From assembly GCA_017414565.1 (NCBI GenBank), contig JAFQLP010000026.1, positions 1 to 32,744 of the forward strand: a DNA stretch of 32,744 nt, read 5' to 3'. This document shows, piece by piece, positions 1-32,744 of this stretch (position 1 is the stretch's first letter; the number at the start of each line of letters is the position of its first letter). The notes below the pieces were generated by a model. It was given only the letters and a program-made list of their open reading frames with translations, was not told the DNA's origin and ran no database searches. The position numbers were made by a program, and so were the translations under genes. Source of the stretch: Lentisphaeria bacterium (GTDB lineage Bacteria > Verrucomicrobiota > Lentisphaeria > Victivallales > Victivallaceae).

Positions 1-294
1 CAGAACGATCGCTACACGGCTGTGCTGTCCCAGTTTCTGAAGGTGAAATGGCAGGAATATTCGCCGTCGCTGGCCAATTTGCGCGATGATGCCACGGTCG
101 GAGTCAAACTGGTGATCTCGCCGGAGGGGCGGTTGATCAGCGGCACCATCATCCGTTCCAGCGGCAACACCGAAATGGATGCCGCCGCCAAACGGTTGAT
201 CGCCCATCTGCAAACGATCACCCTGCCGAAAAATCCGGGTGGCAAACGCTGGGAAAATACGGTCAACCTCGGAACCAAATTCAACAACTGGTAG
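1..294 (+). CDS. TonB/TolA-type C-terminal domain protein (5' end outside window)
   Basis: The reading frame is open from base 1 and ends at TAG 292-294, so only the last 97 residues are visible. They match the style of a TonB C-terminal domain: a helix (AVLSQFLKVKW), a strand pair with the G-R turn (VGVKLVISPEGRLISGTIIR), the hallmark SSGN followed by MDAAAKRLI, and a terminal strand (NTVNLGTKF). This domain normally sits in the periplasm and links inner-membrane motor proteins to outer-membrane partners. Whether the protein is TonB or TolA cannot be told without the N-terminus. The next gene starts 4 bases after the stop, so the two are probably cotranscribed. The domain family is fairly sure; the exact role is not. 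Confidence 0.75.
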   Translation, partial: QNDRYTAVLSQFLKVKWQEYSPSLANLRDDATVGVKLVISPEGRLISGTIIRSSGNTEMDAAAKRLIAHLQTITLPKNPGGKRWENTVNLGTKFNNW

Positions 295-298
295 CCGG

Positions 299-1993
299 AT
301 GATCCGTCTGATTGCCATTGCCATGCTGTTTCTGGCCGGTCTGACCGGTCACGCCGGGACCCGGCTGCTGGAACCCGGAACGCCGCTGTTTACCGGTGAT
401 CCGGCCCAGACACCGCCGGAAACCATCGTCACCGAACCGGTAATGTGCCAAACCGGAGCCAACCGTTCGCTGTGGCAGCGCAACGGTTTTGCCATGTACC
501 GGTTCGACTGCCTCGAAGTGACCCTCCCGGACGGCCGTCACCGGATCGCCGTACCACAACTGGATCTCCGCCCCGACGGCACGACCGCGATCCGGACCGG
601 GACCGCGGCCGGAGACCGGATTTGGCAGGGCATCTGCCTGCTGGCCGCGGCGGTTCTGCTCTGGCGGATACGCAAACAGCATCCGCCCGCGCCGATGGCC
701 CTCCGGCTGCTGCCGCCGCTGATCCGGAGCGGGCTTCTGATCTCCATTCTGTCCGGAGCCGGGGCGGTCTATCTTTTCTCCAGTGACGAACCGGATTTCT
801 TTGTCACCTGCGCTTCGCTGATGCAGGGAGATTTTTCGCGCTTTCAACCGCGTTCGCTGGGGACCGGCTTGTGGTATCTGCCGTTTGCCCTGCTGACCGG
901 CGCAACGGATATCACCGGGATCCTGGCACCGTTTTCCTATTTTTCCGCTTTTGTCGCCGTCCCGGCGGCGATCTTCTGCTGGCAATGTGCCGCAGAACGC
1001 CTCACCGACCGGCGGACCGCCTTTGCCGCCGCCATGCTGTTTGCCGTTCTGCCGCTTTTCTGGTTTCACTTTGAACCCGGCAGCGGCACCACGGCCAGCG
1101 GGGTGTTTCTGTGGCCGTCCGGCCGTCTTTCCTACGAATTTTACCAGACCATGATCGCCGGCGGATTCTGTGCTATGAGCGATACCCCCGCGTTGACCAT
1201 GCTGTTTGCCTCCCTGCTGTTGGCCCTGCTCCCGCCCCGCCCGTGGAACGCGGCCGCCTGCGGCATCTGTTTCGGCATGGCGTTGCTTTTGCGGATCAAT
1301 GCCCTGCTTTTCCTCCCCGCCCTGCTGACGGCCCCGCTCTGCATCCGGCGTGATCTGCCCCGCCGGGAATGGCTGATCTTTGCCGGGTGGATGCTCGCAC
1401 TGACCACCGCGGTCATGGTCCCGCAACTGCTGACCAATGCGCTCCAACTGGGCCATCCGCTGACATTCCCCTATGTCCGGTACGAAAACACCGCCGACGG
1501 CTTCGCCTTGGCCAATATGGCCGGAAACTGGCCGCTGCTGATGCGCGGCAACCGGGTCTTTCTGTTTGCCGGAGTGACCGGGTTGATGCTGATGCCGGAC
1601 CGCCGGACCGCCGGATGGCTGGCACTGTGGGTCCTGCCGACTCTGCTTTTTTTCCTCGGTTATTATCATACCCGCGACGATCTGGTGCGGTTCATCCTGC
1701 CGCTTTATGCGCCGCTTCTGCTGGCGGCCTGGACGGGCTGGCGGCACTGGCTGTCGCAGCTGCCGCAACCGCACCGCCGGATCGCCATGTGGTCGCTGCT
1801 GATCGTATTTCTCACCGGCTCCCCGGTCACGGATACGGCCTTCACCTGCTGGCAGATCCCGGCAATCGCCCTGACGGTGCCGGTGATCGCCGCGGCGGTT
1901 CTGACGGCAACGGCATACCACTGCCGCCGGACGGCCGGAGCGTGGCTGCCCGCCCTGACCGTCATCCTGTATCTTGCCGGAATCCCCTGTTGA
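299..1993 (+). CDS. Polytopic membrane protein, GT-C-type glycosyltransferase-like
   Basis: This 564-residue protein starts at ATG 299, where a signal-like sequence ([19 protein letters not shown]) begins; an upstream in-frame start would overlap the previous gene and precede the hydrophobic segment with polar residues. About 85 non-membrane residues follow (roughly 20-105), then about ten hydrophobic segments. Just after the second of these comes [22 protein letters not shown], an acidic pair at the position of the catalytic acidic motif in the first external loop of GT-C enzymes (ArnT/PMT type). Later a conserved-looking [19 protein letters not shown] segment resembles the GT-C C-terminal half. 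GT-C enzymes transfer a sugar from a polyprenyl-phosphate carrier on the outer face of the inner membrane. The acceptor is unknown. Class assignment is an inference from architecture; the family was not matched directly. Confidence 0.55.
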
Positions 1994-2096
1994 TTCAAAA
2001 AACTGGTATTTTGCCGGGAATGTATTATATTATAAAGTGTCTTACAGTGATTTTGTCAGGATATTTTATAACTTAAGGACCAATGCGGTTGTCGCT

Positions 2097-2360
2097 ATGA
2101 AAACATTTGAAGAACTTTTTGCCGAACTCCAAGCCAAATGTGCCGCCGGGAATCCGGAATCCGGAACTGTAAAAGAACTGGCCAAAGGCAAACATTTCAT
2201 CGGCAAAAAAATTGTGGAAGAAGCCAGCGAAGTCTGGATGGCGGCGGAATACGAAGGCCGGGAACGCACCTCCGAGGAAATTTCCCAGTTGCTCTATCAC
2301 CTGCAGGTGATGATGATCGCCAATGATCTCAAACTCGAAGACATCTATCGTTATTTGTAG
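2097..2360 (+). CDS. hisE: Phosphoribosyl-ATP pyrophosphatase HisE
   Basis: An 87-residue protein for the second step of histidine synthesis: hydrolysis of phosphoribosyl-ATP to phosphoribosyl-AMP and pyrophosphate in the cytoplasm. It has the all-alpha MazG-like fold motifs [16 protein letters not shown] (metal-binding EExxE) and [15 protein letters not shown]. In the second motif the usual Asp of ExxD is Gln, a variant I recall from actinobacterial HisE (M. tuberculosis has EEISQLLYW). The N-terminus [11 protein letters not shown] also resembles that group. The start is ATG 2097, where homology begins; an AAGGA lies upstream at 2075 but at long spacing. hisG follows after 9 bases. It is separated from the preceding gene by about 100 AT-rich bases that probably hold a promoter, although no clean -35/-10 pair stands out. 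Confidence 0.93.
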
Positions 2361-2369
2361 GAGGTTCCG

Positions 2370-3218
2370 ATGCTGCAGCTGGCTGTTCCGAATAAAGGGT
2401 CGCTCTCTGAATCCGCGATCAAACTGCTCTCCGATGCAGGTTACAAATGTACCCGCTCCGGCCGCGAACTGATTGTTTCCGACCGCGAAAACGGTATTGA
2501 TTTTATTTTTCTCCGCCCCCGCGACATTGCGATCTATGTGGGCAAGGGCGTGTTGGATCTGGGTATTACCGGCCGCGATCTGATGGTTGACAGTGCCGCC
2601 GATGTGCAGGAATTGCTGCCGCTGGGTTTCGGCCGCTCGAAATTCTGCTATGCGGCTCCGGTCAACAGCGGGATCACGGTGGATTCGCTCAACGGCAAAC
2701 GCATTGCCACCAGCTACCCGGAATTGCTGCGTCAGGATCTGGTCCGGCGTAACTGTCAGGCGGAAATCGTCAAACTGGACGGTGCCGTTGAAATCTCGAT
2801 CCGGCTGGGCGTGGCCGATGCCATCGCCGATGTGGTGGAATCCGGCCGGACGCTGGTCGAAGCCGGGCTGGGCGTGATCGGGGAACCGATGCTGGAATCC
2901 GAAGCCCTGCTGATCAGCCGCAACGGGGTCTCGGATGATGTCCGGGAGGTCGCCATTCTGATCGGGCGGCTCCGCGGCATCCTGCTGGCCCGCACCTACG
3001 CCATGATCGAATACAACATCCGCAAGCAGGATCTGGCGGCGGCCTGCGCCATCACCCCGGGCATCGAATCGCCCACGGTGTCACCGCTGAACAATACCGA
3101 CTGGGTCGCCGTCAAAGCCATGATCCGCCGCAACGAAAGCAACCGAATCATGGATGAATTGTACGCCATCGGCGCGCGGGGGATCTTTGTAACGGAATTG
3201 CGCTCCTGCCGGATCTGA
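2370..3218 (+). CDS. hisG: ATP phosphoribosyltransferase HisG, long form
   Basis: A 282-residue enzyme that condenses ATP with PRPP, the committed and feedback-regulated first step of histidine synthesis. The N-terminus (LQLAVPNKGSLSE) and FLRPRDIAIYVGKGVLDLGITGRDL are characteristic. The PRPP-binding region reads VEISIRLGVADAIADVVESGRTL. The last 75 or so residues (ITPGIESPTVSPLNN, IMDELYAIGARGIFVTEL) form the HisG C-terminal regulatory domain, so this is the self-sufficient hexameric long form that does not need HisZ. The ribosome binding site AGGAGG (2359-2364) overlaps the hisE stop. Sequence style is close to actinobacterial HisG as I remember it, and gene order hisE-hisG is the same as in mycobacteria. 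The rest of the his pathway is not in the window. Confidence 0.97.
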   Translation: MLQLAVPNKGSLSESAIKLLSDAGYKCTRSGRELIVSDRENGIDFIFLRPRDIAIYVGKGVLDLGITGRDLMVDSAADVQELLPLGFGRSKFCYAAPVNSGITVDSLNGKRIATSYPELLRQDLVRRNCQAEIVKLDGAVEISIRLGVADAIADVVESGRTLVEAGLGVIGEPMLESEALLISRNGVSDDVREVAILIGRLRGILLARTYAMIEYNIRKQDLAAACAITPGIESPTVSPLNNTDWVAVKAMIRRNESNRIMDELYAIGARGIFVTELRSCRI

Positions 3219-3229
3219 CGGAGAAACCC

Positions 3230-4207
3230 ATGACGACCGATATTCTGACCCGCGCCCGTGAAGTTCTCGATATTGAGATCAACGGCCTGCAAACCCTCCG
3301 GGACTCGCTCGGTAAAGAATTTGCCGCCACCATCGCCTGCTGTCTGGAAACCCTGGAGCAGGGCGGGAAACTGATCTGGACCGGCATCGGCAAAAGCGGG
3401 TACATCGGTAAAAAGATCGCCGCCACCATGTCCAGTGTGGGCGCGCCTTCGATTTTCATGCATCCGGTGGAGGCTCTGCATGGCGACTTGGGGATCGTAC
3501 AGGAAAACGATCTGATCCTGGCCTTGAGTTACAGTGGCGAAACCACCGAACTGCTGCGCATGATTACCTATATCCGCCGGTTCGGCTTGAAGGTCATTGC
3601 CATTACCGGCAACGGGGAATCCCAGTTGGCGCACGCCTCCGATGTGGTCCTGCCCATGCCGATCCCCGAAGAAGCCTGTCCGTTCAAACTGGCCCCCACC
3701 ACCAGCACCACCGCCTTGCTTGCGCTGGGCGATGCCATGGCCATGGTACTGCTGCAGGAACGCCATTTCACCCGCGAAAACTACGGGCGGCTGCATCCGG
3801 GCGGAGCCATCGGACTGGCGGTGACATTGAAGGTCAAAGATATCGTCCGCGGCAGCGACCGGTGTGCCATTGTCGATGAAAACACCCTGCTGCGCGACGC
3901 GCTTTATCAGATGAGCGAAGCCCGTTGCGGAGCCGCGATCATTGCGGATGCCGACCGGCGTGTGGCCGGGATCTTCACCGATGGGGATTTCCGCCGTCTT
4001 GCCAAAGCCGATACTGCGGTCCTCGACCGGAAGATGGGCGAAGTGATGACCCGCCATCCCGTTACCATCCGCAGCGATGCGATGGCGGTGGAGGTGATGA
4101 AGACCGTCGAACAACGCCGCATCAACAGCGTGATCGTAGTCGATGCCGATGACCGGGTGGTCGGATTGATCGATGTTCAGGATCTGCCCGGATTGAAATT
4201 GATTTAG
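3230..4207 (+). CDS. kdsD: D-arabinose-5-phosphate isomerase (KdsD/KpsF)
   Basis: A 325-residue cytoplasmic enzyme that interconverts ribulose 5-phosphate and arabinose 5-phosphate, the first step towards Kdo of LPS. The SIS domain (about 40-180) shows GIGKSG (52-57), HPVEALHGDLG with the catalytic-site His84 region, LSYSGET, and APTTSTTALLALGDAMA. LHPGGAIG links to two CBS domains (about 205-325: VKDIVRG...IFTDGDFRRL and MTRHPVTIR...GLIDVQDLPGL). Length is normal for the family. GGAG lies 7-10 bases before the ATG, and the gene is 11 bases downstream of hisG. It is followed by outer-membrane assembly genes, which fits an LPS role. Its product, ribulose 5-phosphate, ties it loosely to rpe further right. 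Confidence 0.96.
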   Translation: MTTDILTRAREVLDIEINGLQTLRDSLGKEFAATIACCLETLEQGGKLIWTGIGKSGYIGKKIAATMSSVGAPSIFMHPVEALHGDLGIVQENDLILALSYSGETTELLRMITYIRRFGLKVIAITGNGESQLAHASDVVLPMPIPEEACPFKLAPTTSTTALLALGDAMAMVLLQERHFTRENYGRLHPGGAIGLAVTLKVKDIVRGSDRCAIVDENTLLRDALYQMSEARCGAAIIADADRRVAGIFTDGDFRRLAKADTAVLDRKMGEVMTRHPVTIRSDAMAVEVMKTVEQRRINSVIVVDADDRVVGLIDVQDLPGLKLI

Positions 4208-4227
4208 CCATAACCAGGGAGAACTCC

Positions 4228-5298
4228 ATGCGTTTTCTTTTCGCCATTCTGCTGATCGCGGCAACGGGCTTTGCGCTCCGCGCTGATGACGAAGATGCGC
4301 GCCGGAAAGTCGCCGCCGGAAATGAAATGTTCCGCGATGGGAAATTTTATCAGGCCGCCGGGGAATACGATCAGGCGCATTTTTTGGCCGATGACCCGAT
4401 CCTGCGCTGCAACGCACTGCAGCAGAAACGCGAAGCATTCCGTCAGGCCGGTCTGCTGGCGGCGGAATTCGACACGATCGAGGATCTGCTGACCCGTTAC
4501 GCCGGCCAGTGCGATTTTGCCGCGCTCACCGCCCGGGAATACGCCATTGCCGATGCGTACCGCAAAGGCCACCGCGATCCGGAATTCTGGTCCCTGCGCT
4601 GGATACCGTGGCTCAACGGCCCCGACCGCAGTATCGACATGTACCACAAGGTCCTGGCGCGCGCGCCGTTTGCCGCCGCCGCCCCGGCGGCCCGGCTGCA
4701 GTTGGCGTATTTGCTGGACGATGACGGCAAAACCGATGATGCCATTGAACAACTCCGGCTGCTGATCCGGGATTATCCTTCTTCCCCGCAGTACAAATTC
4801 GCCCTGCTCGGGTTGGGGGAACTGCTCTACAAACGCTCGCAGTCCGGCGATGGCGACGGCCGGATCGCCGCCGAAGCGGCAACGTTGCTGGCCCGTTTCA
4901 AAAAAGAATTCCCCAACGCCCCGGAAACCGCCATGGCGGAACGCATCCGGCTGCAGGCCATGGATGCCCGCGCCAAACAACTGCTCGGCACCGCCCGCTT
5001 CTATGCCCGCAATGACCGTTCAGCGGCGGCGGCCAAATATCTGGGGACCATTCTCCGCGAGTATCCCGATTCCCAATCGGCACCGGAGGCGGAACGGATG
5101 CTGGTCGAACTGGATGAAGCCTACACCCCCGATCCGTTCCGTCCGGAAGAGGAACCCCGCCATGCGATCCTGCCGGCCCGCCGGTTGCCGCCGCAGCCCA
5201 TGCCGCTTCTGGTCGCCCCGGACAACAGCAACGGCAAATATCTGTTGCCGGTCTATGATCTCCGGGTCGGCAGAGTGGAGGAGGAAAACCAAAAATGA
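4228..5298 (+). CDS. BamD-like periplasmic TPR protein
   Basis: A 356-residue protein with a Sec signal peptide (MRFLFAILLIAATGFALRA, likely cut before DDEDA). Tetratricopeptide-like helical pairs follow: AAGNEMFRDGKFYQAAGEYDQA (about 30-50), a block near 145-195 (AAPAARLQLAYLL...AIEQLRLLIRDYPSSPQYKFALL) and one near 255-290 (AKQLLGTARFYARNDRSAAAAKYLGTILREYPDS). The last motif, helix-AR-FYxRND-AAxxYL-xxxxxYPDS, is the BamD/YfiO signature pattern. BamD helps the BAM complex insert beta-barrel proteins. There is no lipobox Cys, unlike classical BamD, so it may be soluble or bind through partners. A Pro-rich tail (about 300-335) is extra. Its last four bases overlap the LptE-like gene (ATGA), giving translational coupling. 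Confidence 0.75.
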   Translation: MRFLFAILLIAATGFALRADDEDARRKVAAGNEMFRDGKFYQAAGEYDQAHFLADDPILRCNALQQKREAFRQAGLLAAEFDTIEDLLTRYAGQCDFAALTAREYAIADAYRKGHRDPEFWSLRWIPWLNGPDRSIDMYHKVLARAPFAAAAPAARLQLAYLLDDDGKTDDAIEQLRLLIRDYPSSPQYKFALLGLGELLYKRSQSGDGDGRIAAEAATLLARFKKEFPNAPETAMAERIRLQAMDARAKQLLGTARFYARNDRSAAAAKYLGTILREYPDSQSAPEAERMLVELDEAYTPDPFRPEEEPRHAILPARRLPPQPMPLLVAPDNSNGKYLLPVYDLRVGRVEEENQK

Positions 5299-5816
5299 AA
5301 CATCTGACTGTTCTTTCCGTTCTGTCGGCCCTGCTGCTGACCGTTGTCAGCGGTTGCAACTACCATGTCGGCCGCATGGGCCATCCGCAGATCCACTCCG
5401 TCGGGATCGAGCCGGTAGTCAACGATACGACCTATTACAATGCGTCCGCCCTGCTCCGGGCCGCGCTTTCGGAACAATTCATGGTTGACGGCACTTACAA
5501 GGTCGTTTCCAACTCCCGGGCCGACAGTCTGGTGTGCGCCCGGATCGTCAGTGCGACCATGAGCGCGATCTCGGAATCGTCGTACAACAACGACGGCGAT
5601 ATTTTCAAACCGGATGAATGGCAGCTTGCCGTCACCGCGGAATTCACGGTCATCGTGCCCGGCAACCGGGAACCGCTGATCCGGCCGCGCACCGTTACCG
5701 GGACCAGCCAGTTCCAGTCCGCGGGGGATATCATCAACGCCCGTCAGCGCGGTCTTCAGATGGCATGCCGGGATCTGGCGGAAAAGATCGTTGAGTTTAC
5801 GGCCGAAGGTTTCTGA
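5295..5816 (+). CDS. lptE: LptE-like LPS-assembly lipoprotein
   Basis: A 173-residue lipoprotein: signal MKHLTVLSVLSALLLTVVSGC with lipobox VSGC and acylated Cys21. The mature part starts NYHVGRMGHPQIHSVGIEPVVNDTTYYNASALLRAALSEQF, the typical LptE/LPS-assembly pattern (GCgYh, then a strand with P-N-T, then a helix that ends in a Leu/Phe-rich stretch), followed by RADSLVCARIVSATMSA, like the ADavL-xG-I strand of the family. LptE plugs the LptD barrel that delivers LPS to the cell surface. It overlaps the BamD-like gene by 4 bases, and the pairing of both factors supports each call. Assignment to the family is from pattern only; sequence conservation in LptE is always low. Confidence 0.75.
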   Translation: MKHLTVLSVLSALLLTVVSGCNYHVGRMGHPQIHSVGIEPVVNDTTYYNASALLRAALSEQFMVDGTYKVVSNSRADSLVCARIVSATMSAISESSYNNDGDIFKPDEWQLAVTAEFTVIVPGNREPLIRPRTVTGTSQFQSAGDIINARQRGLQMACRDLAEKIVEFTAEGF

Positions 5817-5833
5817 CCGGGGGAGGAACCATT

Positions 5834-7135
5834 ATGGCGATTTCGCTCATCAAAAAAAGTCAGCTTTACTTTATTTTCTCGTTTCTGCTGACGATCGCCT
5901 GCGGGGCCGCCCTGTTGAAACTCCCGTTCATGTGGCGCGGCGACCACCCGCTGGCGTGGATCGATGCGCTGTTCACCGCCACCACCACGGTCACGACCAC
6001 CGGATTGATGACGGTGCCGTTCACGCAATTTTCGTTTTTCGGCCAGGCGGTGATCCTGATGCTGATCCAGGTCGGCGGGATCGGCATCATGTGGCTTTCC
6101 GCCTCCATCATGCTGATGCTTTCCAAAAAATTCAGTTATACCGATACATTGATGCTCTCCAACATTTCCGACAATTTTGCGGTAACCCGGACCGAGGGCA
6201 TGACCCGGTTCATCCTGATCTACACGCTTTGCTGTGAAGGGGCCGGATTCCTGTTGCTGTTTCCGGCGTTTCTTTTCGGCAGTACACCGGTGCCGGAAGC
6301 ACTGTGGCAGGCGGTCTTTCTGGCGGTATCGGGATTCTGTCACGCCGGAATCTCGCATTTTCCCGCCAGCATGATCGGCATGGGGCTCATCATCAAACTG
6401 ACGGTTGCCGGCCTGATCATTGCCGGCTCACTGGGCTTCTACTTCATCTACGATCTTTATCTGCATTACCGGCGGCCGGCCCGGCTTTCGGTACAATCGC
6501 ACATCGTGCTTTTTGCCACCTGTCTGCTGTTGATCGGCGGCACGCTGCTGATCTGGTGCATCCAGCACCTTGCCGGACAACCGGTCAACTGGGTCGATGC
6601 GTTTTTTCAATCCGCTTCGGCCCGCAGTGCTGGCTTCACCAGTGTCAATATGGATACCATGACCGGCGGCAGCGTGGCTCTGCTGATCGTGCTGATGCTG
6701 ATCGGTACCGCGCCCGGCTCCACCGGCGGCGGAGTGCGGGTGACATCGGTCGCGCTGGCGGCGGCGGCGGTATTCAATACATTCCAGGGCAACCCCCGGG
6801 TCCTGATCCGGCACCGGGAGATCCCGCTGTCCAATGTGATGAAGGCATTTGTACTGATCCTGACCATGATCACACTGATCGCCGTCGGCACCGTACTGAT
6901 CCAATCCCTGACCCGTTGCGACAGCGAATGGGCCTTTTTTCAAACGGTGTCGGCATTGACGACCACCGGTATGGAACTGCGGCCGCCGCAGGACCTGACA
7001 ACAGAGGCCAAAGTGCTGCTGATAACCTATATGTTTATCGGCCGGGTGGGGCTGTTCACCTTTTTCCTGTTTCTGCTGGACCGTGAACGGCGGAGCCGGT
7101 TGATTTATCCCAAAGAACTGATTGTTGTAAATTGA
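5834..7135 (+). CDS. trkH: TrkH/KtrB-family potassium uptake channel subunit
   Basis: A 433-residue inner-membrane protein with four M1-P-M2 repeats. Filter segments are visible in order: TTTTVTTTGLMTV, VSGFCHAGISHF, SASARSAGFTSVNM and VSALTTTGMELRPP; each has the conserved filter Gly. Between the third and fourth lies GTAPGSTGGGVRVTS, the intramembrane gating loop. The length is nearer to KtrB than to E. coli TrkH, which has two more N-terminal helices. The ribosome binding site GGGGGAGGA lies just ahead of the ATG. It is followed 7 bases later by an RCK protein, making a complete K+ uptake system. Whether Na+ (Ktr) or H+ is coupled cannot be read from the sequence. Confidence 0.94.
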   Translation: MAISLIKKSQLYFIFSFLLTIACGAALLKLPFMWRGDHPLAWIDALFTATTTVTTTGLMTVPFTQFSFFGQAVILMLIQVGGIGIMWLSASIMLMLSKKFSYTDTLMLSNISDNFAVTRTEGMTRFILIYTLCCEGAGFLLLFPAFLFGSTPVPEALWQAVFLAVSGFCHAGISHFPASMIGMGLIIKLTVAGLIIAGSLGFYFIYDLYLHYRRPARLSVQSHIVLFATCLLLIGGTLLIWCIQHLAGQPVNWVDAFFQSASARSAGFTSVNMDTMTGGSVALLIVLMLIGTAPGSTGGGVRVTSVALAAAAVFNTFQGNPRVLIRHREIPLSNVMKAFVLILTMITLIAVGTVLIQSLTRCDSEWAFFQTVSALTTTGMELRPPQDLTTEAKVLLITYMFIGRVGLFTFFLFLLDRERRSRLIYPKELIVVN

Positions 7136-7142
7136 GGAGATC

Positions 7143-7796
7143 ATGAAAAAAAGCACCTATGCGGTATTCGGCCTCGGCGCATTCGGCAGCCGTCTGGCGG
7201 TGGAATTGAGCCGGGCGGGCAACGATGTCGTTGCCATTGACCTGGACAGCGATCGGGTGAATGAACTCCGGGACGAAGTGGCGGAAGCCGTTGTGGCAGA
7301 CGTGAGCAACGAAGAGGTCATCCGCGAATTGAATGTCAAAAAATTCGATGCGGTGATCCTGGGTATGAGTTCCCATTTTGAAGCGCAGGTCCTCACCCTG
7401 ACGCTGCTCCGGCAGGAGGGAGCCAAACGCGTTATCGCCAAAGCCGGCAGCCGCATCCAGGAACGGATCCTGTACCGGCTCGGAGCCGATGAGATCATCC
7501 AGCCGGAGCAGGATGTGGCGGAGCGGCTGTCGCGGCGGCTGTCGTTGGACAACATCTCCGACTTTTTCACATTCAAGGGGCAGGCCATCGCCGAAGTGAT
7601 CGTGCCGGAGAAACTGGCCGGTAAATCGCTCCGCGAACTGGCACTCCGCAACCGTTACAACATCACTGTGCTGACCATCGGCCACGGCGGCGGCTCTCCG
7701 GAAACGGTTTTCGATCCGGATACCGTGCTGGAAAGCGGGGATCAGCTTACCGTTTTCGGAACCCAGAAATCCATCATCGAATTATTTAAGGACTGA
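7143..7796 (+). CDS. trkA: TrkA/KtrA-type RCK regulatory subunit
   Basis: A 217-residue cytoplasmic gating subunit for the potassium channel encoded just upstream. RCK_N domain: Rossmann motif GLGAFG (10-15), then VVAIDLDSDRVNEL with the acidic residue that binds the nucleotide ribose, then the VVADVSNEEVIREL and DAVILGMSS strands. RCK_C domain: about 135-217 (EVIVPEKLAGKSLRELALRNRYNITVLTI...VLESGDQLTVFGTQKSI). A single RCK unit of about 220 residues is the KtrA type; E. coli TrkA is a duplicated 458-residue form. In the family, ATP/ADP or NAD(H) and often cyclic-di-AMP control gating. GAGGAGA precedes the ATG. Confidence 0.95.
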   Translation: MKKSTYAVFGLGAFGSRLAVELSRAGNDVVAIDLDSDRVNELRDEVAEAVVADVSNEEVIRELNVKKFDAVILGMSSHFEAQVLTLTLLRQEGAKRVIAKAGSRIQERILYRLGADEIIQPEQDVAERLSRRLSLDNISDFFTFKGQAIAEVIVPEKLAGKSLRELALRNRYNITVLTIGHGGGSPETVFDPDTVLESGDQLTVFGTQKSIIELFKD

Positions 7797-7800
7797 CATC

Positions 7801-8220
7801 ATGCCTGACTGCATCTTCTGCAAGATCATCGCCGGGGAGATCCCCTCCACCAAAATCTATGAAGACGAACTGGTTTACGCCTTTCTCGACATCAGCCCCA
7901 TCAATCCGGGGCATGTCCTGGTGATCCCCAAAGAACACCACGAAAGTGCCTCCACCATCCCGGAAGCCACCGCCGGACGGATGTTCCGGATCGGCTCCCG
8001 CATCGGGATCGCCCTGAAGCGGCTCGAAGCCTACGATGCGTACAATCTCCATCTGGCTGACGGCATGGCCGCCGGGCAGGTGGTCATGCACGCCCATCTG
8101 CATGTGATCCCCCGCGGCGTGGAAGACCATTTTCACTGGAATTGGCGGCAGCTGCCCTACGCCTCCGATGAAGACCGGACGGCAACGGCGGAAGCCATCA
8201 AAGCCAAACTTTCGCTGTAA
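7801..8220 (+). CDS. HIT family (HINT-like) nucleotide hydrolase
   Basis: A 139-residue cytoplasmic protein of the histidine-triad superfamily. CIFCKIIAGEIPS at the N-terminus carries the Cys4/Cys7 pair of the Zn-binding variant, and QVVMHAHLHVIPR supplies the triad His97-x-His99-x-His101, His99 being the expected nucleophile. Family members hydrolyse AMP conjugates such as adenosine phosphoramidates. Length is standard. It is the last gene of the + strand run; it starts 4 bases after trkA and ends ahead of a strong hairpin. The Asp-box style motif PINPGHVLVIPKEHH is also typical for the family. The physiological substrate is unknown. Confidence 0.95.
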   Translation: MPDCIFCKIIAGEIPSTKIYEDELVYAFLDISPINPGHVLVIPKEHHESASTIPEATAGRMFRIGSRIGIALKRLEAYDAYNLHLADGMAAGQVVMHAHLHVIPRGVEDHFHWNWRQLPYASDEDRTATAEAIKAKLSL

Positions 8221-8264
8221 TCCCGCAGTTTCGTTCCCACCCGGAGGCTGCTCCGGGTAAAGAA

Positions 8265-8317
8265 AAACGGCAGGCCCCGCGATCCCTTCCGGATGATCGC
8301 GGCGTATCCTGCCGTTT
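8265..8317. terminator. Bidirectional terminator between the HIT gene and purL
   Basis: A 10-bp perfect outer stem (AAACGGCAGG 8265-8274 with CCTGCCGTTT 8308-8317) encloses a second 8-bp stem (CCGCGATC 8277-8284 with GATCGCGG 8295-8302). On the - strand the stem runs into TTTTTCTTT, a good U tract for purL; on the + strand the tail is only TTTCTGTGT, weaker. It sits between two convergent genes. Confidence 0.8.
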
Positions 8318-8337
8318 CTGTGTATCTCTGACGGTTA

Positions 8338-11310
8338 TCAGATGTGATCCAGCGTGGTCTTGTAAGACTTGACCAACGCGTCGACACCGATGGAGGCTTC
8401 CACAACGGCACCGTCATCTTCCGCCGTCCAGGCCAGCACCGGTTCTCCGGTAACGACCCCGACTCTGGCAAAGGGGACCCCGGCCAGTTTCGCTTCAAAC
8501 GCAGCCGCATCGGATTCGCGCACCGTGGCAACAAAGCGGCTGTTGGATTCAGAGAAGAGCAGTTTCCGGACCGTCAGACCGTTCTGGATCGCCCGCAGAT
8601 CAAGTTTGGCACCGAGCCGGCCGGCAACCGCCATTTTGGCAAATGCCACACCGAGCCCGCCCAACGCCGGGGTATGCAGAGCCGTGACCAATTCGGCACG
8701 GGTGGCTTCGGAGACCGCCTGATAGATCTGCAACGCTTTGTCCGCATCGACCCGCGGCACATTGCTGCCGATGGCATTGAACATGGCATAGTATTCGGAG
8801 CCGCCGAGTTCATCCAGCGTTTCACCGATCACATAAATGACCTCGCCCGGACGTTTGAAATCAAGCGTCAACGCCTTGGAAACATCGTCCATTTTGGAAA
8901 TGGCACTCAACAGGACCGTCGGCGGAATGGAGATCTTGCGGCCGCCGCGGGTGCTGTCGTTTTTCATGGAGTCTTTGCCGGAGATCAGCGGCACCCGGAA
9001 TTTCTTGGTGAAATCGTAAAGCCCCTGATTGGCCCGCACCAACTGCGCCAGTTTGTATTCCCCGTCGGGGGTCTTGGCACTCTGCACCGGGTCCGGCCAG
9101 CAGAAGTTGTCCAGCCCGGCGATGTGACCGAGACTGCCGCCGACCGCAATGATCCGGCGGATGGCAAGATCCAGCACCGAAGCCGCCATCCAGTAGGTGT
9201 CGATATCGCTGTAACGCGGCAGGATACCGCTGGAAAGCACCACACCTTCGGTCGCCAGCGGCCCGATCATGGTCACGGTGGCATCGGAGGCAACGTCCCG
9301 GCATTTGCCGATGAACGGTTTGATCACGCTCAAGCCCTTGACCTCGTGGTCGTACTGGCGGGCCTTGTATTCGTCGGAACAGATGTTGAGCCGCCCCACC
9401 ATGGCCACCAGGTCGGCGGCGACATCGGTGGTGATGACCGGTTCTTCAAACTGCGGCGCACGCCACGCGGCCTTCAGGTGCATTTTCGGCAGACCGCTGT
9501 GCATGAATTCAATGGAGAGCCGGGCCACCGTCTTGCCATTGTAAAGCACATGGAAGAAACCGTCATCGGTGAATTCGCCCAAGATGCTCACTTCCACATC
9601 CCGCGCGGCGGCCAACGCCAGGAATTCCTCTTTCTTTTCCGGCGGCACGGCAAAACTCATCCGTTCCTGCGCCTCGGAAACCAGAATTTCCCACGGGTCC
9701 AGACCGCTGTATTTGAGCGGCGCGGCACCGAGTTCCAGACGGCAGCCATTGCAGAGTTCGGACATTTCGCCGACGCTGGAGGAAAGACCGCCCGCGCCAT
9801 TGTCCGTGATAAAGCGGTACAGGCCGCGCTGACGCGCCTCGTGGATGAAGTCGCCCAGTTTCTTCTGGGTGATCGGGTCCCCGATCTGGACCGCCTGCAC
9901 CGGGCTGTCCTGATGCAGTTCTTCGCTGGAAAAGGTGGCACCGTGGATACCGTCTTTGCCGATCCGGCCGCCGCCCATCACGATCAGGTCGCCGGGTTTG
10001 ATGCTCTTTTCAAAACCCTTCACATCGCCGATCTGACGCGGCAGCGTACCGACCGTACCGCAATAGATCAGGGGTTTGCCGATGTAGCGTTCATCGAAAT
10101 ATTCCCAGCCGTTGCCGTAGGGAATGCCGCTCTGGTTGCCGCCGTCGATCACGCCCTTGTGAACGCCGTCGCGAATGCGCCGCGGGTGCAGCAGACCTTC
10201 CGGCACATCTTCATCCGCCGTGAACGGCGAACCAAGACAGTAGCCCCAGACGTTGATCAGCAGATCCGCCCCCTGACCGGTCCCCATCGGGTCGCGGTTG
10301 ACACCGACGATACCGGTCATGGCACCGCCGTAGGGGTCCAGTGCGGAGGGACTGTTGTGGGTTTCCACCTTGTAGCAGATATCCACCTGGTCGTTGAAGG
10401 TGATGACCCCGGCGTTGTCGCTGAAGACCGAAACCAGGAAATCGACTTCTTCGGCAATTTCCCGGGTACTCTTTTTGATGAAGCTCTTGTAGCAGGAATC
10501 GACCGTGATGGAAGCACCCGTTTCCAGATCCTGATAATCGATCGTGGCACTGAAGATCTTGTGTTTGCAGTGTTCGCTCCAGGTCTGCGCCAGCACTTCC
10601 AGTTCCACATCGGTCGGCTGCGCCGAAAGCCCGTAGGCGGCGCGATCACCGGCGGTACGGAAATATTCCTGGATGACCTTCATTTCCTCCAGTGTCAGGG
10701 CCAGCGTCCGTTCCCGGCTGAGTTCCATGAGCGCGTCATCGGAAACCGCCAGATCGAAGGTCCGGACATTGCCGCCGGTCACACCGCTGATGACCGGCCG
10801 GTTCACCGGCACGCCCTGCACCAGTTCACTACCTTTCAGGATACGGACACTCTGGATCAGTTCGTTGGCCAGCAGTTTCCGCGCGATCGTTTCCACCTGT
10901 TCGCCGGAAAGATCACCGGACAGCATGTATTCGACCGAACTGTAAACCGCTTCATCATCCCGCAACGGACGGGCCAGGATATCGCCGACGGCGGATTTGG
11001 CCGAGCGGCCCACATTGTCCGTCACGCCCGGCCGGAACCCGACGGCGATCAGGAAATCGCAGGGTGCATCGGCTTCGCAGTTGGCCGAACAGGCATCCCC
11101 GGTGCGCCAGGACTGCAGAACCGGGTTGTAAAGCAGTTCCGCAATTTTTACCGCCTGGGCGGCATCCACATCCGCATCGACCGTGTAAACGTCGCGGGTA
11201 CGGATGGCGTTGACCTCGATTTTCAGAAAATCACGGATCTGTGCTTTTACGCTTTCTGCCCGGGAATCACGCCAGCGTGCCAGCGTGGCGATTTCAATCC
11301 GATGAATCAT
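8338..11310 (-). CDS. purL: Phosphoribosylformylglycinamidine synthase, PurS-PurL form without glutaminase domain
   Basis: A 990-residue enzyme of de novo purine synthesis, converting FGAR to FGAM with ATP. The N-terminal part contains PurS-like sequence (about 35-70, RDVYTVDADVDAAQAVKIAELLYNPVLQ, and about 85-160 with GFRPGVTDNVGRSAKSAVGD). Synthase motifs follow: TWSEHCKHK (243-251), ETHNSPSALDPYGGA (316-330) with GIVGVNRDPMGTGQGAD, and later GGSLGHIAGLDNFCWPDP and ISGKDSMKND. The chain ends at SIGVDALVKSYKTTLDHI, before any glutamine-amidotransferase domain (no nucleophile-elbow Cys or HPE-like motif), whereas large PurL proteins of about 1250-1300 residues carry it. A separate PurQ must supply ammonia from elsewhere in the genome. 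GGAAG lies 6 bases before the ATG on the - strand. Divergent from plsY. Confidence 0.95.
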   Translation of the reverse strand: MIHRIEIATLARWRDSRAESVKAQIRDFLKIEVNAIRTRDVYTVDADVDAAQAVKIAELLYNPVLQSWRTGDACSANCEADAPCDFLIAVGFRPGVTDNVGRSAKSAVGDILARPLRDDEAVYSSVEYMLSGDLSGEQVETIARKLLANELIQSVRILKGSELVQGVPVNRPVISGVTGGNVRTFDLAVSDDALMELSRERTLALTLEEMKVIQEYFRTAGDRAAYGLSAQPTDVELEVLAQTWSEHCKHKIFSATIDYQDLETGASITVDSCYKSFIKKSTREIAEEVDFLVSVFSDNAGVITFNDQVDICYKVETHNSPSALDPYGGAMTGIVGVNRDPMGTGQGADLLINVWGYCLGSPFTADEDVPEGLLHPRRIRDGVHKGVIDGGNQSGIPYGNGWEYFDERYIGKPLIYCGTVGTLPRQIGDVKGFEKSIKPGDLIVMGGGRIGKDGIHGATFSSEELHQDSPVQAVQIGDPITQKKLGDFIHEARQRGLYRFITDNGAGGLSSSVGEMSELCNGCRLELGAAPLKYSGLDPWEILVSEAQERMSFAVPPEKKEEFLALAAARDVEVSILGEFTDDGFFHVLYNGKTVARLSIEFMHSGLPKMHLKAAWRAPQFEEPVITTDVAADLVAMVGRLNICSDEYKARQYDHEVKGLSVIKPFIGKCRDVASDATVTMIGPLATEGVVLSSGILPRYSDIDTYWMAASVLDLAIRRIIAVGGSLGHIAGLDNFCWPDPVQSAKTPDGEYKLAQLVRANQGLYDFTKKFRVPLISGKDSMKNDSTRGGRKISIPPTVLLSAISKMDDVSKALTLDFKRPGEVIYVIGETLDELGGSEYYAMFNAIGSNVPRVDADKALQIYQAVSEATRAELVTALHTPALGGLGVAFAKMAVAGRLGAKLDLRAIQNGLTVRKLLFSESNSRFVATVRESDAAAFEAKLAGVPFARVGVVTGEPVLAWTAEDDGAVVEASIGVDALVKSYKTTLDHI

Positions 11311-11439
11311 CTTTGCTTCCTTTCGTTCACATGAATGAATCCAAAAAATCTGTCCCTATATACATTACACCGGAAATGCCGCCGAATAAAGCCCCAAACA
11401 GTAAAAATATCCGCTTCTGTTCCCAATTTTCCGCCGAAC

Positions 11440-11467
11440 TTGACAAAGAAACTCCTGAAAGTATATT
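11440..11467 (+). promoter_or_regulatory. Promoter of plsY-gpsA
   Basis: Consensus -35 TTGACA at 11440-11445 and -10 TATATT at 11462-11467 with 16 bases between; a TATTAT at 11464-11469 gives an alternative 18-base spacer. The leader to the plsY ATG is about 55 bases. The rest of the 220-base purL/plsY interval shows no other clear element; a TATATA on the - strand near 11375 could serve purL but has no good -35. Confidence 0.8.
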
Positions 11468-11530
11468 ATTCCCCTGCAGAAAAACATGGTTTCTGCGGGC
11501 GTTTTACCAAATTTTCAGGAAGGGAAAAAA

Positions 11531-12145
11531 ATGAGTCTGCTCATTGTTATCGTTTTGGCGTATCTCGCCGGTGCCATCCCGTTCGGATACCTGATCGGCC
11601 GCGTTTACGGCAAAGATATCCGCAAAGAAGGCAGCGGCAATATCGGTGCCACCAATGTCACCCGGGTGATCGGCCGTTGGCAGGGGCGGCTCTGTTTCCT
11701 CCTCGACATGCTCAAAGGAGCCCTGCCGGTGCTGCTGGTGTCGCACTATTACGGCTGTATCGCGCTGCCCTCCCTGCTGGCGGGGGCGGCCGCCGTTGCC
11801 GGTCACATGTATCCGGTCTATCTCCGGTTCAAAGGCGGCAAAGGCATTTCCACCGCGGCGGGTGCCGCACTCGGTCTGTCGCCGTGGTCGGTACTGGCCG
11901 CCGGGATCATCTGGATCGCGGTCTTTTTCCTGACCCGTTATGTTTCCGTGGCAAGCATTGCGGCGGCAGCGGCACTGCCGCTGACCGCGACCATGCTGTA
12001 TCTCCGCAACCACGGCAGTATGAGCGTGGAGGTACTGGTATTTTTCTATCTGCTGGGAGCCCTGGCCATCTGGAAACATCGCAGCAACATTGACCGGCTC
12101 CGCAAAGGTACGGAACTCCGGTTCGGCGGCAAAAACAAAGGATGA
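11531..12145 (+). CDS. plsY: Acyl-phosphate:glycerol-3-phosphate acyltransferase PlsY
   Basis: A 204-residue inner-membrane enzyme that moves the acyl group of acyl-phosphate to glycerol 3-phosphate, giving lysophosphatidic acid, the first step of phospholipid synthesis. The three family motifs are all present on the predicted cytoplasmic loops: GSGNIGATNVTR, HMYPVYLRFKGGKGISTA, and WKHRSNIDRLRKGTE. DMLKGALPV is also conserved. The start ATG 11531 follows AGGAAGGG and the YLAGAIPFGYLIG first helix; an earlier in-frame start would add unrelated residues within the leader. The stop overlaps an ATG of the next frame (ATGA at 12142). Pairing with gpsA, which makes its substrate, is logical. Confidence 0.97.
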   Translation: MSLLIVIVLAYLAGAIPFGYLIGRVYGKDIRKEGSGNIGATNVTRVIGRWQGRLCFLLDMLKGALPVLLVSHYYGCIALPSLLAGAAAVAGHMYPVYLRFKGGKGISTAAGAALGLSPWSVLAAGIIWIAVFFLTRYVSVASIAAAAALPLTATMLYLRNHGSMSVEVLVFFYLLGALAIWKHRSNIDRLRKGTELRFGGKNKG

Positions 12146-12153
12146 ACAGCGGC

Positions 12154-13149
12154 ATGAAAATAACGGTAATGGGAGATGGTGCCTGGGGTTCGGCCCTGGC
12201 GGATGTGCTGCTGCACAACGGTCACGAAGTAACCATGTGGGGGCCGTTCCCCGAATATCTGGCGGAGATGGCGGCCTGCGGCGAAAATCCCCGTTTCCTG
12301 CCGGGAGTCAAATTTGCCCCGGGCATCCGTTTTGAAGCCGATGCCAAGACTGCTGTCGCCGGCAGTGATGTGATCCTGATGGCTTCGCCGACGCGCTTTT
12401 TCCGGAGCGTGGCCACCATTTTGAAACCGCATTTCGATCCCGCCCGGCAGTTGATTATAGATGTTGCCAAAGGGATCGAGGCCGAAAGCTGGAAACGCCC
12501 CTCGGAGATCATTACCGAAATCCTGGGTCCCTGCCGCCTGACGGTGGTCGCCGGACCCAGCCACGCCGAAGAAGTATCGCGCGGCGTGCCGACACTGGTC
12601 GTGGCCGCCTCGCACTGCGACAGTGATGCCCGGTTGGCGCAATCCCTGCTGATGAATGAGAATTTCCGGGTTTACACTTCCGACGATCCCATCGGCGTGG
12701 AACTGGGCGGCGCACTCAAAAACGTGCTGGCTGTCGGTGTCGGCATCCTCGACGGCATGGAGCTCGGCGACAATCCCAAGGCCGCCATGATGACCCGCGC
12801 CATTACCGAAATGATGCGGCTGGGCGTGGCTCTCGGCGGCAAAGCGGAAACCTTTTCCGGGCTTTCCGGTATCGGCGACCTGATCGTGACCTGCACCAGC
12901 CGTCACAGCCGCAACCGGCGGGTCGGCGAAGGTCTGGGCCGCGGCCTTTCCATGGCACAGGTACAGCAGGAACTGGGCATGATGGTTGCCGAAGGCGTGG
13001 AAGCCGCCAGAGGGGTTTGCGCCCTGGCGGAACAGGCCGGTGTGGAAGTTCCCATCTGTCAACAGATCCGGTCGATCCTTTATGACGGGCAGGCCCCCCG
13101 TTCCGCGATCCGGACCCTGATGACCCGCACCCCCAAAGCGGAACGCTGA
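12154..13149 (+). CDS. gpsA: NAD(P)-dependent glycerol-3-phosphate dehydrogenase GpsA
   Basis: A 331-residue cytoplasmic enzyme reducing dihydroxyacetone phosphate to sn-glycerol 3-phosphate for phospholipid synthesis. The N-terminal Rossmann motif is KITVMGDGAWGSALA; then GPSHAEEV, and the catalytic Lys region LGGALKNVLAVGVGILDG, ETFSGLSGIGDLIVTCTSRHSRNRRVGEGLGRG are textbook. Two starts are possible: ATG 12142 overlapping the plsY stop (adds MNSG) or ATG 12154, preceded by AAAGGA at 11-base spacing and matching where family members begin; I prefer 12154. It shares the plsY promoter. The 170 bases after it, up to the marR start, contain a promoter but no convincing terminator. Confidence 0.96.
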   Translation: MKITVMGDGAWGSALADVLLHNGHEVTMWGPFPEYLAEMAACGENPRFLPGVKFAPGIRFEADAKTAVAGSDVILMASPTRFFRSVATILKPHFDPARQLIIDVAKGIEAESWKRPSEIITEILGPCRLTVVAGPSHAEEVSRGVPTLVVAASHCDSDARLAQSLLMNENFRVYTSDDPIGVELGGALKNVLAVGVGILDGMELGDNPKAAMMTRAITEMMRLGVALGGKAETFSGLSGIGDLIVTCTSRHSRNRRVGEGLGRGLSMAQVQQELGMMVAEGVEAARGVCALAEQAGVEVPICQQIRSILYDGQAPRSAIRTLMTRTPKAER

Positions 13150-13236
13150 CCGCAATTCCGCGGCCCCCGGGAAACCGGCGGCCGTCCATCCCCTCCCGGC
13201 GTATCGCAGGATACCGTTCCGGAAAAGTTTGCCCTG

Positions 13237-13258
13237 TCCGATAGTTCGGATTTGCAAA
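13237..13258. promoter_or_regulatory. Candidate MarR operator upstream of marR
   Basis: Two palindromes lie back to back: TCCGATAGTTCGGA (13237-13250; 5-bp arms, 4-base centre) and TTTGCAAA (13251-13258). The second covers the -35 box of the marR promoter. MarR dimers typically bind 14-20 bp palindromes overlapping their own promoter, so this is where autoregulation would be expected. Function is inferred. Confidence 0.45.
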
Positions 13259-13280
13259 TTATTCCGTATTGTGATATATT
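13252..13280 (+). promoter_or_regulatory. Promoter of the marR-efflux operon
   Basis: -35 TTGCAA (13252-13257), exactly 17 bases, then -10 TATATT (13275-13280). The leader of about 35 bases ends in GGGAGA ahead of the marR ATG. Confidence 0.8.
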
Positions 13281-13320
13281 AAAGGGAAGAAATGACGACG
13301 CAAACACGGGAGAATGTATC

Positions 13321-13803
13321 ATGAACGGTATTGCCCCTGATCTCAAAGGATCACCGTGGTTTCTGCTGTTGACTGTGGCCAATCAGTTGCAGTCGCAGGC
13401 AGCCCGCAGTCAAAACCGGAAATGTCTGGAACTGCTTTCCAGTTTCACCGGCAGACAACATGCCGTACTGCGCGAAGTCTGCCTGCTGACCATGACCAAT
13501 CCCAGCGGGATATCGCTGAAACAATTGGCTGAAGCATTGAATCTTTCCCCCGGCACCGTTTCCGAAGCAGTGGAAACGCTGGTTTGCAAGCAAATGTTGG
13601 AGCGTACCGTCTGTCCCCATGACCGGCGTGCGGTCCAGATCCGGCTGGCCCCTCTGGGGATGATGATCATCCAGACCGGGATCACGCAGATCTCCGACCA
13701 GGTATCAGCATTTCTCAAAAGCCTGCCGGAGACAGAAGCGGAACAATTCGTGGGAACATTGGCAAAATTTTATCAATTCATACAACAGGAAATGGGATTA
13801 TGA
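13321..13803 (+). CDS. MarR-family transcriptional regulator
   Basis: A 160-residue winged-helix DNA-binding protein. The recognition unit reads GISLKQLAEALNLSPGTVSEAVETLVCKQMLERTVCPHDRRAVQIRLAPLG: helix-turn-helix, then the wing with the family DRR and the beta strand. Flanking helices form the dimer interface. MarR proteins usually repress their own operon and are released by small toxic ligands. The start ATG 13321 follows GGGAGA; earlier in-frame codons would fall inside the promoter. The stop overlaps the adaptor gene (ATGA at 13800), so regulator and pump are made together. It most likely controls the two efflux genes behind it; the inducer is unknown. Confidence 0.92.
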   Translation: MNGIAPDLKGSPWFLLLTVANQLQSQAARSQNRKCLELLSSFTGRQHAVLREVCLLTMTNPSGISLKQLAEALNLSPGTVSEAVETLVCKQMLERTVCPHDRRAVQIRLAPLGMMIIQTGITQISDQVSAFLKSLPETEAEQFVGTLAKFYQFIQQEMGL

Positions 13804-14909
13804 AAAAGTGGATTTATTCGCTCACGGCCGTTGCCGCGCTGACCGGCTGCGGTGTTTTTGCTGCTGAAAAAGCATCGGCACCGGCCGTGCCGCCCACCGT
13901 GGTGCTGGTGGAAAAGGTTTCTCTGCAATCGGAAAGCGTGGAGAAAAAATATGTTGGCTGGCTGGAAGCCATTGAAGCGGTATCGCTGCCGAGCCGGGTC
14001 TCCGGCGTGCTTCAGAAACGGCATTTCAACGAAGGCGCGCCGGTCAAAAAAGGTGATCTGCTCTTTGAAATCGAAGACACCACCTATCTGGCGCAGGTGA
14101 AGCTTGCCAAATCCCAGATCAAACAGTTGGAAGCGGAACTGGTCTTTGCCCGCAACAACTACAATCGTCAGAAAAATCTGCGCAGCGGCAACGCCGTTTC
14201 CGAAATCGTCTATGAAGAAGCCGAACGCGCCCTGCACATGACCGAAGCCGCCCTGGATGGGGCCCGGGCCAAACTGCTGGATGCAGAAAACAATCTCTCC
14301 TATACCAAAATCTACGCGCCGATCAGCGGTATCATCGGCAAATCGGCCTATTCGGTCGGCAACTACATCACGCCGGCCAGCGGTGAATTGGCGAATATCG
14401 TCCAGATCAATCCGCTCTACATCCGTTTTGCCATCAGTTCCCGGGAATTGCAGGACATGTTCCAGACCCCGAAACAGATGTTGCAGAATGCCGCCATCCG
14501 GCTCCTGCTGCCCGACGGCACCCCCTACAAACACGATACCAAAATCACCATGCTGGACAATCAGATCGACAACCAGACCGGCACCATCACCATCTGGGCC
14601 ACGGTCCAGAATCCGCAGAGCAGTCTGCGCCCCGGCGGCTATATGCCGGTGCTGCTCCGCAATGCCTCCGCCCCGGATCTGCCGGCGGTGACACTGTCGG
14701 CAGTCATGGTCGGCGAAAAAGGTCATTATGTCTATGTCCTCGATGAACAGAACAAAATCGAATCGCGCCATGTCGAAATCGGCCGCATCAACGGTCCCTG
14801 GCAGTTGATCCGGTCCGGCCTGAAACCCGGTGAAACCGTGATCGTTGACGGCAATCACAAAGTCCAGCCCGGTATGGTGGTGAGCCCGGTACCGGCGGCA
14901 GCACGCTGA
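13800..14909 (+). CDS. RND efflux periplasmic adaptor (AcrA/MexA-like lipoprotein)
   Basis: A 369-residue membrane-fusion protein. The signal ends in lipobox LTGC with Cys17, so it is probably a lipoprotein of the inner membrane. The lipoyl-like half motifs are [32 protein letters not shown] (about 60-92) and [23 protein letters not shown] (about 165-187); between them lies the alpha-helical hairpin ([19 protein letters not shown]... to ...[11 protein letters not shown]). The beta-barrel (about 200-280) and membrane-proximal domain ([32 protein letters not shown]) follow. It docks the pump to an outer-membrane channel. No TolC-type gene is adjacent. Coupled to marR by a 4-base overlap; 28 bases before the pump gene. 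Confidence 0.95.
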
Positions 14910-14937
14910 CACCTCACCGCGACAGAGAGAATCGAAT

Positions 14938-17900
14938 ATGATTTCCCAAGTCTTTATTGATCGTCCGAAATTTGCCATGGTGATCTCCATCGTCACCGTG
15001 CTGGCAGGTTTGATGTGTTTGCGTACCATGCCGGTGGCGGAATATCCGGAAATCGCGCCGCCCTCCATCATGGTCTGGGCCAACTACCCCGGTGCCGGTG
15101 CCGAAACCATCACCGACGCAGTGGCCAATATCATCGAAGCCGAAATCAACGGTGTCGAAGATCTGGTCTATTTTTCCTCGTCGTCCAGCAACAACGGCAG
15201 TTATCAGTTGAATCTGACCTTTGAATCCGGAACCGACAGCGATATTGCCATGGTCAATGTGCAGAACGCCGTCCGCCGGGCCGAACCTTCGCTGCCGCAG
15301 GATGTGATCGACCTCGGTATCCAGATCCGCAAACGCTCCGGCGACATTCTGGCCATGTATGCCTTTACGGCGGAGCCCGGTGTCATGTCCCAGCTCGAAT
15401 TGAACAACTTTGTCCGGATGCGTGTCCGTGATGATATCGCCCGTATCCCCGGGGTGGCGCAGGCCGAGATCTTCGGCACCCGCACCTATTCCATGCGTGT
15501 CTGGCTGGATGCCGGCAAAATGGCATCGTTGCAACTCCGTCCGGATCAGGTCGTTGCCGCCATCCGCGCCCAGAACATCCAGGCGGCGGCCGGGTCGGTC
15601 GGGGCGGAAAACAGCAACCAGTATGTGCAGCTCAAAGTCAATACGATGGGCCGTCTGAAGACGCCGGAAGAATTCGGCGAGATCGTGGTAAAAACCGGGA
15701 CCGGCGGCGCGATCACCCGTCTGCGCGATATCGCCCGGATCGAACTGGGGTCCGAAGCCTACAATGCGGAGGATGCCTTCAACACCCGCCCGGCCATTGC
15801 CATGGCTCTTTACCGCAACACCGATGCCAACGCCATTGATGTTGCCGATGCCACCGCCGCGCGTTTGAAGGAACTTTCCAAAAACTTCCCGGATGGGGTC
15901 TCCTACACCATCGGTTACGACCCGACCCGTTACATCCGCACCAGTATCGAAGAAATCGCCTGGACCCTGGTGCTGACCCTGGTGCTGGTGGTGGCCATCA
16001 CCTACATCTTCCTGCAGGACTGGCGGGCCACCCTGATCCCGACACTGGCGATCCCGGTGTCGCTGATCGGTACTTTCATCGTGCTGGCACCGCTGGGATT
16101 CTCCATCAACGTGCTGACCATGTTCGGGCTGATCCTGGTGATCGGGTCGCTGGTGGACGATGCCATCGTGGTAGTGGAAAACTGTTCCCGCATCATCGAG
16201 GAAGAACACCTCTCGCCCAAAGAAGCCGCCAGCAAAAGCATGCAGCAGATCACCGGGGCCATCATTGCGACCACGCTGGTGACTGTTGCGATCTATGTAC
16301 CGTTTGCGTTCTACGGCGGTATGGTCGGGACCATTTATCTGCAGTTTTCGGTGGCTATGTGCGTGGCTCTGAGCTTCTCCACGATCAACGCGCTGACCCT
16401 CAGCCCGGCCCTCTGCGCCCTGCTGCTGCGGCCCTATGATCCGAACCGGAAAGCCCGGAAACTCTTTGCCCCCTTCAACTGGACACTGGATCAGAGCCGC
16501 AAGGTCTATCTGGGCGTGACCGGCATTCTGGTGCGCCGCGCCAGTCTGACCCTGTTGCTGTTCGGGCTGGTTCTCGGGGCGAACTATTTCTTCTTCAACA
16601 CCATGCCCACATCGTTCCTGCCGCAGGAAGACAAAGGAGCCATTCTGTGCGACATCGAATTGCCGCCGGGGGCTTCGCTTTCCCGCACCACCCGGGTCAT
16701 GACGGAGATCAACGACAAACTTGCCAAACTGCCGGGGGTCGAAAACACCATCCGGGTCAGCGGCTTCAGTTTCATCGCCGGTTCCGGCGAAAATGTGGGT
16801 CTGCTCATCGTCACGCTGAAAGACTGGAAGGAACGCACCACGCCGGATTTGTCGGCGAATGCCATTCTGGGGCAGATCTACGGCATTGCAGCCGGTATTC
16901 CGGAGGCCCGCATGATGGCCTTCCTGCCGCCGGCGATCATGGGTCTGGGCGCAACCGGCGACGTGACCTTCAAACTGGAAGCGATCGGCGGTCAGACCCC
17001 GCAGGAACTGGCCGGGGCCATGAACAAATTGCTGGCCGCCCTGAACCGGAATCCGGAAACCGCCCGCGCCTACACCACGTTCAACGTCAACACGCCGCAG
17101 TTGTATCTGGATCTCGACCGGCCCATGGCGGAAGCGATGCATGTGCCGATCAGCCGGATCTTCTCCACCCTGCAGAGCGAACTGGCCTCGGTCTATGTCA
17201 ACGACTTCAACCTGAACGGCTATTCTTTCAAGGTGAAAATGCAGTCGGAACACGAAGACCGCTCCGATCTGGAAGACATCAACCAGATCATGATCCAGAG
17301 CGACACCGGCAAACTGGTCCCCTTGAGTTCGCTGGCTTCGCTGCGTTACATGATCGGGCCGCGTCAGGTCGAACGCTTCAATCTGTCGCTTTCGGCGGGT
17401 ATCAACGCGCAGGCAAAACCGGGCATCCCTACCGGTCAGTACATGCAGACCATTGAAAAAGTGGTCGAGGAAACGCTTTCCAAAGACTACAAGATCTCAT
17501 GGGTCGATTTGAGTTATCAGGAACGGAAAAACGAAAACCGGCTGGGCTGGATGATCGGCGTGGCCCTGCTTTTCGGCTACCTCTTCCTGGTGGCGCAGTA
17601 CGAAAGCTGGACCATTCCCATGCCGGTGATGCTGTCGGTTGCCGTGGCTACGCTCGGCGGCTTCCTGGGGCTGCATTTCTGGGGGCTGTCGTTGAGTATC
17701 TACTCCCAGCTCGGTCTGATCATGCTGATCGGTCTGGCCAGCAAAAACGCGATCCTGATGGTCGAATTTTCCAAGCAGGAACGGGAAATGGGCTCCTCGA
17801 TCACCGATGCGGCCATGAATGGTGCCAGTGCCCGTTACCGGGCGGTGCTGATGACCGCGTACTCCTTTGTGATCGGGGTCGCGCCGCTGGTTTGGGCCAC

Positions 17901-18060
17901 CGGTGCCGGTTCCAGCAGCCGTCACGATATCGGGGTCAGCACCTTCTTCGGTATGATCCTGGCAACGGTGGTGGGTATCTGCTTTGTCCCGGCACTGTAC
18001 GCGCTTTTCCAGCGGAGCCGGGAGTCGTTGGCCCGTCTTTTCCGGAAAAAAGGAGCGTAA
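14938..18060 (+). CDS. RND multidrug efflux transporter, HAE-1 (AcrB-like)
   Basis: A 1040-residue proton-driven drug exporter of the inner membrane with two six-helix halves and two large periplasmic loops. Proton-relay residues match AcrB: Asp407-Asp408 in [13 protein letters not shown], and Lys936 in [13 protein letters not shown] (AcrB Lys940). The N-terminus [24 protein letters not shown] and [27 protein letters not shown] are typical of HAE-1 pumps. The length equals AcrB within ten residues. Substrates cannot be told. GAGAGAA precedes the ATG. With the adaptor and MarR it forms a three-gene inducible efflux operon that must borrow an outer-membrane channel. Confidence 0.97.
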
Positions 18061-18071
18061 AGAATCGTTAT

Positions 18072-18099
18072 TTGACAACTGATTCTTTCGATGTATATT
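18072..18099 (+). promoter_or_regulatory. Promoter of the ferredoxin gene
   Basis: -35 TTGACA (18072-18077), 16 bases, -10 TATATT (18094-18099); TATTAT at 18096-18101 is an 18-base alternative. It begins only 12 bases after the efflux pump stop and has the same layout as the plsY promoter. Confidence 0.8.
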
Positions 18100-18108
18100 A
18101 TCCGTTGA

Positions 18109-18128
18109 GGGGTGTCGGTCGGCACCCC
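18109..18128 (+). promoter_or_regulatory. 5'-leader hairpin of the ferredoxin mRNA
   Basis: GGGGTGTC (18109-18116) pairs with GGCACCCC (18121-18128), one G-U pair, with loop GGTC. It would lie at or within a few bases of the mRNA 5' end given the promoter at 18072-18099. It is not followed by a U tract, so a terminator is unlikely; a 5' stabilising stem is a reasonable guess. Confidence 0.5.
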
Positions 18129-18166
18129 CGGAATAAAAAGTCATATCATTACCAAGGAGTATCAAA

Positions 18167-18337
18167 ATGGCTGCCAAGATTGATAAAGAAAAATGTGTCG
18201 GTTGCGAAGCTTGCGTTGGTGCCTGCCCGGTCAGCGCGATTGAAATGCAGGACGGTGTCGCCTGTGTCAAAGACGGCGAATGCATCGAATGCGGTGCCTG
18301 CGTCGGCGAATGCCCCAACGAAGCGATCACCCTTTGA
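18167..18337 (+). CDS. 2[4Fe-4S] ferredoxin (clostridial type)
   Basis: A 56-residue electron carrier. Two clusters are bound by CVGCEACVGAC-P (Cys10, 13, 16, 20) and CIECGACVGEC-P (Cys39, 42, 45, 49), with the internal pseudo-twofold repeat of the bacterial type. Low-potential ferredoxins of this kind feed hydrogenases, PFOR and similar enzymes in anaerobes, so the gene suggests an anaerobic or fermentative host. AAGGAG (18154-18159) precedes the ATG at good spacing. The gene stands alone between its own promoter and a strong terminator and is likely expressed at a high level. Confidence 0.97.
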   Translation: MAAKIDKEKCVGCEACVGACPVSAIEMQDGVACVKDGECIECGACVGECPNEAITL

Positions 18338-18360
18338 TCAGCATCGACATCAGAAAAAAG

Positions 18361-18387
18361 GCCGGAAAATCTTTTCCGGCTTTTTTT
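18361..18387 (+). terminator. Rho-independent terminator of the ferredoxin gene
   Basis: GCCGGAAAA (18361-18369) and TTTTCCGGC (18372-18380) form a perfect 9-bp stem, followed by seven T (18381-18387); an A run precedes the stem. It lies 24 bases after the ferredoxin stop and 24 bases before the ymdB ATG. Confidence 0.95.
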
Positions 18388-18410
18388 GTCTTTACCCGGA
18401 AAATTTCGGC

Positions 18411-19199
18411 ATGAATCTGCTCTTTATCGGTGACATTGTCGGCTCGGGCGGCAGAATGGCGGTACAGCAACTCGTACCGGATCTGCGTACGGAACTGCAC
18501 GCCTCGTTTGTGGTGGCCAACGCGGAAAATTGTGCGGCCGGAAACGGCCTGACGGCCCGTTGTCTGAAAGAAATGACTCCGGCTGTCGATGTTTTCACCG
18601 CCGGCGATCATGTCTGGGATCAAAAGGGGTTTGATTCGGAGATCCGCACCCTGAACAATGTGATCCGGCCCGCCAATCTGGCAACCGTCCAGCCGGGCCG
18701 CGGCTGCGGTGTGTTCTCCAATCCCGCCGGCGGCGATGTGGCCGTGATCGCCCTGATGGGCAAAACTTTTATGCGGGACTCGGCCTACAATCCCTTTGAA
18801 ACCGTTGACCGGCTGCTCGAAGAACTGCCGCGCTCGGTCAAAACGATCCTGGTCGATTTCCACGCCGAAGCCACCAGCGAAAAACTGGCCATGGGCTATT
18901 ACCTTGACGGCCGTGTCACGGCGGTCATCGGCACCCACACCCATGTTCCCACGGCCGACGGGGTCATTCTGCCCGGCGGCACCGCCTATTTGAGCGATGC
19001 GGGCATGGTTGGGGCGGCCCGGAGCGTGCTCGGCCGCGAAGTCGAAGATGTACTCTACAAATTCACCACCGGTATGCCCAACCGCCTGCGGGTGGTCGAA
19101 AGCGGCACCATCCGTCTGGATGCGGTGCTGATCTCATACGATTATCAAACCGGCCGTGCCGGAGCGATCCAGCCGGTACGCCGGGAATTCACTGTTTGA
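18411..19199 (+). CDS. ymdB: YmdB-type metallophosphoesterase
   Basis: A 262-residue member of the YmdB/TIGR00282 group, dimetal phosphodiesterases reported to act on 2',3'-cyclic nucleotides. Motifs: FIGDIVGSGGR (Asp8), ANAENCAAGNGLT (Glu39, Asn40), TAGDHVWD (His67), VDFHAEATSEK, and GTHTHVPTAD with the terminal His pair. At the third motif most family members I know have GNH; here it is GDH, a change at a metal ligand position. The start ATG 18411 is set by MNLLFIGDIVG, where homologues begin; only a weak CCGGAAAA serves as ribosome binding site. It sits 24 bases behind the ferredoxin terminator, so its transcript comes from read-through or an unseen promoter. nadC follows at 16 bases. Confidence 0.92.
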   Translation: MNLLFIGDIVGSGGRMAVQQLVPDLRTELHASFVVANAENCAAGNGLTARCLKEMTPAVDVFTAGDHVWDQKGFDSEIRTLNNVIRPANLATVQPGRGCGVFSNPAGGDVAVIALMGKTFMRDSAYNPFETVDRLLEELPRSVKTILVDFHAEATSEKLAMGYYLDGRVTAVIGTHTHVPTADGVILPGGTAYLSDAGMVGAARSVLGREVEDVLYKFTTGMPNRLRVVESGTIRLDAVLISYDYQTGRAGAIQPVRREFTV

Positions 19200-19215
19200 T
19201 CCATCGGGAGGAACC

Positions 19216-20100
19216 ATGCAGAAAAATGATCCCGGAATCAATTGGCAGCAGGTCGATCGCCTGATCGAAATGGCGTTGGCCGAAGATCTTGATTCCGCTG
19301 GCGATGTCACGACTGATTCGGTGGTCGGAGAAACCTTGATGGCGACCGCCGTATTGCGCTGTAAAGAACCGGATATGGTCGTAGCCGGTCAGGAGGTGGC
19401 CCGGCGGGTCTTTCTCCGGCTTGATCCGGAGGCCGAATACATCATCCGTAAAAACGATGGCGAATGCTGTGCGCCCGGCGATGTGATCGCCGAAGTCCAC
19501 GCCCGCGCCCGCGCCCTGCTGACGGCGGAACGGACCGCCCTGAATTTTCTTCAGCGGCTCTGCGGCTGCGCCACCACGGCCCACCGTTATGCGGCGGCCC
19601 TGGCCGGCAGCCGGACCGTGGTGCTTGACACCCGCAAAACGACCCCCGGCTACCGCAATCTGGAAAAATACGCCGTGGCCGTCGGCGGAGCCACCAATCA
19701 CCGTATCGGATTGTTTGACCGCGCCATGATCAAAGACAACCACCGGGAATTGGCGGCACTGGACGGTCCGGGCGGCATCACCCGGTCGGTGGCCATGATC
19801 CGGCAGAACCATCCGGAAGTGGAAATCGAGGTGGAAGCGGATTCGCTGGATGAAGTGCGCGAAGCCGCCGCAGCCGGAGCCGATTACATTCTGCTGGATA
19901 ATATGAGCGACGAAATGATGGCGGAAGCGGTCAAAATCAACGCCGGACGGGCCAACTTGGAAGCCTCCGGCGGCATCACGCTGGAACGCCTGCCGCGTAT
20001 CGGCAGAATCGGCGTTGACTTTGTTTCCTCCGGCGCGCTGACCCATTCGGTCAAAGCCGCCGATATTTCGCTGGATATCGTGGCGGAGAACCGTCCATGA
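19216..20100 (+). CDS. nadC: Nicotinate-nucleotide pyrophosphorylase (quinolinate PRTase) NadC
   Basis: A 294-residue enzyme making nicotinate mononucleotide from quinolinate and PRPP in NAD synthesis. Conserved stretches: LAEDLDSAGDVTTDSV near the start, TAERTALNFLQRLCGCATTA, VVLDTRKTTPGYRNLEKYAVAVGGATNHRIGLFDRAMIKDNH with the phosphate- and quinolinate-binding Arg/Lys/His, then EIEVEADSLDEV and ILLDNMS, and EASGGITLERL. The start ATG 19216 follows GGGAGGA; the frame is open further upstream but has no support. The last four bases overlap ruvA (ATGA). nadA and nadB are not nearby. Confidence 0.97.
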   Translation: MQKNDPGINWQQVDRLIEMALAEDLDSAGDVTTDSVVGETLMATAVLRCKEPDMVVAGQEVARRVFLRLDPEAEYIIRKNDGECCAPGDVIAEVHARARALLTAERTALNFLQRLCGCATTAHRYAAALAGSRTVVLDTRKTTPGYRNLEKYAVAVGGATNHRIGLFDRAMIKDNHRELAALDGPGGITRSVAMIRQNHPEVEIEVEADSLDEVREAAAAGADYILLDNMSDEMMAEAVKINAGRANLEASGGITLERLPRIGRIGVDFVSSGALTHSVKAADISLDIVAENRP

Positions 20101-20693
20101 TCGCCCGGCTCCGCGGAGAATTGCTGGAAAGCAGTTTTACCGGCTGTGTCATTGAGGCCGGCGGGGTCGGATATGAAATCCTGATCCCGGTTTCGACCTT
20201 TGAAAAACTGCCGCACCCGGGTAGCGAAGCCGTCCTGCTGATCCACACCCAGGTGCGCGAAGATGCGATCACGCTTTACGGTTTTGCCACCGCCGGGGAA
20301 CGGGATCTTTTCCGGCAGTTGATCGGCATTTCCGGTGTGGGCGGCAAACTCGCCCTCAATATTTTGAGCGGTATGCCGGTGGAAACATTCCGGGCGGCCG
20401 TCACCGGCGGCGATATCAAACTGCTGTCGCGGATCAGCGGCATCGGCAAACGCACGGCGGAACGGCTGGTCGTGGAATTGAAAGACAAACTGGGCAGCGG
20501 CGGCGAGACCGGCGGAATGCCGGATTTACCGGCTCCGCAGCTGGATGCGTTCCGCGATGTTGCCGCCGCTTTGGAACAATTGGGGTTCAAACGCGACGCC
20601 ATCGACCGCACTTTACGGCAGTTGGCGGCAGAAAATGATAAAAAAGATGCCGAAGCTTTGTTGCGGGAGGCAATCCGCCGATTGAATTTTTAA
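20097..20693 (+). CDS. ruvA: Holliday junction DNA helicase subunit RuvA
   Basis: A 198-residue protein that binds four-way DNA junctions as a tetramer and loads the RuvB motor. The N-terminal OB-fold (MIARLRGELLESSFTGCVIEAGGVGYEILIP) is followed by REDAITLYGFATAGERDLFRQLIGISGVGGKLALNILSG and ISGIGKRTAERLVVELKDKL, the two helix-hairpin-helix motifs of domain II. The C-terminal helical domain that touches RuvB (AFRDVAAALEQLGFKRDAIDRTLRQL) is complete. It is translationally coupled to nadC by a 4-base overlap. ruvB and ruvC are not adjacent. Confidence 0.97.
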   Translation: MIARLRGELLESSFTGCVIEAGGVGYEILIPVSTFEKLPHPGSEAVLLIHTQVREDAITLYGFATAGERDLFRQLIGISGVGGKLALNILSGMPVETFRAAVTGGDIKLLSRISGIGKRTAERLVVELKDKLGSGGETGGMPDLPAPQLDAFRDVAAALEQLGFKRDAIDRTLRQLAAENDKKDAEALLREAIRRLNF

Positions 20694-20746
20694 TGTTATA
20701 CGATATTGTATGAATCAGAGCAATAGCAACCCAAAGGAGCTGACAC

Positions 20747-21520
20747 ATGAAAATCTACATCTTTGCAGACCTCGAAGGCATCAGCGGCATCGCCAACAGC
20801 GAATACATCAATGGCAATCCGCATTTTGTTGAACTGGCGCGCCGTTACATGGCCGAAGACATCAACAGTTGCGTTGAGGGTTGCTTTGAAGCCGGCGCCA
20901 CCGAAGTCATCGTCCGCGACGGTCACTGCAACGGGACCAATCTGGATCCCCACATGATCGATCCCCGCGCCACCCTGATCCAGGGGGCCGCCCCCTACGG
21001 CGTCCGTTTCCCGGATATCGAAGGCTCCAACGGCCTGATCCTGCTGGGCTATCACGCCATGGCCGGTACCGAAGGTGCCCTGCTGGAACATTCCTACAAC
21101 AGTGCCGAGATCCAGAATCTGTGGCTCAATGACCGCCGGATCGGCGAGATCGGCCTCGATGCCGCCATCGCCTCCGAACACAAAGTGCCGGTGCTGATGG
21201 TCTCCGGCGACGACAAAGCCTGTCAGGAAGCCGTCCTCTGGATCCCCAATGTCCGCGCCTGCCAGGTCAAAAAATCCTACGACACCCAGGGCACCCGCCT
21301 GATGATCCCCAGCGCGGCCCATGCCATGATCAAGGAATACACGATCGAAGCGATCAAACATCGCCGCCGCAGCAAACTCCTCAAGGTGGATTACCCGGCT
21401 ACGCTCCGCACGGAATTCGTGGAACGCACCCCGCTCCCGCACCGCGCGGATGTGGTCAAGATCGACGGCCGCACCATCGAACGCACCGGCAACTCCGTTG
21501 AGGAACTGCTGGTCTGCTGA
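20747..21520 (+). CDS. M55 family D-aminopeptidase (DppA-like)
   Basis: A 257-residue zinc peptidase of the DppA family, which in Bacillus cleaves D-amino-acid dipeptides from peptidoglycan turnover. Active-site residues line up with DppA: Asp8 and Glu10 (FADLEGISG), His60 (VRDGH), His103 (GYHAMAG), Glu134 (RIGEIGLDA) for the dinuclear zinc, and His115 (LLEHSYNS) as the putative catalytic His. AAGGAG is 8 bases before the ATG. No signal peptide, so it is cytoplasmic. It heads a four-gene overlapping operon with the kinase-lobe/ankyrin protein, rpe and a TPR-like protein. A promoter is expected in the 53-base gap after ruvA but I cannot define it. Confidence 0.92.
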   Translation: MKIYIFADLEGISGIANSEYINGNPHFVELARRYMAEDINSCVEGCFEAGATEVIVRDGHCNGTNLDPHMIDPRATLIQGAAPYGVRFPDIEGSNGLILLGYHAMAGTEGALLEHSYNSAEIQNLWLNDRRIGEIGLDAAIASEHKVPVLMVSGDDKACQEAVLWIPNVRACQVKKSYDTQGTRLMIPSAAHAMIKEYTIEAIKHRRRSKLLKVDYPATLRTEFVERTPLPHRADVVKIDGRTIERTGNSVEELLVC

Positions 21521-22344
21521 TGCGGGATCCATCACCCATGACAGACACAAGCAAACAGGAACAGGATTCCTTTGCCGTTCTCAAGGAACTCTCGCGTGAC
21601 AGCGCGGGTGTCACCTATCTGGCGGAACAGCGTTCCTCCGGCCGCCGGGTCGCCGTCAAATTGCTGACGGTCGATCCGCAGACGGTGCGGTCGCAGTTCC
21701 GCCCGACAGTGGTTCTGGCATTGCTGATCCCGCTGGCGGCTGTCAGTTTCTGGCTGGGGACCCTGCATCGCGGCAAACCGGATGTGATCGAAGTGGCGGC
21801 CCAGCCGACGGAATTTCTGATGGAGCCGGAAAACGAAGCGGAAACCGTTGCGCCGGTGGGGCCCGCCACCCAGGACACCCTGCCGGAGAACCTGATGCGC
21901 GAAGCCCTGCAGCCGGAAGCCGCCAAGCACGCCAAACTGACCCATATCCCGCTGACAGGGACCCAGGTCAATTTTCTGGGCCGGGAGGCACCGAGCGAAG
22001 CCAGCATGGATCTGACCGATATGGAACCGGAAAAACCGGCCAAACCGGCGGCCCCTTCGTTCACCGATCCGGCCTTTTTCGCGGCGGCCAAAAACGGAGA
22101 TCTGACGGAACTGAAACGGTTGCTGGCAACCGGGATCGCCGTCAATGCCGAAGATTTGAGCGGCAACACCGCTCTGATGACGGCGGTTTTCAACCGTCAG
22201 CCGGAGGTGGTGCGCTATCTTCTGACGCTCCACCCGGATCTGACCCACAAAAACCGGTTCGGACAATCGGCGGCTGACTTTGCGGCCGGCCAGCCGGAAA
22301 TGGAAAAAATGCTGCAGGAAGCAGCTGCAAAAGCAAAGCCGTAA
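21520..22344 (+). CDS. Kinase N-lobe remnant / membrane helix / ankyrin repeat protein
   Basis: A 274-residue protein with an unusual build. Residues 18-60 (FAVLKELSRDSAGVTYLAEQ, GRRVAVKLLT, then RSQF) look like the first three strands of a Hanks-type Ser/Thr kinase: a degenerate nucleotide loop, V-x-Y-L-A-E, and VAVK with Lys47 at the beta-3 lysine. The rest of the kinase is missing. A single membrane helix follows (about 63-81, VVLALLIPLAAVSFWLGTL), then an acidic, Pro-rich linker, and at about 182-270 two or three ankyrin repeats (AAAKNGDLTELKRLLATGIAVNAEDLSGNTALMTAV, RQPEVVRYLL). ATG 21520 overlaps the previous stop (TGATG); ATG 21538 is an alternative start. Orientation suggests an external ankyrin domain. 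Function unknown; the kinase link is my inference. Confidence 0.7.
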   Translation: MRDPSPMTDTSKQEQDSFAVLKELSRDSAGVTYLAEQRSSGRRVAVKLLTVDPQTVRSQFRPTVVLALLIPLAAVSFWLGTLHRGKPDVIEVAAQPTEFLMEPENEAETVAPVGPATQDTLPENLMREALQPEAAKHAKLTHIPLTGTQVNFLGREAPSEASMDLTDMEPEKPAKPAAPSFTDPAFFAAAKNGDLTELKRLLATGIAVNAEDLSGNTALMTAVFNRQPEVVRYLLTLHPDLTHKNRFGQSAADFAAGQPEMEKMLQEAAAKAKP

Positions 22345-22345
22345 C

Positions 22346-23023
22346 ATGCGTATTTTTCAACATTTTCCGCAGAACCGTCCGGTGATATCGCCGTCATTGC
22401 TGGCGGCGGACTTCAGCTGTCTCGACAAATCGATCGCGAAGGTGGCGGATGCCGGGGCGGAATGGCTGCACTGGGATGTGATGGACGGACATTTTGTCCC
22501 CAACATTTCATTCGGGCTCCCGGTCATGGCAGCACTCCGTCCCGCTACGGATATCTTTTTTGATACCCACCTGATGATCTCGCATCCGGCGCGTTACGCG
22601 GCGGCATTCGCCCGGGCCGGAGCGGACCTGATCACCTTTCATATCGAGTCGGATGATGACCCGGCGGCCACGATCGACCGGATCCACAGCAATGGTGTGG
22701 CAGCGGGTTTGTCGCTCAAACCGGCCACGCCGGCCTCGGCGGTGCTGCCGTATCTGGACCGGATCGACCTGCTCCTGGTCATGACGGTGGAACCGGGCTT
22801 CGGCGGCCAGCGGTTCATGCCGGATCAACTGCGGAAAATTGCGGAATTGCGGCAGGCGATCGACGCCTCCGGACGCGCGATCCGGCTGGAAGTGGACGGC
22901 GGCATCGATGCCCGGACGGCCCCGCTGGTGCGGGCGGCCGGAGCGGATACACTGGTTGCCGGAACGGCGGTTTTTCAGGCTCCGCAAGGTCTGAAAAAAG
23001 CCATCAGGGACTTGCGGTCATGA
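22346..23023 (+). CDS. rpe: Ribulose-phosphate 3-epimerase
   Basis: A 225-residue TIM-barrel enzyme that interconverts ribulose 5-phosphate and xylulose 5-phosphate in the pentose phosphate pathway. All metal and catalytic segments are present: ISPSLLAADFSCL, WLHWDVMDGHFVPNISFG (metal His and catalytic Asp), DTHLMISHP, FHIES, VMTVEPGFGGQRF, and EVDGGIDARTAP with the second catalytic Asp; GADTLVAGTAVF binds phosphate. The start ATG 22346 lies one base after the ankyrin gene stop. An upstream in-frame start would overlap that gene deeply. The stop overlaps the next gene by 4 bases. Confidence 0.97.
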   Translation: MRIFQHFPQNRPVISPSLLAADFSCLDKSIAKVADAGAEWLHWDVMDGHFVPNISFGLPVMAALRPATDIFFDTHLMISHPARYAAAFARAGADLITFHIESDDDPAATIDRIHSNGVAAGLSLKPATPASAVLPYLDRIDLLLVMTVEPGFGGQRFMPDQLRKIAELRQAIDASGRAIRLEVDGGIDARTAPLVRAAGADTLVAGTAVFQAPQGLKKAIRDLRS

Positions 23024-23646
23024 CCGGCTCTCCTGCCCGGCTGTCAGCGGTGACGCGGCAACGGCTGATCGTGATGGGGGCGTTGCTGATCGTGCTGTTG
23101 TCCGGTTGCGGCATGACATGGTACATGCTGCACATTTACCGGGAAAAACAGGTGGTGCGGCGGTTGAACCGCGCCCGCAGCATTCCGGCCCTGTCGCGGG
23201 CGTTGTACGACTACCGCGATGCCCGGGGAGAGATCTACGATGTGGCGCGTGTCCGCCTGATCGAAAAACTGATGGTGGCGCACCGTTACGACGAAGCGCG
23301 GGAACGGCTGCTGGAACTGGTCAATCTGGGCCGATCCGAAGAAGTCCGCAGTCACGCCCTGCTCAACATTGGTTTTGTGGGGATACAGGCGGGCGATCAC
23401 AACGGCGCATTCAAGCATTTTCTGGCACTTTTCCGGGATACGGAACAACCGGTACGGTTCCGTTTGCGGGCGGCGCAGGCGGCGGCGGAAATGGCCCTCA
23501 ATCAGAATGACCAGGCTTCCGCGATCCGGCTTTTCCAACTGATGCTGACTCTGCCGGAAGACGACGATGAATCGGAGGTCCTGCTCCGGGCGGCCCGGAC
23601 CTATCTGGAAGCGGTGGAGGCGGGGGCCTCGATCCCGGAAAAATAA
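23020..23646 (+). CDS. Membrane-anchored TPR-like protein of unknown function
   Basis: A 208-residue protein not recognised by name. Residues about 15-37 are hydrophobic (LIVMGALLIVLLSGCGMTWYMLHIY); they could be a membrane anchor, or a lipoprotein signal with lipobox LLSGC, although the residues after the Cys stay hydrophobic. The remainder is helical with TPR-like pairs: VRLIEKLMVAHRYDEARERLLELV, SHALLNIGFVGIQAGDHNGAFKHFLALF, and AAEMALNQNDQASAIRLFQLMLTLP. Proteins of this form act as scaffolds in the periplasm. It overlaps rpe by 4 bases and is the last gene of the dppA-like operon; no terminator with a U tract follows. Confidence 0.7.
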   Translation: MTGSPARLSAVTRQRLIVMGALLIVLLSGCGMTWYMLHIYREKQVVRRLNRARSIPALSRALYDYRDARGEIYDVARVRLIEKLMVAHRYDEARERLLELVNLGRSEEVRSHALLNIGFVGIQAGDHNGAFKHFLALFRDTEQPVRFRLRAAQAAAEMALNQNDQASAIRLFQLMLTLPEDDDESEVLLRAARTYLEAVEAGASIPEK

Positions 23647-23686
23647 CCGGCATCATCTTTTTCGCAAGGATTTTGCGAACTCCGGC

Positions 23687-23714
23687 TTGCAAGCTGCCGA
23701 TTTCCCGGTATAGT
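23687..23714 (+). promoter_or_regulatory. Promoter of the tRNA gene
   Basis: -35 TTGCAA (23687-23692), 16 bases, -10 TATAGT (23709-23714); the mature tRNA begins 18 bases after the -10 box. Confidence 0.8.
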
Positions 23715-23732
23715 AGTTGGAAGAAAAGCATT

Positions 23733-23809
23733 GGATCCGTAGCTCAGTCGGTTAGAGCAGGTGACTCATAATCTCCGGGTCCTCGGTTCAAGTCCGGGCG
23801 GATCCACCA
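23733..23809 (+). tRNA. tRNA with CAT anticodon (elongator Met, or Ile2)
   Basis: The 77-base cloverleaf is complete and includes an encoded CCA. Acceptor GGATCCG/CGGATCC (7 bp), D stem GCTC/GAGC, anticodon loop CTCATAA with CAT at 23767-23769, variable GGGTC, T arm CTCGG-TTCAAGT-CCGGG, discriminator A. The anticodon stem GGTGA/TCTCC has one T-T mismatch in the middle. A paired G1-C72 excludes the initiator. CAT is read as Met, or as Ile if modified to lysidine by TilS; the string AGCAG..GACTCATAATC resembles Ile2 tRNAs as I recall them, so both remain possible. A T-rich stretch follows directly. Confidence 0.93.
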
Positions 23810-24191
23810 TTTTTCTACCCCGATTCCTGACCTTATTTCCGGGTGGCTCGACCTCGAGATCATGTCTTTCCCGCGCTTCTCCTTTTTTCGTTTCCGGCTA
23901 TTATTTTCCCTTTTTTTGAACGCTCCAGGAATTCAAGGAAGATTGATCCAACGCGCCCCCCGTTGAAGCGGCTCAATCGACGGAAACAGATATTAACAAA
24001 GCCGCGGTAAATACTGAATTTCAAATCATAATCAATTGATAATAAATATAGTATATAATGTTAACATTTTGCGCCTCATGTTAACAATCAGATAAAGAAT
24101 CACGGCTGTCGGCGTTTCCTCAACCGCCTTTCGCACCGCCAGCCATTTCAAATGGCGTGGAGATGGAACCGTTCTGTTGCCACAGAAATAG
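23810..24191 (+). other. Non-coding boundary between core and accessory DNA
   Basis: About 380 bases with no credible gene. From left to right: pyrimidine-rich runs (23870-23920), the left copy of the AT-rich repeat (23953-24056), two ATGTTAACA boxes 20 bases apart (24058-24066 and 24078-24086), and a perfect palindrome GCCATTTCAAATGGC (24142-24156). The 253-bp repeat begins at 24192. Confidence 0.6.
23953..24056. repeat. Diverged AT-rich direct repeat, left copy
   Basis: Matches 28919-29024 in the same orientation at roughly three-quarters identity by eye. Shared anchors: six C followed by GTTGAAGCGGC, ACGGAAACAxATATTAACA, ATCAxAATCAATT and ATATAGTxATAT. The right copy lies upstream of the FG-GAP gene, partly in its promoter-distal region. 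The left copy has no matching gene beside it. Confidence 0.7.
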
Positions 24192-24444
24192 CGTTGCCTC
24201 AAGTGTGTCGGGAACGAGAGGGCAACTGGTGGCATGATCCCGCACAGACCGAACGGTGGACAGCCGCTCTTCTGTTGTCAGAAAATTGTCTGCTGCTCAC
24301 ATTCCGTTTGCGCCCGGCCAATGGATCGTTCAGGCGGAAATGACCTGAATTATCTCTTTTTCCGCGCGCCGCCTTACAGGATGCCGACACCTTTGGTGGA
24401 CCATTCGGCCCCCAGCGTGCCGCATTCGGTCCAGGCAGCAGAAT
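24192..24444. repeat. 253-bp direct repeat, left copy
   Basis: Identical to 26128-26380 (offset 1936) except at 24297 (T versus C) and one base near 24426 (C versus T). It opens with GTTGCC (24193-24198) that pairs with GGCAAC (24221-24226). Its right part (24374-24444) is the 3' end of an FG-GAP gene. Confidence 0.97.
24374..24444 (-). pseudogene. Orphan C-terminal tail of an FG-GAP protein
   Basis: Inside the left repeat, the - strand encodes the same last 23 residues and stop (TAA at 24374-24376) as the intact FG-GAP gene, with one change: Tyr to Cys in WTEYG. Beyond 24444 the frame runs into unrelated cassette DNA, so no gene body is attached. It is a remnant of a second gene copy or a duplicated end. 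Confidence 0.85.
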
Positions 24445-24475
24445 ACGGGCACGGGAGATCGGTCCGTTTCAGTGC

Positions 24476-24504
24476 TTGCAAGGCCCCCCATCAGGGGGTA
24501 TAGT
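24476..24504 (+). promoter_or_regulatory. Promoter of the sialidase-like gene with palindromic spacer
   Basis: -35 TTGCAA (24476-24481), 17 bases, -10 TATAGT (24499-24504). The spacer contains the perfect inverted repeat CCCCC-ATCA-GGGGG (24485-24498), centred between the two boxes, an ideal place for a repressor or a MerR-type activator. The leader to the ATG is about 75 bases. Confidence 0.75.
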
Positions 24505-24582
24505 AATTCACGACGCCTTGCACCGATTCGTTGGGGAAAAACGGTCCGGCGAGGGCCGGGCGCAACAAAAGGAGAGAGGAAC

Positions 24583-25761
24583 ATGGCCATACGACTGTCA
24601 TTCGGCGAACCGCGTATCGTCGCCCAGGGACCGACCTATGAACAGGCCGGCTGGGGCACGCACCAGTTCCCGGAAATCCGAAGACTGCCGGACGGAAGAC
24701 TGGCCGTCAGTTACCACATCGTTGCCGATACGACGGAGGCCTACGGCCTTGAACGCGGCTGGGCGACTTCGTCGGACGGCGGGCGGAGCTGGAGCGATGT
24801 CACGCCGGAGGAACTCCCGGCCGTCAAGGCGCGCTTCGGCACCCGCCTTCCCTCCGGCAGGAATCTGCGCTTCATCATGCCGAAGCCGTATCCGATCAGT
24901 CCCGAACTCCATGCCAAGCTGACGAAAATCGTCGGGCGGGGGAAAAACTGCATCGCCATGGAAGATGTGCCGGACGGTCTCTTTCCCAAAACCTGGCTCT
25001 TTGCCGTTTCCGGCCCCGAAACGCTGGAAGAGGAGCAGTATTACTGCGATCTGGATTTCCCCGGCATGACGACGGGGCTGACGACCGGCGCCATCATCCG
25101 CCCCTGTCCGTTCGGCGCCATGAAGGTGGCCCCGGACGGCAGCGTATGGATCGCCAGATACGCCAACGGCCGCAATCCCGTCAATATGGGTTATACGGGC
25201 TTCTACGCCTGTTACTATTTCCGCTCGACGGACGAGGGACGCTCTTTCCGGCTTATGAGCTGGATTCAATACCTCCCCGACACGAACGATTTTCCGGAGG
25301 CGTTCCTTACGGAAGGTTTTTGCGAACCCGACATCTGCTGGATGCCGGACGGAAGCATGATCACCGTCATGCGCACCGGCAGTTTCACCCCCAGTTATAT
25401 CGCCCGTTCGACGGACGGCGGCAGAACCTGGTCGAAGCCCGAACGTTTCGACGATTTCGGCGTGTATCCGCAGCTTCTCCATCTGAAATGCGGCGTCACG
25501 CTCTGCAGTTACGGCAGACCGGCGCTGCGGGTGCGCGCCACCCGGGACCCGTCCGGCATGAAGTGGGAAGAGCCCTGCGAATTGATGCCGTCGCTTTACG
25601 GCAAACAGGAACCGTGGGCGCGGAGCTGCTTTTACACCGGGCTGCTCCCTCTCGACGACGATACCGCCATGCTGGTCTTCACCGATTTCCAGATCCCGGA
25701 CAAAAACGGCGTCAAAAGAAAGACCGTTATGGTCCGCACCGTTCATGCGGAATGCCATTGA
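24583..25761 (+). CDS. BNR/Asp-box sialidase-like beta-propeller protein
   Basis: A 392-residue protein with at least three Asp-box motifs of the BNR type: SSDGGRSW (63-70), STDEGRSF (215-222) and STDGGRTW (276-283), plus propeller strand patterns such as FPEIRRLPDGRLAVSYHI and EPDICWMPDGSMITVMRTG. This is the six-bladed propeller fold of exo-sialidases and related glycan-binding or hydrolytic proteins. No signal peptide is present, so it would act inside the cell on imported sugars. The catalytic Arg triad and Tyr/Glu of true sialidases cannot be assigned with confidence. AAAGGAGAGAGG precedes the ATG. It has its own promoter and is the only intact gene in a cassette bracketed by the 253-bp repeats, which points to recent insertion. 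Confidence 0.85.
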   Translation: MAIRLSFGEPRIVAQGPTYEQAGWGTHQFPEIRRLPDGRLAVSYHIVADTTEAYGLERGWATSSDGGRSWSDVTPEELPAVKARFGTRLPSGRNLRFIMPKPYPISPELHAKLTKIVGRGKNCIAMEDVPDGLFPKTWLFAVSGPETLEEEQYYCDLDFPGMTTGLTTGAIIRPCPFGAMKVAPDGSVWIARYANGRNPVNMGYTGFYACYYFRSTDEGRSFRLMSWIQYLPDTNDFPEAFLTEGFCEPDICWMPDGSMITVMRTGSFTPSYIARSTDGGRTWSKPERFDDFGVYPQLLHLKCGVTLCSYGRPALRVRATRDPSGMKWEEPCELMPSLYGKQEPWARSCFYTGLLPLDDDTAMLVFTDFQIPDKNGVKRKTVMVRTVHAECH

Positions 25762-25955
25762 ACGTTTGAAAGCGGCAGACACGCCCGGCGCCGGAAGGCC
25801 GCTTCCGCGCGTCCATAAGAGCGTTCGGCAGCGTGCTGTCATGGGGCGCGGCGGGGCACTCGTCGCCGCAGAAGGCCCCATCGGCGACCTATCCGTTTAA
25901 AAAAGAGAAAAACAGGGAAAAACAGGAAAGAGGAAGGAACCGGCAGGACCGCCAC
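25762..25955. other. Non-coding tail of the cassette
   Basis: About 190 bases after the sialidase-like gene. It contains a purine-rich A/G run (about 25897-25937) and no convincing gene or terminator. Confidence 0.5.
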
Positions 25956-26009
25956 GCGGATGTCCGTTACGTCGCCGTCATCCCAGCATGGCACGATCCG
26001 GAGCATCAT
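25956..26009 (-). pseudogene. N-terminal fragment of a polysaccharide deacetylase-like gene
   Basis: From the ATG-ATG at 26004-26009 the - strand reads MMLRIVPCWDDGDVTDIRVA, the start of a NodB-type deacetylase (the W-DDG-x-x-x-D strand). Similarity is lost after about 18 codons; the frame then continues through low-complexity sequence to a stop at 25839. Its start overlaps the stop of the fragment to its right (AATGATG), as in an operon. The assignment rests on a short motif. Confidence 0.45.
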
Positions 26010-26128
26010 TTCGCCTCCGCGCAGCGGCCCGCCATGATCCCCGCGAGCGTGGCGTCGGCGGCGGAGTAAATGTCCCTCGGGGCGGGTTCGCCGGTCAGGA
26101 ATTCGCGGGCGAAGCAGTAGAGTTCCCC
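26006..26128 (-). pseudogene. C-terminal fragment of a Gfo/Idh/MocA-like oxidoreductase
   Basis: On the - strand the 40 codons ending at TGA 26006-26008 read GELYCFAREFLTGEPAPRDI and then YSAADATLAGIMAGRCAEAK, the pattern of the final helix and tail of Gfo/Idh/MocA sugar oxidoreductases. Homology stops exactly at the border of the 253-bp repeat, where upstream codons soon hit a stop. So the gene was cut by the event that created this junction. The family call is tentative; the truncation at the repeat edge is plain. Confidence 0.5.
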
Positions 26129-26380
26129 GTTGCCTCAAGTGTGTCGGGAACGAGAGGGCAACTGGTGGCATGATCCCGCACAGACCGAACGGTGGACAGC
26201 CGCTCTTCTGTTGTCAGAAAATTGTCTGCTGCCCACATTCCGTTTGCGCCCGGCCAATGGATCGTTCAGGCGGAAATGACCTGAATTATCTCTTTTTCCG
26301 CGCGCCGCCTTACAGGATGCCGACACCTTTGGTGGACCATTCGGCCCCCAGCGTGCCGTATTCGGTCCAGGCAGCAGAAT
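26128..26380. repeat. 253-bp direct repeat, right copy
   Basis: Second copy of 24192-24444. Bases 26310-26380 are the authentic 3' end of the intact FG-GAP gene; 26128-26309 is its downstream flank. Confidence 0.97.
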
Positions 26381-28787
26381 CCGGTCCGGTGATCAGAGCC
26401 GCACCGACCACACCGCCCGCCGTGCGGAAAAGCAAATCGTCCCGGCCGTCGCCGTTGCAATCGGCAATATCCTGCACCTCCGCATCGAAATTACCCAGAC
26501 CGCAAAAGCCGATCACGCCCCCTGCGCCGCAGAGCCATGCACCATAAAAATCCCTGCCGATCCGGAAAGCGATATCATCGGTACCGTCACCGTTGAAATC
26601 GCCGGAACCGACGATACCGGCAGTGCCGTTGAGGGTGCCGAGATCGCCCCAGGTAATGGAGCCATCTTGCCCCATGAGATACGCGCCGACATAACCCGCT
26701 TCGTGGGCAATGATGATGTCGTCGCAGCCGTTACCGTCAACATCGCCGAGCGCGGCCACAGACCATTCATCACCGAGCCCCTGCACCGCCGCAAAAGTAC
26801 CATTCGCATAATAGCCGACAAAACCCTCCGCCGTGCGGAGCAAAAGATCGGAAACCCCATCCGCATTGAAGTCGGCCAGCCCGATCTGCCGCAACGCAGT
26901 TCCGCCGGAATAGATCGATTCAAAGCCGATAACAGCTCCGGTATCGTCGGTGATGTACGCGCCGACAAATCCGGCTTCGGCATTGTAAACAAAAATATCG
27001 GCCACCGCTTCAATGGAAGTGGTGTACCCCTGACCGAGGATCGCAAAACCCGCACTGAGTGTCGAAAGATCCTGCCATTCCACGGTGGCGGTACTTGGTG
27101 TCTTCCATCCGCCGGTGGCTCCGAAATACGCATGATCCGGATCGGCGATCGTAAGAATGACGGGGAAAATGAACGCCCCGTCGCGGATGTATTCGAGCAT
27201 CTCCTGCCGGAACCACGGGGTGGTGGCAATGCTCCAGTCGCCGCTCTCATCGCAGACGGCGATCACAGGATCGTGGGCGCGGGCGGCAAAACCGGTGGCC
27301 TCCTCTTCCGGCCAGCGGGCCTGATATTCAGCGTAAACCTCCGGATAGCGGGAAATGTATTCAGCGTAGTAATAATACAGCAGATAACAGTTGCCGCCGC
27401 GATCGAGCGTGGTTTTCTGGTACCAGTTTGAATAGGGGTTGTAGCCGGGCGTGACAACATCCTGCCGGACACTCCATTCATCGCTGCCGGCATCTTTTTC
27501 GTAATAGACCAGCGCGTAATTGATGTAGGTCCCCTGCTGGGAGGTGTCGTAAGGGCTGCCGGAATCGATCGCCTGAATATCGGTACTGCGGCCGCGGGCA
27601 ACGAGATGGAGCGTGTCGTTGGCATCGATGGAAAACGCGGGATAGGTCAGTCCGTCGCGGCTCCAGTTGTTGTTCTGCCCGCCGCCGATGGCCTCCGGCG
27701 CGGTGAAGCCGTCGGAAATGCTCAACGGCGTATTCGAGCGGAGATACATGAAACTGTTCCAATGCGCCCCGCAGACGATATGAAGATACCCCTGGGAATC
27801 AACATCGATGACCGGCAGGTTGTGGCCGTCAACGGCGGTCCCGGTGGTGCAGAGGAAAACCGGGTCCGAAACACGCCCGGTGGTGTGATCGTATTCCACG
27901 ATGTAGTGCGGGGAACCGTCATCGCCCTCAATGCCGTTCTGCGACATGAAGACGACAAAGGTTTTGTTGCCGCGGGTAATCATCATGGAACCGTCGCCCG
28001 CCATCGTTGAAATGTTGACGACCGGCTTCCATGAACTGTCGATGACCTTTACCGCCGCATCAAGCGAAATCCCGCCGTCAGCCGTGGTCCGGAGCGGCAC
28101 GATATAGTAGTTGGAAGAACCGTCGCGCACCAGCATCTGCGGGGTGCGCGGATCGGCATTCGGCCGCCACGGTTCCAGCCGCGCATCATTGTACGGCACA
28201 TTGACAGCGGTAAAGGTCTGAAAACCATCGGCGGAATAAACAAGATGGCGGCGAAGCACCTGCCGCCCGTTGACCGTGGCGTTGGAAATGACCAGCGTGT
28301 AAGCCCCGCCATCGGAGTCGAATTCGACCGCATCCGGGGTGCGTTCTCCGAAACAGACCGGAATGTCGGCATCTTCCGCCAGTCCCAGCGCGCGGGCGAC
28401 CGCCCGGACATGGCCGTCGGTGACATGCCAGCGGCCGTCATCGCCGAGATACTGGATCAGATTGACGGTGCCGTAGTCGCGGGTGGTGACGGTGTGACCG
28501 TTTTCGCCGAGATACGAAGAATCCGCCAGCCCGATCCGCATCACCGGCCGGTTATCCGGCGAAAAAGTGATCATGCCGGGAAGAAAACGCGGATCGTATC
28601 CGAGCATCTCCCGCTCCCGGGAAAAGGCGGAAAGGTAATGGATCGGCAGAGCGGCATCGCCAGTCAGTTCATCCTGCCCCCGGTCCCACGGGGAAAGGTC
28701 GCCGGAAAAGCCGGCCGCCGCCAACCCGAATTCATCGTCTGAACAGATCAACGCCCCGGACTCTGCCAACCCCAAAACCTGTGTCAT
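26310..28787 (-). CDS. BNR-4 propeller protein with C-terminal FG-GAP (VCBS-type) repeats
   Basis: An 825-residue protein starting at ATG 28785-28787, preceded by AGGAG; a longer frame to 28829 has no such site. Residues about 70-480 resemble the BNR_4 propeller (GHTVTTRDYGTVNLIQYL, GAHWNSFMYLRSNTPLSI, NNWSRDGLTYPAFSIDANDTLHLVARGR). From about 595 come FG-GAP repeats with calcium-type loops: DFNADGVSD, DVDGNGCDD, DFNGDGTDD and DCNGDGRDD, each followed by a GxxGAxL strand. Such proteins bind or cleave polysaccharides, usually outside the cell, yet no signal peptide is visible. An N-terminus of MTQVLGLAESGALICSDDEF suggests that the original start may have been lost, or that export is non-classical. 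The 3' end is duplicated at 24374-24444. Confidence 0.8.
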   Translation of the reverse strand: MTQVLGLAESGALICSDDEFGLAAAGFSGDLSPWDRGQDELTGDAALPIHYLSAFSREREMLGYDPRFLPGMITFSPDNRPVMRIGLADSSYLGENGHTVTTRDYGTVNLIQYLGDDGRWHVTDGHVRAVARALGLAEDADIPVCFGERTPDAVEFDSDGGAYTLVISNATVNGRQVLRRHLVYSADGFQTFTAVNVPYNDARLEPWRPNADPRTPQMLVRDGSSNYYIVPLRTTADGGISLDAAVKVIDSSWKPVVNISTMAGDGSMMITRGNKTFVVFMSQNGIEGDDGSPHYIVEYDHTTGRVSDPVFLCTTGTAVDGHNLPVIDVDSQGYLHIVCGAHWNSFMYLRSNTPLSISDGFTAPEAIGGGQNNNWSRDGLTYPAFSIDANDTLHLVARGRSTDIQAIDSGSPYDTSQQGTYINYALVYYEKDAGSDEWSVRQDVVTPGYNPYSNWYQKTTLDRGGNCYLLYYYYAEYISRYPEVYAEYQARWPEEEATGFAARAHDPVIAVCDESGDWSIATTPWFRQEMLEYIRDGAFIFPVILTIADPDHAYFGATGGWKTPSTATVEWQDLSTLSAGFAILGQGYTTSIEAVADIFVYNAEAGFVGAYITDDTGAVIGFESIYSGGTALRQIGLADFNADGVSDLLLRTAEGFVGYYANGTFAAVQGLGDEWSVAALGDVDGNGCDDIIIAHEAGYVGAYLMGQDGSITWGDLGTLNGTAGIVGSGDFNGDGTDDIAFRIGRDFYGAWLCGAGGVIGFCGLGNFDAEVQDIADCNGDGRDDLLFRTAGGVVGAALITGPDSAAWTEYGTLGAEWSTKGVGIL

Positions 28788-28844
28788 GTCTTCATCTCCT
28801 GCTTGCGTACACAGCGGATGCGCCGCCATTCCCCGTTTTTATTA

Positions 28845-28873
28845 AAGATACACACATCCGGAAGATTTTGCAA
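28845..28873 (-). promoter_or_regulatory. Promoter of the FG-GAP gene
   Basis: On the - strand, -35 TTGCAA (28868-28873), 17 bases, -10 TATCTT (28845-28850). The leader is about 55 bases and ends in AGGAG before the ATG. Just upstream is a CGGCGG/CCGCCG hairpin with a seven-base A/T loop (28890-28908). Confidence 0.7.
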
Positions 28874-28918
28874 GAGTATCCGGCCCATCCGGCGGAAAAA
28901 AACCGCCGCCAAACAACC

Positions 28919-29024
28919 GTGCCCCCCTGTTGAAGCGGCGTTATTAACGGAAACAAATATTAACACAGCAACAATGAATATAACATTTTAAAATCACAAT
29001 CAATTTATAATCATATAGTTATAT
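28919..29024. repeat. Diverged AT-rich direct repeat, right copy
   Basis: Counterpart of 23953-24056. It lies between the FG-GAP promoter and the end of the next - strand gene, whose last codons (29019-29024) it covers. Confidence 0.7.
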
Positions 29025-31340
29025 CGCACAAATATGCTGATCACACAATTCATGTGCGGACGCTGGAGCACTGCTGTCGGAGTTGTCATAATAAACTTCC
29101 AGCCGGGAAATGGAAAAGACACATTGTTGATCTTTCGCCGTCCTGACCGTAAATGTAAAATTAAAATCAGCAACATTATCCACGTTTACAACCAACTGAT
29201 CCTCTATTTCACACATAGAGCCACTGCCATGAAGTTTATTCGACTTATCTCTGAATTCCCACTTGCCATCACCACGGATATCTGCGAAAAACACAACGAC
29301 TTTGGAAACTTTGCCCATGTGAAGCGGAACAAATTTCGGAAGCGGAAATATCTTTACTTCTCCTCCACTGTTGACTTTTACATTCAAACGGTGTGATTTC
29401 AAAGACGGCGAAACCAGTGCGTTCCGTTGCTGGGACCGAAGCAGAGAAGTTTTTTGAAAATCAAAAATAAATTGTTTCAGTGGCAATTTCCGGAACTTCG
29501 TGCCATCGCATTTATAAAGTGCAGCAAATTCTATGCCGCCCTCGAAATATTTACCGTACGTCTGAATAAATGCATCATTTAACGCAGCAATATAGCAATA
29601 GTCCGTATTTTTCAACAAATTCATTATCGAGGCATCGGAGTACCGGTGGCCGGATTGATTTTCGACTCCGTTTGCGGATATCCGCCATTGGGAGTCATAG
29701 TAATGGCTCTGCCAACGCATTCCCGCCACCCAATGATCAAAGTGAGCAGAGTTTGAAATGATTAAAAATTTTTTGTTTTCCACCAAGTACGGAGCAACCA
29801 CCTGATCCATAACCTCAAATCGTGTCATGCTCAGGTTCCTGATGGGCTCACAAGATTGAAACAAGTCTCTCCAACCGGGAATATTCAGTATGGGAACCAA
29901 CACCATACAGCAAACGATACCGGGAGTCTTGGTATCGCCGACTTCTGTCAGACACATCCCAACCGCAAACAAAAACATCCATTCAAAAATCATGTATGTT
30001 GCCATATAGCGATTAAGAGAGGCCAATCTGGCGGCTTCGACGGGAGCAAAAACAAAAACATAATAAACAAAAAGCGTGAAGCTGTAAACAAAAAAGCCAA
30101 CAAACAAAACCAGCGCAGAAATCTGCACAATACGTTTTCTTTGATCACGAAATAATGATGCCGAGAAAAATAAAGCCATACAGATGACAACGGTAAGCGT
30201 GAAATAAGACACCGGAACATCAAATTCCGACACTTTCGTATAGCATACGCTTTTGTACATGTTGGTCCAAATAGAGTGCAAACGGTCATGTCCCCAATAA
30301 GTAAAACCGTCAATCAATCCTTCAACCGATATTTTTTTCGAAGAAAAATTCTTTGGTATGTCAGCCAGAGATACCTTGTGGATGAACCGCAATAAAAAAG
30401 CGGCAACCGGAATAAAATAACGCAGATTACCGGACAGATCACTATAGCATTTGTGCGATATATTCCCGATAATCCGGTATATTCCGATAAATACAGGAAT
30501 TATCACAACAAATATGGCAAGTCCGCTTCCGGAATCTTTTGTCAAAATCAAAAAACCAAGCAAAATTGTCAACAATATGGAATTAAACCATGAAAAACGC
30601 TCATCATCTATAATGAGAAAATAAGCTCCCCCCATAATCAGCCCGAGCAGAGTATCAACATACACTGTCCGGAGAAAATTCGGAAAAAAACTGCCGCAGA
30701 CAAGTAATCCTGACAGAACAAAAAGGAAAGCAGCCCATGCATTCTTCCAAGTTGCTTTGACTGTCATCAACAGCAATACTGCAATCTCGGTGGTTGCCAT
30801 GGCGAACATGGCCGCACTTTCAGACAGTTGCGAAGCATCAAAGTGTCGCGCAAACATGTACTCAATAATGGATGTCCCGACGGGATAACTTTTGAAAGAT
30901 ATTATCTCCAATACCCGCGAATCAGTCACCGGAAGCACATTATTGAAAAAAATCGCATAGACGATTCTGCCCCAGTGAGAAAACTCGTCCCAAAGGGAAA
31001 AACACCTTCCCTCGCAAACAAAGTTCGCAAAAAAAATTCCGATGACAAAAAGCACACAGCCGGGGGTCACGATCTGGTCGATGGCAAGACGGCAATATTC
31101 AGATATTTTACCTCTCTTTATCCCGAAACAGACGATTCCCCCCCCCACCGGCAACATCAACCATATAGCAGCCACAATAGCACAATATGTAAAATCAAGT
31201 ACCCGGCAAATTCCGCCCAAATATAATAAAATCCCCCAAAAAGGCAGAATACCCCCAATAAAATACTCGATGCGCCTCCGCAAAACAAAACTCAAAAAAG
31301 CAGACGGCAAAAGCACAAAAAATAAGGCTGTGATGATCAT
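29019..31340 (-). CDS. GT-C-type polytopic membrane glycosyltransferase-like protein
   Basis: A 773-residue inner-membrane protein with about twelve hydrophobic segments in its first 490 residues and a soluble tail of about 280. The first large external loop has FSLWDEFSHWGRIVYAIFFNN with an acidic pair, and further on FKSYPVGTSIIEYMF, a pair of motifs I associate with GT-C enzymes that use polyprenyl-linked sugars. The tail ends in a beta-rich segment (VVFFADIRGDGKWEFRDKS...FSISRLEVYYDN) likely to be periplasmic. GGAGGG precedes the ATG. It follows the GtrB-GtrA fusion by 15 bases and probably uses the sugar that protein supplies. Base composition is clearly AT-richer than the core genes, which suggests transfer. 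The exact substrate is unknown. Confidence 0.65.
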   Translation of the reverse strand: MIITALFFVLLPSAFLSFVLRRRIEYFIGGILPFWGILLYLGGICRVLDFTYCAIVAAIWLMLPVGGGIVCFGIKRGKISEYCRLAIDQIVTPGCVLFVIGIFFANFVCEGRCFSLWDEFSHWGRIVYAIFFNNVLPVTDSRVLEIISFKSYPVGTSIIEYMFARHFDASQLSESAAMFAMATTEIAVLLLMTVKATWKNAWAAFLFVLSGLLVCGSFFPNFLRTVYVDTLLGLIMGGAYFLIIDDERFSWFNSILLTILLGFLILTKDSGSGLAIFVVIIPVFIGIYRIIGNISHKCYSDLSGNLRYFIPVAAFLLRFIHKVSLADIPKNFSSKKISVEGLIDGFTYWGHDRLHSIWTNMYKSVCYTKVSEFDVPVSYFTLTVVICMALFFSASLFRDQRKRIVQISALVLFVGFFVYSFTLFVYYVFVFAPVEAARLASLNRYMATYMIFEWMFLFAVGMCLTEVGDTKTPGIVCCMVLVPILNIPGWRDLFQSCEPIRNLSMTRFEVMDQVVAPYLVENKKFLIISNSAHFDHWVAGMRWQSHYYDSQWRISANGVENQSGHRYSDASIMNLLKNTDYCYIAALNDAFIQTYGKYFEGGIEFAALYKCDGTKFRKLPLKQFIFDFQKTSLLRSQQRNALVSPSLKSHRLNVKVNSGGEVKIFPLPKFVPLHMGKVSKVVVFFADIRGDGKWEFRDKSNKLHGSGSMCEIEDQLVVNVDNVADFNFTFTVRTAKDQQCVFSISRLEVYYDNSDSSAPASAHELCDQHICAI

Positions 31341-31355
31341 GTACCCGCCCTCCGA

Positions 31356-32399
31356 TCAACGGTCCTGCCTGGCAAATATCCAAACTCTCTGTGCCAAAAA
31401 ACTCACGATGAACATGCCGACTTCAACAACAATTTTAGAAAACAGAGGCGACCAACCGAGATATTTTCTGGCAAAACTGATCCCCAAATACGAACCGGCA
31501 AAGAGCAGTACTGCCAATAATAAAAATTTTACCCCTTGGGTGAAAAAATGCCCCTTCCCATTGAACACTTTTTGGCGATTGATTACAAAATTCACCATAA
31601 CACTTATCACCCGCGAGATCACGAGACTCGATAAAACTGTACCATGAAGCAAAAAAAGCAACGAAAAGATAGCGTAATCTAAAACACTGCAAAACAATGA
31701 GGCTCCAATGAATCTGAAAAACACCATATATATGCGTATTGAATCCAACACTGGGTTAAAGTGGCTGCGTTTGTTGTTATCCTCATATATGGTTTTTATC
31801 TTTACCTGCTCAAGCGCAGACTTGTCTACCGCCAGCATAAGAGCTTCCAATTGAAACTCATACCGGCTGTGCAACAGCTGGGTAACCATTTCGGCGATTT
31901 TTCGAGGATAACAACGCAACCCGGTTTGCGTATCCGGAAGTTTCACGCCCGTAAATGCATAAAAAACCAACTCGGTCATCCGATTGCCGAAACGGCTGCG
32001 CAACGGAATATTTATTTCTGGAGAATAGAAATCGCGCACACCTAAAACTGTTTTGTCCGGCATTTCGGTAAAACATTCAACTATTTTTTTCACATCATCC
32101 GGGGCGTGTTGGCCATCGGCATCAAAAGTAACAACACCTTTACAGTCCGGATAGTGATAAAGTACATACTGTAAACCATACTTTATGGCACCGCCCGTAC
32201 CGCTGTTAACGGCCAAATGCAGCACTGTCACATTGTTATCGATTGACAAACCATTAAAAATATCATCGTATGATGCCCCACTGCCATCGTCAACAATGAC
32301 GATATGCTCAAGAAAATCAGCTTCGACTATCGCATGTACCGTTTCGGAAAGTTTGAAGTCCGGACGATAAGCAGGAACGATACCAACAACATTTTTCAT
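31356..32399 (-). CDS. GT2 polyprenyl-phosphate glycosyltransferase fused to GtrA-like membrane domain
   Basis: A 347-residue protein. Residues 1-225 are a DPM1/GtrB-like GT2 domain: VPAYRPDFKLSETVHAI, IVIVDDGSG, FDADGQHAPDD (metal site), and FTGVKLPDTQTGLRCYPRK. After SHFNPVLDSIRIYMVF come four membrane helices (about 226-347) of the GtrA type, ending VSFLAQRVWIFAR. GtrB charges undecaprenyl phosphate with a hexose and GtrA is thought to flip it; here both are in one chain. The start ATG 32397-32399 follows GAGGGGAA; a longer frame to 32501 lies across the leader. First gene of a two-gene AT-rich unit with the GT-C-like protein. Confidence 0.88.
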   Translation of the reverse strand: MKNVVGIVPAYRPDFKLSETVHAIVEADFLEHIVIVDDGSGASYDDIFNGLSIDNNVTVLHLAVNSGTGGAIKYGLQYVLYHYPDCKGVVTFDADGQHAPDDVKKIVECFTEMPDKTVLGVRDFYSPEINIPLRSRFGNRMTELVFYAFTGVKLPDTQTGLRCYPRKIAEMVTQLLHSRYEFQLEALMLAVDKSALEQVKIKTIYEDNNKRSHFNPVLDSIRIYMVFFRFIGASLFCSVLDYAIFSLLFLLHGTVLSSLVISRVISVMVNFVINRQKVFNGKGHFFTQGVKFLLLAVLLFAGSYLGISFARKYLGWSPLFSKIVVEVGMFIVSFLAQRVWIFARQDR

Positions 32400-32524
32400 T
32401 CTTTTATTCCCCTCTGTATAATAACGTGTTAAATGAAATTTTCCGAGCAGACTGGTGTGCCGGCCATCATATCGCCGCCAAACCGCACACTTAAAAAACA
32501 TTGTTTGACAGGAATCTGGGCGGC

Positions 32525-32575
32525 AAAAAAATAAAACAGCCGCAAAAAGCTCCCCACTCGCAGCTTTTGCGGCTG
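32525..32575 (-). terminator. Rho-independent terminator on the - strand
   Basis: CAGCCGCAAAAAGCT (32537-32551) pairs with AGCTTTTGCGGCTG (32562-32575), one bulged A, loop of ten. On the - strand the stem is followed by TTTTATTTTTTT (32536 down to 32525). It must end a transcript entering from the right edge. The 125 bases between it and the GT2-GtrA start form that operon's promoter region, although no good -35/-10 pair is visible. Confidence 0.85.
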
Positions 32576-32744
32576 AATAAATACAAAATTCCTGTTAACA
32601 GGGCACAAAACCCCTGCATCATCGAAAAGAAAGGAATTTATCCCGCGCAAATAATTTTGGCAACGGTCAAAATATAGGAATGCAAACTTCGGAATGAAGC
32701 AAGCCTTATATGAAAATATACGCAAAGCTCCCCGATCCGAACTC
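32576..32744 (-). other. Probable end of a - strand gene and its 3' leader
   Basis: The terminator at 32525-32575 implies a gene ending here or just outside. Two - strand frames stop in this stretch: one ends EFGSGSFAYIFI at TAA 32706-32708, the other ends VAKIICAG at TAA 32638-32640. I cannot say which is real. A 12-base palindrome CCTGTTAACAGG lies at 32591-32602. Confidence 0.3.

Follow-up and report, generated by a model that had tools for sequence, protein, structure and literature searches.

Gene Organization at the Locus

The window is the whole 32,744-nucleotide stretch of DNA analysed here, taken from a contig of a Lentisphaeria bacterium (NCBI GenBank assembly GCA_017414565.1). A D-aminopeptidase gene (dppA), a gene encoding a kinase-remnant protein, and rpe follow one another in it (Table 1). 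The remnant gene begins with an ATG at 21520, which shares bases with the stop codon of the D-aminopeptidase gene. The remnant gene ends in a stop codon at 22342-22344, and rpe starts one base past it. A mechanical list of open reading frames gives rpe as 22280-23023, with a TTG that lies within the remnant gene as its first codon; its likely start is the ATG at 22346.

The original prediction placed the remnant gene in an operon with a cell-wall peptidase. A peptidase is indeed the neighbor, but it is an M55 D-aminopeptidase of the DppA type and is not evidently a cell-wall enzyme. Tandem pairs of D-aminopeptidases were observed in other stretches, namely L119 and L122 (~3932-5593) from Clostridia or Oscillospiraceae MAGs, and another pair is present in genome G081 (L086).

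The window also contains a direct repeat of 257 bases (99% identical) at 24192-24448 and 26128-26384, with a spacing of 1,936 bases. The 3' part of this repeat has partial matches of ~60 bases (77-78%) on three other contigs of the genome, and its RNA fold is no better than that of shuffles (z -0.9). The repeat could be a dispersed element, or it could have arisen by duplication of intergenic DNA.

Table 1. Features of the dppA-rpe region and the evidence for each.
Feature	Position	Strand	Evidence and remarks
M55 D-aminopeptidase (DppA type)	20747..21520	+	PF04951, 3e-66; adjoins a kinase in two further genera
Kinase-remnant/transmembrane/ankyrin gene	21520..22344	+	274 aa; Pfam, N-lobe HMM, AlphaFold2
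Kinase N-lobe remnant, residues ~17-60	21568..21699	+	HMM of related N-lobes, E 7.4e-9; AlphaFold2 strands
Putative in-frame loss junction (approximate), near residues 60-63	21697..21711	+	comparison with the UBA1776 and RGIG3837 orthologues
Transmembrane helix, residues 63-82	21706..21765	+	AlphaFold2 from single sequence; hydropathy
Pro/Ala/Glu-rich linker, ~100 aa	21766..22068	+	predicted disorder (pLDDT mostly <50); orthologue sequences
Ankyrin repeats, residues 184-272	22069..22335	+	PF12796, 6.2e-10, 40 bits; Foldseek
rpe, ribulose-phosphate 3-epimerase	22346..23023	+	TIGR01163, 2e-78; order shared with UBA1776 and RGIG3837

Domain Layout of the Remnant Protein

The protein is composed of an N-terminal kinase-like stub, a transmembrane helix, and ankyrin repeats, a layout that was anticipated from the letters and is borne out by AlphaFold2, by hydropathy, and by the Ank_2 match (PF12796, 6.2e-10). 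The most hydrophobic 19-mer of the protein is residues 64-82, with a Kyte-Doolittle mean of 2.3. AlphaFold2 run without an alignment predicts a short helix at residues 53-59, a helix at 63-82, and ankyrin helices at 184-271. The Ank_2 match scores 40 bits, above the curated cut-off of 27.3, and a Foldseek search with the single-sequence model returned ankyrin proteins only among the best matches listed. The linker between the transmembrane helix and the ankyrin repeats has ~100 residues, against ~20-30 in intact orthologues.

Kinase Origin of the N-Terminal Stub

The Pfam kinase model PF00069 matches neither the whole protein nor residues 1-64. A profile built from the N-lobes of 10 related kinases, with the stub left out of the build, matches residues 18-56 with an E-value of 7.4e-9. 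The best E-value among 5,000 shuffles of the stub residues is 0.038, and no other ORF of the window scores better than this. A search of the bacterium's own genome with alignment A3 recovers the stub at an E-value of 7.9e-19, the stub itself being among the rows of A3.

The single-sequence AlphaFold2 model has β-strands at residues 18-27, 30-37, and 43-49, and the block they form has a pLDDT of 85-88. The model made with an alignment has the same strands (18-27, 30-37, and 42-49) and the same ankyrin repeats. It leans toward a kinase sheet because kinase rows are present in the alignment; the single-sequence model is free of such bias. Strands 1-3 of a Ser/Thr kinase with a VAVK lysine had been proposed for the N-terminus, and the N-lobe profile and the modeled strands confirm them. 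Structure prediction yields the three strands even from the single sequence.

The stub contains strands β1-β3, the VAVK motif, the start of helix C, and a degraded glycine loop. The β3 lysine (VAxK) is Lys47, in register with the lysine of the 10 kinases. The glycine loop reads SRDSAG, that is SxDxxG for GxGxxG, and only the third glycine remains. The second glycine is present in all 10 compared kinases and the first in eight of them; the first position is Ser in the stub. Among the 11 N-lobe positions that are invariant in the 10 kinases, seven are kept (third Gly, L, A, Q, R, A, and Lys). The YLAxQ motif, the arginine, the lysine, and the third glycine persist, and four further invariant or nearly invariant positions are altered.

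The helix C glutamate, the HRD/HGD loop, the DFG/DLG motif, and the APE motif belong to a section that is missing from the protein. Judged from its residues, the protein cannot be a working kinase and cannot phosphorylate, since it has no helix C Glu, catalytic loop, or DFG-type metal site and two of the three loop glycines are gone. Nor is it a pseudokinase, in which the kinase fold is present but catalytically dead: of that fold it retains no more than three strands and the beginning of helix C, and it has no C-lobe.

Intact Relatives at the Same Locus

The best ankyrin-side match in the related genome UBA1776 (G025) is a complete kinase-transmembrane-ankyrin protein. Gene order around the D-aminopeptidase was mapped in 20 genomic stretches. 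The order dppA, kinase-transmembrane-ankyrin gene, rpe is found in UBA1776 and in RGIG3837 (G008), both of the sister genus g9. The relatives' genomes that have named records belong to Lentisphaeria MAGs; they include UBA1776 as well as RGIG3837 from a roe deer cecum. Full-length kinase-transmembrane-ankyrin relatives, which the original prediction had proposed to look for, therefore exist at this very locus.

The Pkinase matches of these two proteins have E-values of 1.7e-42 (UBA1776) and 1.7e-48 (RGIG3837), with C-terminal ankyrin matches in the same proteins. Some orthologue ankyrin scores fall below the Pfam cut-off and are weaker than that of the window protein (23 and 17 bits vs. 40). 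The orthologues (L073:4820-6109 in UBA1776 and L074:3875-5263 in RGIG3837) share with the window gene its site, the start of the N-lobe, the transmembrane helix, and the ankyrin domain. They keep the catalytic domain (HGDLKPAN, DLGL, and APE) and a short linker, whereas the window gene does not. The shared dppA-x-rpe order and the homologous N-lobe and ankyrin parts indicate family descent.

In three genomes of the next genus out, g16 (G035, G028, and G015), the gene after dppA encodes a complete kinase that has a transmembrane helix at its C-terminus. These proteins share with the window locus the position after dppA, the type of N-lobe, and the C-terminal helix. Unlike the window gene, they have a complete kinase and no ankyrin domain, and no rpe follows.

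In a tree of the D-aminopeptidases, the window sequence groups with UBA1776 and RGIG3837 (95/95), and g16 is next, with moderate support (87/88). A scan of the genome contigs with the D-aminopeptidase recovered the same sister genomes and none closer. With the remnant protein as the query, no relative was found in the genome contigs, and the stub is known only from the window's genome, the one genome of its genus in the analysis.

The intact family between the D-aminopeptidase gene and rpe (L073:4820-6109 and L074:3875-5263) is a candidate envelope or nutrient sensor. In open-access papers, no kinase-transmembrane-ankyrin family beside a D-aminopeptidase was found described, and the family seems to be undescribed.

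Probable Loss of the Catalytic Core

The stretch without a counterpart in the window protein is ~217 residues long when compared with UBA1776 and ~232 when compared with RGIG3837. It is bounded by the beginning of helix C on one side and by the residues ahead of the transmembrane helix on the other. Within it lie the glutamate of helix C, HGDLKPAN (the catalytic loop), DLG, and APE. When the intact UBA1776 protein was searched against the window's own genome, both ends of the remnant gene were matched (ankyrin part 1.3e-13; N-lobe 0.021). A displaced catalytic part was not found in this genome, which is estimated to be 96% complete; the other matches are full kinases elsewhere. No repeat flanks the deletion point in the present sequence that would suggest a mechanism.

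Given the D-aminopeptidase tree and the complete kinases in both g9 and g16, the complete kinase is likely the ancestral state, with loss of the core on the window's branch. The preferred reading, held at a probability of roughly 0.9, is that the gene encodes a decayed membrane Ser/Thr kinase whose catalytic core was deleted in frame and whose transmembrane and ankyrin parts were kept. Full-length orthologues, found at the corresponding locus of two relatives, strongly support the suggestion of a decayed receptor kinase with a retained outer domain.

By homology, synteny, and the tree, the ancestor was a complete Hanks-type Ser/Thr kinase with a cytoplasmic kinase domain, one transmembrane helix, and an ankyrin sensor domain on the outer side; its gene lay between dppA and rpe. 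On the window's branch, an in-frame deletion took out ~215-235 residues, starting early in helix C and including all of the catalytic C-lobe. It left strands β1-β3 joined almost directly to the transmembrane helix. The linker exceeds that of the orthologues by ~80 residues, which calls for more than one event. The present product would be a small membrane anchor with an ankyrin domain outside the cytoplasm, carried on a lengthened flexible linker, and a non-catalytic β-sheet stub inside. The models, together with the topology usual for kinases of this kind, are the basis for placing the ankyrin domain and the stub in this way.

Fate of the Remnant

Whether the transmembrane-ankyrin part has a binding role or the frame is open mainly through translational coupling between dppA and rpe is about evenly balanced. 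A plain pseudogene, a sub-case of the decay described above, would have a functionless product and a frame kept open by recency or by translation into rpe; it is given somewhat less than an even chance. The start and stop abut dppA and rpe, so coupling alone could hold the frame open. Differences from UBA1776 are spread over codon positions 1, 2, and 3 as 16, 14, and 19 in the N-lobe (34 codons) and as 45, 30, and 45 in the ankyrin part (84 codons), a spread that would favor a pseudogene, although the counts are too few to tell relaxed constraint from selection. Against it, the ankyrin part fits Ank_2 better than the intact orthologues do, codon-position composition is normal throughout the three parts of the gene, and a long new linker is unusual in simple decay.

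The original prediction offered a second possibility, a new module in which the stub is a docking surface for another kinase. The three-stranded sheet, with or without the beginning of helix C, would then be a retained working part that docks on another kinase, perhaps one of the five others encoded in the genome, with the ankyrin domain supplying the signal. This is highly improbable, and so is a core-less membrane sensor with the three-stranded sheet as docking surface and an ankyrin domain that acts in trans to regulate a separate kinase. The confident prediction of the three strands from a single sequence and the seven invariant positions kept are in keeping with such a module, as is the presence of other full kinases in the genome. 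In simulations at 0.2 substitutions per site, only ~5% of neutral frames as long as this one remain open, which also counts in favor of a function for the remnant as a whole. Kinase-dead bacterial membrane proteins with structural roles also exist, e.g., YukC/EssB (PMC12599244).

The comparison with other genomes gives docking no positive support. Matches to the N-lobe profile are present in all 61 related genomes, and no second stub protein is among the matches listed, where the window's is the only short frame that holds the stub alone. The list is not exhaustive, so a weak or decayed stub may have escaped it, and the frames opened were the short ones. Three other short frames proved to be a whole kinase (L102), a nearly whole kinase (L101), and a kinase cut by a contig end (L100). 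Moreover, residues of the glycine loop and some inner-sheet positions have changed on the window's branch. The interface of a kinase normally rests on the rest of the N-lobe, beyond the three-stranded sheet, and the sheet stands isolated here.

An assembly artefact, in which the two ends of a kinase that is intact in the organism are wrongly joined in the contig, is highly improbable. The genome assembly is fragmented (183 contigs), which would allow for such an error. However, the reading frame is preserved across the junction, and the catalytic part is not elsewhere in the genome. In addition, decay of the glycine loop sets the stub apart from all 10 kinases compared, and neither orthologue has a linker of this length. 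A simple mis-join is unlikely because neither the decay of the loop nor the longer linker would result from one.

A chance resemblance, with a stub of non-kinase origin, would suit its lying beyond the reach of the Pfam kinase model but is ruled out by the profile E-value of 7.4e-9 against the shuffles, by the full kinase in synteny, and by the matching strands.

Relation to Known Systems and Significance

PVC bacteria commonly have transmembrane Ser/Thr kinases in which the kinase domain is cytoplasmic and a repeat domain lies on the outer side (PMC11032199). The decayed kinase of the window likewise has the layout of these Hanks-type proteins, with a cytoplasmic kinase domain, one transmembrane helix, and an outer repeat domain. 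The outer domains named for the PVC kinases are mostly TPR and WD40 repeats (PMC11032199), whereas the window protein has ankyrin repeats and is without a catalytic domain.

Bacterial pseudokinases such as YukC/EssB retain a kinase-like domain with degraded motifs (PMC12599244). Both YukC/EssB and the window protein are membrane proteins with an inactive, kinase-derived cytoplasmic part and a degraded glycine loop. YukC/EssB keep the whole kinase-like domain, in contrast to the three N-lobe strands of the window protein.

The gene offers a clean case, backed by intact sisters at the corresponding locus, of in-frame loss of the enzyme core from a bacterial receptor kinase that retains its membrane and outer parts. 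It amounts to ordinary gene decay whose history is unusually clear, and a remnant in a single genome leaves the general picture unchanged. The intact kinase-transmembrane-ankyrin family, tied to the D-aminopeptidase and rpe, would be a better object of study than the remnant.

Follow-up and report, generated by a model that had tools for sequence, protein, structure and literature searches.

The window analysed here, the whole of a complete contig (C148) of 32,744 bp, belongs to a metagenome-derived Lentisphaeria genome of 2.01 Mb in 183 contigs that is 96% complete. It carries an intact gene for an FG-GAP protein and, beside it, a segment bracketed by two copies (R1 and R2) of a sequence that spans the 3' end of such a gene. 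From left to right, the features of this stretch are:

23733–23809, plus strand: tRNA-Met (CAT), found by ARAGORN, at the left edge of the rearranged stretch
24192–24444, minus strand: left repeat copy R1, the last 71 bp of an FG-GAP gene relic (24374–24444, including the stop codon) plus 182 bp of flank
24445–26127, no strand: inserted segment, 1683 bp, 61.7% G+C
24476–24504, plus strand: promoter-like site ahead of the BNR gene, a sigma-70-like sequence motif (TTGCAA-17-TATAGT)
24583–25761, plus strand: intact BNR_2 gene for a sialidase-like beta-propeller of 392 aa (Pfam domain; full length against its relatives)
25899–25947, minus-strand reading: pyrimidine-rich stretch, 92% identical to C116:9001–9050 over 50 bp
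about 25955–26008, minus strand: broken gene, the first 18 codons of a polysaccharide deacetylase (Polysacc_deac_1 relatives)
26009–26127, minus strand: broken gene, an internal 40-aa piece of a GFO_IDH_MocA-type protein of roughly 510 aa, assigned by homology
26128–26380, minus strand: right repeat copy R2, the 3' end and flank of the intact FG-GAP gene
26310–28829, minus strand: intact FG-GAP gene of 839 aa with a BNR_4 domain and C-terminal FG-GAP repeats (Pfam; stop codon 26310–26312)

Alignment of 24192–24444 with 26128–26380 reproduced, exactly to the base, a 253-bp direct repeat with two mismatches that had been described in an earlier note on this DNA. Identity stops sharply at either side, and the two differences between R1 and R2 fall at 24297/26233 (T/C) and 24423/26359 (C/T), the longest identical stretch being 125 bp and another 105 bp. 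As the same note had proposed, the repeat consists of the 3' end of the FG-GAP gene and its downstream flank, with 71 bp of coding sequence and 182 bp beyond. R1 carries a derived Tyr-to-Cys change at a position where the FG-GAP paralogues have Tyr, and by this comparison of sequences R1 is the relaxed copy.

In a census of repeats covering about 966 kb, roughly half of the 2.01-Mb genome, examined as stretches, this was the sole near-identical (≥98%) repeat longer than 200 bp that brackets unique DNA; other long near-identical pairs were mostly contig ends, tandem repeats or dispersed families. Because it is the only such pair in about 966 kb, the 253-bp repeat pair is far beyond chance.

Many genes in this genome have FG-GAP tails. 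A C-terminal module of about 270 aa occurs on proteins of varied size and N terminus (L131 in C60, L134 in C153, L135 in C44, L137 in C183 and L138 in C31), with DNA identity of 89–96% between some members (C60/C153 and C60/C44), and the family members in C44, C153, C183 and C31 reach contig ends. At another FG-GAP end, a recent duplication of 285 bp with 3 mismatches links L135 (C44) 8939–9223 to L269 (C73) 5–289. It comprises some 57 codons of an FAD oxidoreductase-like gene, intact in C73, together with the 5' region of that gene, and the copy in C44 abuts a PIG-L-like gene; this pair may be a patch, a deletion allele or the product of two strains.

Content and probable source of the inserted segment

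Between the repeat copies, the earlier note had read 1683 bp with a promoter, an intact BNR gene and two broken genes; all of these were recovered, and the broken genes now have names. The BNR_2 gene (24583–25761) has a Shine-Dalgarno-like AAGGAGAG, and the closest solved relatives of its protein are sialidases; the BNR_4 domain of the neighboring FG-GAP gene is also a sialidase-like propeller. On the minus strand, the oxidoreductase (GFO_IDH_MocA) piece, the deacetylase start and the pyrimidine-rich stretch follow one another in a row. Relatives of the oxidoreductase extend about 160 aa past the 40-aa fragment, and homology begins at the base adjoining R2, where the relatives read GGDFW-ELYYFAR and the window reads GELYCFAR directly after the repeat. 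Thus, the same joint bounds the repeat and breaks the gene, with no clear microhomology at this joint. Within the same genome, 24497–24550 is 85% identical over 54 bp to C127:22066–22119. The pyrimidine-rich stretch in C116 (L042 2870–3051) that resembles 25899–25947 is located some 60 bp from the 3' end of a tRNA gene, between what we take, by reading, to be V-type ATPase-like genes and a cas3-like helicase gene.

The genome, 96% complete, matches the BNR gene only once, at the gene itself, and the oxidoreductase piece likewise once. A scan of genome contigs with the BNR sequence gave no confirmed relative. With each in single copy, neither derives from a template that the binned genome still contains. 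A source elsewhere in this genome is disfavored, the only related stretches being those in C127 and C116 (85% and 92% over about 50 bp), and so is duplication of a larger tandem block followed by deletion, given that the BNR and oxidoreductase sequences have no second copy. Plasmid and phage records held no match to the insert or to the 1936-bp unit of insert and repeat, and a phage or plasmid origin was rejected on this basis. Even the nearest relatives are remote: those of the BNR gene, at 38–44% identity, were found in 7 of 149 genomes, and those of the oxidoreductase piece are 51–74% identical. The relatives found for the inserted genes belong to this family or order. The BNR gene has host-typical codon usage (51st percentile), with GC3 at the 97th percentile. 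The simplest reading of these comparisons is a donor outside this genome that is nevertheless related, probably a strain, or a relative from within the family or order. The label “foreign” that had been given to this DNA therefore holds insofar as the inserted genes match nothing else in the genome, but sits poorly with the host-typical codon usage and the relatives within the family or order.

Mobile-element signatures and assembly

The insert encodes the BNR gene and the two fragments only, with no transposase, and the ORFs tested between 19.1 and 32.7 kb include no mobile-element or integrase domain, in agreement with the earlier statement that neither transposase nor integrase was visible. 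No inverted repeats of at least 20 bp were found in 22000–29000 (shorter terminal ones fall outside this systematic search), and the duplication, at 253 bp, is not of the short target-site type. As for a tRNA-targeted integrative element, which would have a duplicated tRNA 3' end at its far boundary, the tRNA-Met at 23733–23809 is adjacent, the tested ORFs include no integrase, and ARAGORN found no second tRNA in the window, although that boundary may exceed the contig. A lone hairpin at the left repeat edge (24193–24226) was considered as an integron attC and rejected, with GTT on its outer 5' side, the reverse of attC; it was also rejected as an attachment site, its fold z-scores (−1.2 to +0.4) being no better than those of shuffles.

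Misassembly across a repeated gene family, or between strains, had been named as the main competing explanation. It draws some plausibility from the metagenomic derivation and 183 contigs of the genome and from the several FG-GAP members at contig ends (C44, C153, C183 and C31), a sign that the family troubles assembly. Contigs C10 and C172 share an overlap of exactly 141 bp, the only pair to do so among the 196 contig ends examined, and no exact repeat longer than 141 bp occurs in the 966 kb; together, these observations indicate a de Bruijn assembly ending at k = 141, which is the default final k of MEGAHIT. At most 125 bp are identical between the repeat copies, as against this k of 141, itself derived from one contig pair. 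All 2859 141-mers of 23901–26900 are unique in the pieces examined (about half of the genome), with seven k-mers still colliding at k = 119, so the joints would be supported by reads if k was 141, as that one pair suggests. Moreover, each copy retains its own base at both variable sites, and k-mer collapse does not explain the joint. On these sequence grounds, an assembly artefact appears quite improbable.

A probable insertion with duplication and its alternatives

The best reading, to which we assign a probability of about 0.6, is that DNA was inserted, recently and once, at the 3' end of the FG-GAP gene, with duplication of sequence there; this reading takes in the two outcomes originally suggested, a duplication that captured foreign DNA or the single crossover of a circle. 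The BNR gene and the two gene fragments, absent elsewhere in the genome, would have joined the chromosome at the FG-GAP 3' end through illegitimate or homology-assisted recombination, and joining would have resumed 253 bp back within that end, leaving these 253 bp on both sides. Candidate pathways are strand switching as taken-up DNA was repaired and a single crossover after the piece had circularised. We infer in which order the events took place, that the left flank is original, that the DNA came from outside and by which pathway exactly it entered. The duplication can be considered recent because R1 and R2 agree over 253 bp with two mismatches, and the main argument for one event rather than an unrelated pasted copy is that the oxidoreductase gene breaks off exactly at the edge of the repeat, as expected if one insertion made both joints. 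Weighing against insertion with duplication are the host-typical codon usage of the BNR gene and the insert stretches resembling C127 (85% over 54 bp) and C116 (92% over 50 bp), both of which make an outside origin less certain, an ancestral order unobserved among the relatives searched, and an oxidoreductase joint with no clear microhomology. The comparison with related genomes that had been proposed, with and without the 1936-bp unit, yielded neither state among 61 relatives: within the stretches examined, the epimerase gene is present, and neither the tRNA-Met nor the TPR-like gene adjoins it.

A 1.9-kb circle or concatemer carrying the insert together with the 253 bp, such as one from a conspecific strain, would yield exactly the order R-insert-R on recombining with the chromosome by a single homologous (Campbell-type) crossover, and a divergence of 0.8% between the copies is in keeping with two conspecific strains. 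We nevertheless consider this unlikely: to have R attached to the insert, such a circle must already contain at least one illegitimate joint, no gene for replication or mobilisation is present in the insert, and no plasmid or phage record contains it. Similarly unlikely, if not slightly more so, would be a history in which the BNR block has long stood beside the FG-GAP gene and the left 253-bp copy alone is recent, pasted 1.7 kb away. The comparable recent 285-bp patch at another FG-GAP end (C44/C73), the location of the derived change in R1 and the other fragments in the surrounding region all fit such a paste, but it would have to end by chance at the exact base where the oxidoreductase fragment breaks beside R2.

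Spread of the cassette by homologous recombination between FG-GAP gene ends, an idea that the earlier note found attractive, could draw on the high DNA similarity of some C-terminal modules (89–96% in C60/C153 and C60/C44). Yet the 253-bp sequence occurs at this locus only, both in the alignment of about half of the genome and in a search of the whole MAG, which also answers the proposed count of FG-GAP 3' ends bearing it. The other FG-GAP ends have 60–62 coding bp in common with the repeat, at 77–79% identity, the paralogues differ by more than 20% in its coding part, and the downstream flanks of the eight FG-GAP gene ends in the half of the genome examined, one of which is R1, all differ. 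With the BNR gene also in single copy, such spread is hardly tenable. It is a highly speculative notion, too, that ends of FG-GAP surface-protein genes in this Lentisphaeria lineage could be a hotspot at which pieces of 50–290 bp and whole genes of other origin repeatedly become attached through an undescribed patch-capture process, of which the 253-bp and the C44/C73 285-bp cases would be two recent products.

Several known processes resemble the insertion with duplication that we favor. As in Campbell-type insertion-duplication, sequence of the target itself is directly repeated around a foreign segment, here as copies of 253 bp that differ at 2 positions, as expected of a single crossover; unlike in that process, no circle, replicon or donor is seen, and one edge of the repeat coincides with a foreign gene cut short, so that an illegitimate joint is required. 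In homology-facilitated illegitimate recombination during transformation, one homologous anchor and an illegitimate joint add non-homologous DNA, an arrangement like the present one, but accounts of the process usually involve no direct repeat of the anchor, which here is duplicated. Template switching, or microhomology-mediated break-induced replication (the model of PMC2621351), has in common with this locus the complex joints, the duplication through upstream resumption and the run of short pieces from several genes, but under that model the copied templates should persist in the genome, and the BNR and oxidoreductase sequences are single-copy. Merodiploids formed by transformation carry tandem duplications of 100–900 kb between pre-existing repeats (PMC3784515), sharing with this locus a duplicated stretch bordered by repeats after DNA uptake and differing in that here 253 bp are doubled and the insert is single-copy. 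The insertion scar looks like a new instance of a known, ordinary kind of rearrangement rather than a mobile-cassette system.

Genomic surroundings and significance

A promoter-like element of about 105 bp, with copies 72–82% alike and the core GCCGCTTCAACAGGGG, occurs at 23952–24056, at 28918–29024 and at L046 1613–1725. The copy at 28918–29024 precedes the FG-GAP gene, the one at 23952–24056 is orphaned beside the left repeat, and that in L046 lies at a contig end. Next to the FG-GAP gene, 29019–32744 forms a block of 42% G+C with a GT2/GtrA-type glycosyltransferase and a 773-aa protein that has no Pfam match. The surrounding stretch looks like a variable region.

The closest named matches of the epimerase gene are gut MAGs of Lentisphaerae/Lentisphaeria (SIG84, and RGIG5364 from sheep colon), and these matches suggest that the host lineage comes from an animal gut.

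For metagenome-assembled genomes, comparison of the longest exact stretch of a repeat with the k derived from contig overlaps offers a cheap check of repeat-linked joins. For this organism, the locus provides a natural example of a single gene of glycan-degradation type added beside a surface-protein gene without a mobile element, marked by a short, dated scar.
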